Assembly (NCBI RefSeq): GCF_039522665.1
Contig: NZ_BAAADV010000001.1
Location: forward strand, 310,001 to 374,000
Source: Natronoarchaeum mannanilyticum
GTDB lineage: Archaea > Halobacteriota > Halobacteria > Halobacteriales > Natronoarchaeaceae
Length of the DNA: 64,000 nt
Direction of reading: 5' to 3'
Of the stretch, positions 1 through 64,000 are shown in pieces. Made by a program: the position numbers and the translations under genes. The notes below the pieces were generated by a model. That model was given only the letters and a program-made list of their open reading frames with translations. It was not told where the DNA came from and ran no database searches. Each line of letters starts with the position of its first letter. Positions within the stretch are counted from its first letter, which is position 1.

Positions 1-41
1 CGATCGAGATCATGCAGGACGCGACCCGCCGAGTCGATTGA
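1..41 (+). CDS. C-terminal tail of a gene entering the window (partial)
   Basis: Frame 3 is open from the window edge and reads IEIMQDATRRVD before a TGA at 39-41. The composition fits a haloarchaeal protein and the stop lies just before the convergent response regulator gene. Only twelve residues are visible, so neither family nor function can be named, and the frame could be open by chance. Confidence 0.3.
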   Translation, partial: IEIMQDATRRVD

Positions 42-48
42 CGGCCGA

Positions 49-507
49 TCAGTTGCCGTCCTCGGGCGGCAGCCGGACGACCGAGAGCCAGAACTCCTGG
101 AACGTCCGGACGACCTCGATGAACTCCTCGGGGTCGACGGGTTTCGTGAGGAACGCGTTCGCCTTCAGTTCGTACGACTGGACGATGTCTTCCTGTGCTT
201 CCGAACTCGTCAGCACGACGACAGGGATCGCTTCGAGGTCGGAGTCCTCGCGGATCTCGTCGAGCACCTCGTCGCCGTCCTTCCGAGGGAGGTTGAGATC
301 GAGCAGCACGATGTCGGGCCGCGGCGCCTCGGCGTACTCGCCGCGCTGGCGGAGAAACGCCAACGCTTCGACGCCGTCGTTGACGACGTGGAGCGTGTTC
401 TTGATCTGCCCCTCTCTGAACGCCTCCTCGGTGAGGCGGACGTCGCCGGGGTTGTCCTCGACGAGGAGGATGTCCGCCGTGTCGGCCGGGCTGTCCGGGT
501 AACTCAC
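49..507 (-). CDS. single-domain response regulator (receiver only)
   Basis: A 152-residue receiver domain with no output domain. The acidic pocket E17/D18, phospho-acceptor D70 ([12 protein letters not shown]), T100 and K122 (FLTKPVD) are all present, so it should be phosphorylatable. The [14 protein letters not shown] start is typical of Rcp1-like receivers that work with phytochrome-type or other histidine kinases. No kinase gene is adjacent in the window. The start is a GTG at 507 with a TATA-like box 26-32 bases upstream, which suggests a leaderless transcript. The output route is unknown; such proteins usually relay phosphate or bind a partner. Confidence 0.92.
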
Positions 508-532
508 TACGTCGTACTGACGGCCGGCCGGC

Positions 533-539
533 CCTTAAA
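533..539 (-). promoter_or_regulatory. TATA-like box for the response regulator
   Basis: On the minus strand this reads TTTAAGG, 26-32 bases before the GTG start at 507. This is the spacing expected for a leaderless haloarchaeal transcript. No BRE was resolved. Confidence 0.5.
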
Positions 540-630
540 CGTCGAGCGCTGCAACGGGGCGCCCCACTTCGTCGGGTGCGACGCCGCCGGCGCCCCGGAC
601 CATTATGCGCTGACAGGTCTATGCGTACCT

Positions 631-1482
631 ATGAGCATCGCACGGCACGGCGCCGGGCCGCGGGCGGCGCTGGCGGCGCTGGGGTCGCAGGTCCATCCCG
701 TCTTCATGCTGCCGCCGATCGCCGCGTCGCTGTTCGGGGCGATCCTCGCCGGCGGGTTCGACTCGCTACCGGGGACGCTGCACGCCGTCGCCATCTTCGC
801 CGCCGTGTACACCGCCCACGTCAAGGACGGCTACGTCGACTTCTACGGCCGCGGCGAGGACGACGACCACCCCCTGACCGCGGCGGGCTGTCGCTACGCG
901 CTCGCGGGATCGACGACGCTGTTTGCCGTCTGTACCGCCGCGCTGTGGCTCGTCGTCGACGCCGGCGCCGCCCTGGTGACCGTCCCCTGCTGGCTCATCG
1001 CGTACCACCACGCGCCCCAGCTCGACACGAACCCGGTCACCGCGACGTCGGGCTACCCCGCCGGCGTCGCGCTGTCGATCATCGGCGGTTACTACGCGCA
1101 GACCGGCGCGCTCGCGGCGCGTCCGGTCGCGTTCGCGGTCGTCTTTCTCGCCCTGCTCTCGGGCGTGAAGGTGATCGACGACGCCCAGGACTACGACTAC
1201 GACCGGTCGATCCGAAAGCGGACCGTCGCGGTCGCCGTCGGGCCCGACCGGGCGTGGGCGGTCGCCTACGGGCTGATGCTGTCGGCGCTGGCGCTGGTCG
1301 TCGGGCTCGCGGTTCTGGGTCCGTTTCCGACCGGGAGCGCGCTCGCCGCGATCGCCTTCGCCGCCGTCGCCGCGATCGCGCGCCGGGCCGACCCCGAGAT
1401 CGCGACGATGCTGCTCATCCGCGGCAGCTACGTGTTTCTGGCGGTGCTCGTCGCCGCGGTGTGGTGGCAGCCGCTGGGATGA
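631..1482 (+). CDS. UbiA-family prenyltransferase (integral membrane)
   Basis: A 283-residue, strongly hydrophobic protein with roughly eight membrane helices. Two aspartate-rich motifs of the UbiA superfamily are visible: one near residues 64-80 (KDGYVDFYGRGEDDD) and one near 182-190 (DDAQDYDYD). In this family they bind Mg2+ and the prenyl diphosphate. Haloarchaeal members make quinones, digeranylgeranylglyceryl phosphate or other prenylated lipids; the sequence alone does not say which. The open frame extends further upstream, but the ATG at 631 begins the conserved part. A distant paralogue lies at 61837-62703. Confidence 0.85.
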   Translation: MSIARHGAGPRAALAALGSQVHPVFMLPPIAASLFGAILAGGFDSLPGTLHAVAIFAAVYTAHVKDGYVDFYGRGEDDDHPLTAAGCRYALAGSTTLFAVCTAALWLVVDAGAALVTVPCWLIAYHHAPQLDTNPVTATSGYPAGVALSIIGGYYAQTGALAARPVAFAVVFLALLSGVKVIDDAQDYDYDRSIRKRTVAVAVGPDRAWAVAYGLMLSALALVVGLAVLGPFPTGSALAAIAFAAVAAIARRADPEIATMLLIRGSYVFLAVLVAAVWWQPLG

Positions 1483-1693
1483 TCGGGTTTGACGACTCGC
1501 AACGGAGAAATGCTGATCGCGGCGGGGTTCGTTCGGTTACCGGAGTCCGATGATATTTTACGTCAGCCAGAGAACATACGGACGTGATCCGGCGAGTTCC
1601 GGCCGCCATCGCCGTCCGACGCGCCGCCGTCTGGTCCGCGGCTCGACTGCGGCCGGACGAACTCGCCGATAGAATCCAGAGAGGCACCCAACG

Positions 1694-2548
1694 ATGGCAC
1701 TACTGAACGCCCTGATCGTCACCGTGCTGGTCGTCGCCGCCGCTCTCGCGGTGACCGCCGCGCTCTGTATCGACGTCGAACAGCTCCGCCGAACCCGCGC
1801 CGAGATAGACGACCGTGTCGGAGATCTCGCACCGTACGTAGCGGCGACCGCCGCGTTCTTCCTCGCGAAGCGCGCGACGCACGGCCACAGCATTCGCATC
1901 TCCAAGGCGCTGGACTGGGACATCACCGACGGACTGTACGCGATCGAGGGGCTGTTCGTCGCGCATCTCCAGGACCTGACCCCGAACGCGACCTACGACT
2001 TCTTCTCGGTGATGTACATGTTCGGGTTCCCGTTCCTGCTGGTCTTCCCGCTGGTGGCGTACTTCCTGCTACCCTCCGGCCGACACCTCAAGGAGCTGCT
2101 GATGTCGTACCTGCTCAACTACTTCATCGGTACGCTCTGTTATACGCTGTTTATCGCGCGGGGACCCAGGGTCCGGGTGTCCGACGCGGTCGCCGAGCCG
2201 ATGTACGAACTGTACCCCTCGACGCAAGACCTCACGGCCGCGGTGTCGTCGAACACGAACGTGTTCCCGTCGCTCCACACCTCGCTGGCGGTCGCCGTCG
2301 CGATCATGGCCTGGCGCTCCCGTGAGGAGTACCCGCAGTGGTTCAAAATCGCGACGTTCGTCGCGACCTGCGTGGTCCTTTCGACGATGATCCTGGGCAT
2401 CCACTGGCTGCTCGACGTCGTCGCCGGGCTACTGCTGGCGATCGTCAGCGTCCGCGGCGCGAGCCGCATCGTCGACTGGGGCGAGCGCAAGCGAACCGGG
2501 ACGAACGAGCGGATCGAAGGCGGCGCGCCGACCGGTACCGACGACTGA
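1694..2548 (+). CDS. PAP2-superfamily membrane phosphatase / Aur1-like phosphotransferase
   Basis: A 284-residue polytopic membrane protein. The PAP2 core is readable: a basic motif (ARGPRVR, about residue 155), PSLHTS near residue 192 and GIHWLLD near residue 234. The two histidines and the aspartate form the phosphoryl-transfer site known for PAP2 enzymes. The long spacing between the first and second motifs and the N-terminal helices fit the Aur1/Ipt1-like branch, which works on lipid phosphates or inositol phospholipids. The substrate cannot be assigned. The C-terminal tail is acidic and cytoplasmic. It stands alone as a transcription unit. Confidence 0.85.
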   Translation: MALLNALIVTVLVVAAALAVTAALCIDVEQLRRTRAEIDDRVGDLAPYVAATAAFFLAKRATHGHSIRISKALDWDITDGLYAIEGLFVAHLQDLTPNATYDFFSVMYMFGFPFLLVFPLVAYFLLPSGRHLKELLMSYLLNYFIGTLCYTLFIARGPRVRVSDAVAEPMYELYPSTQDLTAAVSSNTNVFPSLHTSLAVAVAIMAWRSREEYPQWFKIATFVATCVVLSTMILGIHWLLDVVAGLLLAIVSVRGASRIVDWGERKRTGTNERIEGGAPTGTDD

Positions 2549-2663
2549 GCGACTCGTTCGGACCCGGTTCGATCGCCGCCGCCCGCACCGAGGAGAAAGC
2601 ATTTATCGGACGGGCGACCCATCTCCGTACGACAGCGCGATCACGACGCTCGCTTCGAGATTC

Positions 2664-2741
2664 ATGACGAAACGATCCGAGGAGAGACGCCGGGAATCGA
2701 CCGAACCGGAGAGCGGCGTCGCCGCGAGGTGGCGGCCGTGA
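2664..2741 (+). CDS. possible 25-codon leader ORF coupled to the next gene
   Basis: ATG at 2664 opens a 25-residue frame rich in Arg and Glu (begins MTKRSEERRR). Its TGA overlaps the GTG start of the downstream gene (GTGA at 2738-2741). A TATA-like ATTTAT lies near 2609-2614. The stop/start overlap is the kind seen in translational coupling. Nothing else supports the frame and it may be chance. Confidence 0.25.
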   Translation: MTKRSEERRRESTEPESGVAARWRP

Positions 2742-3724
2742 ACCGACGCAAACTCCTCAAGCTGCTCGGCGGCGGCGCGGTCACCGTCGGCAGCGGGAAG
2801 GCGCTGTACAACACGCAGGTCGGCTACGGCGTCGTCACCGGCACGAACGTCACCGAGCAGGACCTCCGGCCGCTGATCGCCCAGTACATGCGCGTCGACG
2901 ACTACCGGGCCGAACTAGACGAGTACGCCGTCGAGCTGTCGGGCGACACCGTCGCAGTGCTAGACGGGGACGACGTCCTCGCCGAGCGCTCGGTGACCGA
3001 CACCACGCCGGAGGAGGGCGCCGCGGTCGACGCCGAGTTCGATCTCGCGGGCGGGCCGGTCGAGGAGCTCGTTCGGGACGTCCCGGCGCTCAGGGCGGGC
3101 GAGTTCGTCGTCGAGGGCGCCAAGTTCGACGAGTTCTTCGATCGGATCGCCGACGCCGACGCGAGCCCGTTCTCGACCGGCGCGACCCGCGACGGGTACG
3201 ACTACGCCGACGCCGAGACCGTCGGCGCGTTCATCGGCGCCGATCCGGCCGATCCCGAGCGCGTCGTCACGGCGCTGCGGGCGGCGTTCCGCGAGCACAG
3301 CAGCTACGACAAGCCCCGGTACGTCGCCGGGTCGATCGAAGATAACATTCTGTTCGGGACGGTCGATCTCAGAAAGCACTTCGAGTCGCCGGTCGGCTTC
3401 GAGGCCCTGGAGTCCGGCGAGGCGACCGGCCTGTTCTGCACGGAGCTGACGCGACGCGCGAACGAATCGCTCCACGCCGTCCCCGCCCACGAGGCGACCG
3501 CGCCGGTCGTCTCGATGTTCGTCAGCGACACCCGCCACAAGCACGCCTACACGGGCGTCGCGACCATCCTGCGCGAGGACGGCAAACTCGTGATGGCGAT
3601 CACGTTCCTCGATTACATGCACTCGACGCTGTACGACGATCTCAAGTTGACCGGCGTGCTCGGCGACGGGCTTGACGCCTACAACTCGCGGCACCGGGCG
3701 ACCGACATCTACTGGCACCGGTAG
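2738..3724 (+). CDS. exported protein of unknown function with Tat-like N-terminus
   Basis: A 328-residue protein. Residues 1-25 contain NRRKLLKLLGG followed by a short apolar stretch, resembling a twin-arginine export signal, although the hydrophobic part is weak. I do not recognise a domain in the rest; it is a mixed alpha/beta acidic protein with one Cys and several His near the C-terminus (SDTRHKHAYTG). The GTG at 2738 was preferred to one at 2729 because GAGGTG lies at 2726-2731, a proper SD distance before it. It may be coupled to the small frame at 2664-2741. No catalytic motif is visible. Confidence 0.7.
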   Translation: MNRRKLLKLLGGGAVTVGSGKALYNTQVGYGVVTGTNVTEQDLRPLIAQYMRVDDYRAELDEYAVELSGDTVAVLDGDDVLAERSVTDTTPEEGAAVDAEFDLAGGPVEELVRDVPALRAGEFVVEGAKFDEFFDRIADADASPFSTGATRDGYDYADAETVGAFIGADPADPERVVTALRAAFREHSSYDKPRYVAGSIEDNILFGTVDLRKHFESPVGFEALESGEATGLFCTELTRRANESLHAVPAHEATAPVVSMFVSDTRHKHAYTGVATILREDGKLVMAITFLDYMHSTLYDDLKLTGVLGDGLDAYNSRHRATDIYWHR

Positions 3725-3819
3725 CGTCGGTCGACTGCGGGCGATCGCGCGACGACGCCGAACGTCGGTTCGCGGCTCGGCGCGTCCGCGCGACACGCCT
3801 CTCCCGGCCGATCATAGAA

Positions 3820-3826
3820 TTTAAAT
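3820..3826 (+). promoter_or_regulatory. TATA box for the membrane-anchored protein at 3850
   Basis: TTTAAAT lies 24-30 bases before the GTG at 3850, supporting a leaderless transcript and that start codon. Confidence 0.55.
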
Positions 3827-3849
3827 TACATCTTCGCCATCGTTCGTGC

Positions 3850-4296
3850 GTGAAACGCTCTCCGGCGCTACTGTTGTCCCTCCTCCTCGGTATCGGACTG
3901 TTTGCGTACCCGCTGGCCAGCCCGGTTCCGGAGCCCAGCGAGGAACTTGAACTGACGGTCGAACCGGCGCCGGAGAATCGAAACTTCACGGCCGACCGCG
4001 AGTACCGACAGCTCTCGGCCGACGCGCGGGCGTTCTTCGACGCCGCCGCGCCGAACGGAACGGCGACTCGATCGCTCGGTGAGGCGCCCGAGCCCTGGGC
4101 GACGCAGGCGAACGAGAGCCAGCGCGGCGCCGCGACCTCCGATGTCGTCGAAAAAGACGGGCAGCTGTATCTCGTATTCCCGGTGCGGTGGATGCCCGGA
4201 ATCGACCCGGTCAAACTCCTCTCGCGGTTCGGGTCGCTCGCCGCCGGTATCTGTCTCGTGACCTACGTCGGGTACAGGCAGTTCGTGGGGGAGTAG
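3850..4296 (+). CDS. small membrane-anchored extracytoplasmic protein, unknown function
   Basis: A 148-residue protein with an N-terminal hydrophobic segment (residues 4-24) and a second near the C-terminus (about 124-142), leaving an acidic loop outside the membrane. The loop contains YRQLSADARAFFDAA and VVEKDGQLYLVFPVRW, a pattern I have seen in other haloarchaeal membrane proteins of unknown role. The GTG start is supported by a TATA box 24-30 bases upstream. No catalytic motif or lipobox is visible. Confidence 0.75.
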   Translation: MKRSPALLLSLLLGIGLFAYPLASPVPEPSEELELTVEPAPENRNFTADREYRQLSADARAFFDAAAPNGTATRSLGEAPEPWATQANESQRGAATSDVVEKDGQLYLVFPVRWMPGIDPVKLLSRFGSLAAGICLVTYVGYRQFVGE

Positions 4297-4380
4297 CGAC
4301 CGGCGGTGCCGAACGACCACCATAGCGGCTATCGCAGTATCCGAACGCGGACGAAGCGGGCGGTGGTTCCCTCTCGGCCG

Positions 4381-5559
4381 TCAGTTCGTACTGACGATCT
4401 TGATCACGTCGCCCTCCTCCAGTTCGTACCCCTCGCCGACCTCGCGATTCGTGCGGGCGTCGACGGCGTGGAGGTAGCCGTCGCCGATGTCGGAGTGGAC
4501 GGCGTAGGCCAGATCGACGGGCGTCGAACCGTCGGGCAGCAGGAAGGCGTCGGGCAGCACGTTGCCCTTCGCGTCGGTCCACTTGCTCTGGTCCTGGACG
4601 GGGTAGGCCGTGAGCCGGTCGAGCAGGTCGTACACCGCGAAGTCCAGCGCGCCCTGGATTCCCGTGCCGTCCCAGTGTGCGATGGTGTCGCGCAGGTCGG
4701 TCAGCGCGTCGCGCTGCTGGTCGTTGACGTCGCCGACGATCTCGAAGTCGCCGTCGCCCGGGTCGTAGTCGACCAGGCCACCGTCGGCGGCGTTGCGCAG
4801 CGCGAGCTCGCCCTCCGCCGTGGTGGGAATCACCGGCTTGTCCAGTTCGAGCAGGCGCTCGACGTTCTCCTCGGGCGCGACGTCGATCTTGTTCGCGGCG
4901 ACGATGATCGGCTTCGTCCGGGCGCGGACGTCCCGCGCGAGTTCCTCGCGGTGCTCGTCGGTCCACTGGATCGGGTCGTCGGGGTAGTCGAGGCTGCGCA
5001 GGCTCGCCGCCACGTCGGCCTCGGTGGCGCCGAAGCCCGTCAGCATGTCGGCCAGCGCGTCGTCGATGTCGAAGTCGGGCGATCGGGACTTGCGCTCGAC
5101 GGTCTCCCAGTTGTCGTCGATGATGCCCGCGAGCCAGAGGTCCATCTCCTCCTCGACGAAGTCGATGTCATCGATCGGATCGTGCTCGCCGATCTCGACC
5201 GGCTCGCCCTCCTCGTTCGTCGCGCCGGAGGCGTCGATCACGTTGACGATCGCGTCGGCGTTGGTCAGCTCGTCGAGGAACTGATTACCTAACCCTTTGC
5301 CCTCGTGGGCGCCGGGGACCAGCCCCGCGACGTCGAGCAGCTCGATCGGGACGTAGCGCTTCCCGTCCCGGCAGTTCTCGTTGCCACAGCGCTCCTCGCG
5401 GTCGAGGCAAGGACAGTCGGTTCGGGCGTGGGTCACGCCGCGGTTCGCGTCGATCGTCGTGAACGGGTAGTTCGCGACGTCGACGTCGGCCCGCGTCGCC
5501 GCGGTGTAAAACGTGGACTTGCCGGCGTTCGGCTTCCCGGCAAGCGCGATGGAGATCAT
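4381..5559 (-). CDS. ychF: YchF/OLA1-family translation-associated GTPase/ATPase
   Basis: A 392-residue P-loop protein of the Obg-related YchF/OLA1 family. The G1 loop GKPNAGKS is at residues 8-15, the LLDVAGLVPGAHEGKGLGNQFLDEL-type G3/switch segment follows, and NKID lies mid-protein. The C-terminal 70-80 residues form the TGS domain (ending EEGDVIKIVSTN). A Cys-rich insert (CPCLDREERCGNENC) after the first strand is typical of the archaeal branch. Family members bind ribosomes and hydrolyse ATP and/or GTP. It is convergent with the upstream gene and divergent from the small membrane protein at 5675. Confidence 0.95.
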   Translation of the reverse strand: MISIALAGKPNAGKSTFYTAATRADVDVANYPFTTIDANRGVTHARTDCPCLDREERCGNENCRDGKRYVPIELLDVAGLVPGAHEGKGLGNQFLDELTNADAIVNVIDASGATNEEGEPVEIGEHDPIDDIDFVEEEMDLWLAGIIDDNWETVERKSRSPDFDIDDALADMLTGFGATEADVAASLRSLDYPDDPIQWTDEHREELARDVRARTKPIIVAANKIDVAPEENVERLLELDKPVIPTTAEGELALRNAADGGLVDYDPGDGDFEIVGDVNDQQRDALTDLRDTIAHWDGTGIQGALDFAVYDLLDRLTAYPVQDQSKWTDAKGNVLPDAFLLPDGSTPVDLAYAVHSDIGDGYLHAVDARTNREVGEGYELEEGDVIKIVSTN

Positions 5560-5644
5560 TGGAACGACCTACTCGCGTCGCCGAAAATTGCCTTTCGGTT
5601 CCGCGAGGATCGCCGCCCCCCGTTCGAGCGGAGCGCGGGCAAGA

Positions 5645-5650
5645 TTTATT
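5645..5650 (+). promoter_or_regulatory. TATA-like box for the gene at 5675
   Basis: TTTATT lies 25-30 bases before the ATG at 5675, implying a leaderless or nearly leaderless mRNA. Confidence 0.5.
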
Positions 5651-5674
5651 CTAGAGGGTGCCGTACAGTTCAGT

Positions 5675-5953
5675 ATGTCGACAGCTAGGCCGTTTTTCCT
5701 CCAGTCGTCGGGAGAACTCGACACCGATCGGATACTGTACGAGGCGATCCCGCTCGCGAAGCTCGTCGCCGCCGTCGGGCTGGTCGCGCTCGTCCCGGTG
5801 TTTCTGCAGGTCGTGCTGGGCACTATCCTCGGCGTTCCCTCTCCGCTCGGGCTCCTGTTGACGGTCGCGACGCAGTTCGTGCTCGCGGTCGGGACCGGCA
5901 TCGTGCTCATGTACGTCGTCGTCCGCGCGAACCAGATCTCCGAGGAACCGTAG
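5675..5953 (+). CDS. small two-helix membrane protein, unknown function
   Basis: A 92-residue protein with a polar N-terminal segment (FFLQSSGELDTDRILYEAIPL) of which only the start is shown here: FFLQSSGELD. Two membrane helices follow, near residues 27-50 and 58-82, with a short charged tail. ATG 5675 was chosen over longer frames because of the TATA-like element at 5645. The next gene starts five bases after its stop, so the two are probably co-transcribed. I do not recognise the family. Confidence 0.7.
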   Translation: MSTARPFFLQSSGELDTDRILYEAIPLAKLVAAVGLVALVPVFLQVVLGTILGVPSPLGLLLTVATQFVLAVGTGIVLMYVVVRANQISEEP

Positions 5954-5957
5954 CACG

Positions 5958-7661
5958 ATGCGGGGAGCGGAACCGGTCGCCCGATTGCTGACGCGGTGGG
6001 TCGAACGCAGGAGCGACCTGCCGCCCGCCGAGACGCGCGACGTCGGCGCCGAGACGGTCGCGGTGCCGATGCCCGACGGGACGGATCTGGAGGCGACCCA
6101 CTACTACCCTCGCGACCTCGACGGCCGCCCGACCGTCCTGGTCCGAACGCCGTACCCGCGCACCGGGATGGGACTGATCGGTCGCCTGATCGCCGAGCGA
6201 GGGTTTCACGTGCTGTTCCAGAGCTGCCGCGGGACGTTCGGCTCCGGGGGCGAGTTCGTCCCCTTCGAGAACGAGCGCGCCGACGGGCTGGCGACGATCG
6301 AGTGGCTCGACGACCAGCCGTGGTTCACGGGCGAACTCGGCACGACGGGGATGAGCTACCTCGGGTATACTCAGTGGGCCGTCGCCGACCACCCCGCGAT
6401 CGACGCGATGTCGACCCAAGCGACGGCGTCGAACTTCGAGCGCGTGACCCGGCCCGGCGGCGCGTTCGCGCTCGGCACGTCTCTGCGCTGGGCGGCGTCG
6501 ATGGCCGACTCCCAATCTACCTGGCGCTTTTTCGCCCGGAGCGCCGGCATCGGCGCCGATGTCGAGGCGGGTTTCGAGACGCTCCCGCTCGTCGAAGCCG
6601 ATCGGACAGTTGTCGGCGAACCGATCGACGCCTGGCGCCGGAACTTCGGGGACCCCGACCGGTGGCGAGAGATCGACCACAGCGACCGCGTCGCCGACGC
6701 CGCGCCGACCCACCACGTCGGCGGCTGGTACGACATCGCGCTCCCGCCGCTGCTCGACGACTACCGCCGGCAGGTCGACGCCGGCGCGGAGCCGTACCTG
6801 ACGATCGGCCCGTGGGGCCACATGGATCCGGGGCTCAACGGCGCCTGCGTCGACCAGTCGATCCGCTGGCTCCGCGCGCGCCTGCTGGGCGACGAGGCGG
6901 CGCTGCGCGAGGACCCGGTTCGGCTATTCGTGCAGAGATCGACGGCGTCCGGCGAGGACGCCGCGGCGTCGACCGGCGACGACGCCGGAGCGCAGTCGGG
7001 CGAGTGGCGAACGTTCGAGTCGTGGCCGCCCAGCGACGTCGACGCCGAGAGTCGGTTCCTACAGCCGGACGGCGAACTTGGCGACGAGTCGCCTGGGGAG
7101 CGCGGCGTCGAAGAGTACCGATACGACCCCGCGGATCCGACCCCCTCGGTCGGCGGCGCGACGTTCGACGAGGAAGCGGGGCAGGCCGACCAGACGGAAC
7201 TCGAAGCGCGCGACGACGTGCTGACGTACACGACCGACCCGCTGAGCGAGCCCGTCACCGCGATCGGCCCCGTCTCGGCGGAGCTGTTCGTCGAATCCAG
7301 CCGCGAGCGCGCCGACATCTACGCGTGCCTGTGCGACGTCGATCCCACCGGTGCGTCGCTGAACGTCTGCGACGGGATCAGGAGAGTGGCGTTCGACGAG
7401 CGCGACGCCGGCGATCACTCCGAGGCGGTCGACGGGGACGGCGTCCGCCGCGTCGAGGTCGAGCTCTGGCCGACGGCGTACCGCTTCGGGCGCGGCCACC
7501 GCCTCCGGCTGCAGATAGCGAGCGGCGCGTTCCCGCGCTTCGATCGCAATCCGGGACGGCCGGACCCGCCCGGCGAGTCAGCGACGCTGCTGCCCGCCGA
7601 CCAGCGGGTCCACCGGGGTCCCGATCGTCCGTCTCGCGTCGCGCTGTCGACGCTCGAGTGA
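5958..7661 (+). CDS. CocE/NonD-family (S15-type) serine hydrolase
   Basis: A 567-residue alpha/beta hydrolase of the X-Pro dipeptidyl-peptidase/cocaine-esterase group. The nucleophile elbow GMSYLG is near residue 131. The oxyanion part (RTPYPRTGMG) precedes it and the catalytic Asp/His region follows (HHVGGWYDIALPP, then IGPWGHMDPG). The C-terminal third is the beta-rich jelly-roll domain of this family (LTYTTDPLSEPVTAIGP). Members hydrolyse esters, acylated beta-lactams or peptides; the substrate here is open. No signal peptide is seen, so it should be cytoplasmic. It lies five bases downstream of the small membrane protein gene. Confidence 0.88.
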   Translation: MRGAEPVARLLTRWVERRSDLPPAETRDVGAETVAVPMPDGTDLEATHYYPRDLDGRPTVLVRTPYPRTGMGLIGRLIAERGFHVLFQSCRGTFGSGGEFVPFENERADGLATIEWLDDQPWFTGELGTTGMSYLGYTQWAVADHPAIDAMSTQATASNFERVTRPGGAFALGTSLRWAASMADSQSTWRFFARSAGIGADVEAGFETLPLVEADRTVVGEPIDAWRRNFGDPDRWREIDHSDRVADAAPTHHVGGWYDIALPPLLDDYRRQVDAGAEPYLTIGPWGHMDPGLNGACVDQSIRWLRARLLGDEAALREDPVRLFVQRSTASGEDAAASTGDDAGAQSGEWRTFESWPPSDVDAESRFLQPDGELGDESPGERGVEEYRYDPADPTPSVGGATFDEEAGQADQTELEARDDVLTYTTDPLSEPVTAIGPVSAELFVESSRERADIYACLCDVDPTGASLNVCDGIRRVAFDERDAGDHSEAVDGDGVRRVEVELWPTAYRFGRGHRLRLQIASGAFPRFDRNPGRPDPPGESATLLPADQRVHRGPDRPSRVALSTLE

Positions 7662-7701
7662 GCGCTGGCGGAACGGTTCGCCGAAACGCAAAACGCCGAC
7701 G

Positions 7702-8439
7702 CTACAGCTCGACGGCCAGCATCAACTCGTCGACGTACTCGTCGTCGATCCGGTAGTGGTCCTCGCGGACGGCCTCGATCTCCCAGCCGTGGCCTTCGAG
7801 GAACTCGACGGCGGCGTCGTTCGTCGCCGGGACGCTCTGGTACACTTTCTCGTAGTCGTTCTGCCCGGCCCACTCCAGGGCTCGGGAGAGCAGGTGGCTG
7901 CCGAGGCCGTCCCCGCGGTACTCCGGCAGGACGCCGACGGTCAACTCGGCGGTGTGGCGCAGCTTCGCCAGCTCCGGCGCGCGGACGTGTGCCCAGCCGA
8001 CCACCTCGTCCTCGACGGTCGCGACGAAGAACATCCGCGACTCGATCTCGTTGTGCCGCAGCAGGGCGTCCTCGCGGTCGATCTCCTGGGCGACCGTCTC
8101 GGCGACGATGTGGTCGCCCGGCTCGGCGACCCGCCGGATGACGCCGACGATCCCCGTCAGGTCCTCCTGGCGCGCCGGGCGGACCGCGAACGCCCGCTCG
8201 CCCCGAGAGAACTCCTCGCGCCCCGCGTCGTCGAGGGCGACCGCCAGCTCGCCGCCGTCGGTCAGCGTCAGGTGGCCGTCGCGCCGGAGCATCGACACGT
8301 GGTGGCGAAACCCTCTGCTGTCGTCCGGCAGCAGCTCTTCCCGGACGGTCTCGGGGTCGACCGACCCGCGTCGCTCGACGTACTCGTAGATGCGCTGGCG
8401 ATCCCTGTGGTCGAACTGCAGCGACTGTGCCGTCCCCAT
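7702..8439 (-). CDS. wHTH-GNAT acetyltransferase fusion (paralogue 1)
   Basis: A 245-residue protein. Residues 1-75 look like a winged helix (FDHRDRQRIYEYVERRG, then RGFRHHVSMLRRDGHL). Residues 85-245 are a GNAT acetyltransferase, with the acetyl-CoA loop VLPEYRGDGLGSHLL and the late AVEFLEGHGW strand. It is a close, equal-length paralogue of the product at 9131-9868. The two genes lie on the same strand with an unrelated gene on the opposite strand between them. ATG 8437-8439 was chosen because it gives the same length as the paralogue. The substrate is unknown; the fused DNA-binding-like domain may make it a regulator or a dimerisation module. Confidence 0.85.
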   Translation of the reverse strand: MGTAQSLQFDHRDRQRIYEYVERRGSVDPETVREELLPDDSRGFRHHVSMLRRDGHLTLTDGGELAVALDDAGREEFSRGERAFAVRPARQEDLTGIVGVIRRVAEPGDHIVAETVAQEIDREDALLRHNEIESRMFFVATVEDEVVGWAHVRAPELAKLRHTAELTVGVLPEYRGDGLGSHLLSRALEWAGQNDYEKVYQSVPATNDAAVEFLEGHGWEIEAVREDHYRIDDEYVDELMLAVEL

Positions 8440-8619
8440 ACGAGAACATGTAACGCGTCCTACCCTCTTTACCGTTTGCCCGAAATCGCAGTACGGCGCC
8501 CGGATACTTTGACTCGAAGCCGAGTTAAGGCGTCGCCGATGTCCTCGCAGTGGCGCCTCGATGCGGCGATGCCGAGTCCCGGCGGGCGTCTTTTGGAGCG
8601 GGCGGGACAAAGCGGCGCT

Positions 8620-9027
8620 ATGGACGACGACGAACGGGAGAAGCTGCTCAGGCGCGTCAACCGCCAGGGGGCGACGGTCGGAGCGTCGATGCCCGAGACG
8701 ATCGCGATCGGCGACGAGGAGCTGGCGCTCAGGGAGTTCGTGATCGAGACGCGGAAGATCGATCGACTCCCGCCGGACACCGAGGAGACGCTGACGGCCG
8801 CGAAGCGATCCCTCCGGAAGGAACGGGCCCGGCGGATCGAGCGACTGGAGTCGGCCCCGCTCGACCGGGACGCGGCGGAGGAACTCGCCGGCGAGATCAC
8901 CGGTATCGACCGGGCGCTGAACGCCCTTGGAAACGTACGCAAACCGACGTACTCCGAGACGGAGCGAAGCGCCTCGATCGACGATCACAAGCGGTGGCTC
9001 GGCTTCCTGAAGACGATCCGGTCGTGA
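8620..9027 (+). CDS. conserved small haloarchaeal protein of unknown function
   Basis: A 135-residue, helical, highly charged protein with no Cys and no membrane segment. Its organisation (KLLRRVNRQGATVGASMP at the start, a basic KRSLRKERARRIERLE helix, GIDRALNALG and a C-terminal WLGFLKTIR) resembles a family seen widely in haloarchaea, possibly the one catalogued as DUF5788; I could not check this. It sits between the two wHTH-GNAT paralogues on the opposite strand. ATG 8620 starts the conserved part; a much longer open frame upstream is a shadow of the acetyltransferase gene. Confidence 0.75.
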   Translation: MDDDEREKLLRRVNRQGATVGASMPETIAIGDEELALREFVIETRKIDRLPPDTEETLTAAKRSLRKERARRIERLESAPLDRDAAEELAGEITGIDRALNALGNVRKPTYSETERSASIDDHKRWLGFLKTIRS

Positions 9028-9130
9028 GCGCTGCGCGGCGTTCCGAGAAGCAGGGGGAGTAATAGAGACGTTCGTCGTGCGTGGCCGACGCACGCTCTCG
9101 GTCAGCGGGATGTCGACGCCGCGAGGCGAC

Positions 9131-9868
9131 CTACAGCTCGACGGCCATCATCAGCTCGTCGACGTACTCGCCGTCGATCTTGTAGTGATCCTCGCGGACG
9201 GCCTCGGTCTCCCAGCCGTGCTCCTCGAGGAACTCGACGGCCGCGTCGTTGGTCGCCGGGATGCTCTGGTACACCTTCTCGTAGCCGTTCTTGCCGGCCC
9301 ACTCCAGACCGCGCGAGAGCAGGTGGCTCCCCAGGCCCCGGCCGCGGTACTCGTCGACGACGCCGACGGTCAGCTCGGCGGTGTGGTGGAGCTTCTCCAG
9401 TTCGGGCGCGTTGAGATGAACCCAGCCGACCACCTCGTCGTCGACCGTCGCGACGAAGAACATCCGCGACTCGAGTTCGTTGTGGCGCAACAGCGCCTCC
9501 TGGTGATCCAGTTCCTGAGCGACCGTCTCGGCGACGATGTAGGTGCCCCGCTCGGCGACCTGCCGGATCGCTCCGACGATCCCGGTCAGGTCCTTCTGGC
9601 GAGCCGGCCGCACCGTGAACGTGAACTCCTCGCCGGCGAACTCCTCTTCGCCCTCCTCCTCGATGGCGACCTTGAGATCGCCGTCCGCGGTCGTCTCGAG
9701 GTAGCCGTTGCGCTTCAGGATCGCGAGGTGGTGGCGAAAGCCCCCGCGGTCGTTAGGCAGCACCTCGCGCTGGGCCTCGTCCGGGTCGACCGTCCCGTGG
9801 CGCTCCACGTGGTCGTAGATCCGCTGGCGATCCTCGTGGTCGAACTCCAGCTTCTCCGAGAGCTTCAT
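9131..9868 (-). CDS. wHTH-GNAT acetyltransferase fusion (paralogue 2)
   Basis: A 245-residue protein with the same architecture as that at 7702-8439: an N-terminal winged-helix-like region (EFDHEDRQRIYDHVERHG, GGFRHHLAILKRNGYL) and a C-terminal GNAT domain with VVDEYRGRGLGSHLL as acetyl-CoA loop. Long identical blocks (DLTGIVG, ETVAQE, ESRMFFVATV, VYQSIPATNDAAVEFLE) show a recent duplication. A TATA-like CCTATTT lies about 25-32 bases before the ATG at 9866-9868, suggesting independent leaderless expression of this copy. The substrate is unknown. Confidence 0.87.
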   Translation of the reverse strand: MKLSEKLEFDHEDRQRIYDHVERHGTVDPDEAQREVLPNDRGGFRHHLAILKRNGYLETTADGDLKVAIEEEGEEEFAGEEFTFTVRPARQKDLTGIVGAIRQVAERGTYIVAETVAQELDHQEALLRHNELESRMFFVATVDDEVVGWVHLNAPELEKLHHTAELTVGVVDEYRGRGLGSHLLSRGLEWAGKNGYEKVYQSIPATNDAAVEFLEEHGWETEAVREDHYKIDGEYVDELMMAVEL

Positions 9869-9969
9869 GATTATTGATACCGTTTACCAGGGCAAATAGG
9901 TTGCGGTGACTTTGGCAAGTTCCGGATCGACCGCGCGGAAAAGCGTCGTCAGCGGCGTACCGAGGTTCG

Positions 9970-10398
9970 TTACTCCGGAACTCCAGTCAGAACGCAGGCG
10001 GTGTCGCGCAGATCGTACGTGTCGACGAACGCCTCGGCGGCGGTTCGGATCGGTACGTCGGGGTCGATCCGCTCGCCGTAGCAGCGAGCGTACAGCGCGA
10101 GCCAGGCGTGCAGCGACGCCTCGAGTCGATCCCACTCCTTGCGCTCGAACCGCCGGAACTCGCCGGTTCGGGCGTCGACGTACGTCTCGACGGTCGGCCA
10201 CAGCCCCTCGCGGAGGTACTCCAGCGCCCGCTCGTCGGGATCGGCGGGGGGCTCGAAATCTTCGCGCTCAGCGCGGGCGCGAGCGAGCAAGCGGTCGATC
10301 CGCTCCGCGGGCGACTCGTCAGTCGCGTCGGCGGCCTCGGCGGCCTCGTCGCCCCCGATGTCGGTGGTGTCGTGGTCCCGACGGTCGGCGTCCGCCAC
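9970..10398 (-). CDS. small acidic protein, last gene of the ETF operon
   Basis: A 142-residue protein starting at a GTG four bases after the stop of the ETF:quinone oxidoreductase gene, so almost certainly co-transcribed and translationally linked. The first 40 residues are low-complexity and acidic; the rest is helical with several aromatic residues (YLREGLWPTVETYVDARTG) and one Cys near the end. No cofactor motif is visible. Position suggests a role linked to electron-transfer flavoprotein chemistry, for instance assembly or substrate coupling, but this is inference only. Confidence 0.75.
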   Translation of the reverse strand: MADADRRDHDTTDIGGDEAAEAADATDESPAERIDRLLARARAEREDFEPPADPDERALEYLREGLWPTVETYVDARTGEFRRFERKEWDRLEASLHAWLALYARCYGERIDPDVPIRTAAEAFVDTYDLRDTACVLTGVPE

Positions 10399-10402
10399 GG
10401 GA

Positions 10403-12121
10403 TCACCCCTCGCGGAACTCGACGCCCTTGCCGCCGCGGGGATGTTCCCAGTCGGTGTCGGCGACGACGGCGCAGGTGCCGCATTCCACGCAGGGCTGGG
10501 TGTCGAGGCTCACGAGGCGCTCGGTCGAGCCGTTCGTCTTGACTTCCTCGTCGCGGTAGCAGCCGCCGCCGAAGTCCGCGGCGCTGACCGGACAGGCCGT
10601 CACGGCGGTCCCGCTGGCCTCGTAGGAGTTGTCCAGCAGCTCGATGTGGGGGTTGCCGACGTCGGTGTCGTAGGTCAGCTCGCCGATCCGGTCGGCCAGG
10701 TCCGGCGGCTCGACGTCGTTGCGCGTCTCGACGGGCTCGCCCAGCTCCTCTGCGATGACGGTCGGCAGCGTGACGTACGGCGTCTTCGTGTCCGGAATCA
10801 TCGACACGAGGTACGGCGAGCTGTAGAGGCGCTCCAGGTTCCCGCCGAGCGCACGGACGGCCGCCCGACCGACCGAGGACTCCAGCACCCGATCCGTGAG
10901 ATCCGCGACGGCGTCCTGCTCGCCCAGCGCGCTGACCGCGCGGTACCGCGGCGGCCGGAGCTTCTTCATCACGCCTTCATCTTGGAGGCGCTTCTCGTAG
11001 CGCTCGCCGGCGCTGTGGGGATCGCCCCGGGACCGGGCCTCGACGAACGCCTCGGCGGCGAGCGCGCCCGCTGTGACGGCGTGGTTCATCCCCTTGATGA
11101 TCGGGCCCTGTGCCTGCATCTGGCCGCCGGCGTCGCCCACCAGCACGAGCCGGTCGCGGTGGGGCGAGGTGCTGGCGACCTTCTTCGAGTCCGGGACGAG
11201 CTTCGCGGAGTACTCGCGCTCGTGATACTCGTCGCCGAGCCACTGGCCGAGCAGCGGGTGAGTCAGTAAGGAGTCGAGCAGCTCGTGGGGTTCGGCCTCC
11301 TCGGCGGCGAGGCTATCGAGGTGGAACACCGTCCCGATCGACAGCGACTCTTCGTTCGTGTACAGGAACCCGCCGCCGCGCACGTCCTCGAACAGATCGC
11401 CCGAGAACAGGTGGGCCGCGCCCTCGTCGGGGCCGATGTCGAACCGCTCGTCGATCGCGTCCGGTTCCATGTCGACGACCGCTTTGACGCCCTGGAACCA
11501 CTCGTCGGGCTCCTCCCAGTCCATCAGCCCGGCGTCCCGGGCCAGCTCGGAGTTGACGCCGTCGGCGGCGACGATCAGGTCGGCGGTGATCGGGTCGAGC
11601 TCGTCGCAGGTGACGCCGACGATCCGGCCGTTCTCGCGGAGCAGGCCGTTGACGCGCACGCCAGTCAGGACGCCGCCGCCCGTCTCGCGGGTCATCTCGT
11701 GGACGCGGTCTTCGAGCCACGAGTCCATCGGCCGCCGGAGCACGGCGTCGCACCACTCGGTGTCGTGCTCGTGGAGGTCGGTGATGTCGAACGTCTTGAC
11801 CGTGTCGCCGGCGACGTTGTGGATGTAGTAGTCCGTGACCGGGCGCTCGGTCGCGTGCTCGCGGAAGCCGGGGAACAGCTCGTCGATCGTGTACGGCGCC
11901 GACTCCTCGGCGTAGATCAGCCCGCCCGAGACGTTCTTCGAGCCGGCCTCCGTGCCGCGTTCCAGCACGAGCGTCTCGACGCCGTTGCGCGCCAGCGTCG
12001 CCGCCGCCGCGGCGCCGCCCGGTCCGGCGCCGACGACGACGGCCTCGTAGTGTTCGTGGTCGGTCGCGGTGCCGTACTGCTCGTGGTCGGTCGCGGCGTC
12101 GAGTGGTGCCTGATCAGTCAT
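10403..12121 (-). CDS. fixC: ETF:quinone oxidoreductase (FixC-like) with fused FixX-like tail
   Basis: A 572-residue flavoprotein. The N-terminal FAD fold carries VVVGAGPGGAAAA near residue 30, and a second FAD contact LVLVGDAGGQMQAQ lies mid-protein. The C-terminal 70 residues hold Cys-rich TACPVSAADFGGGCY and QPCVECGTC segments like FixX, which would bind an iron-sulfur cluster. Family members pass electrons from ETF to membrane quinone. ATG 12121 was preferred to the GTG at 12130 because GGAGGTGA sits a proper distance before it; the gene then overlaps the etfA stop by 8 bases. It is the fourth gene of the ferredoxin-etfB-etfA-fixC operon. Confidence 0.9.
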   Translation of the reverse strand: MTDQAPLDAATDHEQYGTATDHEHYEAVVVGAGPGGAAAAATLARNGVETLVLERGTEAGSKNVSGGLIYAEESAPYTIDELFPGFREHATERPVTDYYIHNVAGDTVKTFDITDLHEHDTEWCDAVLRRPMDSWLEDRVHEMTRETGGGVLTGVRVNGLLRENGRIVGVTCDELDPITADLIVAADGVNSELARDAGLMDWEEPDEWFQGVKAVVDMEPDAIDERFDIGPDEGAAHLFSGDLFEDVRGGGFLYTNEESLSIGTVFHLDSLAAEEAEPHELLDSLLTHPLLGQWLGDEYHEREYSAKLVPDSKKVASTSPHRDRLVLVGDAGGQMQAQGPIIKGMNHAVTAGALAAEAFVEARSRGDPHSAGERYEKRLQDEGVMKKLRPPRYRAVSALGEQDAVADLTDRVLESSVGRAAVRALGGNLERLYSSPYLVSMIPDTKTPYVTLPTVIAEELGEPVETRNDVEPPDLADRIGELTYDTDVGNPHIELLDNSYEASGTAVTACPVSAADFGGGCYRDEEVKTNGSTERLVSLDTQPCVECGTCAVVADTDWEHPRGGKGVEFREG

Positions 12122-13823
12122 CGTCCTCACCTCCCGCGGGCGAAGCGGCTTCGTCCGCTTCCATCGATTCGCCGCCCTCCGCGTCGGCCGGCTCGGCGTC
12201 GCCAGCCAGCGCCGCGGCGTCCAGTTCGCCCGATTCGACGGCGTCGATCAGCGTCGGGAGCACCTCGAACAGGTCGCCCTCGACGAAGTAGTCCGAGAAG
12301 TCCCGGATGTCGGCGTCCGGATCGGTGTTGATCGAGACGATCGTGTCGGACTCGTCCATCCCGACCTTGTGCTGGATGGCGCCGGAGATCCCCGCCGCGA
12401 TGTAGAGGTCCGGCTCGACGACCTGCCCCGTCTCGCCGATCTGGCGCTCCTCCTTGGCGTACTGCTCGACGTGGCCCTCGAACTGGTAGGAGGAGGTGAC
12501 GATCCCTCGCGTGATGCCCATGTCGGCGTCCTCGAACGCGTCGGTCAGCTCCAGCCCGAGCTCCATCCCGCGAGTGGGATCGTCGCCGATGCCTCGTCCG
12601 AGCGCCACGACGACCTCGTTGCCGGTGAGATCGACGCCGCCCTCCAGCTGGTCGTAGTCGGTGACCTCGGCGCGCAGCCAGTCCTCGTCGAGGTCGCTCT
12701 CGTGAGTGACGACCTCGCCCTCGCGCTGGGGGTCCGGGTCGGGCAGCTCGAAGCTTCCCGGGATCACGGAGGCTCCTTGCGGGTGGAACTCCCGGCCGGG
12801 GTTGTCCAGACAGAGGATCGTCGAGTACTCGAACCCCGAGAAGTCCGGACGCTTCATGTGGAGCACGCGCTGGAACTCCTTCTTGTCGCCGCCCCGCCCC
12901 ACTTTTGCGGGGTTCGAGATGATCGTATCGTCGATGTACAGCCCCGAGCAGTCGCTCGCGAGCCCTGAGTCGAGTTCGGCCTGGACGAGCGCCGAGAGGT
13001 CACGCCCGTTGTTCGTCGCCGGGAACAGGACGTACCGGGGCTCGTCGTACCCCTTCCAGTCGTACTCCGCGCGGGCCATCTCGGCGAACAGCTCGGTGTA
13101 GGGCTTGTGCCGGAACCGATCCAAGCGCTCGTCGTCGTAGTGGACCGCCACGTCGGCGCCGTACTCGATCGCGAGTTCGGCCTGTTCTTCCACGTCGTCG
13201 CCGATCACGACGGCGACGACTTTCTCCTCGTCGTCCTCCGCGTCCACGTACTCCTCGTTGTACCCGTCCATCAGCTCGCGGGCCTTCCCGAGCATCTCCT
13301 TCGAGACGTCGATGAGCCGGCCCTGCTGGGTCTCGCAGTACACCCACATATCCTCGTAGACGCCGTCTTCGAGCGCCCGGACGTGCTTCTTGTCGGCGGT
13401 CGGGTGGTCGAGCTCGGGATGTTTCTCCTCGGGCGGGAGCGCTTCCTCTTCGTCCTCGTCTTCGCCGCTGCCCTGCACCGAGTCGATGCGGTTCTCGATC
13501 AGGCTCTTGGCGCTCGACCGATCCTCGCCGGCCTCCTCGGCCTCGAGGACGGCTTCGAGCTCCGCGGCGTCCTCGATATCGCGGATCGCGTTGCCGAGTT
13601 CGGCGACCGAGAGTTCCGTCGGGTCGAGTTCCCCGGCCTCGGCGTCGTCGCCCTCGTCTTCGAGCTTCTCGATGCGGTCCTCGATCAGCGTGACGACGTT
13701 CGAGCGGTCCTCGCCCTCGCGCTCCGCGTCGAGGATCGCTTCGAGCTCCTCAACGTCCTCGATCTCCGTCAGCTTCGGGCCGAGTTGGGCGATGTCGTGA
13801 TCGCTCGGATCGATTTCGGGCAT
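12114..13823 (-). CDS. etfA: electron transfer flavoprotein alpha subunit with N-terminal repeats
   Basis: A 569-residue FixB/EtfA protein, much longer than the usual 310-330. Residues from about 145 on are the ETF-alpha body, with the C-terminal FAD site (TGQVVEPDLYIAAGISGAIQ and, further on, INTDPDADI). The extra N-terminus holds two related units at about residues 10-57 and 72-119, each ending GEDRS..LIE.RI, with a 62-residue offset, followed by an acidic linker. EtfA and EtfB form the heterodimer that collects electrons from acyl-CoA dehydrogenases and similar enzymes. It follows etfB by two bases and has GGAGGTGA before its ATG. Confidence 0.93.
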   Translation of the reverse strand: MPEIDPSDHDIAQLGPKLTEIEDVEELEAILDAEREGEDRSNVVTLIEDRIEKLEDEGDDAEAGELDPTELSVAELGNAIRDIEDAAELEAVLEAEEAGEDRSSAKSLIENRIDSVQGSGEDEDEEEALPPEEKHPELDHPTADKKHVRALEDGVYEDMWVYCETQQGRLIDVSKEMLGKARELMDGYNEEYVDAEDDEEKVVAVVIGDDVEEQAELAIEYGADVAVHYDDERLDRFRHKPYTELFAEMARAEYDWKGYDEPRYVLFPATNNGRDLSALVQAELDSGLASDCSGLYIDDTIISNPAKVGRGGDKKEFQRVLHMKRPDFSGFEYSTILCLDNPGREFHPQGASVIPGSFELPDPDPQREGEVVTHESDLDEDWLRAEVTDYDQLEGGVDLTGNEVVVALGRGIGDDPTRGMELGLELTDAFEDADMGITRGIVTSSYQFEGHVEQYAKEERQIGETGQVVEPDLYIAAGISGAIQHKVGMDESDTIVSINTDPDADIRDFSDYFVEGDLFEVLPTLIDAVESGELDAAALAGDAEPADAEGGESMEADEAASPAGGEDDD

Positions 13824-13825
13824 TA

Positions 13826-14692
13826 TCAGTCACCTCCGGCGTAGGGCTGCATCGTTTCGAGCACCTCCCCGAGCTGGTCGGGCTCGGCGGGATCGATCAT
13901 CGTCGCCTCGCGCTCGGCCGGCGCCTTCGGGATCGGGTCGACCGACTCGACGATCGTCGGCGAGCCGTCCAGCCCGATGTAGTCCGGATCGAGATTCAGA
14001 TCCTCGTGGTTCCACGTCGTGAGGTGCTCCTCGTAGTCCTCGGCGCGCTCGGCGGTCTCTTCCTGCAGGTCCTTCAGCGTCAGCCGGTGGTCGGCCCGGC
14101 GGTAGCTGGGCTCGAACTCCGGATCCGCGACGATCACGGCCGGCAGCGGCGCCTCGACGGTCTCGATCTCCTCGACGTCGCCCTCGACCAGACGCTTGGC
14201 GCGAACGCGCTCTTCGTCCTCGTCGACCTCCATCGCGATGACGTGGGTGATCATCGGGCGGTCGAGCCCCCAGGCGGTCTGGAGGCCGGTGTGGCCCGTC
14301 TCCCCGTCGGCGGTCTTGAACCCCGCGAACACGAGGTCGGGCGCGCCGCGGTCGGTCTCGGCGAGTTTCTCGATGCCCGTCGCGAGCGTGATCGCGGTCG
14401 CCCAGGTGTCGGCGGCGGCCATCTCGCGATCGGACAGCAAGAACAGCTCGTCGGCGTACACCGTCTCCATCGCCTCCCGGAGCACGTCCTCGTAGCCCGG
14501 CGGCCCCATGCTCATCACCCCCACCGTGCCGCCGTTGCGAACTTTCGTCTGGAGCGCCGCCTCCAGCGCGAACTCGTCGTTGGGGTTCATCACGGTCGGC
14601 GTCTCGCCGCGCTCGAGATGCCCCTCGTCGTCGAACGATACCTGTCCTTCCCGGAAGTCCGGGACGCCCTTGGTCAGAACCAGTGAGTACAT
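13826..14692 (-). CDS. etfB: electron transfer flavoprotein beta subunit
   Basis: A 288-residue FixA/EtfB protein. It begins MYSLVLTKGVPD, has the NPNDEFALEAAL segment of ETF-beta near residue 38 and a DGETGHTGLQ nucleotide-binding segment around residue 130. It partners EtfA, whose gene starts two bases downstream. A GGAGAGAGG stretch precedes the ATG. ETF-beta normally binds AMP, or FAD in bifurcating types. Whether this complex bifurcates electrons cannot be settled by eye, but the presence of a ferredoxin and a quinone oxidoreductase gene in the same operon makes the question real. Confidence 0.93.
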   Translation of the reverse strand: MYSLVLTKGVPDFREGQVSFDDEGHLERGETPTVMNPNDEFALEAALQTKVRNGGTVGVMSMGPPGYEDVLREAMETVYADELFLLSDREMAAADTWATAITLATGIEKLAETDRGAPDLVFAGFKTADGETGHTGLQTAWGLDRPMITHVIAMEVDEDEERVRAKRLVEGDVEEIETVEAPLPAVIVADPEFEPSYRRADHRLTLKDLQEETAERAEDYEEHLTTWNHEDLNLDPDYIGLDGSPTIVESVDPIPKAPAEREATMIDPAEPDQLGEVLETMQPYAGGD

Positions 14693-14816
14693 ACGTGTGT
14701 CCTCTCTCCGTTGTCGTAACGTCGGTGCCCGCGTGCGATCGTCCTGTCAATTCCCCGGCGATCCCCGTCGCCCCGCCACAACTCGTCGGTCGCTCTCGCT
14801 GCAATCTCCGTCCGCT

Positions 14817-15152
<336 letters not shown>

Positions 15153-15173
15153 CTAGTACCAATTCGGGAGCCT

Positions 15174-15180
15174 ACTTAAA
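15174..15180 (-). promoter_or_regulatory. TATA box of the ferredoxin-ETF operon
   Basis: The minus strand reads ATTTAAGT here, about 28-35 bases before the ferredoxin ATG at 15146. The mRNA should therefore start close to the ATG. Confidence 0.55.
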
Positions 15181-15294
15181 TCTTGGAATAGCCGGGGCGT
15201 AACCGTCACACGAACGGGTAGCATCCCGAAACTGGAGGCGACCGGCGTCAGCGACGCCGGGAAGTTGTTGTGGGATCGCCTCGAAGCGCGAACG

Positions 15295-15462
15295 ATGGCC
15301 GACACCTGCGAGGAGGACGGCTGTGCGGAGCCCGCCGCGGTGCGCCTCCACGTTCCCTGGAGCGAGAATCTGGAAGTGTGCACGTCACACGCGCGATCGC
15401 GCGCTCAGAAGGACGGCGTCGTCGCGGAACCACTCGAGGACGCCGACGCCGAGTGGCCGTGA
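15295..15462 (+). CDS. 55-residue zinc-binding-type small protein
   Basis: Four candidate metal ligands are visible: C5 and C10 (CEEDGC) and CTSH near residues 34-37. This gives a compact CCCH or CCC-type site between a short N-terminal knuckle and a C-terminal acidic tail. Haloarchaea encode many such one-domain zinc proteins, most without known function. ATG 15295 was chosen because the conserved Cys motif starts right after it. It is not clearly part of an operon. Confidence 0.65.
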   Translation: MADTCEEDGCAEPAAVRLHVPWSENLEVCTSHARSRAQKDGVVAEPLEDADAEWP

Positions 15463-15596
15463 CGTCGGCCGCTGGTCCGCGTTTCGGCCCCAGCCAGCCC
15501 ATCGGTAGGCGCGTCAGAAAAGCGTCGGCCTTCGACGACCGAGTTAGAACGCCGCGTAGACGCCGAGAGCGAACGTAGATTCCTCCCGAGGGGAGC

Positions 15597-15836
15597 TCAC
15601 CTCGTCTTCCCCTGTAATCCCATTCCGCCGTCTACCTCGACCGTTCCGTCTCCCTCGACGACCACCTCGCGGCCGCAGTAGGTTATCCGAACGATCGGGG
15701 CGTCTGCCGCTTCCGTCGACTCGATAACTTCCTGTAGCGATTCAGGATCGACCTCCGAGTAGAGCGGCGGCAGATCGATCGGGTCGCACCCCTCTTGTCG
15801 TGCGACCTCGTCGATGATCTCGTAAAGGATCTCCAT
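15597..15836 (-). CDS. stand-alone HalOD1 output-domain protein
   Basis: A 79-residue protein made of one HalOD1 domain: a helix, the signature CDPIDLPPLYSEVDPESL and a beta-rich C-terminal half with the Cys-Gly-Arg turn (ITYCGREVVVEGDG). HalOD1 is a haloarchaeal domain found alone or fused to receiver domains and inferred to be an output module; no biochemical role is established as far as I know. It is one of five in this window. AT-rich sequence 25-35 bases upstream could be its TATA element. Confidence 0.85.
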   Translation of the reverse strand: MEILYEIIDEVARQEGCDPIDLPPLYSEVDPESLQEVIESTEAADAPIVRITYCGREVVVEGDGTVEVDGGMGLQGKTR

Positions 15837-16026
15837 GGACGGGAGTAAGCCATTAAGATAGAAAAGTTATATTTTCACCCGGTCCGCCACACGTTCATCA
15901 GATTGGCATTGACGATCCCCTCGATTACCGACCGAGGCACGACGTCCCGCGATATCCGCCACTCCGCCGGACCAGTTCGGTCGGGGCACCGCACACGTTT
16001 TGTGATCTGCTCGGGTAACTACGGGC

Positions 16027-16518
16027 ATGGAGATCCGTCCGGGGACCGCCGAGGACGCCGAGGCCGTCGCCGACGCCCACCACGCGGCGATCGAGAACCT
16101 CGGCGCGGCCGTCTACGACGACGAGCAGGTGGCGGCCTGGAGCGCGGGTCGAAGCCCCGACGACTACGAGTTCGGCGGCGACGACCGGGACGTCTTCGTC
16201 GCCGAGATCGACGGGGCGGTTCGCGGGTTCGGCTGGCTCTCCCACGACCCCGGTGAACACCTGACGGCCGACGTCGACGGCGAGGTGACGGGGATGTACG
16301 TCCATCCCGACGTGGCGCGGGAAGGCGTCGGGACGGCGCTGCTGGATCGCCTCGAAACCAGGGCCCGCGAGCGCGGACTCGGCGCCCTCGGGATGTGGGC
16401 GTCGATGAACGCCGTTCCCTTCTACGAATCGCAGGGCTACGAACGCGTGGCGGAGCGCGTCCACGAGTTCGGCGGCGGCGTCACCGGGCGGGTGCTGGAG
16501 CTGCGAAAAGATCTTTGA
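16027..16518 (+). CDS. GNAT-family N-acetyltransferase
   Basis: A 163-residue single GNAT domain: an N-terminal MEIRPGTAEDAEAVADAHH motif (strand 1 and helix 1), the VTGMYVHPDVAREGVGTALL acetyl-CoA loop near residues 98-117, and a late NAVPFYESQGY segment. It is distinct from the two wHTH-GNAT fusions at 7.7-9.9 kb. The acceptor substrate is unknown. It is a monocistronic gene. Confidence 0.9.
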   Translation: MEIRPGTAEDAEAVADAHHAAIENLGAAVYDDEQVAAWSAGRSPDDYEFGGDDRDVFVAEIDGAVRGFGWLSHDPGEHLTADVDGEVTGMYVHPDVAREGVGTALLDRLETRARERGLGALGMWASMNAVPFYESQGYERVAERVHEFGGGVTGRVLELRKDL

Positions 16519-16635
16519 GAAACCACCGGCCAACCGACGCGAGTGAGACTCTCACCCGTGACAACGTCGCGTGCTAGCGGCAGGCTACTGGGAGAGAGTG
16601 GCCGGTTAACCGTCCCGGAGCCGTTCGACGAAGTG

Positions 16636-17028
16636 ATGTTAGACACCGATTCGACCACCGAAATGCCGCCGTCGCGACTCGGGCGGCTTCTCTTTGCGAG
16701 CGGTCTCGCGGTGCTCGCGCTTCGCAACCTCACGAACCTCGACGGACGCATCGCCTACGCGGACGCGAAAGGCGTCCCGCTCGCCGACAAGCTGGTTCCC
16801 GCGTCGAGCGGCCTCCTGCTGGGCGGCAGCGTCGGCATCGGGCTCTGGAAACTCCCCCGGATCGCCGCGGGCAGCATCGCCGCGTTCTTCGTCGGCGTCA
16901 CGCCGCTCATGCACGACTTCTGGGCCGTCGACGAAGAGTCCCGCGGCGAGGAGCTCACGTCGTTCCTCCAGAACCTGACGCTGCTCGGCGCTGCGATCGC
17001 GTTCTTCCGGCGAGCGGGTCGAAACTGA
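16636..17028 (+). CDS. DoxX-like small membrane protein
   Basis: A 130-residue protein with about four membrane helices. The arrangement RLLFASGLAVLALRNLTNLDGRIAYADAKG, here cited only as RLLFASGLAVLALRNL, then PASSGLLLGGSVGIGLWK and PLMHDFWAVD, resembles DoxX/SURF4-like proteins. Those are usually linked to respiratory or redox membrane complexes, but many have no known role. ATG 16636 was taken as start; GTG 16633 or ATG 16663 are alternatives. Confidence 0.72.
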   Translation: MLDTDSTTEMPPSRLGRLLFASGLAVLALRNLTNLDGRIAYADAKGVPLADKLVPASSGLLLGGSVGIGLWKLPRIAAGSIAAFFVGVTPLMHDFWAVDEESRGEELTSFLQNLTLLGAAIAFFRRAGRN

Positions 17029-17438
17029 CGGGCTGGTCGACAACCACCTCGTCAGGCGAATCTCCTTCAACTCTGGTTCATTCGACTACCTGTGAATGGA
17101 ATCACCGCTTAGTGAGGATGCGTATTGAACGGAATACATTTGTTACAGGGAATCGATAGAGCTTCTATGCGTCTGCCTTCCTCCACTCTTGGAAGAGTAG
17201 TGCTGCTGCTTGTCATTCTGCTAATCATATTGCCAGTTGCGGGTTTTACTACCTACATCACGCTTCCAGTAGCAGTTGTCCTGTTACTAGGGTACATGAT
17301 AAGACAGCGCTCTCAGTAGTCAGCTAACTGAATCAGTAGCTCGCCTGTACTTACCGCCTCACCTCAGGATCTAGTAGCTGTTGAAAGTGACATAGGGTCA
17401 ACAAGGACCCTTCTCGTCCGAATCCTCCCGACCCGGCG
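17029..17438. other. low-GC intergenic patch between DoxX-like and bactofilin genes
   Basis: About 400 bases that are visibly AT-richer than everything around them, with codons and words (tta, aat, cta) rare elsewhere in the window. It contains only one plausible gene, the small hydrophobic frame at 17167-17319. No terminal inverted repeats, target duplication or transposase remnant could be seen. It could be a relic of foreign DNA or an unusually AT-rich regulatory region. Confidence 0.5.
17167..17319 (+). CDS. possible 50-residue membrane protein in low-GC DNA
   Basis: A short frame from ATG 17167, almost wholly hydrophobic: two adjacent membrane segments (VVLLLVILLIILPVAG and TLPVAVVLLLGYMI) and a basic tail RQRSQ. 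A longer reading from a TTG at 17125 is possible. Codon choice is unlike that of neighbouring genes and there is no acidic bias. The hydrophobic two-helix layout is more than chance would usually give, but no family is recognised. Confidence 0.45.
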   Translation: MRLPSSTLGRVVLLLVILLIILPVAGFTTYITLPVAVVLLLGYMIRQRSQ

Positions 17439-18296
17439 TCACTCCGGATCCCGCGGTTGCCGATCGCGCTGCATCGTCACCTCGCCGCTGGCGCGCATCG
17501 TCCCGTCGACGGTGGCGCCGTCCTCGAGTTCGAGGTTCTGGCAGGAGACGTCGCCGAGCACGCGCGCGCCGTCGGCGATCGCGACCGTCCCGCCGCGGGT
17601 GGTCACGTCGCCGTGGATGCGCGTGCCCTGACCGATCACGATGTCCTCGCGCGCCCGGAGGCTGCCGAAGATGTTGTTATCCTCCCCGACGGTGATCTCC
17701 TCGGCGCGGACGTTGCCGTGGAGCCGGCAGCCGTCGCCGATCCGAGCGGGCGTCGAGACGCGCCAGGCGTCGTCGCTGACGGTCCCGTTGCGCGGGACCA
17801 CCAGCGGGTCGCGCTCGGGCTCGTCCTCGTCGACGAACTCCTCTAGGATGCGCTCGGCGGCGTCCTCCTCGCCGATGCGTAGCAGCTGGGTCAGGTAGAC
17901 GTACAGGAAGACGATCGTCGGCATCGGGTTGCGGATGACGATCCAGCCGTTTGCCTCGAACCCTTCCTCGATGTCGACGTCGTCGCCGATGTCCAGATCG
18001 CCGCTGACCATCAGTTGCCCGCCGACGTGGACGCGCTCGCCGAGGTAGGCGTCCCGACCCACCAGCACGTTCCCCTCGACGTCGCACCACATGTCCAGCC
18101 GGCAGTCGGCCTCGGCCTCGATGTCCCCCCCGAAACGGACGCCCTCGCCCGCGAGCACGTTCCGCCCGCGGACGCCGAACTCGACGGTGGCCCGCCCGCC
18201 CAGCAGCACGTCGCCATCCGTCACGAGGTCGTGCTCCTCGACGGTGGTGCCATCGGGGATCGACAGTTCGTCGAGAGGGTTCGATCGCAGCGACAC
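17439..18296 (-). CDS. polymer-forming cytoskeletal protein (bactofilin-like)
   Basis: A 285-residue protein built of short repeating turns rich in Gly and Val (VLLGGRATVEFGV, VLVGRDAYLGERVHVGG, ITVGEDNNIFGSLRARED), the pattern of a right-handed beta-helix as in bactofilins. The repeats occur in two blocks (residues 20-125 and 175-275) separated by a helical, more hydrophobic segment (NPMPTIVFLYVYLTQLL). Bacterial bactofilins assemble non-polar filaments at membranes; archaeal homologues are mostly uncharacterised. The GTG start at 18296 is the only one that keeps the conserved N-terminus. Confidence 0.82.
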   Translation of the reverse strand: MSLRSNPLDELSIPDGTTVEEHDLVTDGDVLLGGRATVEFGVRGRNVLAGEGVRFGGDIEAEADCRLDMWCDVEGNVLVGRDAYLGERVHVGGQLMVSGDLDIGDDVDIEEGFEANGWIVIRNPMPTIVFLYVYLTQLLRIGEEDAAERILEEFVDEDEPERDPLVVPRNGTVSDDAWRVSTPARIGDGCRLHGNVRAEEITVGEDNNIFGSLRAREDIVIGQGTRIHGDVTTRGGTVAIADGARVLGDVSCQNLELEDGATVDGTMRASGEVTMQRDRQPRDPE

Positions 18297-18500
18297 ACCC
18301 CCACTTTCCAGCGCCCCGTATTAAACCCGTTGCGGCGTCAGACGGGCGTCTGACGACACTCCGATATCCGAGAGGTCGCGGCGACGACGCCCGGGCGTTC
18401 GCTCGGCGAGGACGCCGACGCCGCGACGGCGTCCGTCCCGCAGTCTCGCCACCGCCGCCGTCATGCAAGACTTTTGACGCCGCGGCGCCCACGAACGCCC

Positions 18501-18701
18501 ATGACGACGCTCGCGTTCGACGAGCAGGGGGTCGACGTCGTGTACGAGGGCACCGAGTTCCGACTCGAGCGCGCCCTCGTGGAGGACGCCGTACAGAAGG
18601 ACTACTTCGACGTGACCGACCACGAGGTACTCCAGATGGTCGCGGAAGATCCGCAACTCGGTGGCGAACCGCGCCGGATCGGCGACATCGTCGACGGCTG
18701 A
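18501..18701 (+). CDS. 66-residue conserved haloarchaeal protein
   Basis: A small acidic protein beginning MTTLAFDEQGVDVVYEGTEF and ending RRIGDIVDG, with no Cys and no hydrophobic stretch. I recall very similar short proteins in many haloarchaeal genomes (possibly DUF5800), but function is unknown. ATG 18501 is the first codon of the conserved part; the frame extends 27 bases upstream without support. The 294 bases downstream up to the sensor gene hold no other gene, only AT-rich words near 18726-18750 that may be a promoter. Confidence 0.72.
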   Translation: MTTLAFDEQGVDVVYEGTEFRLERALVEDAVQKDYFDVTDHEVLQMVAEDPQLGGEPRRIGDIVDG

Positions 18702-18995
18702 TCGACCGCACCGCCGCCACCGGGTTTTAGCGGTAGAACCTATAGATTTTGGCGCCTCGCTTTTACCCGACGGTCGCGTTGTGGCTAGCGATGAACGACC
18801 CACAGCGACGGGTTCTTTCTGGAGCGTCTGTGCCGCCGAGAGGTCGATTCGAGGCGCCTACAGCCGATTTTGGGAATTCCGCGGTCGACGACAGGCTCGC
18901 CGCGGGAGGTCGCTGAGCCCGCGGATGGACGATCGGTTCGTCGGTCGGGGGAGTTGGGGACCCGCCGAGAGCACAACCTGCAGAGGGCCGAACGA

Positions 18996-21900
18996 ATGAC
19001 CGCCGAGGGCCGAGAGAGCCGCGCCGACGCCGCCGAAACGACGATCGTCTACGTCGACGACGATCCGGAGGCGGCCGACGAGGTCGTCTCGGCGCTGCGC
19101 GAGGAACTGCCCGACGCAGCGATACGGCACGTCGACGGCGCGGCGCAACTGCTGCAGAACGGGCTCGACGACGTCGACTGCCTGGTGAGCGCCGACCAGC
19201 TCACCGAGACGCCCGGCGTCAATCTCGTCCGGGCGGTGCGGGACGCCGGCGCCGCCGTCCCCGTTTTGCTGTACGGCGACCCCGACACGCCCGCCGAGAT
19301 CACCGCCGCGTTCGACGCCGGCGCGACCGACTACCTCCAGCGGGTCGGCGAGGCGGCGCCGACTGCGCTCGCCCGCAAGGTCGCCGCGATCGTGAGCGCG
19401 ACGGAACACTCCCGCGAGACGGACGCGGACGCCGCCGCGGAGGTCGCGAGCCCGCCGACCGAGTCACAGCCCGCGAAGGAGTACCGCGTGATCGCCGACG
19501 TCGCCAGCGACGCCATCGTGACGATCGACGAGCGCAGCCGGATCCACTACGCCAATCCGGCGGTCGAGGACGTGTTCGGCTACGCCCCCGAGGAGATCGT
19601 CGGCGAACCGCTGACGACGCTGATGCCCGACGAGATGGTCGAACCCCACTTGGAGGGAATCGACCGGTACCTCGAGACCGGCGAGCGGGCGCTCGACTGG
19701 AGCTACCTCGAACTTCCCGGCGAGCGCAAGGACGGAACCGAGATCCCGCTGTCCGTCTCGTTCGGCGAGTTCGAGCGCGACGGGCGGACGTTCTTTTCGG
19801 GGATCATGCGGGACGTCAGCGAACGCGAGGCCCTGGAGGAGGACCTCCGCGAGGAGCGCAACCTCAACAGGCGGATCCTCGAGACCAGTCCCACGGGGAT
19901 CATGATCGCCGACCGCGACGGCGACATCACGTTCGCGAACGACCACGCCCGGCGGATCGTCGGTACGGATCCCGAATCGATCGAGAACGTCTCCGCGTCG
20001 GTCGCGGAGCTCGACGCCGTGGGCGCTGACGGCGAGGCGCTTCCGGAAGACGAGCTTCCGTTCACCCGCGTTCTCGAGACCGGTGAGCCGGTGTACGAAA
20101 CCGAAATCGGGCTCCGAAAGCCGGACGGCGAGCGCGTCTGGGTGCTGATGAACGCCGCGCCGATGTTCGACGCCGACGGCGAGATCGTCGACGTCGTGTT
20201 CGCGTTCCAGGACATCACCGAGCGCCGGCAGCTGGCCGGGGAGCTACGGGAGGTGTACGGGCGCGTCACCGACGCGTTCTACGCGTTAGACGAGCAGTGG
20301 CGGATCACCCACGCGAACGATCGCGCGGAGGAGCTGATCGACTACCGGGACGAGGGGCTCGTGGGCGAGCGGATCTGGGACGTGCTCGAGTGGGCCGAAG
20401 ACTCGCGGATCGGCGAGGAGTACCGCGAGGCGATGGCGACCCAGGAGCCGACCTCATTCGAGATCTACTACCCCGAGCCGCTGGACGCGTGGTACGAGAT
20501 CAACGCCTACCCCTCCGAGACGGGGCTGTCGGTGTACTTCCGGGACGTCACCGAGCGCAAGGAGCGCGAGCGCGAACTCGAACTGTTCCGGACGCTGCTC
20601 GACAACGCAACCGACAGCATCCTGGTGATCGATCCGTCCACGGGAGAGTTCCTCGACGCGAACGAGACCGCGTGCAGGCAACTGGGCTACGATCGGGACG
20701 AACTGATCGGTCTGCCGGTGCACGAAATCGATCGACTGTTCGACGACTCCGACGACTGGCGATCCCACGTCGAGGACGTGAAAGCGGAGGGCGGCGTGAC
20801 GATCGAGGGCGTTCACGAGCGAAAGGACGGCACCACCTACCTGGCGGAGGTCAACGTGACCCACGTCGAACTGGATCGGGAGTACATGGTGGCGGTCGCC
20901 CGCGACGTCACCGAGCGCAAGGAACGCGAGCGCGAACTCGAGGAGTCCAGACAGCGGTTCCGGACGCTGATCGAGCACTTCCCGAACGGCGCCGTCGCGC
21001 TCGTCAACCAGGATCTCCAGTACGTCACGTTCGGCGGGACGCCCGAGGGCGGCGTGGACGTGACGAGAGCCGATCTCGAAGGGGAACCGCTCCGCGACGC
21101 GCTGCCCCCGGAGATCGCCGAAGTCGTCGTCCCCCGCTACGAAGCTGCGCTCGAAGGAGAGCCCTCTCAGTTCGAGAGCGCGATCAACGACAGGCACTAC
21201 CAGTTCCACTTCGTCCCGGTCCGCGACGACGACGGGGCGGTCTTCGCCGCGATGGGGATGTCACAGGAAGTCACGGAGCAGCGGCGGCGCGAGCGCGAAC
21301 TTCAGGAGGAGCGCGACCTCAACCGCCACATCGTCGACACGTCGCCGGTCGGCATCGTCAGGCTCGATGCCGAGGGGATCGTCCGGAACGCGAACGAGCG
21401 CGCCGAAGAGATACTGGACCAGCCGACCGAAGCGGTCGACGAGATCGACGATCGGATCGATCGACTCGACCCCGTGCTCCCGAACGGCGAGCCGATCCCG
21501 ACCGACGAGCTTCCGACACGCCGCGTCGCCGTCGAGGGCGAGGAGATCCGCGACGTCGAGATCGGCGTGCTGAACCCCGACGGCGACAGGATCTGGCTCT
21601 CGATGAGCGGGACGCCGCTGCGCGACGACGGGGAGGTCGCTGGCGCGGTCGTCACGTTTGCCGACGTCACCGACCGCAGGCTCCGCGAGGCGGCTCTCGA
21701 GGAGTACGCCCAGCAGCAGCGGACGCTGTCCCAGCTTCGGCGGCAGGCCCTCGAGGGCGAGGACCTCGACGAGCTGTTCGAGGCGACGGTCGAGCGGGTC
21801 GCGGCGGTGCTCGACCACGAGTACGCGAAGGTGCTCGAGATCGAGGAGGGCGGCGACGAGCTGTTCTTGCGCTCCGGCGTCGGGTGGCACGAGGGGATCG

Positions 21901-23909
21901 TCGGCTCGGCGACCGTCGACACCCGGGAGAACTCGCAGGCGGGCTACACCCTCCAGCAGTCCGAGCCGGTCGTCGTCGAGGATCTCGACGCGGAGACTCG
22001 CTTTACCGGGCCGGAGCTGTTGACCGACCACGACGTCGCCGGCGGGATCAGCGTGATCGTCGGCCCGCGGGACAACCCCTGGGGCGTTCTCGGCACCCAC
22101 ACGACCGAGGATCGAGAGTACGACGACTACGAGGTCGAGTTCGTCCAGCACGTCGCCGACCTGCTGGCGACGGCGATCGAGCGCGAGCGCCACGACAACC
22201 AGATCGCCGCGCTCAGCGACGTGACCCGGGTGCTGATGGAAGTCGAATCGCCCGAGGCGGTCTGTGACATCGTCGCCGACGCGGCCGACGGCGACCTCGA
22301 ACTGCCGATCGCCAGTATCGCGCTGTACGACGAAGCAGCCGGGCGGCTTCGACTCGCCGCCGCGACGCCGCTGGGCGAGCGGCTCCACGAGGAGACCGAG
22401 CTGTTCGACGTTTCCTCGGGGCTGGCGTGGGACGCGTTCGTCAACGACGAGCGCCGGGTGGATGCGCCCGACCAGCGTATCGAACTGTCGACCGAACCGG
22501 TTCACCTCCGGGAGCGGATCGCGCTGCCGCTGGGCAAGCACGGCGTGTTGCTCGTCGGCGTCGCCGGCGAGGGGACGATGCCCGACCCGCAGCTGGATTT
22601 CGTCGAGACGGTCGCCGCCACCGTCCGGGCCGCCCTCGACCGCGCCGACCGCGAGGAGACCCTGCGGGACCGCGAGGCGGCGCTCCAGCGCCAGAACGAG
22701 GACCTCGAACGCCTCGCCCGGCTCAACGAGGTCGTCCGCGGCATCGAACAGGTGCTCGTGGGCGCGTCGACCCGCTCGGAGATCGAGTCGGCCGTCTGCG
22801 AGCAGCTCGCGACGGTCGAGCCCTACGAGCTCGCCTGGATCGGCCGACCGGACACCGCGAGCGGGGGTCTCAGCCGGGTCGCCGGAGCGGGCGAGACGGC
22901 GTACCTCGACGACGTGGACCTGACGGCCTCGGCCGACGACGATCCGGAGCCGAGCCTGGCGGCGGCCGACGCGGGCGAGGTCAGCGTCGCCGAGCGCGTC
23001 CACACCGAACCGCCGCTCTCGGCGTGGCGCCAGGCGGCGCTCCGACACGGCTTCAGCTCGGCCGTCGGCGTCCCGATCGAGTACGGCGGCTACCGCTACG
23101 GCGTCCTGACGGTGTACGGCGACCGGACGACCCTGTTCGACGAGCGCGAGCGCGAGACGCTCGTCGACCTGGGCGACACCATCGCGTACGCGATCAACGC
23201 CGTCGAGAGCAAGCGCGCGCTCGTCGGCGACGAGGTCGTCGAACTGGAACTTGAGCTGTACGACCCGGACGCGTTCGTGTTCCAGTTCCTCGCGGAGACC
23301 GGCGGGCGCTTCGAGTTCGAAAACGTGTTCCTCCAGGACGGACGGGGGTTGCGAACGCTGTTTTCGGCCACAGACGTCACGGACGAGGAGATCCGAGACT
23401 ACGCCGAGCGCTCGCCGTTCGTCGAGGAGCTCCGCCGGATCACCGACGACGAGCCGCCGCTGTTCGAGTGCACGCTCACCGAGGACGGGTTCATCCCGCG
23501 GCTGTTCGACCACGGCGCGCGCCCCCAGCAGCTCAGCGCCACCGCCGAGGGGGCACAGCTCGTCGTCGAGCTCCCCGCGACCGTCGACGTCCGGGGGTTC
23601 GTCGAGATGCTCCAGACGCTGTTCGAGGACGTCGAACTGCTCGCCCGGCGCGAACGAACCCTGGAGACCCGGTCGCGCCGCGAGTTCCAGGCCGATCTCG
23701 ACGCCGCGCTGACCGAGCGCCAGCGCGAGGTGCTGCGAACCGCCTACTTCGGCGGCTTCTTCGAGACGCCGCGCCGGCGAACGGGCAAGGAGATCGGCGC
23801 GTCGCTGGACATCTCCCAGCCGACGTTCAACCACCACCTCCGGGCGGCCCAGCGCAAGCTGTTCGAGCTGCTGTACGGTTCGGCCGACGCCGGCGCCGAA
23901 AGCGAGTGA
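18996..23909 (+). CDS. giant multi-PAS/GAF sensor with Bat and HTH_10 output
   Basis: A 1637-residue cytoplasmic protein. Order by approximate residue: degenerate receiver (15-125), six PAS units starting near 161, 290, 415, 528, 650 and 771, three GAF units near 913, 1071 and 1240, a Bat-type domain near 1410-1550 and a C-terminal HTH_10 (1561-1625, TGKEIGASLDISQPTFNHHL). No histidine-kinase domain is present, so signals probably pass straight to DNA binding, as in bacterio-opsin activator proteins. The receiver appears to lack its phospho-acceptor (DCLVSADQL) and the conserved Lys (YLQR). PAS2 and PAS6 begin with near-identical EER(N/D)LNR words. Ligand and regulon are unknown; the HalOD1 and zinc-finger genes follow directly. 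ATG 18996 was chosen as the closest to the receiver fold. Confidence 0.93.
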   Translation: MTAEGRESRADAAETTIVYVDDDPEAADEVVSALREELPDAAIRHVDGAAQLLQNGLDDVDCLVSADQLTETPGVNLVRAVRDAGAAVPVLLYGDPDTPAEITAAFDAGATDYLQRVGEAAPTALARKVAAIVSATEHSRETDADAAAEVASPPTESQPAKEYRVIADVASDAIVTIDERSRIHYANPAVEDVFGYAPEEIVGEPLTTLMPDEMVEPHLEGIDRYLETGERALDWSYLELPGERKDGTEIPLSVSFGEFERDGRTFFSGIMRDVSEREALEEDLREERNLNRRILETSPTGIMIADRDGDITFANDHARRIVGTDPESIENVSASVAELDAVGADGEALPEDELPFTRVLETGEPVYETEIGLRKPDGERVWVLMNAAPMFDADGEIVDVVFAFQDITERRQLAGELREVYGRVTDAFYALDEQWRITHANDRAEELIDYRDEGLVGERIWDVLEWAEDSRIGEEYREAMATQEPTSFEIYYPEPLDAWYEINAYPSETGLSVYFRDVTERKERERELELFRTLLDNATDSILVIDPSTGEFLDANETACRQLGYDRDELIGLPVHEIDRLFDDSDDWRSHVEDVKAEGGVTIEGVHERKDGTTYLAEVNVTHVELDREYMVAVARDVTERKERERELEESRQRFRTLIEHFPNGAVALVNQDLQYVTFGGTPEGGVDVTRADLEGEPLRDALPPEIAEVVVPRYEAALEGEPSQFESAINDRHYQFHFVPVRDDDGAVFAAMGMSQEVTEQRRRERELQEERDLNRHIVDTSPVGIVRLDAEGIVRNANERAEEILDQPTEAVDEIDDRIDRLDPVLPNGEPIPTDELPTRRVAVEGEEIRDVEIGVLNPDGDRIWLSMSGTPLRDDGEVAGAVVTFADVTDRRLREAALEEYAQQQRTLSQLRRQALEGEDLDELFEATVERVAAVLDHEYAKVLEIEEGGDELFLRSGVGWHEGIVGSATVDTRENSQAGYTLQQSEPVVVEDLDAETRFTGPELLTDHDVAGGISVIVGPRDNPWGVLGTHTTEDREYDDYEVEFVQHVADLLATAIERERHDNQIAALSDVTRVLMEVESPEAVCDIVADAADGDLELPIASIALYDEAAGRLRLAAATPLGERLHEETELFDVSSGLAWDAFVNDERRVDAPDQRIELSTEPVHLRERIALPLGKHGVLLVGVAGEGTMPDPQLDFVETVAATVRAALDRADREETLRDREAALQRQNEDLERLARLNEVVRGIEQVLVGASTRSEIESAVCEQLATVEPYELAWIGRPDTASGGLSRVAGAGETAYLDDVDLTASADDDPEPSLAAADAGEVSVAERVHTEPPLSAWRQAALRHGFSSAVGVPIEYGGYRYGVLTVYGDRTTLFDERERETLVDLGDTIAYAINAVESKRALVGDEVVELELELYDPDAFVFQFLAETGGRFEFENVFLQDGRGLRTLFSATDVTDEEIRDYAERSPFVEELRRITDDEPPLFECTLTEDGFIPRLFDHGARPQQLSATAEGAQLVVELPATVDVRGFVEMLQTLFEDVELLARRERTLETRSRREFQADLDAALTERQREVLRTAYFGGFFETPRRRTGKEIGASLDISQPTFNHHLRAAQRKLFELLYGSADAGAESE

Positions 23910-24013
23910 TCGGCGGCGCCGAAATCGGGCGAAAACGGCGTCGAGAGCGGTCGAACGCAGCTATCGACGTACGTTTCGGCGCGCCGCGTCGGGACGCCGT
24001 TCCGACCCCGACT

Positions 24014-24062
24014 CTAGGTAGATAGTATCGCCCTGCCCCGACCGGGTGGTATGCTAGGTAGA
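24014..24062 (+). repeat. CTAGGTAGA direct repeat upstream of HalOD1 gene
   Basis: CTAGGTAGA occurs at 24014-24022 and again at 24054-24062, a spacing of 40 bases (about four helical turns). Both copies lie between the giant sensor gene and the first HalOD1 gene at 24103. A weaker relative (CTAGTAGGTA) lies near 24669-24678, ahead of the second cassette. They could be binding sites for one regulator. Confidence 0.35.
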
Positions 24063-24102
24063 ACTCGTATGCCCTCGGGAGCGTTACAGAGGAGTGTAAC
24101 TC

Positions 24103-24393
24103 ATGAACGCTCACGCCGACACCCTCACCGAAACGATCGTCCTCGAACTCTCCGACGTCACGGGCGTCGACCCGCTGGACCTCCCGCCGCTGTACGACGC
24201 CGTCGACGTCGACGCGCTCCAGCAACTGTTCGATCGGGGCGACGACATCGAGGTGGAGTTCGCCATCGCAGGCTGCGAGATCACCGTGCGCGGTCGCGAC
24301 GACGTGACGGTCACGCCGACGAGCGGGCGGACGCCCGCCACTCTGGGCGCCGACGGCGAAGCCGACGCCGCCCGGACGGCCTTCCAGGACTGA
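24103..24393 (+). CDS. stand-alone HalOD1 protein, cassette copy 1
   Basis: A 96-residue HalOD1 protein. The signature GVDPLDLPPLYDAVDVDALQ is at about residues 21-40, followed by EVEFAIAGCEITVRG with the conserved Cys, and an acidic-neutral tail. Its stop codon abuts the ATG of the zinc-finger gene (TGAATG at 24391-24396), so the pair is certainly one unit. The same two-gene order is repeated from 24718. No partner receiver domain is fused. Confidence 0.88.
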   Translation: MNAHADTLTETIVLELSDVTGVDPLDLPPLYDAVDVDALQQLFDRGDDIEVEFAIAGCEITVRGRDDVTVTPTSGRTPATLGADGEADAARTAFQD

Positions 24394-24594
24394 ATGTCCA
24401 CCAGACCCGTGCCAGTGGCAAACGCCGACGACGTCGACGGGGCGGACCGCGCGATAGAGTGTGCGAACTGCGGCGCGCCGATCGACCGCAACGAGTGGCA
24501 CCCCGTTCGGGCCAGCACCGTCGACGACGAGTTCCGGATCTACGCGTTCTGCAGCGAACGCTGTCGGGCGTCGTGGTCCGGGCCGGACCGCTGA
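24394..24594 (+). CDS. 66-residue zinc-finger protein, cassette copy 1
   Basis: A treble-clef-like metal site: CANCGAPID followed 22 residues later by FCSERC, i.e. CX2C plus CX3C. Between them lies EWHPV, and DEFRIYAFC before the second pair; all these are shared with the product at 25025. The first 20 residues are variable. The ATG begins directly after the stop of the HalOD1 gene. Function is unknown; it could bind nucleic acid or serve as a partner of HalOD1. Confidence 0.8.
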   Translation: MSTRPVPVANADDVDGADRAIECANCGAPIDRNEWHPVRASTVDDEFRIYAFCSERCRASWSGPDR

Positions 24595-24597
24595 TTC

Positions 24598-24614
24598 CGC
24601 CGGTCGAACCGGCG
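24598..24614 (+). terminator. stem-loop after the first HalOD1/zinc-finger pair
   Basis: CGCCGGT, a CGA loop, then ACCGGCG form a perfect 7-bp hairpin that starts four bases after the zinc-finger stop codon at 24592-24594. There is no T run, so its role as terminator is only a guess; it could also protect the mRNA 3' end. Confidence 0.3.
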
Positions 24615-24717
24615 CGCGTAGCGACCGAACCAACGTGTGTAGGCACGATCGAGCGCGGCACGTTCTGCTAGTAGGTACGACGACTTAGGCCGATTCGTCC
24701 GTACGTTCGAACGAACC

Positions 24718-25008
24718 ATGACTGCGCGTACTACGGTCACCGACTCGGGGCCCGACGCCGGGGGTGCGGACAGGGCCAGCGAGGCGGTGATTCGGGCCGT
24801 CGCCGAGGCGAAAGGGGTCGATCCGCTCGATCTGGATCCGCTGTACGACCGGATCGACCTCGACGCCGTCGACCGGTTGTTTGCCTCGAGCGACGTTCCC
24901 GCCGGTCGGCTGACGTTCGACGTCGCCGGCTGTCGGGTGCGGGTCCGCGCCGACGGACAGGTGAGCGCCACGCCGCTCGAAGACGCCGACCGGGTGGACC
25001 CGGTGTGA
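24718..25008 (+). CDS. stand-alone HalOD1 protein, cassette copy 2
   Basis: A 96-residue HalOD1 protein with GVDPLDLDPLYDRIDLDAVD near residues 34-53 and FDVAGCRVRVRADGQ, matching the Cys-containing turn of copy 1. The N-terminal 20 residues are a disordered-looking Gly/Asp stretch. The next gene starts 16 bases on. Compared with copy 1 the layout is the same but identity is limited to the HalOD1 core, which points to an old duplication. Confidence 0.88.
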   Translation: MTARTTVTDSGPDAGGADRASEAVIRAVAEAKGVDPLDLDPLYDRIDLDAVDRLFASSDVPAGRLTFDVAGCRVRVRADGQVSATPLEDADRVDPV

Positions 25009-25024
25009 ACCGGAGCGATCGAGC

Positions 25025-25216
25025 GTGACGAACGGCCGCGAGAACGCGTCGCGATCGCCCGCCGACGGCGAGGGGTCGCCGGATCTCTGCGCGCACTGCG
25101 GCGACGCCATCGACACCAGCGAGTGGCATCCCGTGGTCGCCCGATCGGAGCCTGACGAGTTCCGCATCTACCCCTTTTGCGACGACCGGTGTCGCGACGA
25201 GTGGGAGGACGCGTGA
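25025..25216 (+). CDS. 63-residue zinc-finger protein, cassette copy 2
   Basis: Paralogue of the product at 24394. It shows CAHCGDAID, EWHPVV, DEFRIYPFC and FCDDRC in the same order and spacing (CX2C, CX3C). The GTG at 25025 gives a length similar to the first copy. It lies 16 bases behind the second HalOD1 gene, repeating the cassette order. No function is known. Confidence 0.78.
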   Translation: MTNGRENASRSPADGEGSPDLCAHCGDAIDTSEWHPVVARSEPDEFRIYPFCDDRCRDEWEDA

Positions 25217-25301
25217 CGGCCCCGATCTCGTCGCGCGGGCGCGCGACCGGGCAAGCTTTAGGCCTCGGTCGTGGATGCACACGTAGCGAAGTTCTCACGC
25301 C

Positions 25302-25760
25302 ATGAGCCCACCAGACGGGGGAGCAGACGATTCGGAGTACAGCTACGTCGAACACACCGGGGAGTCCGGCGACCGCGCCGCGACGGTGTTCGACGACGAC
25401 AACGAGGACGCCTGGATCGAGACCGACACGATGGTCTCGCTGGGCGAGGGGGACGCCGATCCGGAGGCCGGGACCCGCTACGACGAGGCGACCGGCACCT
25501 ACCACGTCGAGTACGACTGGCGCGACGCGATGCCGCTGTCGATGATCGTCGTGATGATCGTCGCCGACCTCGAAGGGGTCGGGGCGACCGAGTTAGATCC
25601 GCTGTACGACTACCTCGATCCCGAGCTGCTCGACCGCCTCTTTAGCCCCCAGGAGGACGGGCGACTCGCCACCGGGGAAGTGTCGTTCACGTATCACGAA
25701 TACGAGATCACCGTGTTCCGCCACGGCCACATCGGCGTCACGCCGCCCGACGAGCGCTGA
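25302..25760 (+). CDS. HalOD1 protein with N-terminal extension
   Basis: A 152-residue protein: about 70 acidic residues (with YSYVEHTGESGDRAATVFDD and an EYDW motif) followed by a HalOD1 domain (GVGATELDPLYDYLDPELLD, then SFTYHEYEITVFRHG). The usual Cys of the turn is replaced by HEYE. It is the third HalOD1 gene in 1.7 kb and is not followed by a zinc-finger gene. ATG 25302 is supported by the conserved extension. Confidence 0.85.
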   Translation: MSPPDGGADDSEYSYVEHTGESGDRAATVFDDDNEDAWIETDTMVSLGEGDADPEAGTRYDEATGTYHVEYDWRDAMPLSMIVVMIVADLEGVGATELDPLYDYLDPELLDRLFSPQEDGRLATGEVSFTYHEYEITVFRHGHIGVTPPDER

Positions 25761-25782
25761 GGTGGAGCTGCGGTAGAATCAG

Positions 25783-26313
25783 CTATTTCGGATCGTCGCC
25801 GTACCGCTCGGCGGCGGACTCGAACCCGAACTCCTGCTGTTCTTTGCTGCGACGCTGTTCGGCTTCCGCCAGCGCCTCGGCCTCGGGCGCGGCGTCGTCG
25901 GTGATCCGCGCCCACGAGTCGTGGACCTTCGCGTGACACCACCGACAGAGGAAGACCGTGATCTCGTGGGAGAGCGTCTCGCCTGAATCCGCGTAGGACA
26001 GGTGGTGTTCCTCCAGCAGCGGCCGCTCGTCGTCGTGTGCGAGCCGGCGCTCCTCGAGGCCGCAGCGGACGCACTCCCGGTCGGGTTTGCGCGACCGGAA
26101 GTGCGGGCAGTCGGCCCAGTTCCAGTCCTCGTCGTCGGCCGCGACCGGGCAGGCGAAGTCGTCGGTCCGGCGCTCGCGGGCGAACTCGGGGTCGTGCTCG
26201 GGGAACTCGAAAGCGTACCGGCAGCGGCCGTCGTCGGTGACGTGGTCGCAGACCCCGGCGTGCTCGTAGGGGTCGTCGACGCCGACCGACGTGCCCTCCG
26301 GCGTCTTCTCCAT
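25783..26313 (-). CDS. HNH-like zinc protein, unknown function
   Basis: A 176-residue protein rich in Cys and His. The C-terminal half holds ECVRCGLEERR, then LLEEHHLSYAD and FLCRWCHAKVHDSW. This is the CX2C-HH-CX2CH...H layout of HNH nuclease folds. The N-terminal half has further pairs (GVCDHVTDDGRC, FACPV, DCPHF) that may bind a second metal. In HNH enzymes the first His of HH is the general base, so activity is possible. It is divergent from a DNA methyltransferase gene (104-base gap). Whether it cuts DNA is untested; related haloarchaeal proteins are uncharacterised. Confidence 0.68.
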   Translation of the reverse strand: MEKTPEGTSVGVDDPYEHAGVCDHVTDDGRCRYAFEFPEHDPEFARERRTDDFACPVAADDEDWNWADCPHFRSRKPDRECVRCGLEERRLAHDDERPLLEEHHLSYADSGETLSHEITVFLCRWCHAKVHDSWARITDDAAPEAEALAEAEQRRSKEQQEFGFESAAERYGDDPK

Positions 26314-26416
26314 GCCCGATCGGTGGGCGCGCCGGCCATTGAATCCTCCGACTGGGACCGCGATCGATCTGCTGAAATCACAAAGCTAACGCCCCTCGAA
26401 CGTCCGACACGACGCC

Positions 26417-27088
26417 ATGCGGACGCACCTCTCGCTCACCTACGGGACGGAGTCACCACTGCCGCCGGCGTTCGACGACGACCACGACGTCCGGATGCCG
26501 GCGGTGCTCGTCGAGCGGCTGCTGGAGGAGTTCACCGAGCCGGGCGACCGAGTGCTCGACCCGTTCGCGGGGTTCGGGACGACGCTGACCGTCGCAGAGC
26601 GCCTCGACCGGGAGCCGTTCGGCGTCGAGTACGAGCACCGCCGGGCCGAATACGTCGCCGAGCGGATCGAGCGCCCCGAGAACGTGCTCCGGGGCGACGC
26701 GTTCGATCTCCCGCTGGATCGGTTCCCGACCGTCGAGTGCGTCTTGACGTCGCCGCCGTTCATGAACGAGTGGATCGAGTCGAACCCGTTCGAGAACTAC
26801 TCGGGCGAGAGCAGCTACGAGCAGTATCTCGACGACGTCGAGGGGATCTTCGCGGGCGTCCGCGACCAGCTCGCGCCGGGCGGCGTCGCGCTCGTCCACG
26901 TCTCGAACATGAAATACGATGGCGACGTGTCGACGCCGGCCTGGGACGTCGCCGACGCCGTCGGAAACGTCCTCCACTTCGACGGCGAGATCGCCGTGAC
27001 GTGGGAGGGCGGCGCCGACGAGCGGGAGGGGACCTTCGGCTACGGCTACGACCACAGCTACTGCCTGGTGTTCGAGAAAGCGGACTGA
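26417..27088 (+). CDS. site-specific DNA methyltransferase, N4/N6 (beta) class
   Basis: A 223-residue SAM-dependent enzyme. SAM motif I DPFAGFGTT is near residues 48-56 and the catalytic motif IV TSPPF near 111-115; motif IV comes after motif I with motif X-like LPPAFD at the start, though the short length leaves little room for a target-recognition domain. The substitution of F for the usual Y or W in PP(Y/W/F) is permitted in the family. It would methylate exocyclic N of A or C. No restriction enzyme is adjacent apart from the HNH-like gene upstream. Confidence 0.82.
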   Translation: MRTHLSLTYGTESPLPPAFDDDHDVRMPAVLVERLLEEFTEPGDRVLDPFAGFGTTLTVAERLDREPFGVEYEHRRAEYVAERIERPENVLRGDAFDLPLDRFPTVECVLTSPPFMNEWIESNPFENYSGESSYEQYLDDVEGIFAGVRDQLAPGGVALVHVSNMKYDGDVSTPAWDVADAVGNVLHFDGEIAVTWEGGADEREGTFGYGYDHSYCLVFEKAD

Positions 27089-27125
27089 TGCCGAACCGTC
27101 CGCGACGACGCCGTAACCCGGCCCG

Positions 27126-29177
27126 CTACTCCTCGCTACGCAAGAAGGCGAAGCTCTCGACGGCGACGGTCGTCTCGCCGTCCCCGCGTTCGACGTCGAC
27201 CGCGTCGCCGGTCACGAGATCGGTGTCGTCGACGCGCTCACCGAGGGTCACGTCGACCGGTTCGTCGCCGAAGTTCAGCGCAATCACGACGCGCTCGCCC
27301 TCGTGTTCGCGGGCGAACGCGACCGTGCTGTCGCCGGGCGCCGACCACTCGATGTTCACCAGATCACCGCGTCGGAGCACCTCGCTGTCGTTCCGCGTCG
27401 CGATCAGTTCGCGGTGGAGCGCCGTCAGTTCCTCGTCGCCGCCCCACTCCATGTCCTCGCGGAAGTGGGTCATCCCGGTCTCCTGCCCGTAGTAGACCAT
27501 CGGCATCCCCGGCAGCGCGAACGTGGTCGCGACGGCGGCCTCGTGGGCGGCGCGGCCGCACTCGTCGACGTAGCGGCTCTCGTCGTGGTTCTCGACGTAG
27601 CGCATCTGGACGGCGTGGTCCGGGAACCCCTGGCGGGCGTCCTCGCGCATCGCGTCGAGCAGGTGGCTCGCAGGTTCGTCGCCCGTGCCCACGTCGCGGA
27701 GCGCGTGGTACAGCGGGGTGTCGTAGTGGACGTCGAACTCCAGCTCGTGGGCGTCGGGGTCGCGCGGGATCGACTCGTCGAGCAGGAAGAACTCGTCGTC
27801 CTCGGCCTTCGTGCGGTCGCGGACCTCCTTCCAGAACCCGTGGGGGACGCCCCAGGCGACGTCGCAGCGGAACCCGTCGACCTTGTCGGCCCAGAAGTCG
27901 ACGACGTCGAGCAGGTGCTCGCGCACCGCCAGCGAGTCGTAGTTGAGGTTCGGAATCGATCGCCAGTTGAAGTAGTGGGCCGGCTCGCCGTCCTCGAAGG
28001 CGTACCACTCGCGGTACCCCTCCATGCCGGCGTCGGCGAACTGGCTCGCCCAGTGGCGCCGCGAGGTGTGGTTGATCACCAGGTCGAATATCACCTTCAC
28101 GCCGTGGTCGTGGCAGGTCTCGACCAGCGACTCGAACTCCGCGAGCGTGCCCAGATCGGGCGCGGTGTCGAAGTAGTCCAGCGTGTCGTAGCCGTGGGGC
28201 CCGCCCTGGTCCCAGCCGTCGGTGTGTTTCGTCGGGCTGTAGGCGTCGACGATCGGCGTCATCCAGAGCGCGTCGACGCCGAGCCACTCCAGGTAGGGAA
28301 TCCGCTGCTCGATCGCCTCGAAGGAGGCGTCGACGTCGCCGGTGAACGATCTGGTGAAAATCGAGTATAGCGTCGCGTCGCCGATCCAATCGGGCGCCTC
28401 GTTCGGCTGCTCGACCGCGCCGTCGGCGTCGACCGCGGCGGTGTCGGCCACCGAGTGGCGCCGGCCGACCGCGACGGCGTGGACGCGCAGGCGCTCGCCG
28501 ACGGCGTCGAGATCGCACGTCGCGACCGATCCGTCGATAGCGAGCTCGCCGTCGAACGACGACCGGTCGCGGTCGTCGACGTAGAACTCGACGTCCAGGT
28601 CGTCGACCGATTCGTCGTTCGTCAGGCCCGGCAGCGGCGTCGCCTCGAAGCGGACCTCGCCGTCCTCGACAGCGGCGTCGAGCGAGATCCGGGGTCGGTC
28701 TGGGCCATCGACGCGGCGGCGCTCGAACTCGGCGTCGCGATAGTTGTCGTCGGGGACGAAGATCGCCTTGTACTCGCCGGGCGGGAGTTCGGTCTCGAAG
28801 ACGAAGGCGTCGCCGTCCCGGCTCGCGCGGGCGGTCCCGAGCACGTGCTCGTTGAACGACGAGGAGAGCCAGACGTCGTCGGCGTCCTCGTGGGGGATCG
28901 AATCGGCGGGCACCTCGAACCGCACCGGGTGGCGCTCGTCGGGGAACGCGCGAACCGTCAGACTGTGCCGGTCGGTCGGCGCGTCGAGTTCGACGACGTA
29001 GACGCCGGGCTCGTCGGGGACGAGGTGTTCGACCGAGGCGTCGCCGAGCGCGGCGTCGCTGCCGTCGGGCGCCTCGGCGAGCGTCCAGTCGTAGTTCGCG
29101 TTCGGATCCGGGTTGCGCGGTGCGAGTTCCACGTCGTCGCCGACGGCGACGAACCGCGGCGGGCCTGGGTGGTTCAT
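27126..29177 (-). CDS. GH13 alpha-amylase-family enzyme (cytoplasmic, neopullulanase-like)
   Basis: A 683-residue glycosidase without signal peptide. Residues 1-255 carry beta-sandwich starch-binding-type regions and the rest is the GH13 barrel. Region I is DLVINHTS, region II GFRCDVAW (nucleophile Asp), region III LLDES (acid/base Glu) and region IV ENHDES (transition-state Asp). A C-terminal beta domain follows (VVIALNFGDEPVDVTL). The layout fits enzymes that process maltodextrins or cyclodextrins inside the cell. This would complement the exported CGTase at 36584. ATG 29175-29177 was taken as start; TTAT about 27-30 bases upstream may be the TATA element. Confidence 0.88.
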   Translation of the reverse strand: MNHPGPPRFVAVGDDVELAPRNPDPNANYDWTLAEAPDGSDAALGDASVEHLVPDEPGVYVVELDAPTDRHSLTVRAFPDERHPVRFEVPADSIPHEDADDVWLSSSFNEHVLGTARASRDGDAFVFETELPPGEYKAIFVPDDNYRDAEFERRRVDGPDRPRISLDAAVEDGEVRFEATPLPGLTNDESVDDLDVEFYVDDRDRSSFDGELAIDGSVATCDLDAVGERLRVHAVAVGRRHSVADTAAVDADGAVEQPNEAPDWIGDATLYSIFTRSFTGDVDASFEAIEQRIPYLEWLGVDALWMTPIVDAYSPTKHTDGWDQGGPHGYDTLDYFDTAPDLGTLAEFESLVETCHDHGVKVIFDLVINHTSRRHWASQFADAGMEGYREWYAFEDGEPAHYFNWRSIPNLNYDSLAVREHLLDVVDFWADKVDGFRCDVAWGVPHGFWKEVRDRTKAEDDEFFLLDESIPRDPDAHELEFDVHYDTPLYHALRDVGTGDEPASHLLDAMREDARQGFPDHAVQMRYVENHDESRYVDECGRAAHEAAVATTFALPGMPMVYYGQETGMTHFREDMEWGGDEELTALHRELIATRNDSEVLRRGDLVNIEWSAPGDSTVAFAREHEGERVVIALNFGDEPVDVTLGERVDDTDLVTGDAVDVERGDGETTVAVESFAFLRSEE

Positions 29178-29499
29178 ACTCTCGGGAAACACTCCGGCGC
29201 CATAAGTGCACTCTGTAGAGAATTTACGTTCGGTCGGCGGCCACCGGATGAGGTCGGCAGAGCGCGGATCGGACGCGTGCTGGAAAGAACGCGCCGCACG
29301 CGCCCGCCGACGCTCGCCGCCGACGGCTCCGTCGGAACTGCGGGTGGGCGCCGAGGGCGTCGCCAGGTGAAGAAATCTTCACCGATCGGCGTGCGCGGTC
29401 CCGACGCGTCGAGCCCCGGCGACGGCGGCGTCGCTCCGACGCGCGGCGGATCGATGGATTCTCCGTGATTCGCGCTCCGGTGCCGGTACGGTGACGGGA
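29178..29499. other. divergent intergenic region with an 18-base palindrome
   Basis: Just over 300 bases between the GH13 gene and the membrane-protein gene. It holds the minus-strand promoter of the GH13 gene near 29203-29212 and a perfect inverted repeat at 29366-29383 (GGTGAAGA, AA, TCTTCACC). No plausible gene was found. Confidence 0.45.
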
Positions 29500-30771
29500 A
29501 TGATAGACGAGAACCGCCGCCTCGCGCTGGCGAGCGTGCTCGGTATCAACGCGCTGCCGGTCGTCGGCATCGTCTGGTTCGGGTGGCACGCCTCGACGCT
29601 GCTCGTCCTCTACTGGTTCGAGGCGGGCGTCGTGCTCCTTCGCGGGGCCTTCGAGGGGCTGTTCGCGGCGCTACCGGCAGGCCCGGCGGGGCGCGGGCAC
29701 GTGTTTCCGTTCGACGAGCTGCAGTCGAAGCGGGGTTCGATCCAGTTTGTCGGCTGGCTTCCGCCGATCTATCCCAGAAACGTCCCGGTGGTGCTCAACA
29801 CGCTCATCGTGCTGGCGCTGGTCTGGCCGCTCGCCGGGATCGGGGTGTACGCCGTCGTCGTCGACGGGCCGCTCTCGCCCGGCGCGCCGTCCAGCGTCGC
29901 GCTGGCCGCCGGCGGGATCGTCCTCGGACACGGCATCACCGCGATCGAATCGCTCCGGACGGGCCGATACGAGCGCGAATCTGCCCACTCGGTGCTCTCC
30001 CAGCGCCACGTCGTCGGGCTGTTACTCTCGCTCTTGCCCGGCGCGCTGTGGGTCGACGCCGCCGACGGCTCCGGGGCGGCGGGCGCGTGGATCGGACTGG
30101 CGGCGATCGTCTGCACGAAGTTCGCGTTCGATCTCTACGAGTGGTCGGCGAGCGGGAGCGGCGACCCCTCGCGGATCGAGCGGCTGGTGTCTCGCGTGCG
30201 CGCCGACAGCATCGGCGAGGAGCAGTCGGTCGAGACGCCGGACGGCGAGCCGATCGAGCGGTTTCGACCCGACGCCCACGCTGTCCGGCTCCGGGGCGCC
30301 GCGCTGGGGGCGGTCCACGGCGTCCTTCCGCTGAGCGGGCTCGCGCTCGCGGCCGCGACGGGCCTGACCTGGCTCTGGCTGGGGCCCGCCGAGGCCCTCC
30401 TCGTCGCGATCGCCTGCCTGCTCCCGTCGGTGCTCGCCCACCTGCTGGCGCAGGACGTGCAGTTCGGCCATCTCGAATACCGGCTCTACGAGTCGGAGCT
30501 CGTGGCGTACGATCGGCTGCTGGCGGCGCCCCAGTGGCGGCTGTCGCTCGACGCCGTTTCGGAGTGTCACACAGCGTCGGGGATCGTCGACCGGCGGACC
30601 TCGCTGGGCACCGGAACGATCCGCGTCGAGCGAGGCGACGGCGAGACCGAGCGACTGGTCTTCCTTCCTGACGTCGACGGCGCTGCGTCCCGCCTCGAAG
30701 ATCGGGCCCGCAAGGAAGCGCACTCCCGGCGGTCCGACGCCGTCGCTCGGGGACGCGACGGGCAGTCCTGA
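29500..30771 (+). CDS. polytopic membrane protein with C-terminal PH-like region
   Basis: A 423-residue protein with about eight membrane helices (e.g. ALASVLGINALPVVGIVWFG, LLVLYWFEAGVVLL, ALVWPLAGIGVYAVVV). The N-terminal half, with the WFEAGVVLLRGAFEGLFA loop, resembles haloarchaeal proteins I recall as DUF6498. The last 90 residues read as a soluble beta-rich domain (LSLDAVSECHTASG, GTGTIRVERGDGETERLVFL), like a small PH domain. ATG 29500 is preferred; GTG 29491 is nine bases upstream. Function unknown. Confidence 0.75.
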   Translation: MIDENRRLALASVLGINALPVVGIVWFGWHASTLLVLYWFEAGVVLLRGAFEGLFAALPAGPAGRGHVFPFDELQSKRGSIQFVGWLPPIYPRNVPVVLNTLIVLALVWPLAGIGVYAVVVDGPLSPGAPSSVALAAGGIVLGHGITAIESLRTGRYERESAHSVLSQRHVVGLLLSLLPGALWVDAADGSGAAGAWIGLAAIVCTKFAFDLYEWSASGSGDPSRIERLVSRVRADSIGEEQSVETPDGEPIERFRPDAHAVRLRGAALGAVHGVLPLSGLALAAATGLTWLWLGPAEALLVAIACLLPSVLAHLLAQDVQFGHLEYRLYESELVAYDRLLAAPQWRLSLDAVSECHTASGIVDRRTSLGTGTIRVERGDGETERLVFLPDVDGAASRLEDRARKEAHSRRSDAVARGRDGQS

Positions 30772-30819
30772 CAGTCGTCGGGAATAACGACTTCGGTGCT
30801 GCGGGCACAGGGTTCGAGC

Positions 30820-31704
30820 ATGGCTGACCTGGCATCGAATCCGAACGCCGACGTCGACGCCGCGGAGGCCGCGGCGGCCTTCGGCTCGCTGGCCGACGAG
30901 AACCGGATCGCGATCCTGCTGGCGCTGTGGTCCGAGGAGGAACTGTCGTTCGCCGACCTCCAGTCGGCCGCCGAGTTCGAGGACTCCAGCCTGTTTAACT
31001 ACCACCTCGGCAAGCTGGTCGGCCGATTCGTCGAGAAAGAGGACGACCGCTACCGGCTGCGGGCCGCCGGCGCGAAGGCGATCGACGTCGTCGTCGACGA
31101 GCGGTTCGGCAGCTCCTCCGAGCCGGTCGACCTCGAACTCGACGCCGCGTGTCCCGACTGCGGGACGCCGCTGCGCGCCCGCTACGAGAACGACACGATC
31201 ACGATCGACTGCCCCGGCTGCGACTGCGTCGTCCACCTCGGATACTTCCCGCCGCGCGGCCGCGCCGCGCGCGATCCCGAGGCGTTCCTCGAAGCCTACG
31301 CCAAGCGCCTCTGGAGGGACTTCACGCTAGCCTACGAGGGCATCTGCCCGCGCTGTAGCGGCCGGACATCGACACGCGTCGAGGTCGACCCCGACTGGCA
31401 CCTCGATCTGCCGGCGGTCAGCGATTGTGCGGATTGCGGCGTCTCGATCGGGACGACGATCGGGCTGCGGCTGCTGGCCGATCCCGCGGTCGTCGCGTTC
31501 CTGTGGGACCACGGCGACGCCGTCGACGGGCGGCCGTTCTGGGAGTTTCCGTTCTGCCTCGACGACGCCGACGCGGAGGTGGTTTCGCAGGAGCCGTTCC
31601 GGGTGGTCGTGCCGATCGAGCGTGGCGGGGAAGTGTTGCAGGTGACGGTCGACGAGGCGGCGCAGGTCGTCGAGACGGCGCGAGTGACGAACCGGCAGTC
31701 GTGA
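30820..31704 (+). CDS. ArsR-like winged-helix regulator with zinc ribbons
   Basis: A 294-residue protein. Residues 12-90 form an ArsR-type winged helix (FGSLADENRIAILLAL, SLFNYHLGKLVGRFVEKEDD). The rest contains three Cys pairs or knuckles: ACPDCGTPL with DCPGCDC, GICPRCSG, and SDCADCGVS. It ends with a beta-rich C-terminal domain. Similar large haloarchaeal proteins combine a helix-turn-helix with metal-binding modules; ligand and targets are unknown. ATG 30820 was taken because the preceding GTG adds only eight unconserved residues. Confidence 0.85.
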   Translation: MADLASNPNADVDAAEAAAAFGSLADENRIAILLALWSEEELSFADLQSAAEFEDSSLFNYHLGKLVGRFVEKEDDRYRLRAAGAKAIDVVVDERFGSSSEPVDLELDAACPDCGTPLRARYENDTITIDCPGCDCVVHLGYFPPRGRAARDPEAFLEAYAKRLWRDFTLAYEGICPRCSGRTSTRVEVDPDWHLDLPAVSDCADCGVSIGTTIGLRLLADPAVVAFLWDHGDAVDGRPFWEFPFCLDDADAEVVSQEPFRVVVPIERGGEVLQVTVDEAAQVVETARVTNRQS

Positions 31705-31870
31705 GAACGACACCACGAAGACAGTTCTCCGAAACTCTCAGCCCGTTTTTCCGCCGCTATCCGAATTTGGAGTCGATGTGTGGCTCCGCTCGAGATCGAG
31801 TCCCCCGGCAGTTGAGAGTCTGATGTCCCGGTCGTGCACATTTAAGCGGCGGAGTTCGCGAGATGCACTG

Positions 31871-32188
31871 TCAGGACTCGCGCCACTTGTGGCCGCACTC
31901 GACGCAGGTGAACAGCCGAACCTCGTAGGAGCCGCCCGGCTTCGGCAGCATCTCGTAGTAGGCCCGGTCGCTGTCGCAGTCGTCCGCCGGACAGGGCTCC
32001 TGCATCGTCTCGGTGGAGCCCTGGGTCGCGTCGGCCACGGCGGGTGCCCCGTCGTCTCGCTGTTCATCCTGGGTGGCCATCGACGCTTCTGCTCGCGAGT
32101 CCCGCGGTTCCTCGTTTTCACAGGATCGACACGCCCACGTGTCGCCCTCCGTGTGCATCATCGAACCACACTCGTCACAGAAGTTCAT
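31871..32188 (-). CDS. TFS/RPC11-like transcription factor lacking the acidic cleavage pair
   Basis: A 105-residue protein. The N-terminal ribbon has C4, C7, C20 and C23; the C-terminal ribbon has C66, C71, C95 and C98 and ends CVECGHKWRES, as in TFS. In true TFS the loop before the last Cys pair carries a DE dipeptide that reaches the RNA polymerase active site. Here the same place reads PKPGGSYEV (residues 82-90), so no acidic pair is present, and the first Cys pair of the ribbon is spaced CX4C instead of CX2C. It is therefore unlikely to stimulate transcript cleavage. TATA at 32213 supports a leaderless start. Confidence 0.87.
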   Translation of the reverse strand: MNFCDECGSMMHTEGDTWACRSCENEEPRDSRAEASMATQDEQRDDGAPAVADATQGSTETMQEPCPADDCDSDRAYYEMLPKPGGSYEVRLFTCVECGHKWRES

Positions 32189-32212
32189 ATAAAGGAAAGA
32201 TACAGGGTTGCG

Positions 32213-32219
32213 AATATAT
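32213..32219 (-). promoter_or_regulatory. TATA box of the TFS-like gene
   Basis: Plus-strand AATATAT (minus ATATATT) lies 25-31 bases before the ATG at 32186-32188. It is one of the clearest TATA boxes in the window. Confidence 0.6.
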
Positions 32220-32354
32220 GTGTTAACTTCCGATCCGTCGCGGATTTCAGGCTGCTGCTCGCGCTACTGTACTGAGTTATCGAAGAGGCCACAGGCGTGG
32301 TTTGATCTCGCCCGATCGATCCTCAGTACTCGTCGAGTTACGGTGCGGCCGAGC

Positions 32355-33332
32355 TTACATGTAGCCGAGGTCGCGCAGGCGCTCCATCAGGTCCTCCTTG
32401 TCCTGGGCGCGGCCGGCGCGCTCGGTCGTGTCCTCGAGGTCCTGCAGCCAGGCGGGGTCCTCGGTGGTCTTCTCGGTGCTGACCTCGCTGCCCAGCGAGC
32501 GGAAGCCCGCGAAGTACTTGGGCGAGACGGGGATGTCTTCCTGGTCGAGGCCGTTCGGCAGGTCGTCGTCGGCCTCAGGGACGTAGCCCTCCTCCGGGAA
32601 CTCCTCGACGGTGTCCGGCACGACGAAGTGCCAGAAGGCGTCCCAGACCGCGGCCTCGTCGAACTGGAGGATGGGCTGGACGCGGTCGTGGGGCGGGTAG
32701 ATGTCGGGATCGTGGCGCGGCGAGAAGAACGTCTCGTCGGCGCGGGCCTCCTGCTCGTCCCAGCGGACGCCGGAGATGACGCCGTCGATGTCGTACTCCT
32801 CGAGGGCGTCGTTGAGCGCGACCGTCTTGAGCAGGTGGTTGCCGACGTAGGTGTCGAGCAGGAACGGGAAGTCCTCCTCCTCGTACTCGAGGATCTCCCG
32901 GACGTGGTGCTGGTTGTGATCCGAGAGGGCGTCGACGGGGATGTCGTCGCCGGGTTCGAGGCCGTTCTCGTCGACGTACTCGCCGACGTCCTCGTTGCGG
33001 GCGTAGATCACGTCGAGGTCCCACTCGTCGGCCCAGTGCTCGACGAAGTCGTGGATCCCCTCGAAGTGCTGGTAGTGGTCGATGAACACCGCGGGCGGCA
33101 CTTCGAGGTCGAACTTCTCGGCGACCTCCTTGATGAAGTACAGCGTGAGCGTCGAGTCCTTCCCGCCGGTCCACATGACCGCGGGGTTCTCGTAGGATTC
33201 GAGGCCCTCGCGGGTGACCTCGATGGCCTTCTCGATCTTGTCGTTGACCGAGGGGTAGTCCTCGGGGTCCTCGCCTTCGCCTGCGCTGTAGTCGACGTCG
33301 ACGTACTCGGGGAAGCTGTCTGTCTGCGCCAT
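32355..33332 (-). CDS. PAPS-reductase/PP-loop family protein
   Basis: A 325-residue protein with the P-loop WTGGKDSTLTLYF near residue 56, the ATP-pyrophosphatase signature SGG/TGGKDS of the PAPS-reductase family. Further motifs are VFIDHYQHFEGIHDFVEHW and SGVRWDEQEARADETFF, as in reductases that bind adenylyl sulfate-like substrates. The catalytic Cys-Gly-Leu-His tail of CysH is absent, so sulfonucleotide reduction is doubtful; adenylation or ligation is equally likely. The ATG at 33332 begins the conserved part (FPEYVDVDY follows); an ATG at 33350 would add six residues. Confidence 0.85.
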   Translation of the reverse strand: MAQTDSFPEYVDVDYSAGEGEDPEDYPSVNDKIEKAIEVTREGLESYENPAVMWTGGKDSTLTLYFIKEVAEKFDLEVPPAVFIDHYQHFEGIHDFVEHWADEWDLDVIYARNEDVGEYVDENGLEPGDDIPVDALSDHNQHHVREILEYEEEDFPFLLDTYVGNHLLKTVALNDALEEYDIDGVISGVRWDEQEARADETFFSPRHDPDIYPPHDRVQPILQFDEAAVWDAFWHFVVPDTVEEFPEEGYVPEADDDLPNGLDQEDIPVSPKYFAGFRSLGSEVSTEKTTEDPAWLQDLEDTTERAGRAQDKEDLMERLRDLGYM

Positions 33333-33475
33333 CGTATAATTAGATGTCATTACGCGGGTTGAAGTTCTTTTTGGGTGCTCGACGGTTAGCGCCCCGTTAC
33401 CGTGTCACAACCGGCGGTTCGTCGAGAGCTGCCACACGCCAGCGCTTAATGCGCGACGGCCCAACGTGGACACGG

Positions 33476-35833
33476 ATGCCCACACAGAAGGGGAGTGTTC
33501 TGCGCCGACCGACGAAACCGGAGATCGCCGTGTTCGTCTCCGGCGTCGTCAGCATGGGCCTGGAGATCCTGGCCGGGCGGATCGTCGCGCCGGAGTTCGG
33601 GAGCAGCATCTACACCTGGGGGACCGTGATCGCCGTCTCGCTGGCGGCGCTGAGTCTCGGCTACCACGTCGGCGGGAAGCGCGCCGCCGAGCGCGCGAGC
33701 GTCGGGCGACTCTCCTGGCTACTGCTTGCGACGGCGGCGTACGCCGGTGCGCTGGCGTTCGCACACGAGCCGATGCTGGCCGCGACGGCTGACGTGCCGC
33801 TTCCGACTCGCTTCGAGTCCTTACCGGCGGTGACGCTGCTGTTCGGCGTGCCGACGTACTTGCTCGGCTTCGTCAGCCCCTACGCCGCCGAGCTGACGCG
33901 CACAAGCGGGGTCGGCGCGGCGTCGGGCCACGTGTACGCGGTCGGGACGATCGGCAGCATCGCCGGCGCGTTCGGGACGACGTTCCTGCTCGTGCCCGCG
34001 CTGAGCGTCGAGCGGATCGCCCTGGCGTTCGTCGGCGTCCTCGTCCTCGGCGCGCTCGGCCTCGCGCGCCCGACGCCGTCGTGGAAACTCCGGGGTGCTC
34101 AGTCGCTCCGGGATGCTGACCGGAACCCGTCGACGCGCGCGTCCGGCATCGTGCCGAACTGGGCGGTGCCGAGCCGGATCGTGCCGAGGCGGCCGACCGG
34201 CGCGGAACTGGCGGTGTTCGTCTCCGGGCTCGTGGCGATGGGCCTGGAGATCGTGGCGGGCCGCGTCGTCGGGACGCAGTTCGGGAGCAGCATCTACACG
34301 TGGGGGAGCATCATCGGCGTCTCGATGGCGGCGCTGAGCCTGGGCTACCACGTCGGGGGGAAGCGCGCCGCCGAGCGCGCGACCGACGCGCGCCTGGCGC
34401 GGTTGCTGCTGGGGGCGACGGCGTACGTCGCCGTCCTGATCTTCGCCCGCGAGCCGCTGCTGGGCGCGACGACGGCGTTCCCGCTCCCGGCCCGCTTCGC
34501 GTCGATCCCGGCGGTCGCGCTGCTGTTCGGGCCGCCGACGTACCTGCTGGGCGCGGTCAACCCCTACGGCGCGGAGCTGTCGAAGGTCGACGGGACCGGC
34601 GCGGCGTCGGGCCACGTGTACGCCCTGAGCACGGTCGGCAGCATCGCCGGCGCGTTCGCGGCGACGTACGTCCTGATCCCGACGCTGTCGGTCGAGGCGA
34701 TCGGCCTGCTGTTCGGGGTCGCGCTGCTCGCCACCGTGGTCGCGATCCTCGCGGCCGAGTCCGCGCCCGCGCCCGAGCGGCGTCCGACCGTCAGGTCGGT
34801 CCTCGTCGCGCTGTTGCTCGTGAGTTCGTTCGCGGCGCCGTCGCTGGGCTACTCGATCCACGGCGACGTCGTCCACCAGACCCAGACGCCGTACCAGGAA
34901 CTGGAGGTCGTCGATCGGGGCGACACCCGGACGCTGTACCTCGACGGGAAGCGCCACAGCGCGATGGACCTCGACGACCCCGATCGACACGTCTTCGAGT
35001 ACACCCGGTACTTCCACATGCCGTACCTCTACGCGGACGATCCCGACGATATCGACAGGGTGCTGTTCGTCGGCGGCGGCGGGTTCACCGGCCCCAAGCG
35101 CTTCGCCGAAGAGTACGACGCGACCGTCGACGTCGCGGAGATCGACCCCGAAGTGATCGACGCCGCCGACCGGTACTTCCGGCTCGAACAGTACCGCGAG
35201 TCCGGCGAAGTGAACGTCTACAACGAGGGCGGGCGCCAGTTCCTGCAGGAGACCGACCGCACCTACGACCTGATCGTCATGGACGCGTTCAAGCAGGACA
35301 AGGTGCCGTTCCAGCTCACGACGGTCGAGTTCATGCAACTGGCGTCCGACCGGCTCTCCGAGGACGGCATGCTGTACGCGAACATGATCTCTGCGCGCTC
35401 GGGGCCGGCGTCGCAGTTCTACCGCTCGGAGTACCGAACCATGGGGGAGGTGTACCCCGAGGTGTACAGCTTCCCGACCGACGACGCGAACGTCGTCCAG
35501 AACGTCGAGGTCGTCGCGACCAAGAGCGACGAGCGCGTCACCGAGGCCGAACTGCGCGAGCGCAACCGCCGGCGCGACATCGGTGTCGATCTCTCCGACG
35601 AGATCGGGTCGTACCAGCGGTCGGTTCCGACCGACGACGTGCCGATCCTGCGGGACGACCGCGCGCCGGTCGACAGCCTGCTGGAACCGATGGCGGGACA
35701 GCGGTACGTCGTCGCGGAAACCGACGAGTCCGACGGCGCGACAGCCGCCGGGGCGATCACGCGGACCCCAACCGCTTCGACCGCTTCGATCGCTTCGCCC
35801 GCACCGGCCGCATCGGCCGCGGCGGCCGGTTGA
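33476..35833 (+). CDS. spermidine-synthase-like protein fused to a duplicated membrane module
   Basis: A 785-residue fusion. Two membrane modules of about six helices occur at roughly residues 10-195 and 240-430. They share long identical stretches (FGSSIYTWG, AALSLGYHVGGKRAAERA, GAASGHVYA, GSIAGAF). The third part (about 470-720) is an aminopropyltransferase/Rossmann fold with FVGGGGFTGPKRF, VAEIDPEVIDAA and LIVMDAFKQD. Membrane-fused members are common but their products are mostly unknown. The tail is a low-complexity Ala/Ser/Pro stretch. ATG 33476 was chosen; ATG 33449 is possible. Confidence 0.87.
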   Translation: MPTQKGSVLRRPTKPEIAVFVSGVVSMGLEILAGRIVAPEFGSSIYTWGTVIAVSLAALSLGYHVGGKRAAERASVGRLSWLLLATAAYAGALAFAHEPMLAATADVPLPTRFESLPAVTLLFGVPTYLLGFVSPYAAELTRTSGVGAASGHVYAVGTIGSIAGAFGTTFLLVPALSVERIALAFVGVLVLGALGLARPTPSWKLRGAQSLRDADRNPSTRASGIVPNWAVPSRIVPRRPTGAELAVFVSGLVAMGLEIVAGRVVGTQFGSSIYTWGSIIGVSMAALSLGYHVGGKRAAERATDARLARLLLGATAYVAVLIFAREPLLGATTAFPLPARFASIPAVALLFGPPTYLLGAVNPYGAELSKVDGTGAASGHVYALSTVGSIAGAFAATYVLIPTLSVEAIGLLFGVALLATVVAILAAESAPAPERRPTVRSVLVALLLVSSFAAPSLGYSIHGDVVHQTQTPYQELEVVDRGDTRTLYLDGKRHSAMDLDDPDRHVFEYTRYFHMPYLYADDPDDIDRVLFVGGGGFTGPKRFAEEYDATVDVAEIDPEVIDAADRYFRLEQYRESGEVNVYNEGGRQFLQETDRTYDLIVMDAFKQDKVPFQLTTVEFMQLASDRLSEDGMLYANMISARSGPASQFYRSEYRTMGEVYPEVYSFPTDDANVVQNVEVVATKSDERVTEAELRERNRRRDIGVDLSDEIGSYQRSVPTDDVPILRDDRAPVDSLLEPMAGQRYVVAETDESDGATAAGAITRTPTASTASIASPAPAASAAAAG

Positions 35834-35928
35834 CGCCGACGATCGGCCGCCGAGTATACGGGAACTGAGGCCTCCGAACGCCTTTCCACGTGACGACCGA
35901 ACGTGGAGACGCGGCCAGGGGGAGATTC

Positions 35929-36498
35929 ATGGATACGTCACGACGAGCACTGCTACGGAGCATCGGCACGGCCGGCGCCGTCGCGGCGGGTGCCGGGACG
36001 ATGGGGGTACAGACGGCGAGCGCTCAGGACCGCCGGCGGGGCGCCGTGATCCCGACGGTCGAGGAGTTCGAAGACAACTACACCGGCCAGTGGATCGAAC
36101 TCAACGAACAGACCTCGGCGTCCGGTGAACCGGTCGGCGGCTGCGACCAGGCGGAGTGGTCGGCCGACGAGACGCAGGCGTACAACGGCTTCTTGATGGA
36201 TCGCCGCACCGGCTCGGCGCCGATCATCGAGCTGGACGTGCTGACAGAGGGGGCCGGCACGGGACCGGAAGAGGACACCACGTACGTCGTCAACGAGACG
36301 ACGGAGTGCGGGAACGACTTCGTCTTTCTCGACCTGCGGGCCGTTCCGATCCGGTCGGTCGCCGGAGCGGAGCCGGGTCCGGAAGCCGATCAAGACGGCG
36401 GAGACGGCGATGGCACGCCCGGATTCGGCATCGCCGCCGCCGCCGCGGCGCTCGGCGCGAGCGCGGTCGCCCGGGTGCTCCGCCGCGACGACGGATGA
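35929..36498 (+). CDS. Tat-exported surface protein with PGF-CTERM signal
   Basis: A 189-residue exported protein. Residues 1-30 form a Tat signal (MDTSRRALLRSIGTAGAVAA) with an ASA-Q cleavage region. The mature part is about 120 acidic residues with two Cys (GGCDQAEW, TECGNDF) that may pair. The C-terminus is DGTPGFGIAAAAAALGAS followed by RRDD, the PGF-CTERM sorting signal used by archaeosortase A to attach a lipid anchor. GGGGGAGA before the ATG at 35929 is a good SD, preferred over the GTG at 35890. Function unknown. Confidence 0.82.
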   Translation: MDTSRRALLRSIGTAGAVAAGAGTMGVQTASAQDRRRGAVIPTVEEFEDNYTGQWIELNEQTSASGEPVGGCDQAEWSADETQAYNGFLMDRRTGSAPIIELDVLTEGAGTGPEEDTTYVVNETTECGNDFVFLDLRAVPIRSVAGAEPGPEADQDGGDGDGTPGFGIAAAAAALGASAVARVLRRDDG

Positions 36499-36550
36499 AC
36501 GCGGGGGAAGAACAGTCGTGAAGAATAATTTCCTCTCCCTTTTAGATAGA

Positions 36551-36560
36551 GTTAAATAAT
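36551..36560 (+). promoter_or_regulatory. TATA-like box of the CGTase gene
   Basis: GTTAAATAAT lies 24-33 bases before the ATG at 36584, giving a leaderless start. Confidence 0.55.
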
Positions 36561-36583
36561 GTAATCAACAAGACGGCATCCGG

Positions 36584-38911
36584 ATGGAACTTAATCGCAG
36601 GAACGTGCTCGAGGCCCTCGGACTCGCTTCGATCGGCGCCGCGAGCTCCGGCATCGCATCGGGCGACGGTCTCTCCTTCGCGTCGCAGAAGTCCCGCAGT
36701 TCGATCGGCAGCGCGGTGAACTACGCGGACGACGTCATCTACCAGATCGTCACCGACCGCTTCCGCGACGGGAACCCCCGGAACAACCCCGACGGCGAGC
36801 TGTACAGCGAGGACGGCTCGGACCTCCGGAAGTACCACGGCGGCGACTGGCAGGGGATCGTCGAGAAGATCGAGGACGGCTATCTCACCGAACTGGGCGT
36901 CTCCGCGCTGTGGATCTCCGCGCCCGTCGAGAACGTCACAGAGGTCGGCCCCGACACCGGCTCGTCGTACCACGGCTACTGGACGCGCGACTACAAGGAC
37001 CCCAACGAGTTCTTCGGCGACATGGACGCCTTCGAGGAACTCGTCGAGGTGGCCCACGAGAACGGCATCAAGATCGTCATCGACTTCGTGCCGAACCACA
37101 CCTCGCCCTCGGCGGCAAACAACGAGTTCGAGGACGGCGCGTTCGACGACAACGGCCACGACGTCGCATCCTACAACGACGACCCCGAGACGTACTTCCA
37201 TCACAACGGCGGCACGGACTACTCGAGCTACGAGGGCCAGATCTACCGGAATCTCTACAACCTCGCGGACTTCGACCACCAGGAGCGGTTCGTCGACGCC
37301 TACCTCAAGGAGTCGATCAAGCTCTGGCTCGACAAGGGGATCGACGGCATCCGCGTCGACGCCGTCGCGCACATGTCCCCCGGCTGGCAGAAGACGCTGA
37401 TGGACGCCATCTACGACTACGAGCCCGTGTTCACGTTCGGCGAGTGGTTCCTCGGCGCGGGTCAGTCCAGCCAGAACTACTACGAGTTCTCGAACGACAG
37501 CGGGATGAGCGTCCTCGACTTCCGCTTCGGGCAGAAGCTCCGCCAGGTGCTCCGGAACTGGGACGACGACTTCTACGGGCTGTGGGACGTCATCCAGGAG
37601 ACCCGATCCGAGCACGATCAGGTGATCGATCAGGTGCCCTTCATCGACAACCACGACATGGCGCGGTTCGCCGGCGAGGACGAGCTGTGGTCGGCCGCGA
37701 ACACCGACATGGCGCTGGCCGTACTGTTGACCTCGCGGGGCGTCCCGCTGATCTACTACGGCACCGAGCAGTACATGACCGGCGGCGGCGATCCGACGAA
37801 CCGCAAGCCGATGGAGACGTTCGACCGGTCGACGAACGCCTACGGGATCATCCAGAAGCTCTCGGACCTGCGCCAGTCCAGTCTCGCGCTGCAGTACGGC
37901 GACACCCGGCAGCGTTGGGTCGACGAGAACGTGTTCGTCTACGAGCGCTCGTTCGGCGGCGACGTCGTCCTCGTGGCGATCAACCGCGACGGCTTCAACG
38001 AGTACGAGTTCAACGGGCTACAGACCGCCCTGCCCGAGGGCGCCTACGCCGACGAGCTGGGCGGACTGCTCGACGGTGTCGAACTGACCGTCGACGAGAA
38101 CGGCTCGGCCGAGACGTTCTCGCTCGGCCCCCAGACCGTCTCGGTGTGGTCCTACGGCGCCGACGCGACCGAGCCCGAACTGGGCCACGTCGGCCCGACG
38201 ATGGGCCAGCCCGGCCACACCGTCGAACTCGCCGGCGCCGGCTTCGGCGACGAGGCCGGCTCGGTCGAGATCGGCGGCGAGAGCGCCGAAATCGAGTCCT
38301 GGTCCGACGAGAAAGTCGAGGCCGAGGTGCCCGCCGGCGTCGGCGGCGAGGTCTCGATCGCCGTGACGGACGCCGACGGCCGGACGAGCGATTCCTTCGA
38401 CCACTACGAGGTGCTCACCGGCGATCAGGTGTCGGTCCGGTTCGTCTGTCAGGACGCCGAAACGGAGCTGGGCGAGAACGTCTACGTCGTCGGGAACGTC
38501 CCCGAACTCGGGAACTGGGACGCTGACAAGGCGGTTGGTCCGTTCTTCAACAAGGTCATCTACGAGTACCCCGACTGGTACCAGGACATCAGCGTCCCGG
38601 CCGACACCGAACTGGAGTTCAAGTTCATCAAGAAGGACGGCGACGGCAACGTCACCTGGGAGTCCGGCGACAACCACACGTTCACGACGCCGAAGGCTCT
38701 CACGCGGACGCAGGGCGGCTCCCCGCCGGCTCACTCGAACGCCGGCGGCAGAGGAAAGGGCCGTGGCAAAGGACGCGGCAACGGCCGCGGTAACGGAGAA
38801 CGCGGCCCGCCCGCACACGCCAATCCCGGCGGCAAGGGCAAGCGCGGGAAGCCGACGACGAGCCACAAGAAGGCCGACCGGCCCAACGAGTACGTGGGGG
38901 CCTGGGAGTAA
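36584..38911 (+). CDS. cyclomaltodextrin glucanotransferase (secreted, CBM20, Arg/Gly-rich tail)
   Basis: A 775-residue exported enzyme. Tat signal: NRRNVLEALGLASIGAAS. The GH13 barrel and B domain carry CGTase landmarks: SYHGYWTRDYKDPNEFFG, GIDGIRVDAVAHM (nucleophile D near 258), FTFGEWFLG (acid/base E near 286) and FIDNHDMARF (D near 357). The C domain is followed by a TIG/IPT-like domain D (525-605) and a CBM20 (606-700, VVGNVPELGNWD). A low-complexity RGKGRG/GNGRGNG tail follows, unusual because haloarchaeal proteins avoid basic runs. It would turn starch into cyclodextrins outside the cell; amylase activity is an alternative. It starts at ATG 36584. Confidence 0.9.
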   Translation: MELNRRNVLEALGLASIGAASSGIASGDGLSFASQKSRSSIGSAVNYADDVIYQIVTDRFRDGNPRNNPDGELYSEDGSDLRKYHGGDWQGIVEKIEDGYLTELGVSALWISAPVENVTEVGPDTGSSYHGYWTRDYKDPNEFFGDMDAFEELVEVAHENGIKIVIDFVPNHTSPSAANNEFEDGAFDDNGHDVASYNDDPETYFHHNGGTDYSSYEGQIYRNLYNLADFDHQERFVDAYLKESIKLWLDKGIDGIRVDAVAHMSPGWQKTLMDAIYDYEPVFTFGEWFLGAGQSSQNYYEFSNDSGMSVLDFRFGQKLRQVLRNWDDDFYGLWDVIQETRSEHDQVIDQVPFIDNHDMARFAGEDELWSAANTDMALAVLLTSRGVPLIYYGTEQYMTGGGDPTNRKPMETFDRSTNAYGIIQKLSDLRQSSLALQYGDTRQRWVDENVFVYERSFGGDVVLVAINRDGFNEYEFNGLQTALPEGAYADELGGLLDGVELTVDENGSAETFSLGPQTVSVWSYGADATEPELGHVGPTMGQPGHTVELAGAGFGDEAGSVEIGGESAEIESWSDEKVEAEVPAGVGGEVSIAVTDADGRTSDSFDHYEVLTGDQVSVRFVCQDAETELGENVYVVGNVPELGNWDADKAVGPFFNKVIYEYPDWYQDISVPADTELEFKFIKKDGDGNVTWESGDNHTFTTPKALTRTQGGSPPAHSNAGGRGKGRGKGRGNGRGNGERGPPAHANPGGKGKRGKPTTSHKKADRPNEYVGAWE

Positions 38912-38972
38912 GGCTCGCTCGCGGAACTGCTGCGCCGGGTACGTGATCGGCGTCCGAAAACTGTCGACGCGC

Positions 38973-39236
38973 CTACGACGGCCGGTCGACGTCGATCCGC
39001 CCGTCGCCCGTGACCGTCACGCTAACTCCTTCGTACTCGAACGCGACCGATCCCTCGGGGCCCATCGATCGAACGGCGGCGTCGAGCGCGTCGGGGTCGA
39101 TCACGCCGTACATCGGGTCGAGGTCGAGCGCGTCGACGCCCTTCGCTTCGGCGACCGCCTCGGCGATTCTGGCGTCGATCGGCAGGTCGTCGTCCGTCCC
39201 GGTGCGATCGTCGGCTGCGTTCACGAGTAGTTGCAC
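38973..39236 (-). CDS. stand-alone HalOD1 protein
   Basis: An 87-residue HalOD1 protein with GVDALDLDPMYGVIDPDALD near residues 33-52 and the beta-rich end FEYEGVSVTVTGDGRIDVD. The N-terminal 20 residues are acidic and variable. It is convergent with the CGTase gene. It lacks the Cys seen in the 24.1-25 kb copies. This is the fifth HalOD1 gene of the window. Confidence 0.83.
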   Translation of the reverse strand: MQLLVNAADDRTGTDDDLPIDARIAEAVAEAKGVDALDLDPMYGVIDPDALDAAVRSMGPEGSVAFEYEGVSVTVTGDGRIDVDRPS

Positions 39237-39348
39237 AGTACGTGCTGCAGGGTTGTCACTTATAAAGTGATACTACCGTTCAAACGGCCTAAACTGCGAG
39301 ACTGCGTCGGGGTGGGCCGTCGGCGTCAGACGCGCGTCGGACGCGGCG

Positions 39349-39936
39349 CTAGCTGATGAACTCGTTGTTCCGCCAGTCGACGCCGCCGCCCTGCGAGTCG
39401 GAGTCGCCCGCGCCCTCGACGACCTCGATCGAGCTGGGTCGCTCCTCGCCGTCGACGATCCGGGTGGCCTGCAGGTCGCCGTCCTTCTCGGTGATGGCGG
39501 TGAGCGTTCCCTTCTCGGCCTCGCGAGCGATGTCGCAGAGCACGAGGAACATCTCGTACTGCAGCGTGGTGTTTTGAAGCACCGTCTCGCGGTCGCCCTT
39601 GAACGCGGCGAACTCGACGAGCTCGGATTCGGGCTCTTCCTCTTCCTCGTCGTCGCCCCACTGGGGGCCGCTCGCGCGCCGGCGGACCTCCTCGGGCTCC
39701 TCGTAGACGCGGTTCTCGGTGACGCTCGCTTTCAGCTGTGCCGTCGGCGTGTACTTGCTGATCGATTTGTCCTGGGCGACCGCCTTGAGAATGAGGGTGT
39801 TGTTTCGGCGCGTGATGTCGACGTCTTCGACGCCGTCCGGAAGGGCCGCATCGTCGAAGAACTCGTGGACGTCTTCGAGCGGCAGTTCCAGTGTGGAGTG
39901 AAGTCGATACACGTGGCTGGAATTATCTGTTGACAT
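39349..39936 (-). CDS. conserved acidic haloarchaeal protein, unknown function
   Basis: A 195-residue protein starting MSTDNSSHVYRLHSTLELPL. Its first 90 residues look like a small alpha/beta domain (LEDVHEFFDDAALPDGVEDV, ITRRNNTLILKAVAQD); then come an acidic run (DDEEEEEPES) and a helical part (QNTTLQYEMFLVLCDIAREA). The frame extends 39 bases upstream but ATG 39936 starts the conserved part. A TATA-like TTTAAA at about 39996-40002 would give a 5' leader of roughly 30 bases. The family was seen in other haloarchaea (possibly DUF7110), with no function. Confidence 0.72.
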   Translation of the reverse strand: MSTDNSSHVYRLHSTLELPLEDVHEFFDDAALPDGVEDVDITRRNNTLILKAVAQDKSISKYTPTAQLKASVTENRVYEEPEEVRRRASGPQWGDDEEEEEPESELVEFAAFKGDRETVLQNTTLQYEMFLVLCDIAREAEKGTLTAITEKDGDLQATRIVDGEERPSSIEVVEGAGDSDSQGGGVDWRNNEFIS

Positions 39937-40155
39937 GGTGGGGAGTCGAGGGGTGTGCGACGGCCAAGCTCTCACTCGACAATAGGCACCGAACGTTTAA
40001 ATGACCTTTCGTTTGATCCTTTCGCAGCGGATCGGAAGGAACGAACCCGCGGCGTCCCGTTGCCGTCACGTGCTTCCGGCGTTCGACGCCGCGGCGCTGC
40101 GACGCGCTGCGCGGAAAGAAAAGCAGTTATCCGAACGGCCGCCGACGTGTCGCTC

Positions 40156-40815
40156 ATGAGCACGCACGAGGACCTGCAACAGCTCGTGGACAGCGGCGTG
40201 ATCGCGGTACTGCGCGGCGTCGAGCGCGAGGACGTCGTCGACGTGGCCGACGCGCTGATCGAGGGCGGCGTCACGACGCTGGAAGTGACCGCCGACACGC
40301 CGGGCGCCATCGACTCCATCGGCGACCTCGCGGACCGCTACGAGGACCGCGACGACGTGCTGGTCGGCGCCGGCACCGTGCTGGACGCCGAAACCGCGCG
40401 GGCGGCGCTGCTGGCCGGCGCCGAGTTCGTCGTCAGCCCGAGCACCCACGAGGACGTCATCGAGACCTGCAATCGCTACGGGGCGGTCGTCGCGCCGGGC
40501 GTCGCGACGCCGACGGAAGCCGTCGAGGCCTACCAGGCCGGCGCCGACGTGCTGAAGCTGTTCCCCGCCTCCGATCTGGGCCCGAGCTACCTCTCCAGCG
40601 TGAAGGGGCCGCTCGGCCAGGTGCCGATCGTTCCGACCGGCGGCGTCGGGCCGGACAACGCCGGCGAGTTCATCGAGGCCGGCGCCGTCGCGGTCGGCGC
40701 GGGCGGCTCGCTGATCGACGACGAGGCGATCGCGGCCGGCGAGTTCGAGGCGCTCACCGAGAACGCCGAGGAGCTCGTCGCCGCCGTCGAGGACGCCAAG
40801 CAGAGCGCCGAGTAA
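40156..40815 (+). CDS. kdgA: 2-keto-3-deoxy-6-phosphogluconate (KDPG) aldolase
   Basis: A 219-residue class I aldolase of the KDPG/KHG family. The Schiff-base lysine is in DVLKLFPASDLGP near residue 134; the general acid/base Glu is in TTLEVTADTPGA near 43. The phosphate loop PTGGVGPDNAG follows. The enzyme cleaves KDPG to pyruvate and glyceraldehyde-3-phosphate in the semi-phosphorylated Entner-Doudoroff route of haloarchaea. It lies next to gfcR and gdh, the regulator and first enzyme of the same route. ATG 40156 is the first codon of the conserved part. Confidence 0.92.
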   Translation: MSTHEDLQQLVDSGVIAVLRGVEREDVVDVADALIEGGVTTLEVTADTPGAIDSIGDLADRYEDRDDVLVGAGTVLDAETARAALLAGAEFVVSPSTHEDVIETCNRYGAVVAPGVATPTEAVEAYQAGADVLKLFPASDLGPSYLSSVKGPLGQVPIVPTGGVGPDNAGEFIEAGAVAVGAGGSLIDDEAIAAGEFEALTENAEELVAAVEDAKQSAE

Positions 40816-40923
40816 GCGCACCGAGCGCTCGATCGACGAAGAACCGGCGCGAAAACTGACTGCGATTTTCTGCGGTTGACACCCGGTCGGCGAGCGACGC
40901 CGATCAGCTCTCGACGGCGCCGA

Positions 40924-41568
40924 TCACTCTTCGGCGACGCTGATGACGTTCAGCAGCGAGTACACCGGGACGCCCTCGATGTCGTCGATCCCCTGCTTGT
41001 CCGCGAGCACGATGCAGGCGACGGGGTCGCCGCCCTCCTCGCGGATCGCCTCGACGGTCTCGCGCATCGTCGTGCCGCTGGTGATCGTGTCGTCGACGAC
41101 GTAGCACTCCCGATCGCGGATCTGCGCGAAGTTCCGGGAGAACGTGCCGCCCAGATCCTCCATGTCGCCTTCCTCCCACTGGTGCTTGCGCGGGGCGTAG
41201 GTCCCGAGGTCGGTGTCGAGTTCGCGGGCGACCACGGTGGCCAGCGGCGCGCCGGCCTTCTCGATGCCGATCGTCAGGTCGACCTCCTCGCCGTGCTTGG
41301 CGAGCATGTCGGCCATCGCCGTCCCGACGTGGGAGAGGCGCTTGCTGTCGCGGCCGATCGCGCTCCAGTCGACGTGGATGTCGTCCGGACCGCTGGCCGT
41401 CGGGCTGGGCGCCGAGACGGCTTCGGCGGCGCCGCCGGCGCCGCTGCGTTCCACGAGCCAGCTCGCCGTCTCGCGCGAGACGTTGAGCTCGTCCGCGATC
41501 TCCCCCTTCGAGAGCCCGCGGTCGGCGAGCTCTGCAGCGCTCTCGATGAGATCGTCGACGTTCTTCAT
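40924..41568 (-). CDS. gfcR: GfcR-type sugar-metabolism regulator (PRTase-like)
   Basis: A 214-residue protein. Residues 1-50 are a helix-turn-helix (GLSKGEIADELNVSRETASW) and the rest is a phosphoribosyltransferase fold with the PRPP loop VVDDTITSGTT near 158-168. Haloferax GfcR, as I recall, uses this fold as a ligand sensor (probably KDPG) and activates glycolytic and Entner-Doudoroff genes. It lies between kdgA and gdh, the same setting as in Haloferax where it neighbours gdh. A strong TTTTATAAA lies 22-30 bases upstream of ATG 41566-41568, so the mRNA is leaderless. Confidence 0.9.
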   Translation of the reverse strand: MKNVDDLIESAAELADRGLSKGEIADELNVSRETASWLVERSGAGGAAEAVSAPSPTASGPDDIHVDWSAIGRDSKRLSHVGTAMADMLAKHGEEVDLTIGIEKAGAPLATVVARELDTDLGTYAPRKHQWEEGDMEDLGGTFSRNFAQIRDRECYVVDDTITSGTTMRETVEAIREEGGDPVACIVLADKQGIDDIEGVPVYSLLNVISVAEE

Positions 41569-41589
41569 GTGTCGAGGTTCGCGGTCGTC

Positions 41590-41598
41590 TTTTATAAA
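41590..41598 (-). promoter_or_regulatory. TATA box of gfcR
   Basis: TTTATAAAA on the minus strand lies 22-30 bases before the gfcR ATG. This is the best TATA match in the window. Confidence 0.65.
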
Positions 41599-41789
41599 GC
41601 CAGCGAGGGGACGACGGCACCGCGGCTGGTGGGGACGGCACGGTGAGCCGGAAGATGAGAAGTCGTCTGCGCCGCGGCGTCGTGACGCCGCCCCCGAGCC
41701 TATCGTCCGTACGGCGGTTCAGCGTGCCGTCGTCCGTCGCGAGGTCCGTGCGCCGTCGCTCGCACCGCGAGCAATCACACCGACGCCGT

Positions 41790-42857
41790 CTACAGCGAGT
41801 CGAACTCGACGGCGGTCTTGATCACGTCGTCGCCGTCGTCGAACGCGGGCGAGAGGTTGTCGACGTCGTAGACGCCGGTGATCAGGTCCTCGAACAGCCA
41901 CTCGGGAAGCTGCTGGATCGTCTCGACGGCGGCCTCGAAGTGCTTGACGTGGGAGTTGACGCTGCCGATCAGCGCCTTGTTGTGCAGGACGAACTCCTCG
42001 TGGAGCCGGCCGCCGTCGATCTCGAACTCCCAGGAATCGGGGACGCCCAGCAGCGCGCCGACGCCGTTGGGCGCCAGCGCCTCGATCGTCTGGAACGCGT
42101 GGGGCGGGTAGCCCGTGGCCTCGTACACGTAGTCCATCCCCTCGTGGGCCGCGGGCACCTCGTCGACGGGCGTCTCGCGGGAGTCGACGTACGTCGCGCC
42201 GAGCTCCTCGATGATGTCGATCGTCGGGTCCGGCCGGTCGCGACGGCCCAGGCAGTACGTGCGCTCGAACTCCTCGGTGTGCTCGAACATCGCGAGCGTC
42301 AGCAGGCCGAGGCTGCCGTTGCCCAGCACGAGGGCGGACTCAGGATTCCACTGGAACGCCGAGCGGGAGGCGTAGGCGTGCTCGTTCGCCTTCTCGGTGA
42401 TGCTGATCGGTTCGACGAGGAAGCCGAGTTCCGCGAGGTCGCGGGGGATCTCGATCAGGAACTCCTCGGGGCTGGTGAAAAAGTCGGACATGTAGCCGTG
42501 GGCGCCGACGATGCCGCGCTCGAAGTACTGGCCGTCGGGCGCCATGTCGGGCTCGCCGCGCTCGAAGTACTCGTTGGTGCCGTCGGGGGCGCGCCGGACC
42601 GTCGGGACGACGACGTCGCCCTCCGAGAACTCGGTCCCGTTCGGATCCTCGACGACGCCGACGGCCTCGTGGCCGAGCACGAGGTGGTCCTCGCCGTCGG
42701 GAAACCCGCCGTGGGCGCCGCTCATCACTTCGTGGTCGGTGCCGTCGACGCCGACCCGGAGCGTCCGCACCAGCGCCTCGCCGTCCTCGGGGTCGGGCCT
42801 GGGCTTTTCGATCACGGTCGGCTGTTCCTCGCCGCGGCGCACTGCGACAGCTTTCAT
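41790..42857 (-). CDS. gdh: halophilic glucose 1-dehydrogenase (medium-chain, zinc)
   Basis: A 355-residue medium-chain dehydrogenase, close to Haloferax GDH in length. The catalytic-zinc ligands are D38 (RVGVDGTDHE, Asp in place of the usual Cys) and H63 (LGHEAVG); an Glu near 149 (FLVEPISI) is the third. These are the haloarchaeal variant ligands. NADP-binding loop: VLGNGSLGLLTLA. It oxidises glucose to gluconolactone, the first step of the pathway whose later step is KdgA. ATG 42855-42857 is preferred although the frame stays open far upstream. A TATA-like element at 42884-42898 drives it. Confidence 0.93.
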   Translation of the reverse strand: MKAVAVRRGEEQPTVIEKPRPDPEDGEALVRTLRVGVDGTDHEVMSGAHGGFPDGEDHLVLGHEAVGVVEDPNGTEFSEGDVVVPTVRRAPDGTNEYFERGEPDMAPDGQYFERGIVGAHGYMSDFFTSPEEFLIEIPRDLAELGFLVEPISITEKANEHAYASRSAFQWNPESALVLGNGSLGLLTLAMFEHTEEFERTYCLGRRDRPDPTIDIIEELGATYVDSRETPVDEVPAAHEGMDYVYEATGYPPHAFQTIEALAPNGVGALLGVPDSWEFEIDGGRLHEEFVLHNKALIGSVNSHVKHFEAAVETIQQLPEWLFEDLITGVYDVDNLSPAFDDGDDVIKTAVEFDSL

Positions 42858-42883
42858 ACTACCACCCTCTGTGCGAGAGAGCA

Positions 42884-42898
42884 AAAGATTTATTCTTT
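42884..42898. promoter_or_regulatory. palindromic TATA region between gdh and a divergent transcript
   Basis: Plus strand AAAGATTTATTCTTT: arms AAAGA and TCTTT around TTTAT. Read on the minus strand it gives GAATAAATC about 30-38 bases before the gdh ATG. Read on the plus strand TTTATT (42889-42894) is about 25-30 bases before 42919, where the structured segment begins. It may serve both directions or act as an operator. Confidence 0.45.
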
Positions 42899-42918
42899 GT
42901 CGAGTAAAGGTCAAGCTG

Positions 42919-43044
42919 ACGGCGGATGCCAACCCCCGTGGTCTAACCGGCCGCTCCCCCCGCGGCCGTCTTCCCCACGGCGTCCGGTTTCCCCCACCGG
43001 ACGCCGAGCCACCATCCCCCTCCCCCGTCTCCGGCATCCGCCGT
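42919..43044 (+). ncRNA. candidate structured C-rich RNA divergent from gdh
   Basis: A nested set of perfect inverted repeats in a 315-base non-coding gap (42858-43172). Outer stem: ACGGCGGATGCC (42919-42930) with GGCATCCGCCGT (43033-43044), 12 bp. Inside: GTGGT (42938-42942) with GCCAC (43008-43012); hairpin 1 CGGCCGC (42948-42954)/GCGGCCG (42962-42968) with loop TCCCCCC; hairpin 2 CGGCGTCCGGT (42978-42988)/ACCGGACGCCG (42996-43006) with loop TTCCCCC. Loops and junctions are C-runs (G-runs on the other strand). A TATA-like TTTATT lies 25-30 bases before 42919. A further imperfect hairpin follows near 43091-43115. Strand is inferred from the promoter only. I do not recognise SRP, RNase P or box RNAs here. 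Confidence 0.45.
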
Positions 43045-43172
43045 ACCGTGCCATATCCTCTCTCCCCCTCGCCTCCGAGCGTTCGCCGAGCGGCGGCGCG
43101 ATGTCGCGGACGCCGCACCTCGAAAATCTCCGAACGCCACATCATTAAGACGGTGCCCGCGAGCATGGGCGT

Positions 43173-44543
43173 ATGGAGCGACACGACCTGCTGTATCGGC
43201 TCTACGACGAGTTCGACACCGAGCGGCTCAGGGAGTACCAGCAGTTCGTCGACCTGTTTCCGCCCGTGGACTCCCGGGTGGCGCTCGAACACTGGCAGAA
43301 CGCCAACGAGGAACTCGAGGACCGAAAGGACGAGATCCGCGGCGGCTTCGCCGTCGGCGAGACGTTCGCCGAGATCGCCGCGCGCGCCACGCGCGATCAG
43401 GCGTTCGCCGCGCTGGATCTCCACGCGAAGTACGACCGCGCCGTCAACGTGCTCGTGTTAGACGTCGACGAGACGCTGCGCTCGGCCGGCGGAACGGACA
43501 ACGAGATCCCCAGAGACACCCTCCACGTGCTGACCGAGTTCCACGAGGCGGGCGTCCCGATCGTGATCTGCACCGGCCAGACGCTCGAAAACGTCAAGGG
43601 GTTCATGATTCAGGGGCTGGGCAGCGAGATCGTCCACTCGGGCGATCTCTCGATCGTCTACGAGGCCGGCACCGGCGTGTTCACGCCCGGCCACGGCGCC
43701 GACACCAAGCAGCTGCTGTTCGAGGACCTGGATCACGAGACGCGGTCGATTTTCGATAACGTCCGCGCGCGCGTGTTGCCCGACGCCCCTGACGAGCTGC
43801 GCCGGGGCTGTCACCTCCAGGGCAACGAGTTCAACGTGACGCTCAAGCCCAACTTCGAGACCGGCTCCGATCGCGCCCGCGAAGTGATCGACGACGCGCT
43901 CGTCTACCTGCTGGATCTACTGGGCGACGTCGTCGTCGACGAGCTGGACGTAGACGCCGCCGCGGCGACCGGCGACGACCCCGCGATCGGCGCCGCGAGC
44001 GACGACGAACCGACCGGCGACGGCGAACTGACCGACGACGACGCGGGGAGCGGCGCCACCTCCGCGACCGACAGGGACGCCGGCGTTCCGGCCAACGAGT
44101 GGGCGCGAGCCTTCTACGGCGACGCCGACCCGGAGATCCGGCGCGTGCTGGAGCGAGCCGGCCGGTTCCCCGACGCCTCTCCCGAGGACGTTCCGGACGC
44201 CGTCGCGGAGACGTTCGACCGGATCGACGTCGCGTACTACGAGGCCGACGCCGCCGAGATCGGCAGCCTCGAACTCAACAAGGTCGTCGGCGTCGAGGCC
44301 GCCTTCGACGTGCTCGGGATCGACGACCCGTTCGCGCTGGTGATGGGCGACAGCAAGAGCGACCGGCGCGTCATGGAGTGGGTCGCCGAGCACGACGCCG
44401 GCATCGCCGCGGCGCCCAAGCACGCCTCACAGGAGACGCTCGAACACGTTCTGGAGCGCGACGAGCTCGTGTTCGGGCAGGGCCAGAGCGCCGAGATGCT
44501 CCGGACCGCCTACGCGCTGAACCAGCTCGCCGGCATTCCCTGA
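43173..44543 (+). CDS. HAD-superfamily hydrolase with acidic insert
   Basis: A 456-residue HAD enzyme. Motif I LVLDVDETLRSAG near residue 93, motif II VICTGQT near 130 and motif IV VMGDSKSDRRVMEW near 391 are all present, so it should be a phosphatase or phosphomutase. The cap region is interrupted by a low-complexity acidic stretch (about residues 262-305, DDDAGSGATSATD). Residues 1-85 form an extra helical N-terminal domain (RLREYQQFVDLFPPVD). Substrate unknown. A TCATTAAG about 25-30 bases before ATG 43173 is a TATA candidate. Confidence 0.85.
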   Translation: MERHDLLYRLYDEFDTERLREYQQFVDLFPPVDSRVALEHWQNANEELEDRKDEIRGGFAVGETFAEIAARATRDQAFAALDLHAKYDRAVNVLVLDVDETLRSAGGTDNEIPRDTLHVLTEFHEAGVPIVICTGQTLENVKGFMIQGLGSEIVHSGDLSIVYEAGTGVFTPGHGADTKQLLFEDLDHETRSIFDNVRARVLPDAPDELRRGCHLQGNEFNVTLKPNFETGSDRAREVIDDALVYLLDLLGDVVVDELDVDAAAATGDDPAIGAASDDEPTGDGELTDDDAGSGATSATDRDAGVPANEWARAFYGDADPEIRRVLERAGRFPDASPEDVPDAVAETFDRIDVAYYEADAAEIGSLELNKVVGVEAAFDVLGIDDPFALVMGDSKSDRRVMEWVAEHDAGIAAAPKHASQETLEHVLERDELVFGQGQSAEMLRTAYALNQLAGIP

Positions 44544-44585
44544 GAACGAGTCTCGAGCGCCGAACGAGCGAGCGTCGAACGGCCG

Positions 44586-45152
44586 TCAGTACTCGTCGTC
44601 CCGCCGGGTTCGATCGTCGGATGCGGAGTCGTCGTGGCCCCAGCTCGCTTCGCGGTCGTCGTCCCACCCCGTGTCTTCGTCGACGGGGTCCGGTTCCTCG
44701 TCTCGATCCGGCTGCCCCCAGCGTTCGTCCTCGGAACGCGACCGGCCCGGGACCCCATCGGGACCGCGCGGCGAGCCGCCGCGGTCGGCGTCGCGCCCGA
44801 TATCGGTCTCTTCGAGGACGTACACGCCGACGTATCCGCCGAGCGCGCTCAGTCCGATCGTGTACGCGACCGCAGCCGTCCCGACGACCAGCAGCATGAA
44901 GGCGAAGGCGATACCGCCCTCGGCCGGCGCGGCGCCGAAGAGAAAGAGCACGACGATGAAGCCGAAAAACAGCATCGGCAACAGCGATATCGCGCCCGAG
45001 ATCCCGCCGACCTTCGCGCCTTCCGTTCTCGTGCCGCCCTGCAGGTAGCCCGCGACCGCCCCGCCCAGCACCGGCGAGAACGGCAGGAACGACGTCACGA
45101 TCGTCACGACGGCGCCGATCCCGGCGTTCAGCAGCGTGTCTGATTCACCCAT
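44586..45152 (-). CDS. small membrane protein with acidic tail (DUF5518-like)
   Basis: A 188-residue protein with four membrane helices in residues 5-120 (NAGIGAVVTIVTSFLPFSPV, GGAVAGYLQGGTRTEGAKVG, LPMLFFGFIVVLFLFGAAP, GGIAFAFMLLVVGTAAVAY) and a 65-residue charged, disordered tail. The GYLQGG...GAKVGGISGAI pattern resembles haloarchaeal DUF5518 proteins. ATG 45150-45152 was preferred because the upstream part of the frame is not conserved-looking. Function unknown. Confidence 0.72.
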   Translation of the reverse strand: MGESDTLLNAGIGAVVTIVTSFLPFSPVLGGAVAGYLQGGTRTEGAKVGGISGAISLLPMLFFGFIVVLFLFGAAPAEGGIAFAFMLLVVGTAAVAYTIGLSALGGYVGVYVLEETDIGRDADRGGSPRGPDGVPGRSRSEDERWGQPDRDEEPDPVDEDTGWDDDREASWGHDDSASDDRTRRDDEY

Positions 45153-45255
45153 ACTCGGTGGTAGCGAGCGGGAGATGCTTAATGTCACCGACCATACAGC
45201 CGCGGCGGCGGGTCACGAACCGACCACTTCCGCCTCGCCTGTCGGCGCCCGCATC

Positions 45256-45262
45256 TTATATT
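45256..45262 (+). promoter_or_regulatory. TATA box of the methyltransferase gene
   Basis: TTATATT lies 24-30 bases before ATG 45286, fixing that start among several possible ones. Confidence 0.55.
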
Positions 45263-45285
45263 CGCCCGATCGCTACTGCAACTCG

Positions 45286-46065
45286 ATGCCGCCCCGCGAC
45301 GATCCCGACTGGGACGCGACGGCCTACGAGGACGACCACTCGTTCGTCTACGAGTACGGCGCCGACGCGCTGGAGCTGCTCGGTCCCGGAGCGGGCGAGC
45401 GCGTGCTCGATCTCGGTTGCGGGACGGGCGCGCTGACGAGCGAGATCGCCGACGCCGGCGCCGACGCCGTCGGGATCGACAGCTCGGCAGAGATGATCGA
45501 GCGCGCACGCGCGAGCCATCCTGCGATCGAGTCACGCCCCGAGATCGAGTTCCGCCACGCCGACGCGCGGACCGCGACGTTCGACGAGCCGTTCGACGCC
45601 GTCTTCTCGAACGCCGCGCTCCACTGGATCGACGAACAGGACGCAGCCGTTTCGACCGTGACCGACGCCCTGCGACCGGGCGGCCGGTTCGTCGCCGAAC
45701 TGGGCGGTGACGGCAACGTCGCGGCCATCGTCGACGCTGTTCTCGCGGAGCTCGCCGAACGCGGGTACGACGTCGAGAATCCCTGGCACTTCCCGACGGT
45801 CGGCGAGTACGCCGCGCGCCTGGAGCGCCACGGTTTCGAGGTGCGCTACGCGACGCTGTTCGACCGGCCCACCGAACTCGACGGCGAGGACGGGCTGGCG
45901 AACTGGCTGGACGTGTTCGCCGACGGGCTGTTCGCGCCGCTCTCGGAGGGCGAACGCGAGGCGGTCGTCGCGGCCGTCGAGGATCGGCTTCGACCCGCGT
46001 ATTACGACGACGGCGCCTGGACTGCGGACTACCGGCGGCTGCGATTTCGGGCGGTGCAGGAGTAG
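45286..46065 (+). CDS. class I SAM-dependent methyltransferase
   Basis: A 259-residue methyltransferase. The SAM loop RVLDLGCGTGALTSEIA is near residue 40, the acidic loop AVGIDSSAEMI near 63, and the post-I/IV region FDAVFSNAALHWIDE near 105. It resembles trans-aconitate or UbiE-like enzymes; substrate unknown. The leaderless ATG at 45286 is supported by the TATA at 45256. Its 3' end overlaps by about 40 bases a truncated reading frame on the other strand. Confidence 0.87.
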   Translation: MPPRDDPDWDATAYEDDHSFVYEYGADALELLGPGAGERVLDLGCGTGALTSEIADAGADAVGIDSSAEMIERARASHPAIESRPEIEFRHADARTATFDEPFDAVFSNAALHWIDEQDAAVSTVTDALRPGGRFVAELGGDGNVAAIVDAVLAELAERGYDVENPWHFPTVGEYAARLERHGFEVRYATLFDRPTELDGEDGLANWLDVFADGLFAPLSEGEREAVVAAVEDRLRPAYYDDGAWTADYRRLRFRAVQE

Positions 46066-46293
46066 GGGAGATCAGTGTGTGGTACGGCGTCGACGAGCGT
46101 CGTGACGCTCTCGACCGACCGTCCGTGTGCGCCGAACCGGCTGGATGCCTTCCCGTCGATCGCGTAGACACCGTGCCCGAGCAGACCGCCCGGCGCGCTC
46201 TCGGTGACCTCCAGCGTCCAGCAGTCGGGATGCCAGATGTCGAGCACGATGCGGGAGCCGGTGGTCCGTTCGTCCGTCTGGGAGACCGTCACG
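46029..46293 (-). pseudogene. truncated N-terminus of an HTH_10/Bat-type regulator
   Basis: From a GTG at 46293 the minus strand reads TVSQTDERTTG, then RIVLDIWHPDCWTLEVTE, GGLLGHGVYAIDGK and SVESVTTLVDAV. This is the usual start of haloarchaeal Bat-like HTH_10 regulators of about 210-220 residues. The frame ends after about 70 homologous residues inside the methyltransferase gene, with no linker or HTH region following. It looks like a deletion remnant. It could still make a short protein. Confidence 0.6.
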
Positions 46294-46436
46294 ATGTGTG
46301 TTGGCGTACGGCAGGAACAGGTAAAAGCGGGAGGGATAGAACGGAGACACAGTCCAGCCATCCGATCCTAACAGGATCTCGATCCGAACGAAGACGGACG
46401 AAAAGTCTAATCAGCTACGGATCGACTGGGAACCAG

Positions 46437-46510
46437 TCCGCCCTCCCCGATTTGAACGGGGGACAAGTCGATCTACAGTCGACTGCTCTACCAGTCTGAG
46501 CTAAGGGCGG
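46437..46510 (-). tRNA. tRNA-Tyr (anticodon GTA)
   Basis: The minus strand folds as a tRNA: acceptor CCGCCCT with AGGGCGG and discriminator A at 46437, D-arm GCTCAGACTGGTAGAGC, anticodon stem-loop around GTA (46474-46476), and T-arm CCCCGTTCAAATCGGGG. The C1-G72 pair is the archaeal tRNA-Tyr identity element. CCA is not encoded. No intron was seen. No integrated element or tRNA-derived att copy was found in the window. Confidence 0.95.
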
Positions 46511-46660
46511 GCACTCGAATTCAACTAAAACCGCAACCGGACTTAAGGGTTATTATCCAGTGGCTCCGTGCGAGCCCTCCACAGCCCGGTGACAGACACG
46601 CGTCAGACAGCGTACGAAGATTGAAATAGCAGGATGACGGACACATGAACGAACGGGGAC

Positions 46661-47299
46661 ATGAGCAAAATCACCTTCCGCGCCGACGACGACCTCGTCG
46701 AGGAGCTCGAGACGTTCGAGACCTCCAAGAGCGAGGTGATGCGCCGGGCGCTCCGCGAGTATCTGGAGGCGTCAGACGTCGCGGACGACGCGACGGAGGA
46801 CGCTCCGGACGCCGAGACCGCGCTGGAGTCGCCCGACGACGCGGCCCGACCCGAGAGTCTCGACGACATGCTCGCCGCGCGGGTCGACGAGCTGGTCGAA
46901 CGGCGCGTCGACGCCGCACTCGACGAGCGACTCGGCGCGGGTCACGCGGGCGCGGGCGGAAACGGTCCCCAAGACGTCAACGTCAACGTGACCGTCGAGG
47001 ACTCGCGAGGCGTCCCGGAAGACGCCGACGACGAGCGTAAGACACGGTCGGCGGCGGACGCGCGCGCCGCGGGCGACGACGGGCAGCTGCCCGATCCCAA
47101 CGCCGACGGCGCGCGCGATCGGACCTGCGGGCAGTGCGGCGAATCGGTCGATGGAGAGCACGTGTACTGCCCGAACTGCGGCGAGAAGGCGACGCGGCGC
47201 GTGTTCTGCGAGTGCGGCGACGAGCTCCGCTCGGACTGGGCGTTCTGCCCCGGCTGCGGGCGTCGGACGGCCGCCGCGGACGTGCTCGACTCCGCGTAA
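46661..47299 (+). CDS. cdrL: CdrL-like ribbon-helix-helix / double zinc-ribbon regulator
   Basis: A 212-residue protein. Residues 1-40 form a ribbon-helix-helix (MSKITFRADDDLVEELE, SEVMRRALREYLEA); a long acidic and charged linker follows. The C-terminal 60 residues carry a double zinc ribbon (CGQCGESVDG, VYCPNCGEKA, VFCECGDEL, AFCPGCGRRT). This is the long partner described next to the cdrS-ftsZ2 locus in haloarchaea, hence the name. It would bind DNA upstream of cdrS or other cell-division genes. An AT-rich stretch upstream separates it from tRNA-Tyr. Confidence 0.85.
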   Translation: MSKITFRADDDLVEELETFETSKSEVMRRALREYLEASDVADDATEDAPDAETALESPDDAARPESLDDMLAARVDELVERRVDAALDERLGAGHAGAGGNGPQDVNVNVTVEDSRGVPEDADDERKTRSAADARAAGDDGQLPDPNADGARDRTCGQCGESVDGEHVYCPNCGEKATRRVFCECGDELRSDWAFCPGCGRRTAAADVLDSA

Positions 47300-47390
47300 A
47301 CGTTGCGGAGCGTTTGCGAGACGGTTGTTTACTGGCTCGTTTTACATGCGGCGTTACCTTTATTACGTATCACCAAGTGGCTACAATCGC

Positions 47391-47408
47391 GTAAGACGGT
47401 CGTCTTAC
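47391..47408 (+). promoter_or_regulatory. palindromic candidate operator upstream of cdrS-ftsZ2
   Basis: GTAAGACG, GT, CGTCTTAC: perfect 8-bp arms with a two-base spacer. A third half-site CGTCTTAC lies at 47493-47500, 19 bases before the cdrS ATG. The spacing and the RHH genes on both sides make CdrL or CdrS the likely binder, but that is inference. The 219 bases between cdrL and cdrS hold no other gene. Confidence 0.5.
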
Positions 47409-47518
47409 ACGCGGGAGGCGAGGGCGTGTGCCCGGAAAAACGGGTCGTGCGGGGCCAGAAACGCGGTGCGTGCGAGTCCCTCACGCTGTGACCGTCTTAC
47501 TCAGGGGAAATACAAACC

Positions 47519-47695
47519 ATGGAGCGTGTGACACTGCGAATTCCGAAACAGCAGATCGAAGCCGTCGAACAGATGGTCGACACCGGACAGTACCCGAATC
47601 GTAGCGAGGCGATTCGGGCCGCCGTCCGCGAGATGATCGACGAGCAGGAGAACGGTCGCGAGAGCTCCGGCAAGCGCGGCCTGGCGAAGGTGTAA
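47519..47695 (+). CDS. cdrS: CdrS, short ribbon-helix-helix cell-division regulator
   Basis: A 58-residue RHH protein ([20 protein letters not shown], then [16 protein letters not shown]) with a basic C-terminus ([10 protein letters not shown]). It lies two bases before ftsZ2, the conserved arrangement in haloarchaea, where CdrS controls ftsZ2 and cell division. The ATG is in a CCATGG context; no strong SD is visible. The two genes are surely co-transcribed. Confidence 0.93.
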
Positions 47696-47697
47696 CA

Positions 47698-48912
47698 ATG
47701 CAGGATATCGTTCAGGAAGCGCTCGAAAACGCGGAGGAAGAGCAGCGGGACATGGAGGCGATCGCGGACGACGACGACGAGTTCGGCGATCCGCGGATCG
47801 TGATCGTCGGCTGCGGCGGCGCGGGTAACAACACCGTCAACCGCCTGTACAACATCGGCGTCGACGGCGCCGAGACGATCGCGATCAACACCGACAAGCA
47901 GCACCTCAAGATGATCGAGGCCGACACGAAGATCCTCGTCGGCAAGTCCCTGACCAACGGTCTGGGCGCGGGCGGCGACCCCTCGATGGGCGAGCGCGCG
48001 ACCGAGATGGCACAGGGCACGATCAAGGACGTGCTGGGCAACGCCGACCTCGTGTTCGTCACCGCAGGGATGGGCGGTGGCACCGGCACGGGCGCGGCAC
48101 CCGTCGTCTCGAGCATCGCCAAGGAGCAGGGCGCGATCGTGGTCGGCATGGTCTCGACGCCGTTCAACGTCGAGCGCGCGCGGACCGTCAAGGCCGAGGA
48201 GGGCCTCGAGAAGCTGCGCGACGAGGCCGACTCGATCATCGTGCTCGACAACAACCGGCTGCTCGAGTACGTCCCGAACCTGCCGATCGGCAAGGCGTTC
48301 TCGGTGATGGACCAGATCATCGCCGAGACGGTCAAGGGGATCTCGGAGACGATCACCCAGCCGAGCCTGATCAACCTCGACTACGCCGACATGACCACCA
48401 TCATGAACCAGGGCGGCGTCGCGGTGATGCTGGTCGGCGAGACCCAGGACAAGAACAAGACCGAGGAGGTCGTCAAGGACGCGATGAACCACCCGCTGCT
48501 GGACGTCGACTACCGCGGCGCCTCCGGCGGGCTGGTCCACATCACCGGCGGCCCCGACCTCACGCTGAAGGAGGCCGAGGGCATCGCCGACAACATCACC
48601 GAGCGCCTGGAGGCCAGCGCCAACGTCATCTGGGGCGCGCGCATCCAGGAGGAGTACAAGGGTAAGGTGCGGGTCATGGCGATCATGACCGGCGTTCAGA
48701 GCGCCCAGGTGCTGGGCCCGACGACCCAGAAGCAGGCCGACAAGTCCAAGCAGAGCATGCAGGGCGTCGACGAGGCGACGTTCGACGCCAGCAAGAACGT
48801 CGAGAACGCCTCCGGGAACCAGGGCGACTCTGGCGGCAACGCCTTCGGCGCCCAGAGCGACGGCGGCAAGCGCGAGGTCGAGAAGAACAACGGCCTCGAC
48901 GTGATCCGGTAA
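47698..48912 (+). CDS. ftsZ2: cell-division GTPase FtsZ2
   Basis: A 404-residue tubulin-superfamily protein. Signature GGGTGTG near residue 125, N-terminal [16 protein letters not shown], and T7-loop NLDYADM near 227. The C-terminal tail is long and polar and ends with a conserved [14 protein letters not shown]-like peptide. FtsZ2 works with FtsZ1 at the division ring of haloarchaea and drives constriction. The directly upstream cdrS gene and the downstream T-rich stop region (about 48926-48932) frame the unit. Confidence 0.97.
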
Positions 48913-48947
48913 CCCCGCGACGCGCTTTTCTATCGACGCAGCATCCG

Positions 48948-49009
48948 CGTAGCGACGCCGATCGTCGAACGCCGCCACCGTAGCGACGCCGACCGTCGAA
49001 CGCCCACAC
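48948..49009 (+). repeat. two-copy 31-bp tandem repeat
   Basis: CGTAGCGACGCCGA(T/C)CGTCGAACGCC occurs at 48948 and again at 48979, with diverged ends; period 31. It lies between ftsZ2 and the next gene, with no visible coding role. Each copy contains an inverted GACG/CGTC motif. Confidence 0.5.
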
Positions 49010-49058
49010 CAGCGCGGGCGGGGAAAATTTCACGGTCGCGCGCGAGAACGTCTCCGGC

Positions 49059-50087
49059 ATGAGTACGGACGATCTTCGTTCGACGGTGCGAGCACCCGTA
49101 GCCGAACTGCTGGAGGGACGGTCGCTCGACTACGCGGTGGCGGCGCTCTCGGCGCTGATGATCGCCGGCGTCGCGGCGGACTTCCGGGCCCACGCACAGG
49201 GAATCAGCTTCGCCGAGGAGGGCTTTTTCACGCCCGAACACACGTTTTTCTACTCGATGTTCCTCGGCATCGCCGCGGTGCTACTTGCGGCGACCTACCG
49301 GAACCGACGGGCGGGCGCGGACTGGGTCGACGCCGTGCCGGCGGGCTACGGCTGGGGGATCGTCGGCGTCGCGCTGTTCGGACTCGCGGGGGTGGGCGAT
49401 CTGGGCTGGCACACCGCCTTCGGCTTCGAGGAGAGCGTCGAGGCGCTGACCAGCCCGACACACCTCGGGCTGGGCGCCGGCGCCGCGCTGTTTCTGGGTT
49501 CCCCTCTACGGTCCGCGCTCCGTCGCGCCGACGACCTCCGGGGGATCGAACTGGCGCCCGCGATCGTCTCGGCGTCGCTCGTGCTGACCGTGCTGGCGCT
49601 GTTTTCGGCGTACGTGAACCCCCTGACGAACGCCGGGCTGATGCCGACCTACGAGCGCGCGAGCGCCGCCGCGCTGGGGGCGATGATCGTCTACCCGGCG
49701 CTGCTGACCGGCGTCGCGCTCACGATGGTCCGTCGGTTCAAGCTCCCCTTCGGCGCGATCGCCGCGGTGCTCGTGCCTTCGGCGGTCGCGAGCACGCTGA
49801 TGAGCGGCCGGTTCGAGCTCGTGCTCGCCGCGCTCGCGGCGGGGCTGGTCGGCGACGCCGTCGCCGCCGCGTCGCGCCCCTCGATCGAGAACCCCCGTGC
49901 GTTGCGGACCTTCTGCGCGCTGGTGCCCGCGACGTTCGCCGCGACGTACTTCCTCGTGTACGAACTCGCCGAGGGGGTCGCGTGGACGGTCCACGTCTGG
50001 ACCGGCGCGATCGTGCTCGCGGGCGCGTCCGGGCTGCTTTTGTCGTACGCGGTCCTACCGACGGCTACGGAGTCGATGAAGCCGTGA
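49059..50087 (+). CDS. multi-helix membrane protein of unknown function
   Basis: A 342-residue protein with roughly ten membrane helices. Two His-bearing parts stand out: FTPEHTFFYSMFL near residue 57 and GDLGWHTAFGFEESVEALTS, THLGLG near 115-140. These could bind a metal or haem, but no family is recognised. The next gene starts within its stop codon (GTGA overlap), giving a two-gene operon with a small His-containing membrane protein. ATG 49059 is the first codon. Confidence 0.75.
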   Translation: MSTDDLRSTVRAPVAELLEGRSLDYAVAALSALMIAGVAADFRAHAQGISFAEEGFFTPEHTFFYSMFLGIAAVLLAATYRNRRAGADWVDAVPAGYGWGIVGVALFGLAGVGDLGWHTAFGFEESVEALTSPTHLGLGAGAALFLGSPLRSALRRADDLRGIELAPAIVSASLVLTVLALFSAYVNPLTNAGLMPTYERASAAALGAMIVYPALLTGVALTMVRRFKLPFGAIAAVLVPSAVASTLMSGRFELVLAALAAGLVGDAVAAASRPSIENPRALRTFCALVPATFAATYFLVYELAEGVAWTVHVWTGAIVLAGASGLLLSYAVLPTATESMKP

Positions 50088-50395
50088 CGACAACTCGAAC
50101 ACCGTCGTTCGCCCGCGCTCGTCGCATCGCCCTGACCGCCTGGTGTGCCGTCCTCGCCTACACGGGTACGGCGCTCGCCCACACGGGCCACGCCGGCGAA
50201 TCCGCCGAGAGCGGCGGCGCGGCGTCCCCGCTACCGATGGCCGCGTTCGTCGTCGGCGTCATCGTCGTCGCCACGAGCGTCTACCTGGACTCTGTCGGCG
50301 ACGTTCCGCGAAAGGCCGCCGACGCCGGCGTGTTCGTCGGCATCGCGGTCGCCGCGGTCGGCGCGACGGCGTTTTTCTGGGGCCACGGGATCTGA
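50084..50395 (+). CDS. small membrane protein with AHTGHA motif, partner of the 49059 gene
   Basis: A 103-residue protein, GTG start overlapping the previous stop. It has a signal-like segment ending ALAHTGHAGESAE, then two membrane helices (LPMAAFVVGVIVVATSVYLD, AADAGVFVGIAVAAVGATAFFW) and a short HG end. The HTGH motif just after the likely cleavage site and the linkage to a His-rich polytopic partner suggest metal handling, but this is speculative. Confidence 0.7.
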   Translation: MTTTRTPSFARARRIALTAWCAVLAYTGTALAHTGHAGESAESGGAASPLPMAAFVVGVIVVATSVYLDSVGDVPRKAADAGVFVGIAVAAVGATAFFWGHGI

Positions 50396-50415
50396 GGGGC
50401 CGACGGGACGGGCCA

Positions 50416-50916
50416 CTACTCCCCCCGTCTCTCTTCGTGCAGCTTGCCCAGGTAGGCTCCGACGGCGGCCGACAGCAGAACCGGGATGCCGGCCGTGAAC
50501 ACCAGACTGTAGAATCCGATGAACAGCGAGACGAACGCCCAGCCGACCGCGTCGCCGACCGTCGGAATCCCGTCGGCCAGTGCCCCGTCGTCTCTCAGTG
50601 CGGACACCGCACCGAGGAGCAGACCGAGTGTGAGATGCGAAACGAGTCCGATCACCGCCCCGACGGCGCCGAGGCGTCGCTGGCTGATCGAGGGGGCGTC
50701 GCTCACCGCGAGCGACCAAACGACGTACGTGACGAGGTACGCGTTGACGACTATGATCGCGTTCAGTACGACCGCGGAGCGTACCGGCGGGTCGGGCTTC
50801 CCGATCGTGAACCGAAGCAGGTACAGCGACGTGAACGCGAACGCGACGGCGGCGACGATGCCGGCGGCGATCGACGGTTCCCGAACCCGAGTCGAAACTC
50901 GCCGGCGGACGCTCAT
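50416..50916 (-). CDS. four-helix membrane protein, unknown function
   Basis: A 166-residue protein with four membrane segments (IAAGIVAAVAFAFTSLYLL, VVLNAIIVVNAYLVTYVVW, LGAVGAVIGLVSHLTLGLLL, AVGWAFVSLFIGFYSLVF) and short basic ends. No conserved polar motif is visible. A clear TATA (TTTATATTATT) 19-30 bases upstream of ATG 50914-50916 supports the start. It is convergent with the operon at 49.1-50.4 kb. Confidence 0.75.
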   Translation of the reverse strand: MSVRRRVSTRVREPSIAAGIVAAVAFAFTSLYLLRFTIGKPDPPVRSAVVLNAIIVVNAYLVTYVVWSLAVSDAPSISQRRLGAVGAVIGLVSHLTLGLLLGAVSALRDDGALADGIPTVGDAVGWAFVSLFIGFYSLVFTAGIPVLLSAAVGAYLGKLHEERRGE

Positions 50917-50934
50917 TTTATCAAATCTTCCCGC

Positions 50935-50946
50935 AATAATATAAAT
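50935..50946 (-). promoter_or_regulatory. TATA box of the four-helix membrane protein
   Basis: Plus-strand AATAATATAAAT, read ATTTATATTATT on the minus strand, 19-30 bases before the ATG. Confidence 0.6.
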
Positions 50947-51038
50947 ACCTTCCGTCGAATACCGGGCGTCGCCGAGCAGCGCCGGGAACGCCGCCCGATC
51001 GTGGCCCGCCGGGGACGCCGTCCGGGCGTCGAGTCACC

Positions 51039-52007
51039 CTACACCGCCGCCAGCGAGTCCAGCAGCGCGCACTTCCGGCACTTGTCGCGGGTCGTCGTCG
51101 CGCCGCACTCCTCGCATTCACCGAGGTCGGCTTCCTGGTCCGTGCCCTCGTACTCGTCTGCGACGATGCCGGCCAGCTCCTCGTAGCCCGCCATGATCGA
51201 GTGGCGAGTCCCGGGATGGTTCTCCTCGAGTTTCAACAGTAGCTCCTGAATCTCGCCGCGGTAGGCCTCGCTGGAATGGGGACACTCCGTGATGTGGGCC
51301 GGTAGGTCGGCGAGGTGGGCGTACAGCGCGACCTCCTTCTCGGGGACGTCCCGCAGGGGTTTGGCGCGGGGGACGAACTCCTCGGTTTCGGATCGCTCGT
51401 CGAAGCTACCGAGCGACGCGTCGAAGTGTTTCGCGATCTGGGAGACGTCACCCTCCAGAAAGTTCATCAGCGCGGTCTGGGCCTCGTCGTCCAGGTTGTG
51501 GCCCGTCAGCAGCTTGTCGGCGCCCAGCTCCTCGGCGTACTTCGAGAGCAGATCCCGGCGGAACACGCCGCAGTACGCGCAGGCGGCCATGTTCTCGGGG
51601 TCGTCCTCGACGACGTCGTCCATCCGGACGCCGAACTCCTCCTCGTAGCTGACGAGTTCGTGTTGCATCTCCAGGTCCGCCGCGAGCTCCTCGCAGGCCG
51701 ACACGCTCTCGTCGCGGTACCCCTCGATCCCCTCGTGGATCGTCAGCGCGATCATCTCGATCCGGGGGTCCTCGGCGAACGTCTCGTCGAGGATGTGGGT
51801 GAGCACGACGCTGTCCTTGCCGCCCGACAGCCCGATCACCCACGTCTGGGGGTCTTCGGGCGTCGCCGACCGCGGGACGAGATCGTCCTCGCGGACCCGC
51901 CGGCGGACGCGGCGCTCGACCGACTCGCAAAGGTGGTCCTCGCAGAGGTGCGAGCCGGAGTAGGCCGCGTGCATCACCGCCTCGCGGCCGCACTTGGTAC
52001 ACTCCAT
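51039..52007 (-). CDS. ncsA: NcsA/CTU1-like tRNA 2-thiolation enzyme
   Basis: A 322-residue PP-loop ATPase. Residues 61-66 are SGGKDS. An N-terminal Cys pair (C3, C6) and a C-terminal zinc ribbon (GECEECGATTTRDKCRKC) frame it, and CAYCGVFRR near residue 143 supplies the central Cys pair. These features belong to the CTU1/NcsA branch that thiolates the wobble uridine of tRNA-Lys, -Glu and -Gln. In haloarchaea the sulfur comes from SAMP2. ATG 52005-52007 is the start. Confidence 0.92.
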   Translation of the reverse strand: MECTKCGREAVMHAAYSGSHLCEDHLCESVERRVRRRVREDDLVPRSATPEDPQTWVIGLSGGKDSVVLTHILDETFAEDPRIEMIALTIHEGIEGYRDESVSACEELAADLEMQHELVSYEEEFGVRMDDVVEDDPENMAACAYCGVFRRDLLSKYAEELGADKLLTGHNLDDEAQTALMNFLEGDVSQIAKHFDASLGSFDERSETEEFVPRAKPLRDVPEKEVALYAHLADLPAHITECPHSSEAYRGEIQELLLKLEENHPGTRHSIMAGYEELAGIVADEYEGTDQEADLGECEECGATTTRDKCRKCALLDSLAAV

Positions 52008-52170
52008 CGCCGGGACGTAGCCGCGGGACGTCCATCACGGTTTCGTCTCGGGCGCGAGCGAGCTGTCGGACGGCGCGGGATCGGGGGAGCCGCGGCGGCA
52101 GCGGCGTGCGGATGCCACAGCAGCCCAGGCGTCGGCGTCCCGGCGCCGTTGCGGAGTCGGCGCCGAGCCC

Positions 52171-52875
52171 TTAGTCGAGTCCCGCAGGCCCCTCCCGCAC
52201 CGCGGCGAGCACGTCGTCGATCCGCTCGGCGCGCGACGACGAGGAGAACAGCTCGTGGCCGCCGTCGTACAGCCGGACGCGCTCCGCGGGCATTCGCTCG
52301 CCGATCGCGCGCGTGCCGACAACGCGATCCCGCAGCGAGCAGAACACGACCGCCTCGTCGTCGATCGCCGGAAGCTGTTCGTGCGCGCGGCGCGTCTCCC
52401 GGAGGAACGTCGGCGCGGCGTCGGGCGAGTCCGCGAGCTGTCGGTCGGTCGTCAGATCGCCCAGCAGCGCCGGGTCGTCGAGACCGGCCGGCAGGATCGG
52501 CCGACTGATCGGCAGCCGCGTCAGGACGTCCAGCAGTAGCCCGTCCCGCCCCGGCGGTTCGCCCCACCACGGGCTGAGGAACGTGTGCGTGATCGGATCC
52601 GCGGTCGACGTTGCGGCGGCGACGTACGGGCCGATCAAGCCGCCGGTGCTGTGACCGAGCAGGCGCCACTCGCCGAGGTCGGCGACGTAGCGTTCGACCG
52701 GTCGGACGTACTCGCGCTCGAAGTCGGTGATCGCGTCGGGGATCCGGAACGCGTGGACTCGGTACGTCTCGGCGAGCCGGTCGAGCAGCCAGCGGACGTT
52801 CTCGTGGTCTAAGCGATTCCCCCAGCCGAGCACGACGACCAGATCGTCGCCGCTCCCGAACGTCTCGCGGTGCAT
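52171..52875 (-). CDS. alpha/beta hydrolase
   Basis: A 234-residue single-domain hydrolase. Nucleophile elbow LLGHSTGGLIG near residue 80; Asp candidate SLRDRVVG near 188; His in YDGGHELFSS near 212. The lid is short. Substrate unknown; the fold covers many esterases and thioesterases. ATG 52873-52875 is preferred over a longer N-terminus. Confidence 0.85.
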   Translation of the reverse strand: MHRETFGSGDDLVVVLGWGNRLDHENVRWLLDRLAETYRVHAFRIPDAITDFEREYVRPVERYVADLGEWRLLGHSTGGLIGPYVAAATSTADPITHTFLSPWWGEPPGRDGLLLDVLTRLPISRPILPAGLDDPALLGDLTTDRQLADSPDAAPTFLRETRRAHEQLPAIDDEAVVFCSLRDRVVGTRAIGERMPAERVRLYDGGHELFSSSSRAERIDDVLAAVREGPAGLD

Positions 52876-52974
52876 GGCGCCGGATTCGGAGGCGAGAGAC
52901 AAAAAAGTGAGAGGACGGTCGACGGGGAGCGGAGAGCGTCGGTGACGACGGAGAAGACGATCGAAGACGACGGG

Positions 52975-53634
52975 TCAGTCGCCGCCGTCGTGCTCGATCG
53001 ACCGCATCAGCTCGTAGGCGTTCGCGCGCTCCTGGGCGAGCGCGGCCGGGTGGGCGCCGACGGCGACGATCAGGTCGCCCTCGTGGGTGAGCGTCGTGAC
53101 GTGAACGTACAGCTCGACGGTCTGGCCCTCCATCGACGCCTCCGTTTGGAACGTCGACACTTCGACTTCGTTGCCGAGGATCACTTCGTCGCGGCTCTCG
53201 ACGTACTCCAGTTGGTCGAGCCCCTCGTACTGGCCGCTGAGTTGGCTCCGGAACCGATCGAGCAGCTCCTCGTGGGACATCTCGTTCACGGGGTTGAACG
53301 TCCGCCCGAGAATCTTGATCGCGGGCGTCGAGACGACCGCGAAGCGGGCGGCTTCCTGCTGTTGGCCTTGAACCTGCAGGTCCTTCTTGTACGTCGAGAT
53401 CCAGTTCGAGGCGACGACCGTCCGGCTGACGCCGCCGACCTCGAACGACTCCTCGATCGTCTGCTCCTGGGTATCGGAGTGCTGGTACTCGGTCTCCTCG
53501 AGGCCGGCGTCGCTCACGCTGGCCTCCGAGGCGTTGTACTCCGCGCGGTCGTTGGTGACCAGTTTCAGACAGCCGGCCGAAGCGGCCAGCAGGCCGACCG
53601 GGACCGCGGCCAGGAACTCGCGTCTGCGTTGCAT
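52975..53634 (-). CDS. Tat-exported lipoprotein, unknown function
   Basis: A 219-residue protein with a Tat-type signal (MQRRREFLAAVPVGLLAASA) ending in the lipobox ASAGC. The mature part is acidic, beta-rich, with VSRTVVASNWISTYKKDLQV and an HVTTLTHEGDLIVAVGAHP end. I recall similar haloarchaeal lipoproteins as DUF6517. It is likely anchored on the outer face of the membrane. ATG 53632-53634 fits the signal. Confidence 0.8.
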   Translation of the reverse strand: MQRRREFLAAVPVGLLAASAGCLKLVTNDRAEYNASEASVSDAGLEETEYQHSDTQEQTIEESFEVGGVSRTVVASNWISTYKKDLQVQGQQQEAARFAVVSTPAIKILGRTFNPVNEMSHEELLDRFRSQLSGQYEGLDQLEYVESRDEVILGNEVEVSTFQTEASMEGQTVELYVHVTTLTHEGDLIVAVGAHPAALAQERANAYELMRSIEHDGGD

Positions 53635-53774
53635 GTCCGTAGCAAGCCGGTCAGCAACTAAAGACCTTCTGGCACGCAAACGTCGCTATCCGGTATGCGA
53701 CGGGGAGACGCCCGCGCTCGGGAGCGAGCGGTCGATTCGACCGCGTCGCCACCCGTTTCGATGCGTTTGCGCCT

Positions 53775-53783
53775 GTTTTTTAT
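53775..53783 (+). promoter_or_regulatory. TATA box of the geranylgeranyl reductase gene
   Basis: TTTTTTATG lies 27-35 bases before ATG 53810, a leaderless layout. Confidence 0.55.
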
Positions 53784-53809
53784 GAGATGCCCGTCAAGGG
53801 AGCACAACA

Positions 53810-55186
53810 ATGACGCGAGCATCCTACGACATCGTCGTCGTGGGCGGCGGCACGGCGGGCGCGTTCGCGGCGGCCACGGCGGCCCAGGAAGGGGTCGACG
53901 TCGTCCTCGTCGAACGCAAGTCCGAGGAGGAGGCCGGCCACATCGCCTGCGGCGACGCGATCAAGGGCAAGAGCACGTTCCCGGACGTGATCGACCGGGA
54001 GTACCTCAAAGAGGAGTCGTTCAGCAACCGGAACATCCGGAAGGCGCGCTTCGAGAACCCCCGGAGCGGCGAAGTGCTCGACATTCCGTTCGGCGAGAAG
54101 GGCGCCGTCCTCGACCGCAAACGCTACGGCGAGGTGCTCCTGGAGGAGACCGACCGCGTGGGCGCCGACATCCACTACGACACCGTCGTCAAGGACGTCA
54201 TCCAGGACGACGATGACGGACGGGTCACCGGCGTCGAGGCGATCCGCAAGGGCGACCCCCTGACCTACGAGGCCGACGTCGTGATCGACGCGGCGGGCGC
54301 GCTCTCGCTCCTGCAGGACAAGACCGACCTCGCGGACGCCACGTTCGACGAGAACGTCGACTACTCGCAGTTCTGCTCGGCGTACCGCGAGGTCGTCGAC
54401 GTGCAGGAGCCCGTCGAGTGGGACGACTCCATCGTGTTCAAGCCGACCGAGGAGCTGGGCTACCTCTGGTACTTCCCGCGAACGGACACCGAGATCAACG
54501 CCGGGCTGGGCTTCCAGATGAACAAGGAGCCGATGGAACTGGTCGACGTCCTCAAAGACGATCTGGAAAGTCGCGCGGAGTTCCAGGGCGCCGAGGTCAA
54601 GGACAAGCTCGGCGCCGCGTTACCGACCCGGCGCCCCTACGACTCGGCGACGGCGCCCGGCTTCGTCGCCGTCGGGGACGCCGCCGCGCACGTCAACCCC
54701 ACGACCGGCGGCGGCATCCCCGGCGCCGCGAAAGCGGGCCACTGGGCCGCCCTCGAAGCGGTCGACGCCGTCGGCGACGGCGACGTCGGCGAGGACGCGC
54801 TGTGGGAGTACAACCACAAGGTGATGACCGACTTCGGCAAGCGCTTCGCCGCGATGGACCTGTACAACATCTTCGGCGGCGCCCACGACGTCGACGAGCT
54901 CGTCGACGTCATCTCCGCGCTGCCGGGCCAGCAGCTCGTCGACGCGCTGGGCAAGGAAGGCACGGCCTCGATGGGGCTCGGGCTCAAAGCCAAGACGATC
55001 GTCAAGACCTACGGCCACTGGGACGTGCTCTACGAGCTCTACAAGGTCAGCAAGAAGGCCACGGAGCTCAAGGAAGTGTACGACGACTACCCGACCTCGC
55101 CCGACGGGTTCGACGCCTGGCGGTCGCGTCGGGACTCGATCATGGACGACGTCTACGAGATCACCGGCGCCGAGCCGAAGTACTGA
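53810..55186 (+). CDS. geranylgeranyl reductase family flavoprotein
   Basis: A 458-residue FAD protein. FAD loop VVVGGGTAGAFAA near residue 9 and the distal motif GFVAVGDAAAHVNPTTGGGI near 285-304 mark the geranylgeranyl-reductase/p-hydroxybenzoate hydroxylase fold. The HIACGDAIKG loop after the first helix (Cys near 47) is typical of archaeal enzymes that saturate the geranylgeranyl chains of membrane lipids or quinones. It would act on digeranylgeranylglycerophospholipids at the membrane. It pairs functionally with UbiA enzymes in the window. Confidence 0.88.
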   Translation: MTRASYDIVVVGGGTAGAFAAATAAQEGVDVVLVERKSEEEAGHIACGDAIKGKSTFPDVIDREYLKEESFSNRNIRKARFENPRSGEVLDIPFGEKGAVLDRKRYGEVLLEETDRVGADIHYDTVVKDVIQDDDDGRVTGVEAIRKGDPLTYEADVVIDAAGALSLLQDKTDLADATFDENVDYSQFCSAYREVVDVQEPVEWDDSIVFKPTEELGYLWYFPRTDTEINAGLGFQMNKEPMELVDVLKDDLESRAEFQGAEVKDKLGAALPTRRPYDSATAPGFVAVGDAAAHVNPTTGGGIPGAAKAGHWAALEAVDAVGDGDVGEDALWEYNHKVMTDFGKRFAAMDLYNIFGGAHDVDELVDVISALPGQQLVDALGKEGTASMGLGLKAKTIVKTYGHWDVLYELYKVSKKATELKEVYDDYPTSPDGFDAWRSRRDSIMDDVYEITGAEPKY

Positions 55187-55288
55187 GCGGCCGCCGGTCG
55201 GCGTTTCGGAGCGTGTGAGTTCTTCTGACGCCGCGAACGGATGGCGGGTTCCCAAACGCCTATCAGCGTCTGAACCCCATCTTTTGGT

Positions 55289-56122
55289 ATGTCACAGCAA
55301 CTGCCCGGCAGCGACGAGTGTCCGCGCGCCAACGGGATGCCGATGCTCGGTCTCGGGACGTGGGAGAACACCGACCCCGACGAGTGCATCGAGAGCGTGC
55401 AGGACGCCCTGGAGGCGGGCTATCGGCACGTCGACACCGCGCAGGCGTACGGCAACGAAACGGAGGTCGGCGAGGGGATCGCCCGGTCGGACGTCGATCG
55501 TGACGACGTCTTTCTCGCGACGAAGGTCTGGCTCGACAACCTCGCGTACGACGACGTGATCGACACGACGTCGGCGAGCCTCGATCGGCTCGGCACCGAC
55601 TACGTGGACCTGCTGTACGTCCACTGGCCGTCCCGGACGTACGACGCCGAGGAGACGCTGGAGGCGTTCGACGAACTCGAGGAGCGGGGCTGGATCGAGC
55701 GGGTCGGCGTCAGCAACTTCGAGCCTGAACACATGGAGGAGGCCGTCGACATTCTGGACGCGCCGCTGTTTGCCAACCAGATCGAGTGCCACCCGCTGCT
55801 CCCCCAAGAGGAGGTCCGCGCGAAGGCCCAGGAGCTCGACGTCGAGGTCGTCGGCTACTCGCCGCTGGCCCGCGGCGACGTGTTCGACAACGACACGCTC
55901 ACCGACATCGCCGAGGACAACGGCGTCAGCGCCGCACAGGTCAGCCTGGCGTGGCTGCGCGACAAGGGCGTCACCGCGATCCCGAAGGCGACCGGTCGCG
56001 ACCACATCGAGGACAACTGGCGGTCGCTCGATCTGACCCTCGACGACGAGGAGATCGAGCGCATCGACGCCATCGACGAGCGCGGGCGGCGCGTCGATCC
56101 CGGCTTCGGCCCGTGGAACTGA
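55289..56122 (+). CDS. aldo/keto reductase
   Basis: A 277-residue TIM-barrel reductase. Catalytic tetrad: D and Y in HVDTAQAYGNE near residue 50, K in LATKVW near 78, H in YVHWPS near 112. The NADPH site is in the C-terminal TAIPKATGRDHIEDN. Physiological substrate unknown (aldehydes or sugars). The start at 55289 has no strong SD. Confidence 0.9.
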   Translation: MSQQLPGSDECPRANGMPMLGLGTWENTDPDECIESVQDALEAGYRHVDTAQAYGNETEVGEGIARSDVDRDDVFLATKVWLDNLAYDDVIDTTSASLDRLGTDYVDLLYVHWPSRTYDAEETLEAFDELEERGWIERVGVSNFEPEHMEEAVDILDAPLFANQIECHPLLPQEEVRAKAQELDVEVVGYSPLARGDVFDNDTLTDIAEDNGVSAAQVSLAWLRDKGVTAIPKATGRDHIEDNWRSLDLTLDDEEIERIDAIDERGRRVDPGFGPWN

Positions 56123-56206
56123 GCGACTGAGCCGTCGTTCCCGGTAGATTTCTCTCGGATACTATCGGTAGAAAGTCACTTATCGCCGACTCCCTAACGG
56201 GCTGAC

Positions 56207-56434
56207 ATGCTCGACGCCGCGCCCGCACTGGCCGTCCCTGGTGGTCCCGAGTTCACCGTCCTGCTGTTCGTGTTCGCCGTCCCGCTCGGACTGGCCTGCT
56301 GGGTGTACGCGGACGCGAAGAGTCGGGACAACGAGTACGCCGCCAACTGGGGGATCACCGTCTTCCTGACCTCGCTGTTCTACCTGTTTCCAGGCATCAT
56401 TGTAATCGGCCTGTACCGCGAAGTCCGGGAGTAG
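56207..56434 (+). CDS. small two-helix membrane protein (PLDc_N-like)
   Basis: A 75-residue protein with two helices, FTVLLFVFAVPLGLACWVYA and NWGITVFLTSLFYLFPGIIV, joined by a charged loop DAKSRDNEYA. The layout resembles the short phospholipase D-nuclease N-terminal-like module found alone in many archaea. It ends REVRE. No function known. Confidence 0.7.
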   Translation: MLDAAPALAVPGGPEFTVLLFVFAVPLGLACWVYADAKSRDNEYAANWGITVFLTSLFYLFPGIIVIGLYREVRE

Positions 56435-56515
56435 CGGAGGGTGCGAGGTCGTTCCCGGATGCTATCAGATCGGTAGCCGGAAGCTTGAAAATGGATCACC
56501 GACTCTACTTGCAGT

Positions 56516-57256
56516 ATGTCCGTCGGGTCGAGCAACCGGAGTGGGGTCACGGGGGCGGTGCGGGTCGACCTGCGGCGCCTCCACGAGAGCTGGATGGAAC
56601 TGCTCTTCCCGCGCCAGCGCGGGACCGGCCACTCGGTGCTCGGCAAGTGGACGCCCAACACCACCAGCGGCTGGATCGCCTACCGGCTCTGGAGCGCGCT
56701 GGGCGTGCCGATCGTCGCCGTCCTCTATCCGCTCGCACTTGTTGGCTTCATGGCCCGCTTCTACTCCCGCCGGGTCGACCGCGTCGCGGCGGGGTTGGGC
56801 GCCGCCGGCGTCGTCGTGATCGCGACGGTCGTCTGGGGCGCGCTCACGGTACTGGCACACCTCAGGTTCACCAGAGCGGGCTTTCTCGCCGTCCTCGCCG
56901 CCGGCGTACTCGCGACGCTGGCGGCGGGCGCCGCGACGGTGTTCTCGCGAGTGGGCGGCCGCGGTACCTCGGTGCTCCTGGCCTACCCCGCCGCGATGAC
57001 GGCGATCTTCCTGCCGCCGGTCGCCGCGGCGCTGTACTCGCCGGCGCTGGGCGACCTGATACTTCCGGGCAGCGAGTCGGTGGCGATCTGGGTGCTCGAC
57101 AACCTGCTGACCGTCGGCGGGCTCGACGAGTATCTCCGCGACCAGTACCAGCTCGCCGGCGCGGCGTACCTGGGGATGTGGTTCGGCATCGCCGTCCCGC
57201 TGGGCTGGCTGGTCGGCGCGCTGGTGACGCTGGCGGATCTCGTTCGACCGTCCTGA
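56516..57256 (+). CDS. six-helix membrane protein, unknown function
   Basis: A 246-residue protein. A basic soluble N-terminus (VDLRRLHESWMELLFPRQ) precedes about six membrane helices (LGVPIVAVLYPLALVGFMAR, GLGAAGVVVIATVVWGAL, AGFLAVLAAGVLATLAAGAA). No recognised family. The ATG at 56516 keeps the polar N-terminus. It runs in the same direction as the small membrane genes on both sides. Confidence 0.72.
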   Translation: MSVGSSNRSGVTGAVRVDLRRLHESWMELLFPRQRGTGHSVLGKWTPNTTSGWIAYRLWSALGVPIVAVLYPLALVGFMARFYSRRVDRVAAGLGAAGVVVIATVVWGALTVLAHLRFTRAGFLAVLAAGVLATLAAGAATVFSRVGGRGTSVLLAYPAAMTAIFLPPVAAALYSPALGDLILPGSESVAIWVLDNLLTVGGLDEYLRDQYQLAGAAYLGMWFGIAVPLGWLVGALVTLADLVRPS

Positions 57257-57319
57257 TCCCGGCAGAACAACCCCCGTTTCACGTACTGTTACTGTCCTCG
57301 GGTCCGTAGTCCGACGCGC

Positions 57320-57514
57320 ATGGAGTTCGACCTGCCAACGACAGCGGCGCTGTTCATCGCACTGATCGCCGTCGGCGTCGGCGGCCTCATCGCCGCGCCG
57401 ATGATGGGGACCGGCACGATCCTCACGATGGTCCTGCCCTCGATGGCGGTGTTCGGGCTGCTGTGCCTGTTCCTCGGGATGAAGTACGGCCAGCACCGGC
57501 GGGCGGGCGTCTGA
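57320..57514 (+). CDS. 64-residue two-helix membrane protein
   Basis: A small protein with two hydrophobic stretches (TTAALFIALIAVGVGGLIAA and GTILTMVLPSMAVFGLLC) and a basic tail (GMKYGQHRRAGV). Haloarchaeal relatives are annotated as a small DUF family (possibly DUF7333). Function unknown; convergent with the Mrp gene. Confidence 0.68.
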   Translation: MEFDLPTTAALFIALIAVGVGGLIAAPMMGTGTILTMVLPSMAVFGLLCLFLGMKYGQHRRAGV

Positions 57515-57566
57515 AAAAGGCTGCCGGCGAATCGGACCCGGCGAACGGTGTCGACGCCGCGACCGA

Positions 57567-58664
57567 TCAGTCGTCGGCGTCGGCTCCCGTCGGAATCGAC
57601 TCGCCCGGCTCGTCCGGGCCGTCCTCGCCGACCCGCTTTCGGTTCACCGCGCCGACGCGGTCGGCGACCGTCTCGCTGAGTTCCTGTAATTCCGATTGTA
57701 CCGCGTTGTCATCGTCCCGCACCGCCGGGCCGTCGATGCGCTCGCTGTCGAAGTCCGGGTGGACCGGCAGCTCGGCCAGGAGCGGGACGTCGAAGTCCTC
57801 GCAGATCTCCTGGGCTCCGTCGCTGCCGAACACGTCGTGGTCGTCGTCGCAGTTCGGGCAGCGATACGTGCTCATGTTCTCGACGACGCCGAGGATCGGC
57901 GTGTCGTGCTCCTCGAACAGCCGGAGCCCCTTCCGGGCGTCGGCGACGGCCATCTCCTGGGGCGTCGTCACGATCACGACGCCCGCGACCGGCAGCGTCT
58001 GGAGCAGGTTGAGCGAGGCGTCGCCGGTGCCCGGCGGCAGGTCGACGATCAGGTAGTCCAGCCGGCCCCACTCGACGCCCTCGATGAACTGCATCATCAC
58101 CTGGTTGACCATCGGCCCGCGCAGGATCGCGGGGTCGTCGGAGTGGTCGGTCAGGTAGTCCATGCTCATGACGCCGACGCCCTCCGAGCGCGGCGGGACG
58201 AGCTCCTCGTCGGGCGTCACGCCCGGTTCGCCCTCGACGGGGAGGATCCGGGGCACGTTCGGCCCGTGGACGTCGGCGTCGAGGATGCCGACGCGGGCGC
58301 CCAGCTCGTTGAGGCCCGCCGCGACGTTGGCCGCCACGGTGGTCTTGCCGACGCCGCCCTTCCCCGAGGCGACGGCGATGACGTTCCGGACCATCGGTAG
58401 CACCTCCTCGTCGAACCCCTGTTCCTCGCCCGCCCGGGCGCGGAGGTCCGGTTCGAGGCCGACCGACTCGACCACGTCGCGGATCTCGTCGCCGATCGCC
58501 ATCTCGGCGGGCGCGTACGGCGCGTTGAACACCAGCGAGATCGTCGCCCGCCCGTCCTCGATGGTGACGTCCTCCACGAGGCCGAGCGAGACGACGTCCT
58601 CGTCGTTCATCGGGTCCTCGACGGTCGCGAGCTCGGATTCGAGTTCGGATTCGGTTACGGTCAT
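57567..58664 (-). CDS. Mrp/NBP35-type P-loop ATPase, Fe-S cluster carrier
   Basis: A 365-residue protein: an N-terminal MIP18/DUF59-like domain (about 10-85, LVEDVTIEDGRATISLVF) and a ParA-like ATPase with VASGKGGVGKTTVAANVAAG near residue 98, DADVHGPNVPR and IVDLPPGTGDAS. The YRCPNC motif (near residue 262) is the CXXC that holds a bridging [4Fe-4S] cluster in Mrp/ApbC proteins. It should deliver iron-sulfur clusters; the next genes encode a four-cluster protein. ATG 58662-58664. Confidence 0.92.
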   Translation of the reverse strand: MTVTESELESELATVEDPMNDEDVVSLGLVEDVTIEDGRATISLVFNAPYAPAEMAIGDEIRDVVESVGLEPDLRARAGEEQGFDEEVLPMVRNVIAVASGKGGVGKTTVAANVAAGLNELGARVGILDADVHGPNVPRILPVEGEPGVTPDEELVPPRSEGVGVMSMDYLTDHSDDPAILRGPMVNQVMMQFIEGVEWGRLDYLIVDLPPGTGDASLNLLQTLPVAGVVIVTTPQEMAVADARKGLRLFEEHDTPILGVVENMSTYRCPNCDDDHDVFGSDGAQEICEDFDVPLLAELPVHPDFDSERIDGPAVRDDDNAVQSELQELSETVADRVGAVNRKRVGEDGPDEPGESIPTGADADD

Positions 58665-58789
58665 AGTAGGCAGTCTCGCGGGCCCGTCCGCGAGCGCCGG
58701 CGGCCGGGCCCGCCTGGGCCGGCGGCGCGTTCCTGGTCACTACGTTGGTCTTCAAACGGTCCGCCGGATGGTCGGCGACGGGGGGCGGC

Positions 58790-59002
58790 CTAGAAGAATA
58801 TCACCCCGATCAACACGGTGAACACGTACATCCCGCCCCACAGCGCCGTGGTGATCCCGACGAGCGCGCCGACGCCGAGGCGCCAGCGCGTCTTGTCGAT
58901 GGGATCCCCGAAGTACCACGCCAGCAGCATCCCGTACACCGGCGCGAGGATGATGCCGAAGATCAGGTACGTCCCCGGACCGAAAAGCGGGATCTGGCTC
59001 AT
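58790..59002 (-). CDS. small membrane subunit of the NrfD module
   Basis: A 70-residue protein with two membrane helices (TYLIFGIILAPVYGMLLAW and LVGITTALWGGMYVFTVLIG) joined by a charged loop (YFGDPIDKTRWR). ATG 59000-59002 overlaps the stop of the NrfD gene (ATGA). It is the last gene of the three-gene operon and probably a structural subunit of the membrane complex. Confidence 0.75.
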   Translation of the reverse strand: MSQIPLFGPGTYLIFGIILAPVYGMLLAWYFGDPIDKTRWRLGVGALVGITTALWGGMYVFTVLIGVIFF

Positions 59003-60324
59003 GCGCTCACCTCCTCGTCGGCGTCGTGATCGTCCTCCACGGCGTGCAGTTCGACGACCGGGATCGTCTTCGCGAAGATCATGAAGTACAGCACGACGAT
59101 CGCGGTCGTCCCCAGCAGCGACGACAGCTCGATCAGCGAGGGCACGTACGTCCCGGCGACGCCGTCGTACAGCGAGAAGTGGGCGTGCTGGAGCCCCTCG
59201 ACGACGAACAGCACCTTCTCGGTGAGCGTCGCCGCCAGCACCAGCAGCGACGCGCCGACGAGCCGGGGGATCGTGAACAGCTTCGGCTTCAGCGCCGACG
59301 CGAAAATGTAGGCTTCGGCGGCGACGACCATCGCGATCAGCGCCTGATACAGCGGCTTGGCGAGCTTGGCCTCCGTCGCGTGGGTCAGGCTCACCGGCGC
59401 CGCGAAGATGCCGGTGATCACCTGCTGGAGCTGGAGCCACAGGAAGAGGAGCCCGAAGAAGCCGAGCCACTTGGCCAGCCCGCGGAACACCTCGTCGCCG
59501 ATGAGCTCCTGCCAGCCGTACACCCGGCGGAAGATCGCCGCCGCGATGATGACGCCGCTGATCGCCGAGGTGAGCGCGATCATCAGGAACGAGGGTCCCT
59601 GGACGCCGCCCGCCCAGCCCGCCATCGAGGGCAGCAGGGCGAACAGCCACGGGATGACGCCGCCGTGGAGCAGCAGGGGCGCGAGGATGATGATCGCGAG
59701 CGCCACCCACCAGACCATCCGCTCAACGATCTCGTCTTCCTTTTCGGTGTAGCCGATCAGCATGAGATCGTACAGCGGGTCGAAGACGTCGGGCATCCGG
59801 TCGCGCAGCCGGTGGACGTCGTAGCGGATCGTCAGCGAGAGGTACGTCGCGGTCAGCACGAAGTACAGCGTGATGACGGTGACGTCCCACACCAGCGGCG
59901 ACCAGTGGACCCGCGTGGGCCAGGCCGGAATGATGCTCGTGACGATCCGGTCCGGCCGGCCGACGTGGACGATGATGTACAGCCCGGCGACCGACAGCGC
60001 GGCGATCGTCAGCAGCTCGGCGATGCGGGCGACCGGCTGGTAGGTGTCGAGCCCGATCAGCCGGACCGCCGCCGAGAGGATGATCCCGCCGTGGGCGATG
60101 CCGACCCACCAGATGAACGCGCCGATATACAGCCCCCACGGGACGCCGCCGCCCGACCCCCAGTCGCCGAGGCCGGTGACGATCAGCCCGTGCCGGAGCT
60201 GCTGGGTGTACCCCGCCGCGAAGACGCCGATGGCCAGCAGCACGAGCGCCAGCAGCCCGTAGTACCGCTTCGTCGTCCGCTGGAACGGCCGGACGAGCGC
60301 CTCGCGGCCGGCGTCGGTGCTCAC
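58999..60324 (-). CDS. nrfD: NrfD/PsrC-type quinone-interacting membrane subunit
   Basis: A 441-residue polytopic protein with about ten helices. N-terminal FIWWVGIAHGGIILSAAVRL is typical of NrfD/PsrC subunits, which link quinone oxidation or reduction to an iron-sulfur partner. GTG 60322-60324 overlaps the stop of the Fe-S protein gene, and the last codons overlap the small subunit gene. It forms the membrane part of a CISM-type complex. No haem-ligand pair is evident. Confidence 0.88.
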   Translation of the reverse strand: MSTDAGREALVRPFQRTTKRYYGLLALVLLAIGVFAAGYTQQLRHGLIVTGLGDWGSGGGVPWGLYIGAFIWWVGIAHGGIILSAAVRLIGLDTYQPVARIAELLTIAALSVAGLYIIVHVGRPDRIVTSIIPAWPTRVHWSPLVWDVTVITLYFVLTATYLSLTIRYDVHRLRDRMPDVFDPLYDLMLIGYTEKEDEIVERMVWWVALAIIILAPLLLHGGVIPWLFALLPSMAGWAGGVQGPSFLMIALTSAISGVIIAAAIFRRVYGWQELIGDEVFRGLAKWLGFFGLLFLWLQLQQVITGIFAAPVSLTHATEAKLAKPLYQALIAMVVAAEAYIFASALKPKLFTIPRLVGASLLVLAATLTEKVLFVVEGLQHAHFSLYDGVAGTYVPSLIELSSLLGTTAIVVLYFMIFAKTIPVVELHAVEDDHDADEEVSA

Positions 60325-61628
60325 GCCGTCTCACCCCCGCCGTCGTTCGCGGCTTTCCCCTTGTCGAGCACCTCCTCCTTGCGGTTGTCGACGAGGCCGA
60401 CGTCCTCGTAGGTGACCGGCCCCTCGACCTGGTGGGAGTGCTCGCCGGGCTCGTTGCCGACGTAGACGACGTTCGGGTCGGTCCCCTTGTCTTCGAGGAG
60501 GCGGAACGTCGAGACGGTGTGTTCCTTGCGGTTCTCCCAGTCCTCGCGGTCGTTGCTCTGCTCGTCGCGGTACTCCTCCAGGTGCTGGTTGGGCGCGCTC
60601 TCGGGGTCGTTCATGTCCCCGAAGTGGATCGCGTCCATCGCGCAGGCGTCCTCACAGGCCGTGGTGCCGACCTTGTCCTCGCCCTGCTTGCCGTCCTGGC
60701 GCGTCGGGCAGAACGTGCACTTGCCCATCGTCCCTTTCACCGGGCGGCTGTCGACGCGCTTGCCCCGCTCGTCGTACACGTGCTCGGGATCGAGTTCCGA
60801 TTCGGGCGTGTCGGGTTCGCCCCACTGGAAGTAGTTGACGCCGTAGGGACAGGCCACCTGACAGTACCGACAGCCGATGCAGATCTCGTAGTCCGTCAGC
60901 ACGATGCCGTCGTCCTCGCGGGTGTGGCGCGCGCCGACGGGACAGACCTTCTCGCAGGCCGCCTCGTCGCAGTGCTGACAGGGCCGAACGAGGAAGCTCT
61001 CGTCGTCCTGGGCGTCCTCCTCGAACGCCATGACGTACATCCAGTTCGACCCGCGGGAGGTGTTGTTCTCCTGCTTGCAGGCCACCATGCAGGCCAGGCA
61101 GCCGTCGCAGTTGTTGAGATTGATCACCATCCCGTACTGAGTGTCCTCCTCGCCCTCGCCGCCGCCGGCCTGCGCGGCCGACCCGTCGGACGATCCCAGC
61201 GCCGATCCGCCGAGGCTGCCCGACAGCGCCATCGCGGCGACGCCGCCGGCTTTCATCACTTCCCGGCGGTCGACGTCCTCGCCGTCGGCCAGCCGCTGGA
61301 CCGTCTCCCGGAACCCGCCGTCGTCGTCCTCGAACTCGTCGGGGATCGACAGCTCCCGGTCGTCCTGGCCGAACTCCTCGACCACGGCGTCGTGGTACCG
61401 CTCCTCGAACTCGGCCTCCGAGAGCTCGCCGGCGACGACGCGCTGGGCGTCCTCGGCCAGCTCCATCCCGAGTTCGGTGTCGTACTCGGTCTCGTCGAGC
61501 AGCCGTTCCATCCGCTCGCGGTCCTGCCACTCGTCGTACATCGCGAGGTCGTCCGTCGAGCGATCGTCGCCCGTCGAGCGGTCGTCACCCGTCGGGTGAT
61601 CGCCACCCGTCGAACGGTCGTCGCTCAC
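60321..61628 (-). CDS. four-cluster ferredoxin-like subunit with internal Tat-like signal
   Basis: A 435-residue protein. The first 115 residues are acidic and hydrophilic, starting with six-residue DRSTGG-type repeats. Residues ~118-150 hold DRREVMKAGGVAAMALSGSLGG, a Tat-like signal in an unusual internal position. The rest is a DmsB/NrfC-type four-cluster domain: NNCDGCLACMVACKQ, PCQHCDEAACEKVCP, ICIGCRYCQVACP and KCTFCPTR with TACEDAC. GTG 61626-61628 is preferred over 61632-61634 because GGAGG lies at a proper distance. Its partner is NrfD; no molybdopterin subunit is in the operon. Confidence 0.86.
   Translation of the reverse strand: MSDDRSTGGDHPTGDDRSTGDDRSTDDLAMYDEWQDRERMERLLDETEYDTELGMELAEDAQRVVAGELSEAEFEERYHDAVVEEFGQDDRELSIPDEFEDDDGGFRETVQRLADGEDVDRREVMKAGGVAAMALSGSLGGSALGSSDGSAAQAGGGEGEEDTQYGMVINLNNCDGCLACMVACKQENNTSRGSNWMYVMAFEEDAQDDESFLVRPCQHCDEAACEKVCPVGARHTREDDGIVLTDYEICIGCRYCQVACPYGVNYFQWGEPDTPESELDPEHVYDERGKRVDSRPVKGTMGKCTFCPTRQDGKQGEDKVGTTACEDACAMDAIHFGDMNDPESAPNQHLEEYRDEQSNDREDWENRKEHTVSTFRLLEDKGTDPNVVYVGNEPGEHSHQVEGPVTYEDVGLVDNRKEEVLDKGKAANDGGGETA
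61554..61625 (-). repeat. four-copy 18-bp tandem repeat inside the Fe-S gene
   Basis: Four diverged 18-base units (61554, 61572, 61590, 61608; unit about CGTCGAGCGATCGTCGCC) encode the DRSTGD-like N-terminal repeat. This is a minisatellite that can shift by whole codons without breaking the frame. Confidence 0.7.
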
Positions 61629-61836
61629 GGGCACCCCTCCGTTCGCGATCGGTCGCCGTCACCAGTCGTTGTCATGCTCGGATCTCAATCGACTCCACGG
61701 ACGCCGTAACGTCAACCCCTGAGAGCGTTCCCGGCGCGCTGGACCGCCGCCGATCATGTTCGATGCGGGAACGACTTTCCGGACCGGTTTGACGGCGGCT
61801 CGGCTGCGAACCGGCGGACGCGGTGACCCCCGAAGG

Positions 61837-62703
61837 CTATCCGAGCAGTTCCAGCGCGAAAAGCAGGAGCGCGAGCGCAGTGTGCTCGCCGTCGACGACG
61901 AAGCCGTAGAACAGCGGGCCGCGCTCGGGCGTCGCGACCAGCGAGTAGCAGACCACGTACGCGCAGTAGGGAAGCAGTGCGAGAAATCCCGGTGGGAGAG
62001 CGCTCGCGGCGACGGCGGCAGCGACGCTCGCGGCGACCCCGACCGTCGCGCAAGCGGCGAGACGCCGCGTCGTCCGCGGCCCGTACTCTGCGGGGAGCGT
62101 CCGGACGCCGCGCGCTCGATCGCCCTCTATGTCCTTGACGTCGAAGATGGCCGCCGCGATCGTCAGCATCGCCGCGAAAAAGCCCGCGAGCGCGACCACC
62201 CCGGTCGACCGGATCGCGCCGAAGTACGCGCCGACGCCGAGCGGCAGGAGGCCCCAGGCGGCGCCGACGAGCAGGTTCTTCACGAGGAAGAGTCGCTTGA
62301 CGCCGACGCCGGAGTACAGTGCGACGACGGCCGGCGGGAGCGTCATCGCCGCGAGTCCGGGCGGCCCCCACGCCAGCGCGATGCGAGCGGCGACGAGATA
62401 GAGCGCCACGCCCGCGATCAGGAGCGCTCGCCCGTGCTCGCGTGCGAACGACGCCCGTCCGGGGAGATTCTGTGCGTCCGCCTCGCGATCGAGAACGCGG
62501 TCGAGGCCGTACACGAGCGTCGTCGCGGCGAACGCGACGAACGCCGGAACCGGGTCGAGCGGAAATCCGGCGAGCAGCATCGTCGCGACGGCGACGCTCG
62601 CGGCGCCCAGCGAGATCCAGACGCCGCTGTGGACCAGCGCGAGGACGGCCGTGCGCACCGCCGTCGCGCCGAAGCGGCGACCGGCGGCTCGAACGCGCTG
62701 CAT
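61837..62703 (-). CDS. UbiA-family prenyltransferase, second copy
   Basis: A 288-residue membrane protein with about eight helices. First Asp-rich motif: YGLDRVLDREADAQN near residue 66. Second: AIFDVKDIEGDRARG near 191-205. It differs from the copy at 631 in both motifs and so probably has another acceptor. In the superfamily such proteins prenylate quinone or chlorin precursors or lipid headgroups. ATG 62701-62703. The frame could start at GTG 62706. Confidence 0.83.
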   Translation of the reverse strand: MQRVRAAGRRFGATAVRTAVLALVHSGVWISLGAASVAVATMLLAGFPLDPVPAFVAFAATTLVYGLDRVLDREADAQNLPGRASFAREHGRALLIAGVALYLVAARIALAWGPPGLAAMTLPPAVVALYSGVGVKRLFLVKNLLVGAAWGLLPLGVGAYFGAIRSTGVVALAGFFAAMLTIAAAIFDVKDIEGDRARGVRTLPAEYGPRTTRRLAACATVGVAASVAAAVAASALPPGFLALLPYCAYVVCYSLVATPERGPLFYGFVVDGEHTALALLLFALELLG

Positions 62704-62877
62704 CACGTCGGACCGTGCGAGCGGTCCGACAAAATCTGCGGGCCGAACGCGTTCGGCAGATTCTCACTAATAAATCTTGCTTCTACTTTGCGATACAAAC
62801 TGCAATTTTCAGCAAACCTTTTTGCGGTGCACATCGAACGCCGATCCGTGGCGGCGCCGCGCCGTCGCTGTCCGACC

Positions 62878-63690
62878 ATGCACGACACCGCTCGCGTCCC
62901 GTGGACGCGACAGACCCGCACGTTCGCCCGCAGACACGTCCGGAAGGTGCTGCGAAGCAAGGTTCTGCTCGGCATCACGGTCGCCTGGCCCGTGCTCTGG
63001 TACTTCCTGTCGGTACTGGTGTTCGTCGACGTGCCCGAGGGCGGGAGCGCCGGCGGCCTGAAAGCCGGGCTCGCGATGACCTACGGGCTGTTCGGCGCCT
63101 TCACGATCACCGTCGCGGTGTTCGCCGGCGACTTCGCTCGGGACCTCGACGGCGACCGCTACCGGAAGTTCCGCGCGATGCCGATCGCGCCCACCGCGGA
63201 TCTGGCGGGGCGACTGCTCGCCGGAGCGGCGTTCGGCGTCGCCTCCTACGTCGTGACGATCGCCGTCTCGATCGCCCACGGCGCGACGTTCGGCCGCCCG
63301 GATCCCGCCGCGCTCGGCGTGCTGGCGCTGACGCTCGCGCTCTTTTGCCTGATCGCGATGGCCGCGGCGATGCTCGTCGCGCTGGTGATCACCAAGCCCG
63401 AGCACATGACGACGATCGCGGTGATCGGCGCGCTGATCGCGTTCTACGCGACCGGGTTCAACGGCGTCACGCCGGGGATGCTCGCGGAGGGCGCCGACAT
63501 GGTCAACTACGTGCCGAACTCGCTGGCGACGCGGATCCAGATCGCGTACCTCTCGGAGGACGCGTCGTTCATGACGCCGCCGGCGGCGCCCGACTCGGCG
63601 AAATACCTCGGCCTGCTCGGCGCCTACGCCGCCGGACTGCTGGCGATCTCGGTGCTGATCGTCCGCAGGTTCGCCTACGCACCGGAGTGA
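62878..63690 (+). CDS. ABC-2 type transporter permease
   Basis: A 270-residue protein with six membrane helices (VLLGITVAWPVLWYFLSVLV, GLAMTYGLFGAFTITVAVFA, ASYVVTIAVSIAHGATF, LALFCLIAMAAAMLVALVI, MTTIAVIGALIAFYATGF, LLGAYAAGLLAISVLIV). It is followed six bases on by the ATPase gene, so the two form an exporter, probably for a drug, lipid or polysaccharide. ATG 62878; the 174-base gap to the divergent UbiA gene is AT-rich near 62770-62820 and may hold both promoters. Confidence 0.87.
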   Translation: MHDTARVPWTRQTRTFARRHVRKVLRSKVLLGITVAWPVLWYFLSVLVFVDVPEGGSAGGLKAGLAMTYGLFGAFTITVAVFAGDFARDLDGDRYRKFRAMPIAPTADLAGRLLAGAAFGVASYVVTIAVSIAHGATFGRPDPAALGVLALTLALFCLIAMAAAMLVALVITKPEHMTTIAVIGALIAFYATGFNGVTPGMLAEGADMVNYVPNSLATRIQIAYLSEDASFMTPPAAPDSAKYLGLLGAYAAGLLAISVLIVRRFAYAPE

Positions 63691-63695
63691 TTCAG

Positions 63696-64000
63696 ATGTC
63701 CGATGCCATCGTCACCGCGACCGGAGTGGAGAAGCGCTTCGACGACCAGCCCGTCCTGACGGGGATCGACCTGGACGTGCGGCCCGGGGAGATCGTCCTG
63801 CTGATGGGCCCGAACGGCGTCGGCAAGTCGGTGTTCATGTCCTGCCTCGCCGGCTCGACCGCGCCCGACGCCGGCGAGATCGAGCTGTTCGACGGGCTGA
63901 CGCCAGACCGGTCCAGTGCGCAGAGCAGCGTGATGCTCCAGGGGACGATGACCGACCCCGACCTCACGGGCCGGGAGAACCTGCAGTTCTACGAGGACCT
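63696..64000 (+). CDS. ABC transporter ATP-binding protein (3' truncated by window)
   Basis: ATG 63696 opens MSDAIVTATGVEKRF, with Walker A GPNGVGKS near residue 38 and a Q-loop VMLQGTM near 83-89; the reading frame is open to the window edge, 101 residues in. It lies six bases after the permease gene. The Q-loop is followed by DPDLTGRENLQFYEDL. The signature motif and Walker B lie beyond the edge. Confidence 0.9.
   Translation, partial: MSDAIVTATGVEKRFDDQPVLTGIDLDVRPGEIVLLMGPNGVGKSVFMSCLAGSTAPDAGEIELFDGLTPDRSSAQSSVMLQGTMTDPDLTGRENLQFYED

Follow-up and report, generated by a model that had tools for sequence, protein, structure and literature searches.

The gene-free gap upstream of gdh, the glucose dehydrogenase gene in the window (the whole 64-kb stretch of DNA that was analysed), holds an element that is apparently non-coding, is conserved in structure and in place, and shows a bias towards the plus strand. 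On sequence grounds, positions 42918 to ~43062 of the plus strand are probably a stand-alone small RNA (sRNA) gene of ~130–145 nt, which would be co-regulated with gdh by TrmB/GfcR and would act through exposed C-rich motifs. A structured plus-strand RNA divergent from gdh had been proposed in the initial annotation, and it is strongly supported by the fold statistics as well as by the comparative evidence. The 315-base gene-free gap described there is bounded by the start codon of gdh (42857) and by the HAD gene (43173), and gfcR and a KDPG aldolase gene are found beyond gdh. The features of the region are as follows:

40924–41568, minus strand: gfcR, transcriptional regulator GfcR (NCBIfam NF045507, 395 bits; cut-off 300)
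41829–42857, minus strand: gdh, glucose dehydrogenase (Pfam Glu_dehyd_C, E 2.9e-94)
42884–42908, unstranded: putative shared promoter/operator, with CAAAAGATTTATTC as BRE/TATA-like sequence for the RNA (plus strand) and AATAAATC for gdh (minus strand); palindrome TTTATTC-N6-GAGTAAA
42919–42930, plus strand: 5' arm of the outer stem P1, 12 bp, perfectly paired with 43033–43044
42931–42937, plus strand: junction AACCCCC, unpaired in the fold and retained in the congener
42938–42978, plus strand: short inner stem GUGG/CCAC of the fold, around P2
42948–42968, plus strand: hairpin P2, 7 bp (arms 42948–42954/42962–42968), loop TCCCCCC, replaced by CAGCCC in other genera; the stem covaries
42978–43006, plus strand: hairpin P3, 11 bp (arms 42978–42988/42996–43006), loop TTCCCCC
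43007–43032, plus strand: AGCCACCATCCCCCTCCCCCGTCTCC strand, mostly unpaired; CCAGCCACCATC is present also in the congener and in locus L189
43033–43044, plus strand: 3' arm of P1, partner of 42919–42930
43045–43069, plus strand: A(C)CCGTGCC, a conserved tail, and after it a pyrimidine tract; likely the 3' end region
43173–44543, plus strand: HAD-family hydrolase (Pfam Hydrolase_3), with its own TATA-like ATTAA ~25 bases upstream; a neighbour outside the RNA

The 12-bp, 7-bp and 11-bp inverted repeats within 42919–43044 were confirmed at the positions given for them by the initial annotation, as were the C-run loops and junctions (for example TCCCCCC, TTCCCCC and AACCCCC), and the inner stem, described as 5 bp with one G-U pair, has 4 bp in the minimum-energy fold, or 5 if the G-U pair is counted. 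The plus strand from 42917 to 43046 folds with −65.9 kcal/mol, compared to −40.1 ± 3.2 kcal/mol for shuffled sequences (z = −8.0, with 0 of 200 shuffles folding equally well), and the minus-strand fold of the element has z = −5.1. Six runs of at least five C are present within 163 bases of the element, against a maximum of two such runs per 163-base stretch elsewhere on the plus strand of the window. The raw folding energy by itself is not exceptional (39 of the 492 window tiles fold as well or better); the element stands out when its composition is taken into account and, most of all, in the comparison with relatives. No further copy of the element was found in the genome, and a repeat or mobile element was rejected on this ground.

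In the one congener compared (genome G001), the element occupies the same site beside gdh. The two-sequence consensus fold of both elements has 30 pairs, 24 of which are unchanged, 2 changed on one side, 4 compensatory (two in P1 and two in P3) and none broken. The AACCCCC, TTCCCCC and CCACCATCCCCCTC loops are retained in the congener despite the changed stem letters; the C-run of the P2 loop is absent from it, and its P3 is a different 11–12-bp stem that bears the loop ATTCCCCCCTC. Beyond the genus, we compared 131 gdh-upstream regions of the order, mostly obtained by an order-wide gdh search, and in many of them found a related RNA at the same distance behind the gdh operator; it is carried by Haloferax and by seven or more further genera of a single haloarchaeal family, f5. 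The genus g50 was taken as Haloferax because the GDH encoded at its loci L055 and L066 closely resembles the Haloferax mediterranei enzyme (PDB 2b5v). The related RNA comprises P1 (CGGTGAGCGCC...GGCGCTCACCG), P2, whose loop is YCAGCCC, further copies of CCAGCC on an unpaired strand, and then (A)CCCGTGCC, and its shape is kept across the genera, but not its sequence. When regions were chosen by sequence only (at least two CCAGCC within 160 bases after the operator), P1 was present at the same offset in 15 of the 15 regions obtained. There are 37 copies of CAGCC, compared to 4.9 expected, and each RNA has two to four motifs of this type in the loop and the unpaired strand.

The stems of this family covary. 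In a MAFFT alignment of 17 members, double compensatory changes occur in 9 of 16 pairs and 94.8% of the cells are paired, as opposed to 20–51% for slid control structures, and the covariation score is 0.304, compared to 0.153 ± 0.017 after shuffling (0 of 500). RNAalifold, unaided, gave the same helices with compensatory changes in 10 of 18 pairs, and an alignment of 21 members by covariance model, which is fitted to the structure, has double changes in 10 of 16 pairs (34 cells). For P1 in 22 taxa, including the window and the congener, double changes were seen in 8 of 11 pairs, and for P2, 72 of 72 cells are paired, compared to a mean of 35.7 and a maximum of 59 with strands swapped between species. 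These P1 and P2 figures call for caution because of circularity: the P1 arms of the 22 taxa were cut out manually and in part picked by pairing, and the register of P2 was also fixed manually. The MAFFT-based test and the sequence-only CCAGCC selection are free of that bias. In P1, G-U combinations outnumber A-C combinations by 12 to 2, and this surplus favours the plus strand as the functional RNA. Conservation of the stems with compensatory changes in relatives, the check set by the initial annotation, thus was found in the congener as well as in the family, and the RNA structure is conserved independently of coding.

A covariance model of the family, R1, gave 26 matches at E ≤ 0.01 in 392 genomes of the order, and 24 of them are located at the gdh palindrome, with a single match in each genome; these genomes represent eight genera of the Haloferax family. 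The remaining two (L190 and L192) lack the palindrome and were taken as chance, and apart from these no haloarchaeal match was obtained in the 392 genomes beyond the Haloferax family. Genomes G187 and G330 were outside the training set of R1, yet both were matched, with very different P2 stems and the same TCCAGCCC loop. R1 fails to detect the elements of the window and of the congener, and the link between the window and the family runs through the congener; it rests on the place, P1, CCAGCCACCAT, the CCGTGCC tail and the alignment scores (window–G001, z 9.8; G001–L036, the latter from Halegenticoccus tardaugens, z 6.2; G001–L183, z 5.0; window–L043, z 4.7). The RNA is absent from the gdh-upstream regions of g2 and g3, sister genera in the window's own family, and g58 as well as some genomes of another family, f7 (L043, L064, L104 and L085/L095/L103), have divergent candidates beside gdh. 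At L043 (G281, positions 2586–2708), a gdh that is 79% identical to that of the window is accompanied by a HAD gene and a window-like P1, which suggests a joint transfer of gdh and the RNA. The HAD gene of the window adjoins gdh in many haloarchaea, including ones without the RNA.

Other structures were noticed at these sites. Five f17 loci (L107, L116, L148, L161 and L159) have a smaller, conserved block GGGTGGG...GCCCACCGCGCACATTC with a possible stem at the same place beside gdh, ~10–60 bases past GAGTAA and without CAGCC; the stems of the first four are smaller and fail to align with the family, and the block may be either a shortened relative or a separate RNA. A perfect ~22-bp hairpin, CGCTCGCCCGGTTACGGCCGAC-ATC-GTCGGCCGTAACCGGGCGAGCG, is found at the same place upstream of gdh at L145 (G101). 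A clear hairpin with a T-run follows the RNA at a matching place in L188, L189 and L191. In Haloferax (L055/L066 and other loci), a second hairpin 3' of P1, with the loop CCCGTGCCC and an AACCGC/GCGGTT stem around it, is accompanied by a T-rich tract, and the Haloferax RNA may therefore be ~190 nt long.

The promoter region agrees with a separate transcription unit. TTTATTC-N6-GAGTAAA at 42890–42908 is an imperfect palindrome, and the TATA-like TTTATT that had been reported 25–30 bases before the outer stem is located within it at 42890–42895, 29 bases ahead; the suggestion that the palindrome is common to the RNA and gdh is supported. It is retained at gdh in most haloarchaea examined, and the genome has one perfect (zero-mismatch) copy of TTAYTC-N6-GAGTAA. 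Across the relatives, P1 always starts 11–13 bases past GAGTAA and ~30 bases past the TATA-like box, and the RNA thus has, by sequence match, a promoter of its own at a fixed distance from its 5' end. The palindrome is present also at loci without the RNA, and therefore it need not serve the RNA. In Har. hispanica, a TrmB ChIP peak was detected at the gdh promoter (PMC10817205); the genome analysed here encodes TrmB-type regulators, and its GfcR gene adjoins gdh.

We therefore infer from the promoter sequences that the RNA is transcribed and co-regulated with gdh, and propose the following model. The RNA would be one member of a haloarchaeal family that is fixed beside gdh, its promoter would overlap the gdh promoter back to back, and one operator, bound by TrmB and/or GfcR, would set the RNA and gdh jointly by sugar supply. 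The outer stem would present a hairpin loop and an unpaired strand with repeated C-rich motifs, CAGCC in most genera and C5–C6 runs in the genus of the window, and these motifs would work in trans, most probably through base pairing with G-rich regions in the mRNAs of carbon metabolism and less likely through protein binding, in a role akin to that of bacterial metabolic sRNAs. The targets and the direction of control are speculative. Limited pattern searches for pairing with G-rich sites gave no convincing target: the complement of the AGCCACCATCCCCCTC strand has only its own locus with fewer than 3 mismatches in the genomes G000 and G001, and in genomes of the Haloferax family the matches to ATGGGCTGG starts lie inside longer open frames or in the RNA locus itself, with no convincing start among them.

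A protein decoy of the CsrB type, in which CAGCC or C-runs titrate an RNA-binding protein instead of pairing with mRNAs, would fit the repetition of a short motif, which each RNA carries two to four times in its loop and unpaired strand, as well as the lack of a long complementary target in the searches. However, the motif becomes C-runs in the genus of the window, we know of no haloarchaeal protein with CAGCC/C-run specificity, and we regard a decoy as improbable. A structured 5' leader or cis-regulator of the downstream gene (riboswitch-like, or an attenuator) is suggested by the HAD gene of the window, which is on the same strand 128 bases past P1, and by the same-strand downstream genes of L036 and g65, but it is quite unlikely, as the downstream gene varies by lineage (HAD in the window, Rpp30-like in L036, TANGO2/NRDE-like in L189) or is convergent (purB in Haloferax, GNAT in L064), all but the HAD gene having been assigned by eye from sequence. 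This variation argues that the RNA is not a leader; it does not lie on the same strand upstream of one conserved gene, and the HAD gene has its own TATA-like box and adjoins gdh also where the RNA is absent.

Inverted repeats exist in DNA too, and a regulated promoter is adjacent, so that a cruciform, an operator array or a quadruplex acting on the gdh promoter has to be considered. We judge such a DNA-level element very unlikely, since the excess of G-U over A-C has no DNA explanation and the C-rich parts are located in loops and differ between genera. Minus-strand quadruplexes had been suggested, but there is no G3+N1-7 x4 motif, and the G-runs are not conserved in other genera. Pairing of the C-runs with GGAGG leaders, also suggested, is weak, as most relatives carry CAGCC, a motif without complementarity to GGAGG; most mRNAs of haloarchaea lack a leader, and anti-Shine-Dalgarno pairing would be conceivable for the genus of the window alone. 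The change from C-runs to CAGCC between genera argues against a conserved role in either anti-Shine-Dalgarno pairing or quadruplexes, and the exposed CAGCC motifs have their counterpart in the C-runs of this genus. Coding constraint of a small protein gene could mimic conservation, and some relatives (L188, L189 and L036) have an ATG or GTG just ahead of P1. This explanation is hardly credible, however: the start codon is not conserved, with none there in Haloferax or the window, the window's open reading frame has 6 codons, the stems differ in length in ways that would break a frame, substitutions in one arm are compensated in the other, and a search for a conserved frame found none.

The RNA beside gdh is, by its sequence features, a good candidate for an undescribed sRNA co-regulated with sugar metabolism. 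Rfam 15 gave no match at gathering score for the window, Haloferax and six other loci, and lax searches gave chance matches or nothing; no description of the RNA was found in the literature searched, although the transcript may be listed unnamed in the supplementary tables of Haloferax transcriptomes. Near the gdh of Har. hispanica, Hackley et al. saw no unannotated transcript (PMC10817205), though R1 has only the two chance haloarchaeal matches outside the Haloferax family. Their TrmB-controlled unannotated ~200-nt transcript (peak 3, PMC10817205) likewise adjoins a TrmB site, but at a different place, and none was seen at gdh there. The intergenic sRNAs of H. volcanii (for example sRNA132, s479 and the 27 studied by deletion mutants in PMC3956466) are alike in size, intergenic place and own promoter, and some influence growth on sugars. 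However, none of the 27 is at gdh and 22 were found in H. volcanii only (PMC3956466), whereas the RNA described here has a structure conserved in at least eight genera. With RoxS/RsaE of the Firmicutes it shares several exposed, unpaired C-rich regions, which in those sRNAs can pair with G-rich central-metabolism targets (PMC5419742), although domain of life, sequence and fold are different and target pairing has been demonstrated for RoxS only.

Spot 42 of Escherichia coli is an sRNA tied to glucose supply, and we compare it in function, claiming no relation in sequence or structure. In its widest form, our reading is that an archaeal sRNA family of deep conservation, transcribed divergently from gdh and under the same sugar-sensing operator, reprograms carbon metabolism in trans via CAGCC or C-runs, which we put forward tentatively and with some doubt. 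Of the thousands of haloarchaeal sRNAs that have been listed, a small number are conserved, and hardly any have known targets or a structure backed by evidence; here, a covariation-supported RNA adjoins the gene of the key enzyme of the semi-phosphorylative Entner-Doudoroff pathway. Its presence in the genetic model Haloferax makes deletion, pair-wise mutation and glucose tests directly feasible. If the wider reading is true, the RNA would be an archaeal counterpart of bacterial sRNAs that are tied to glucose, and would join the small number of haloarchaeal sRNAs whose structure is conserved across genera.
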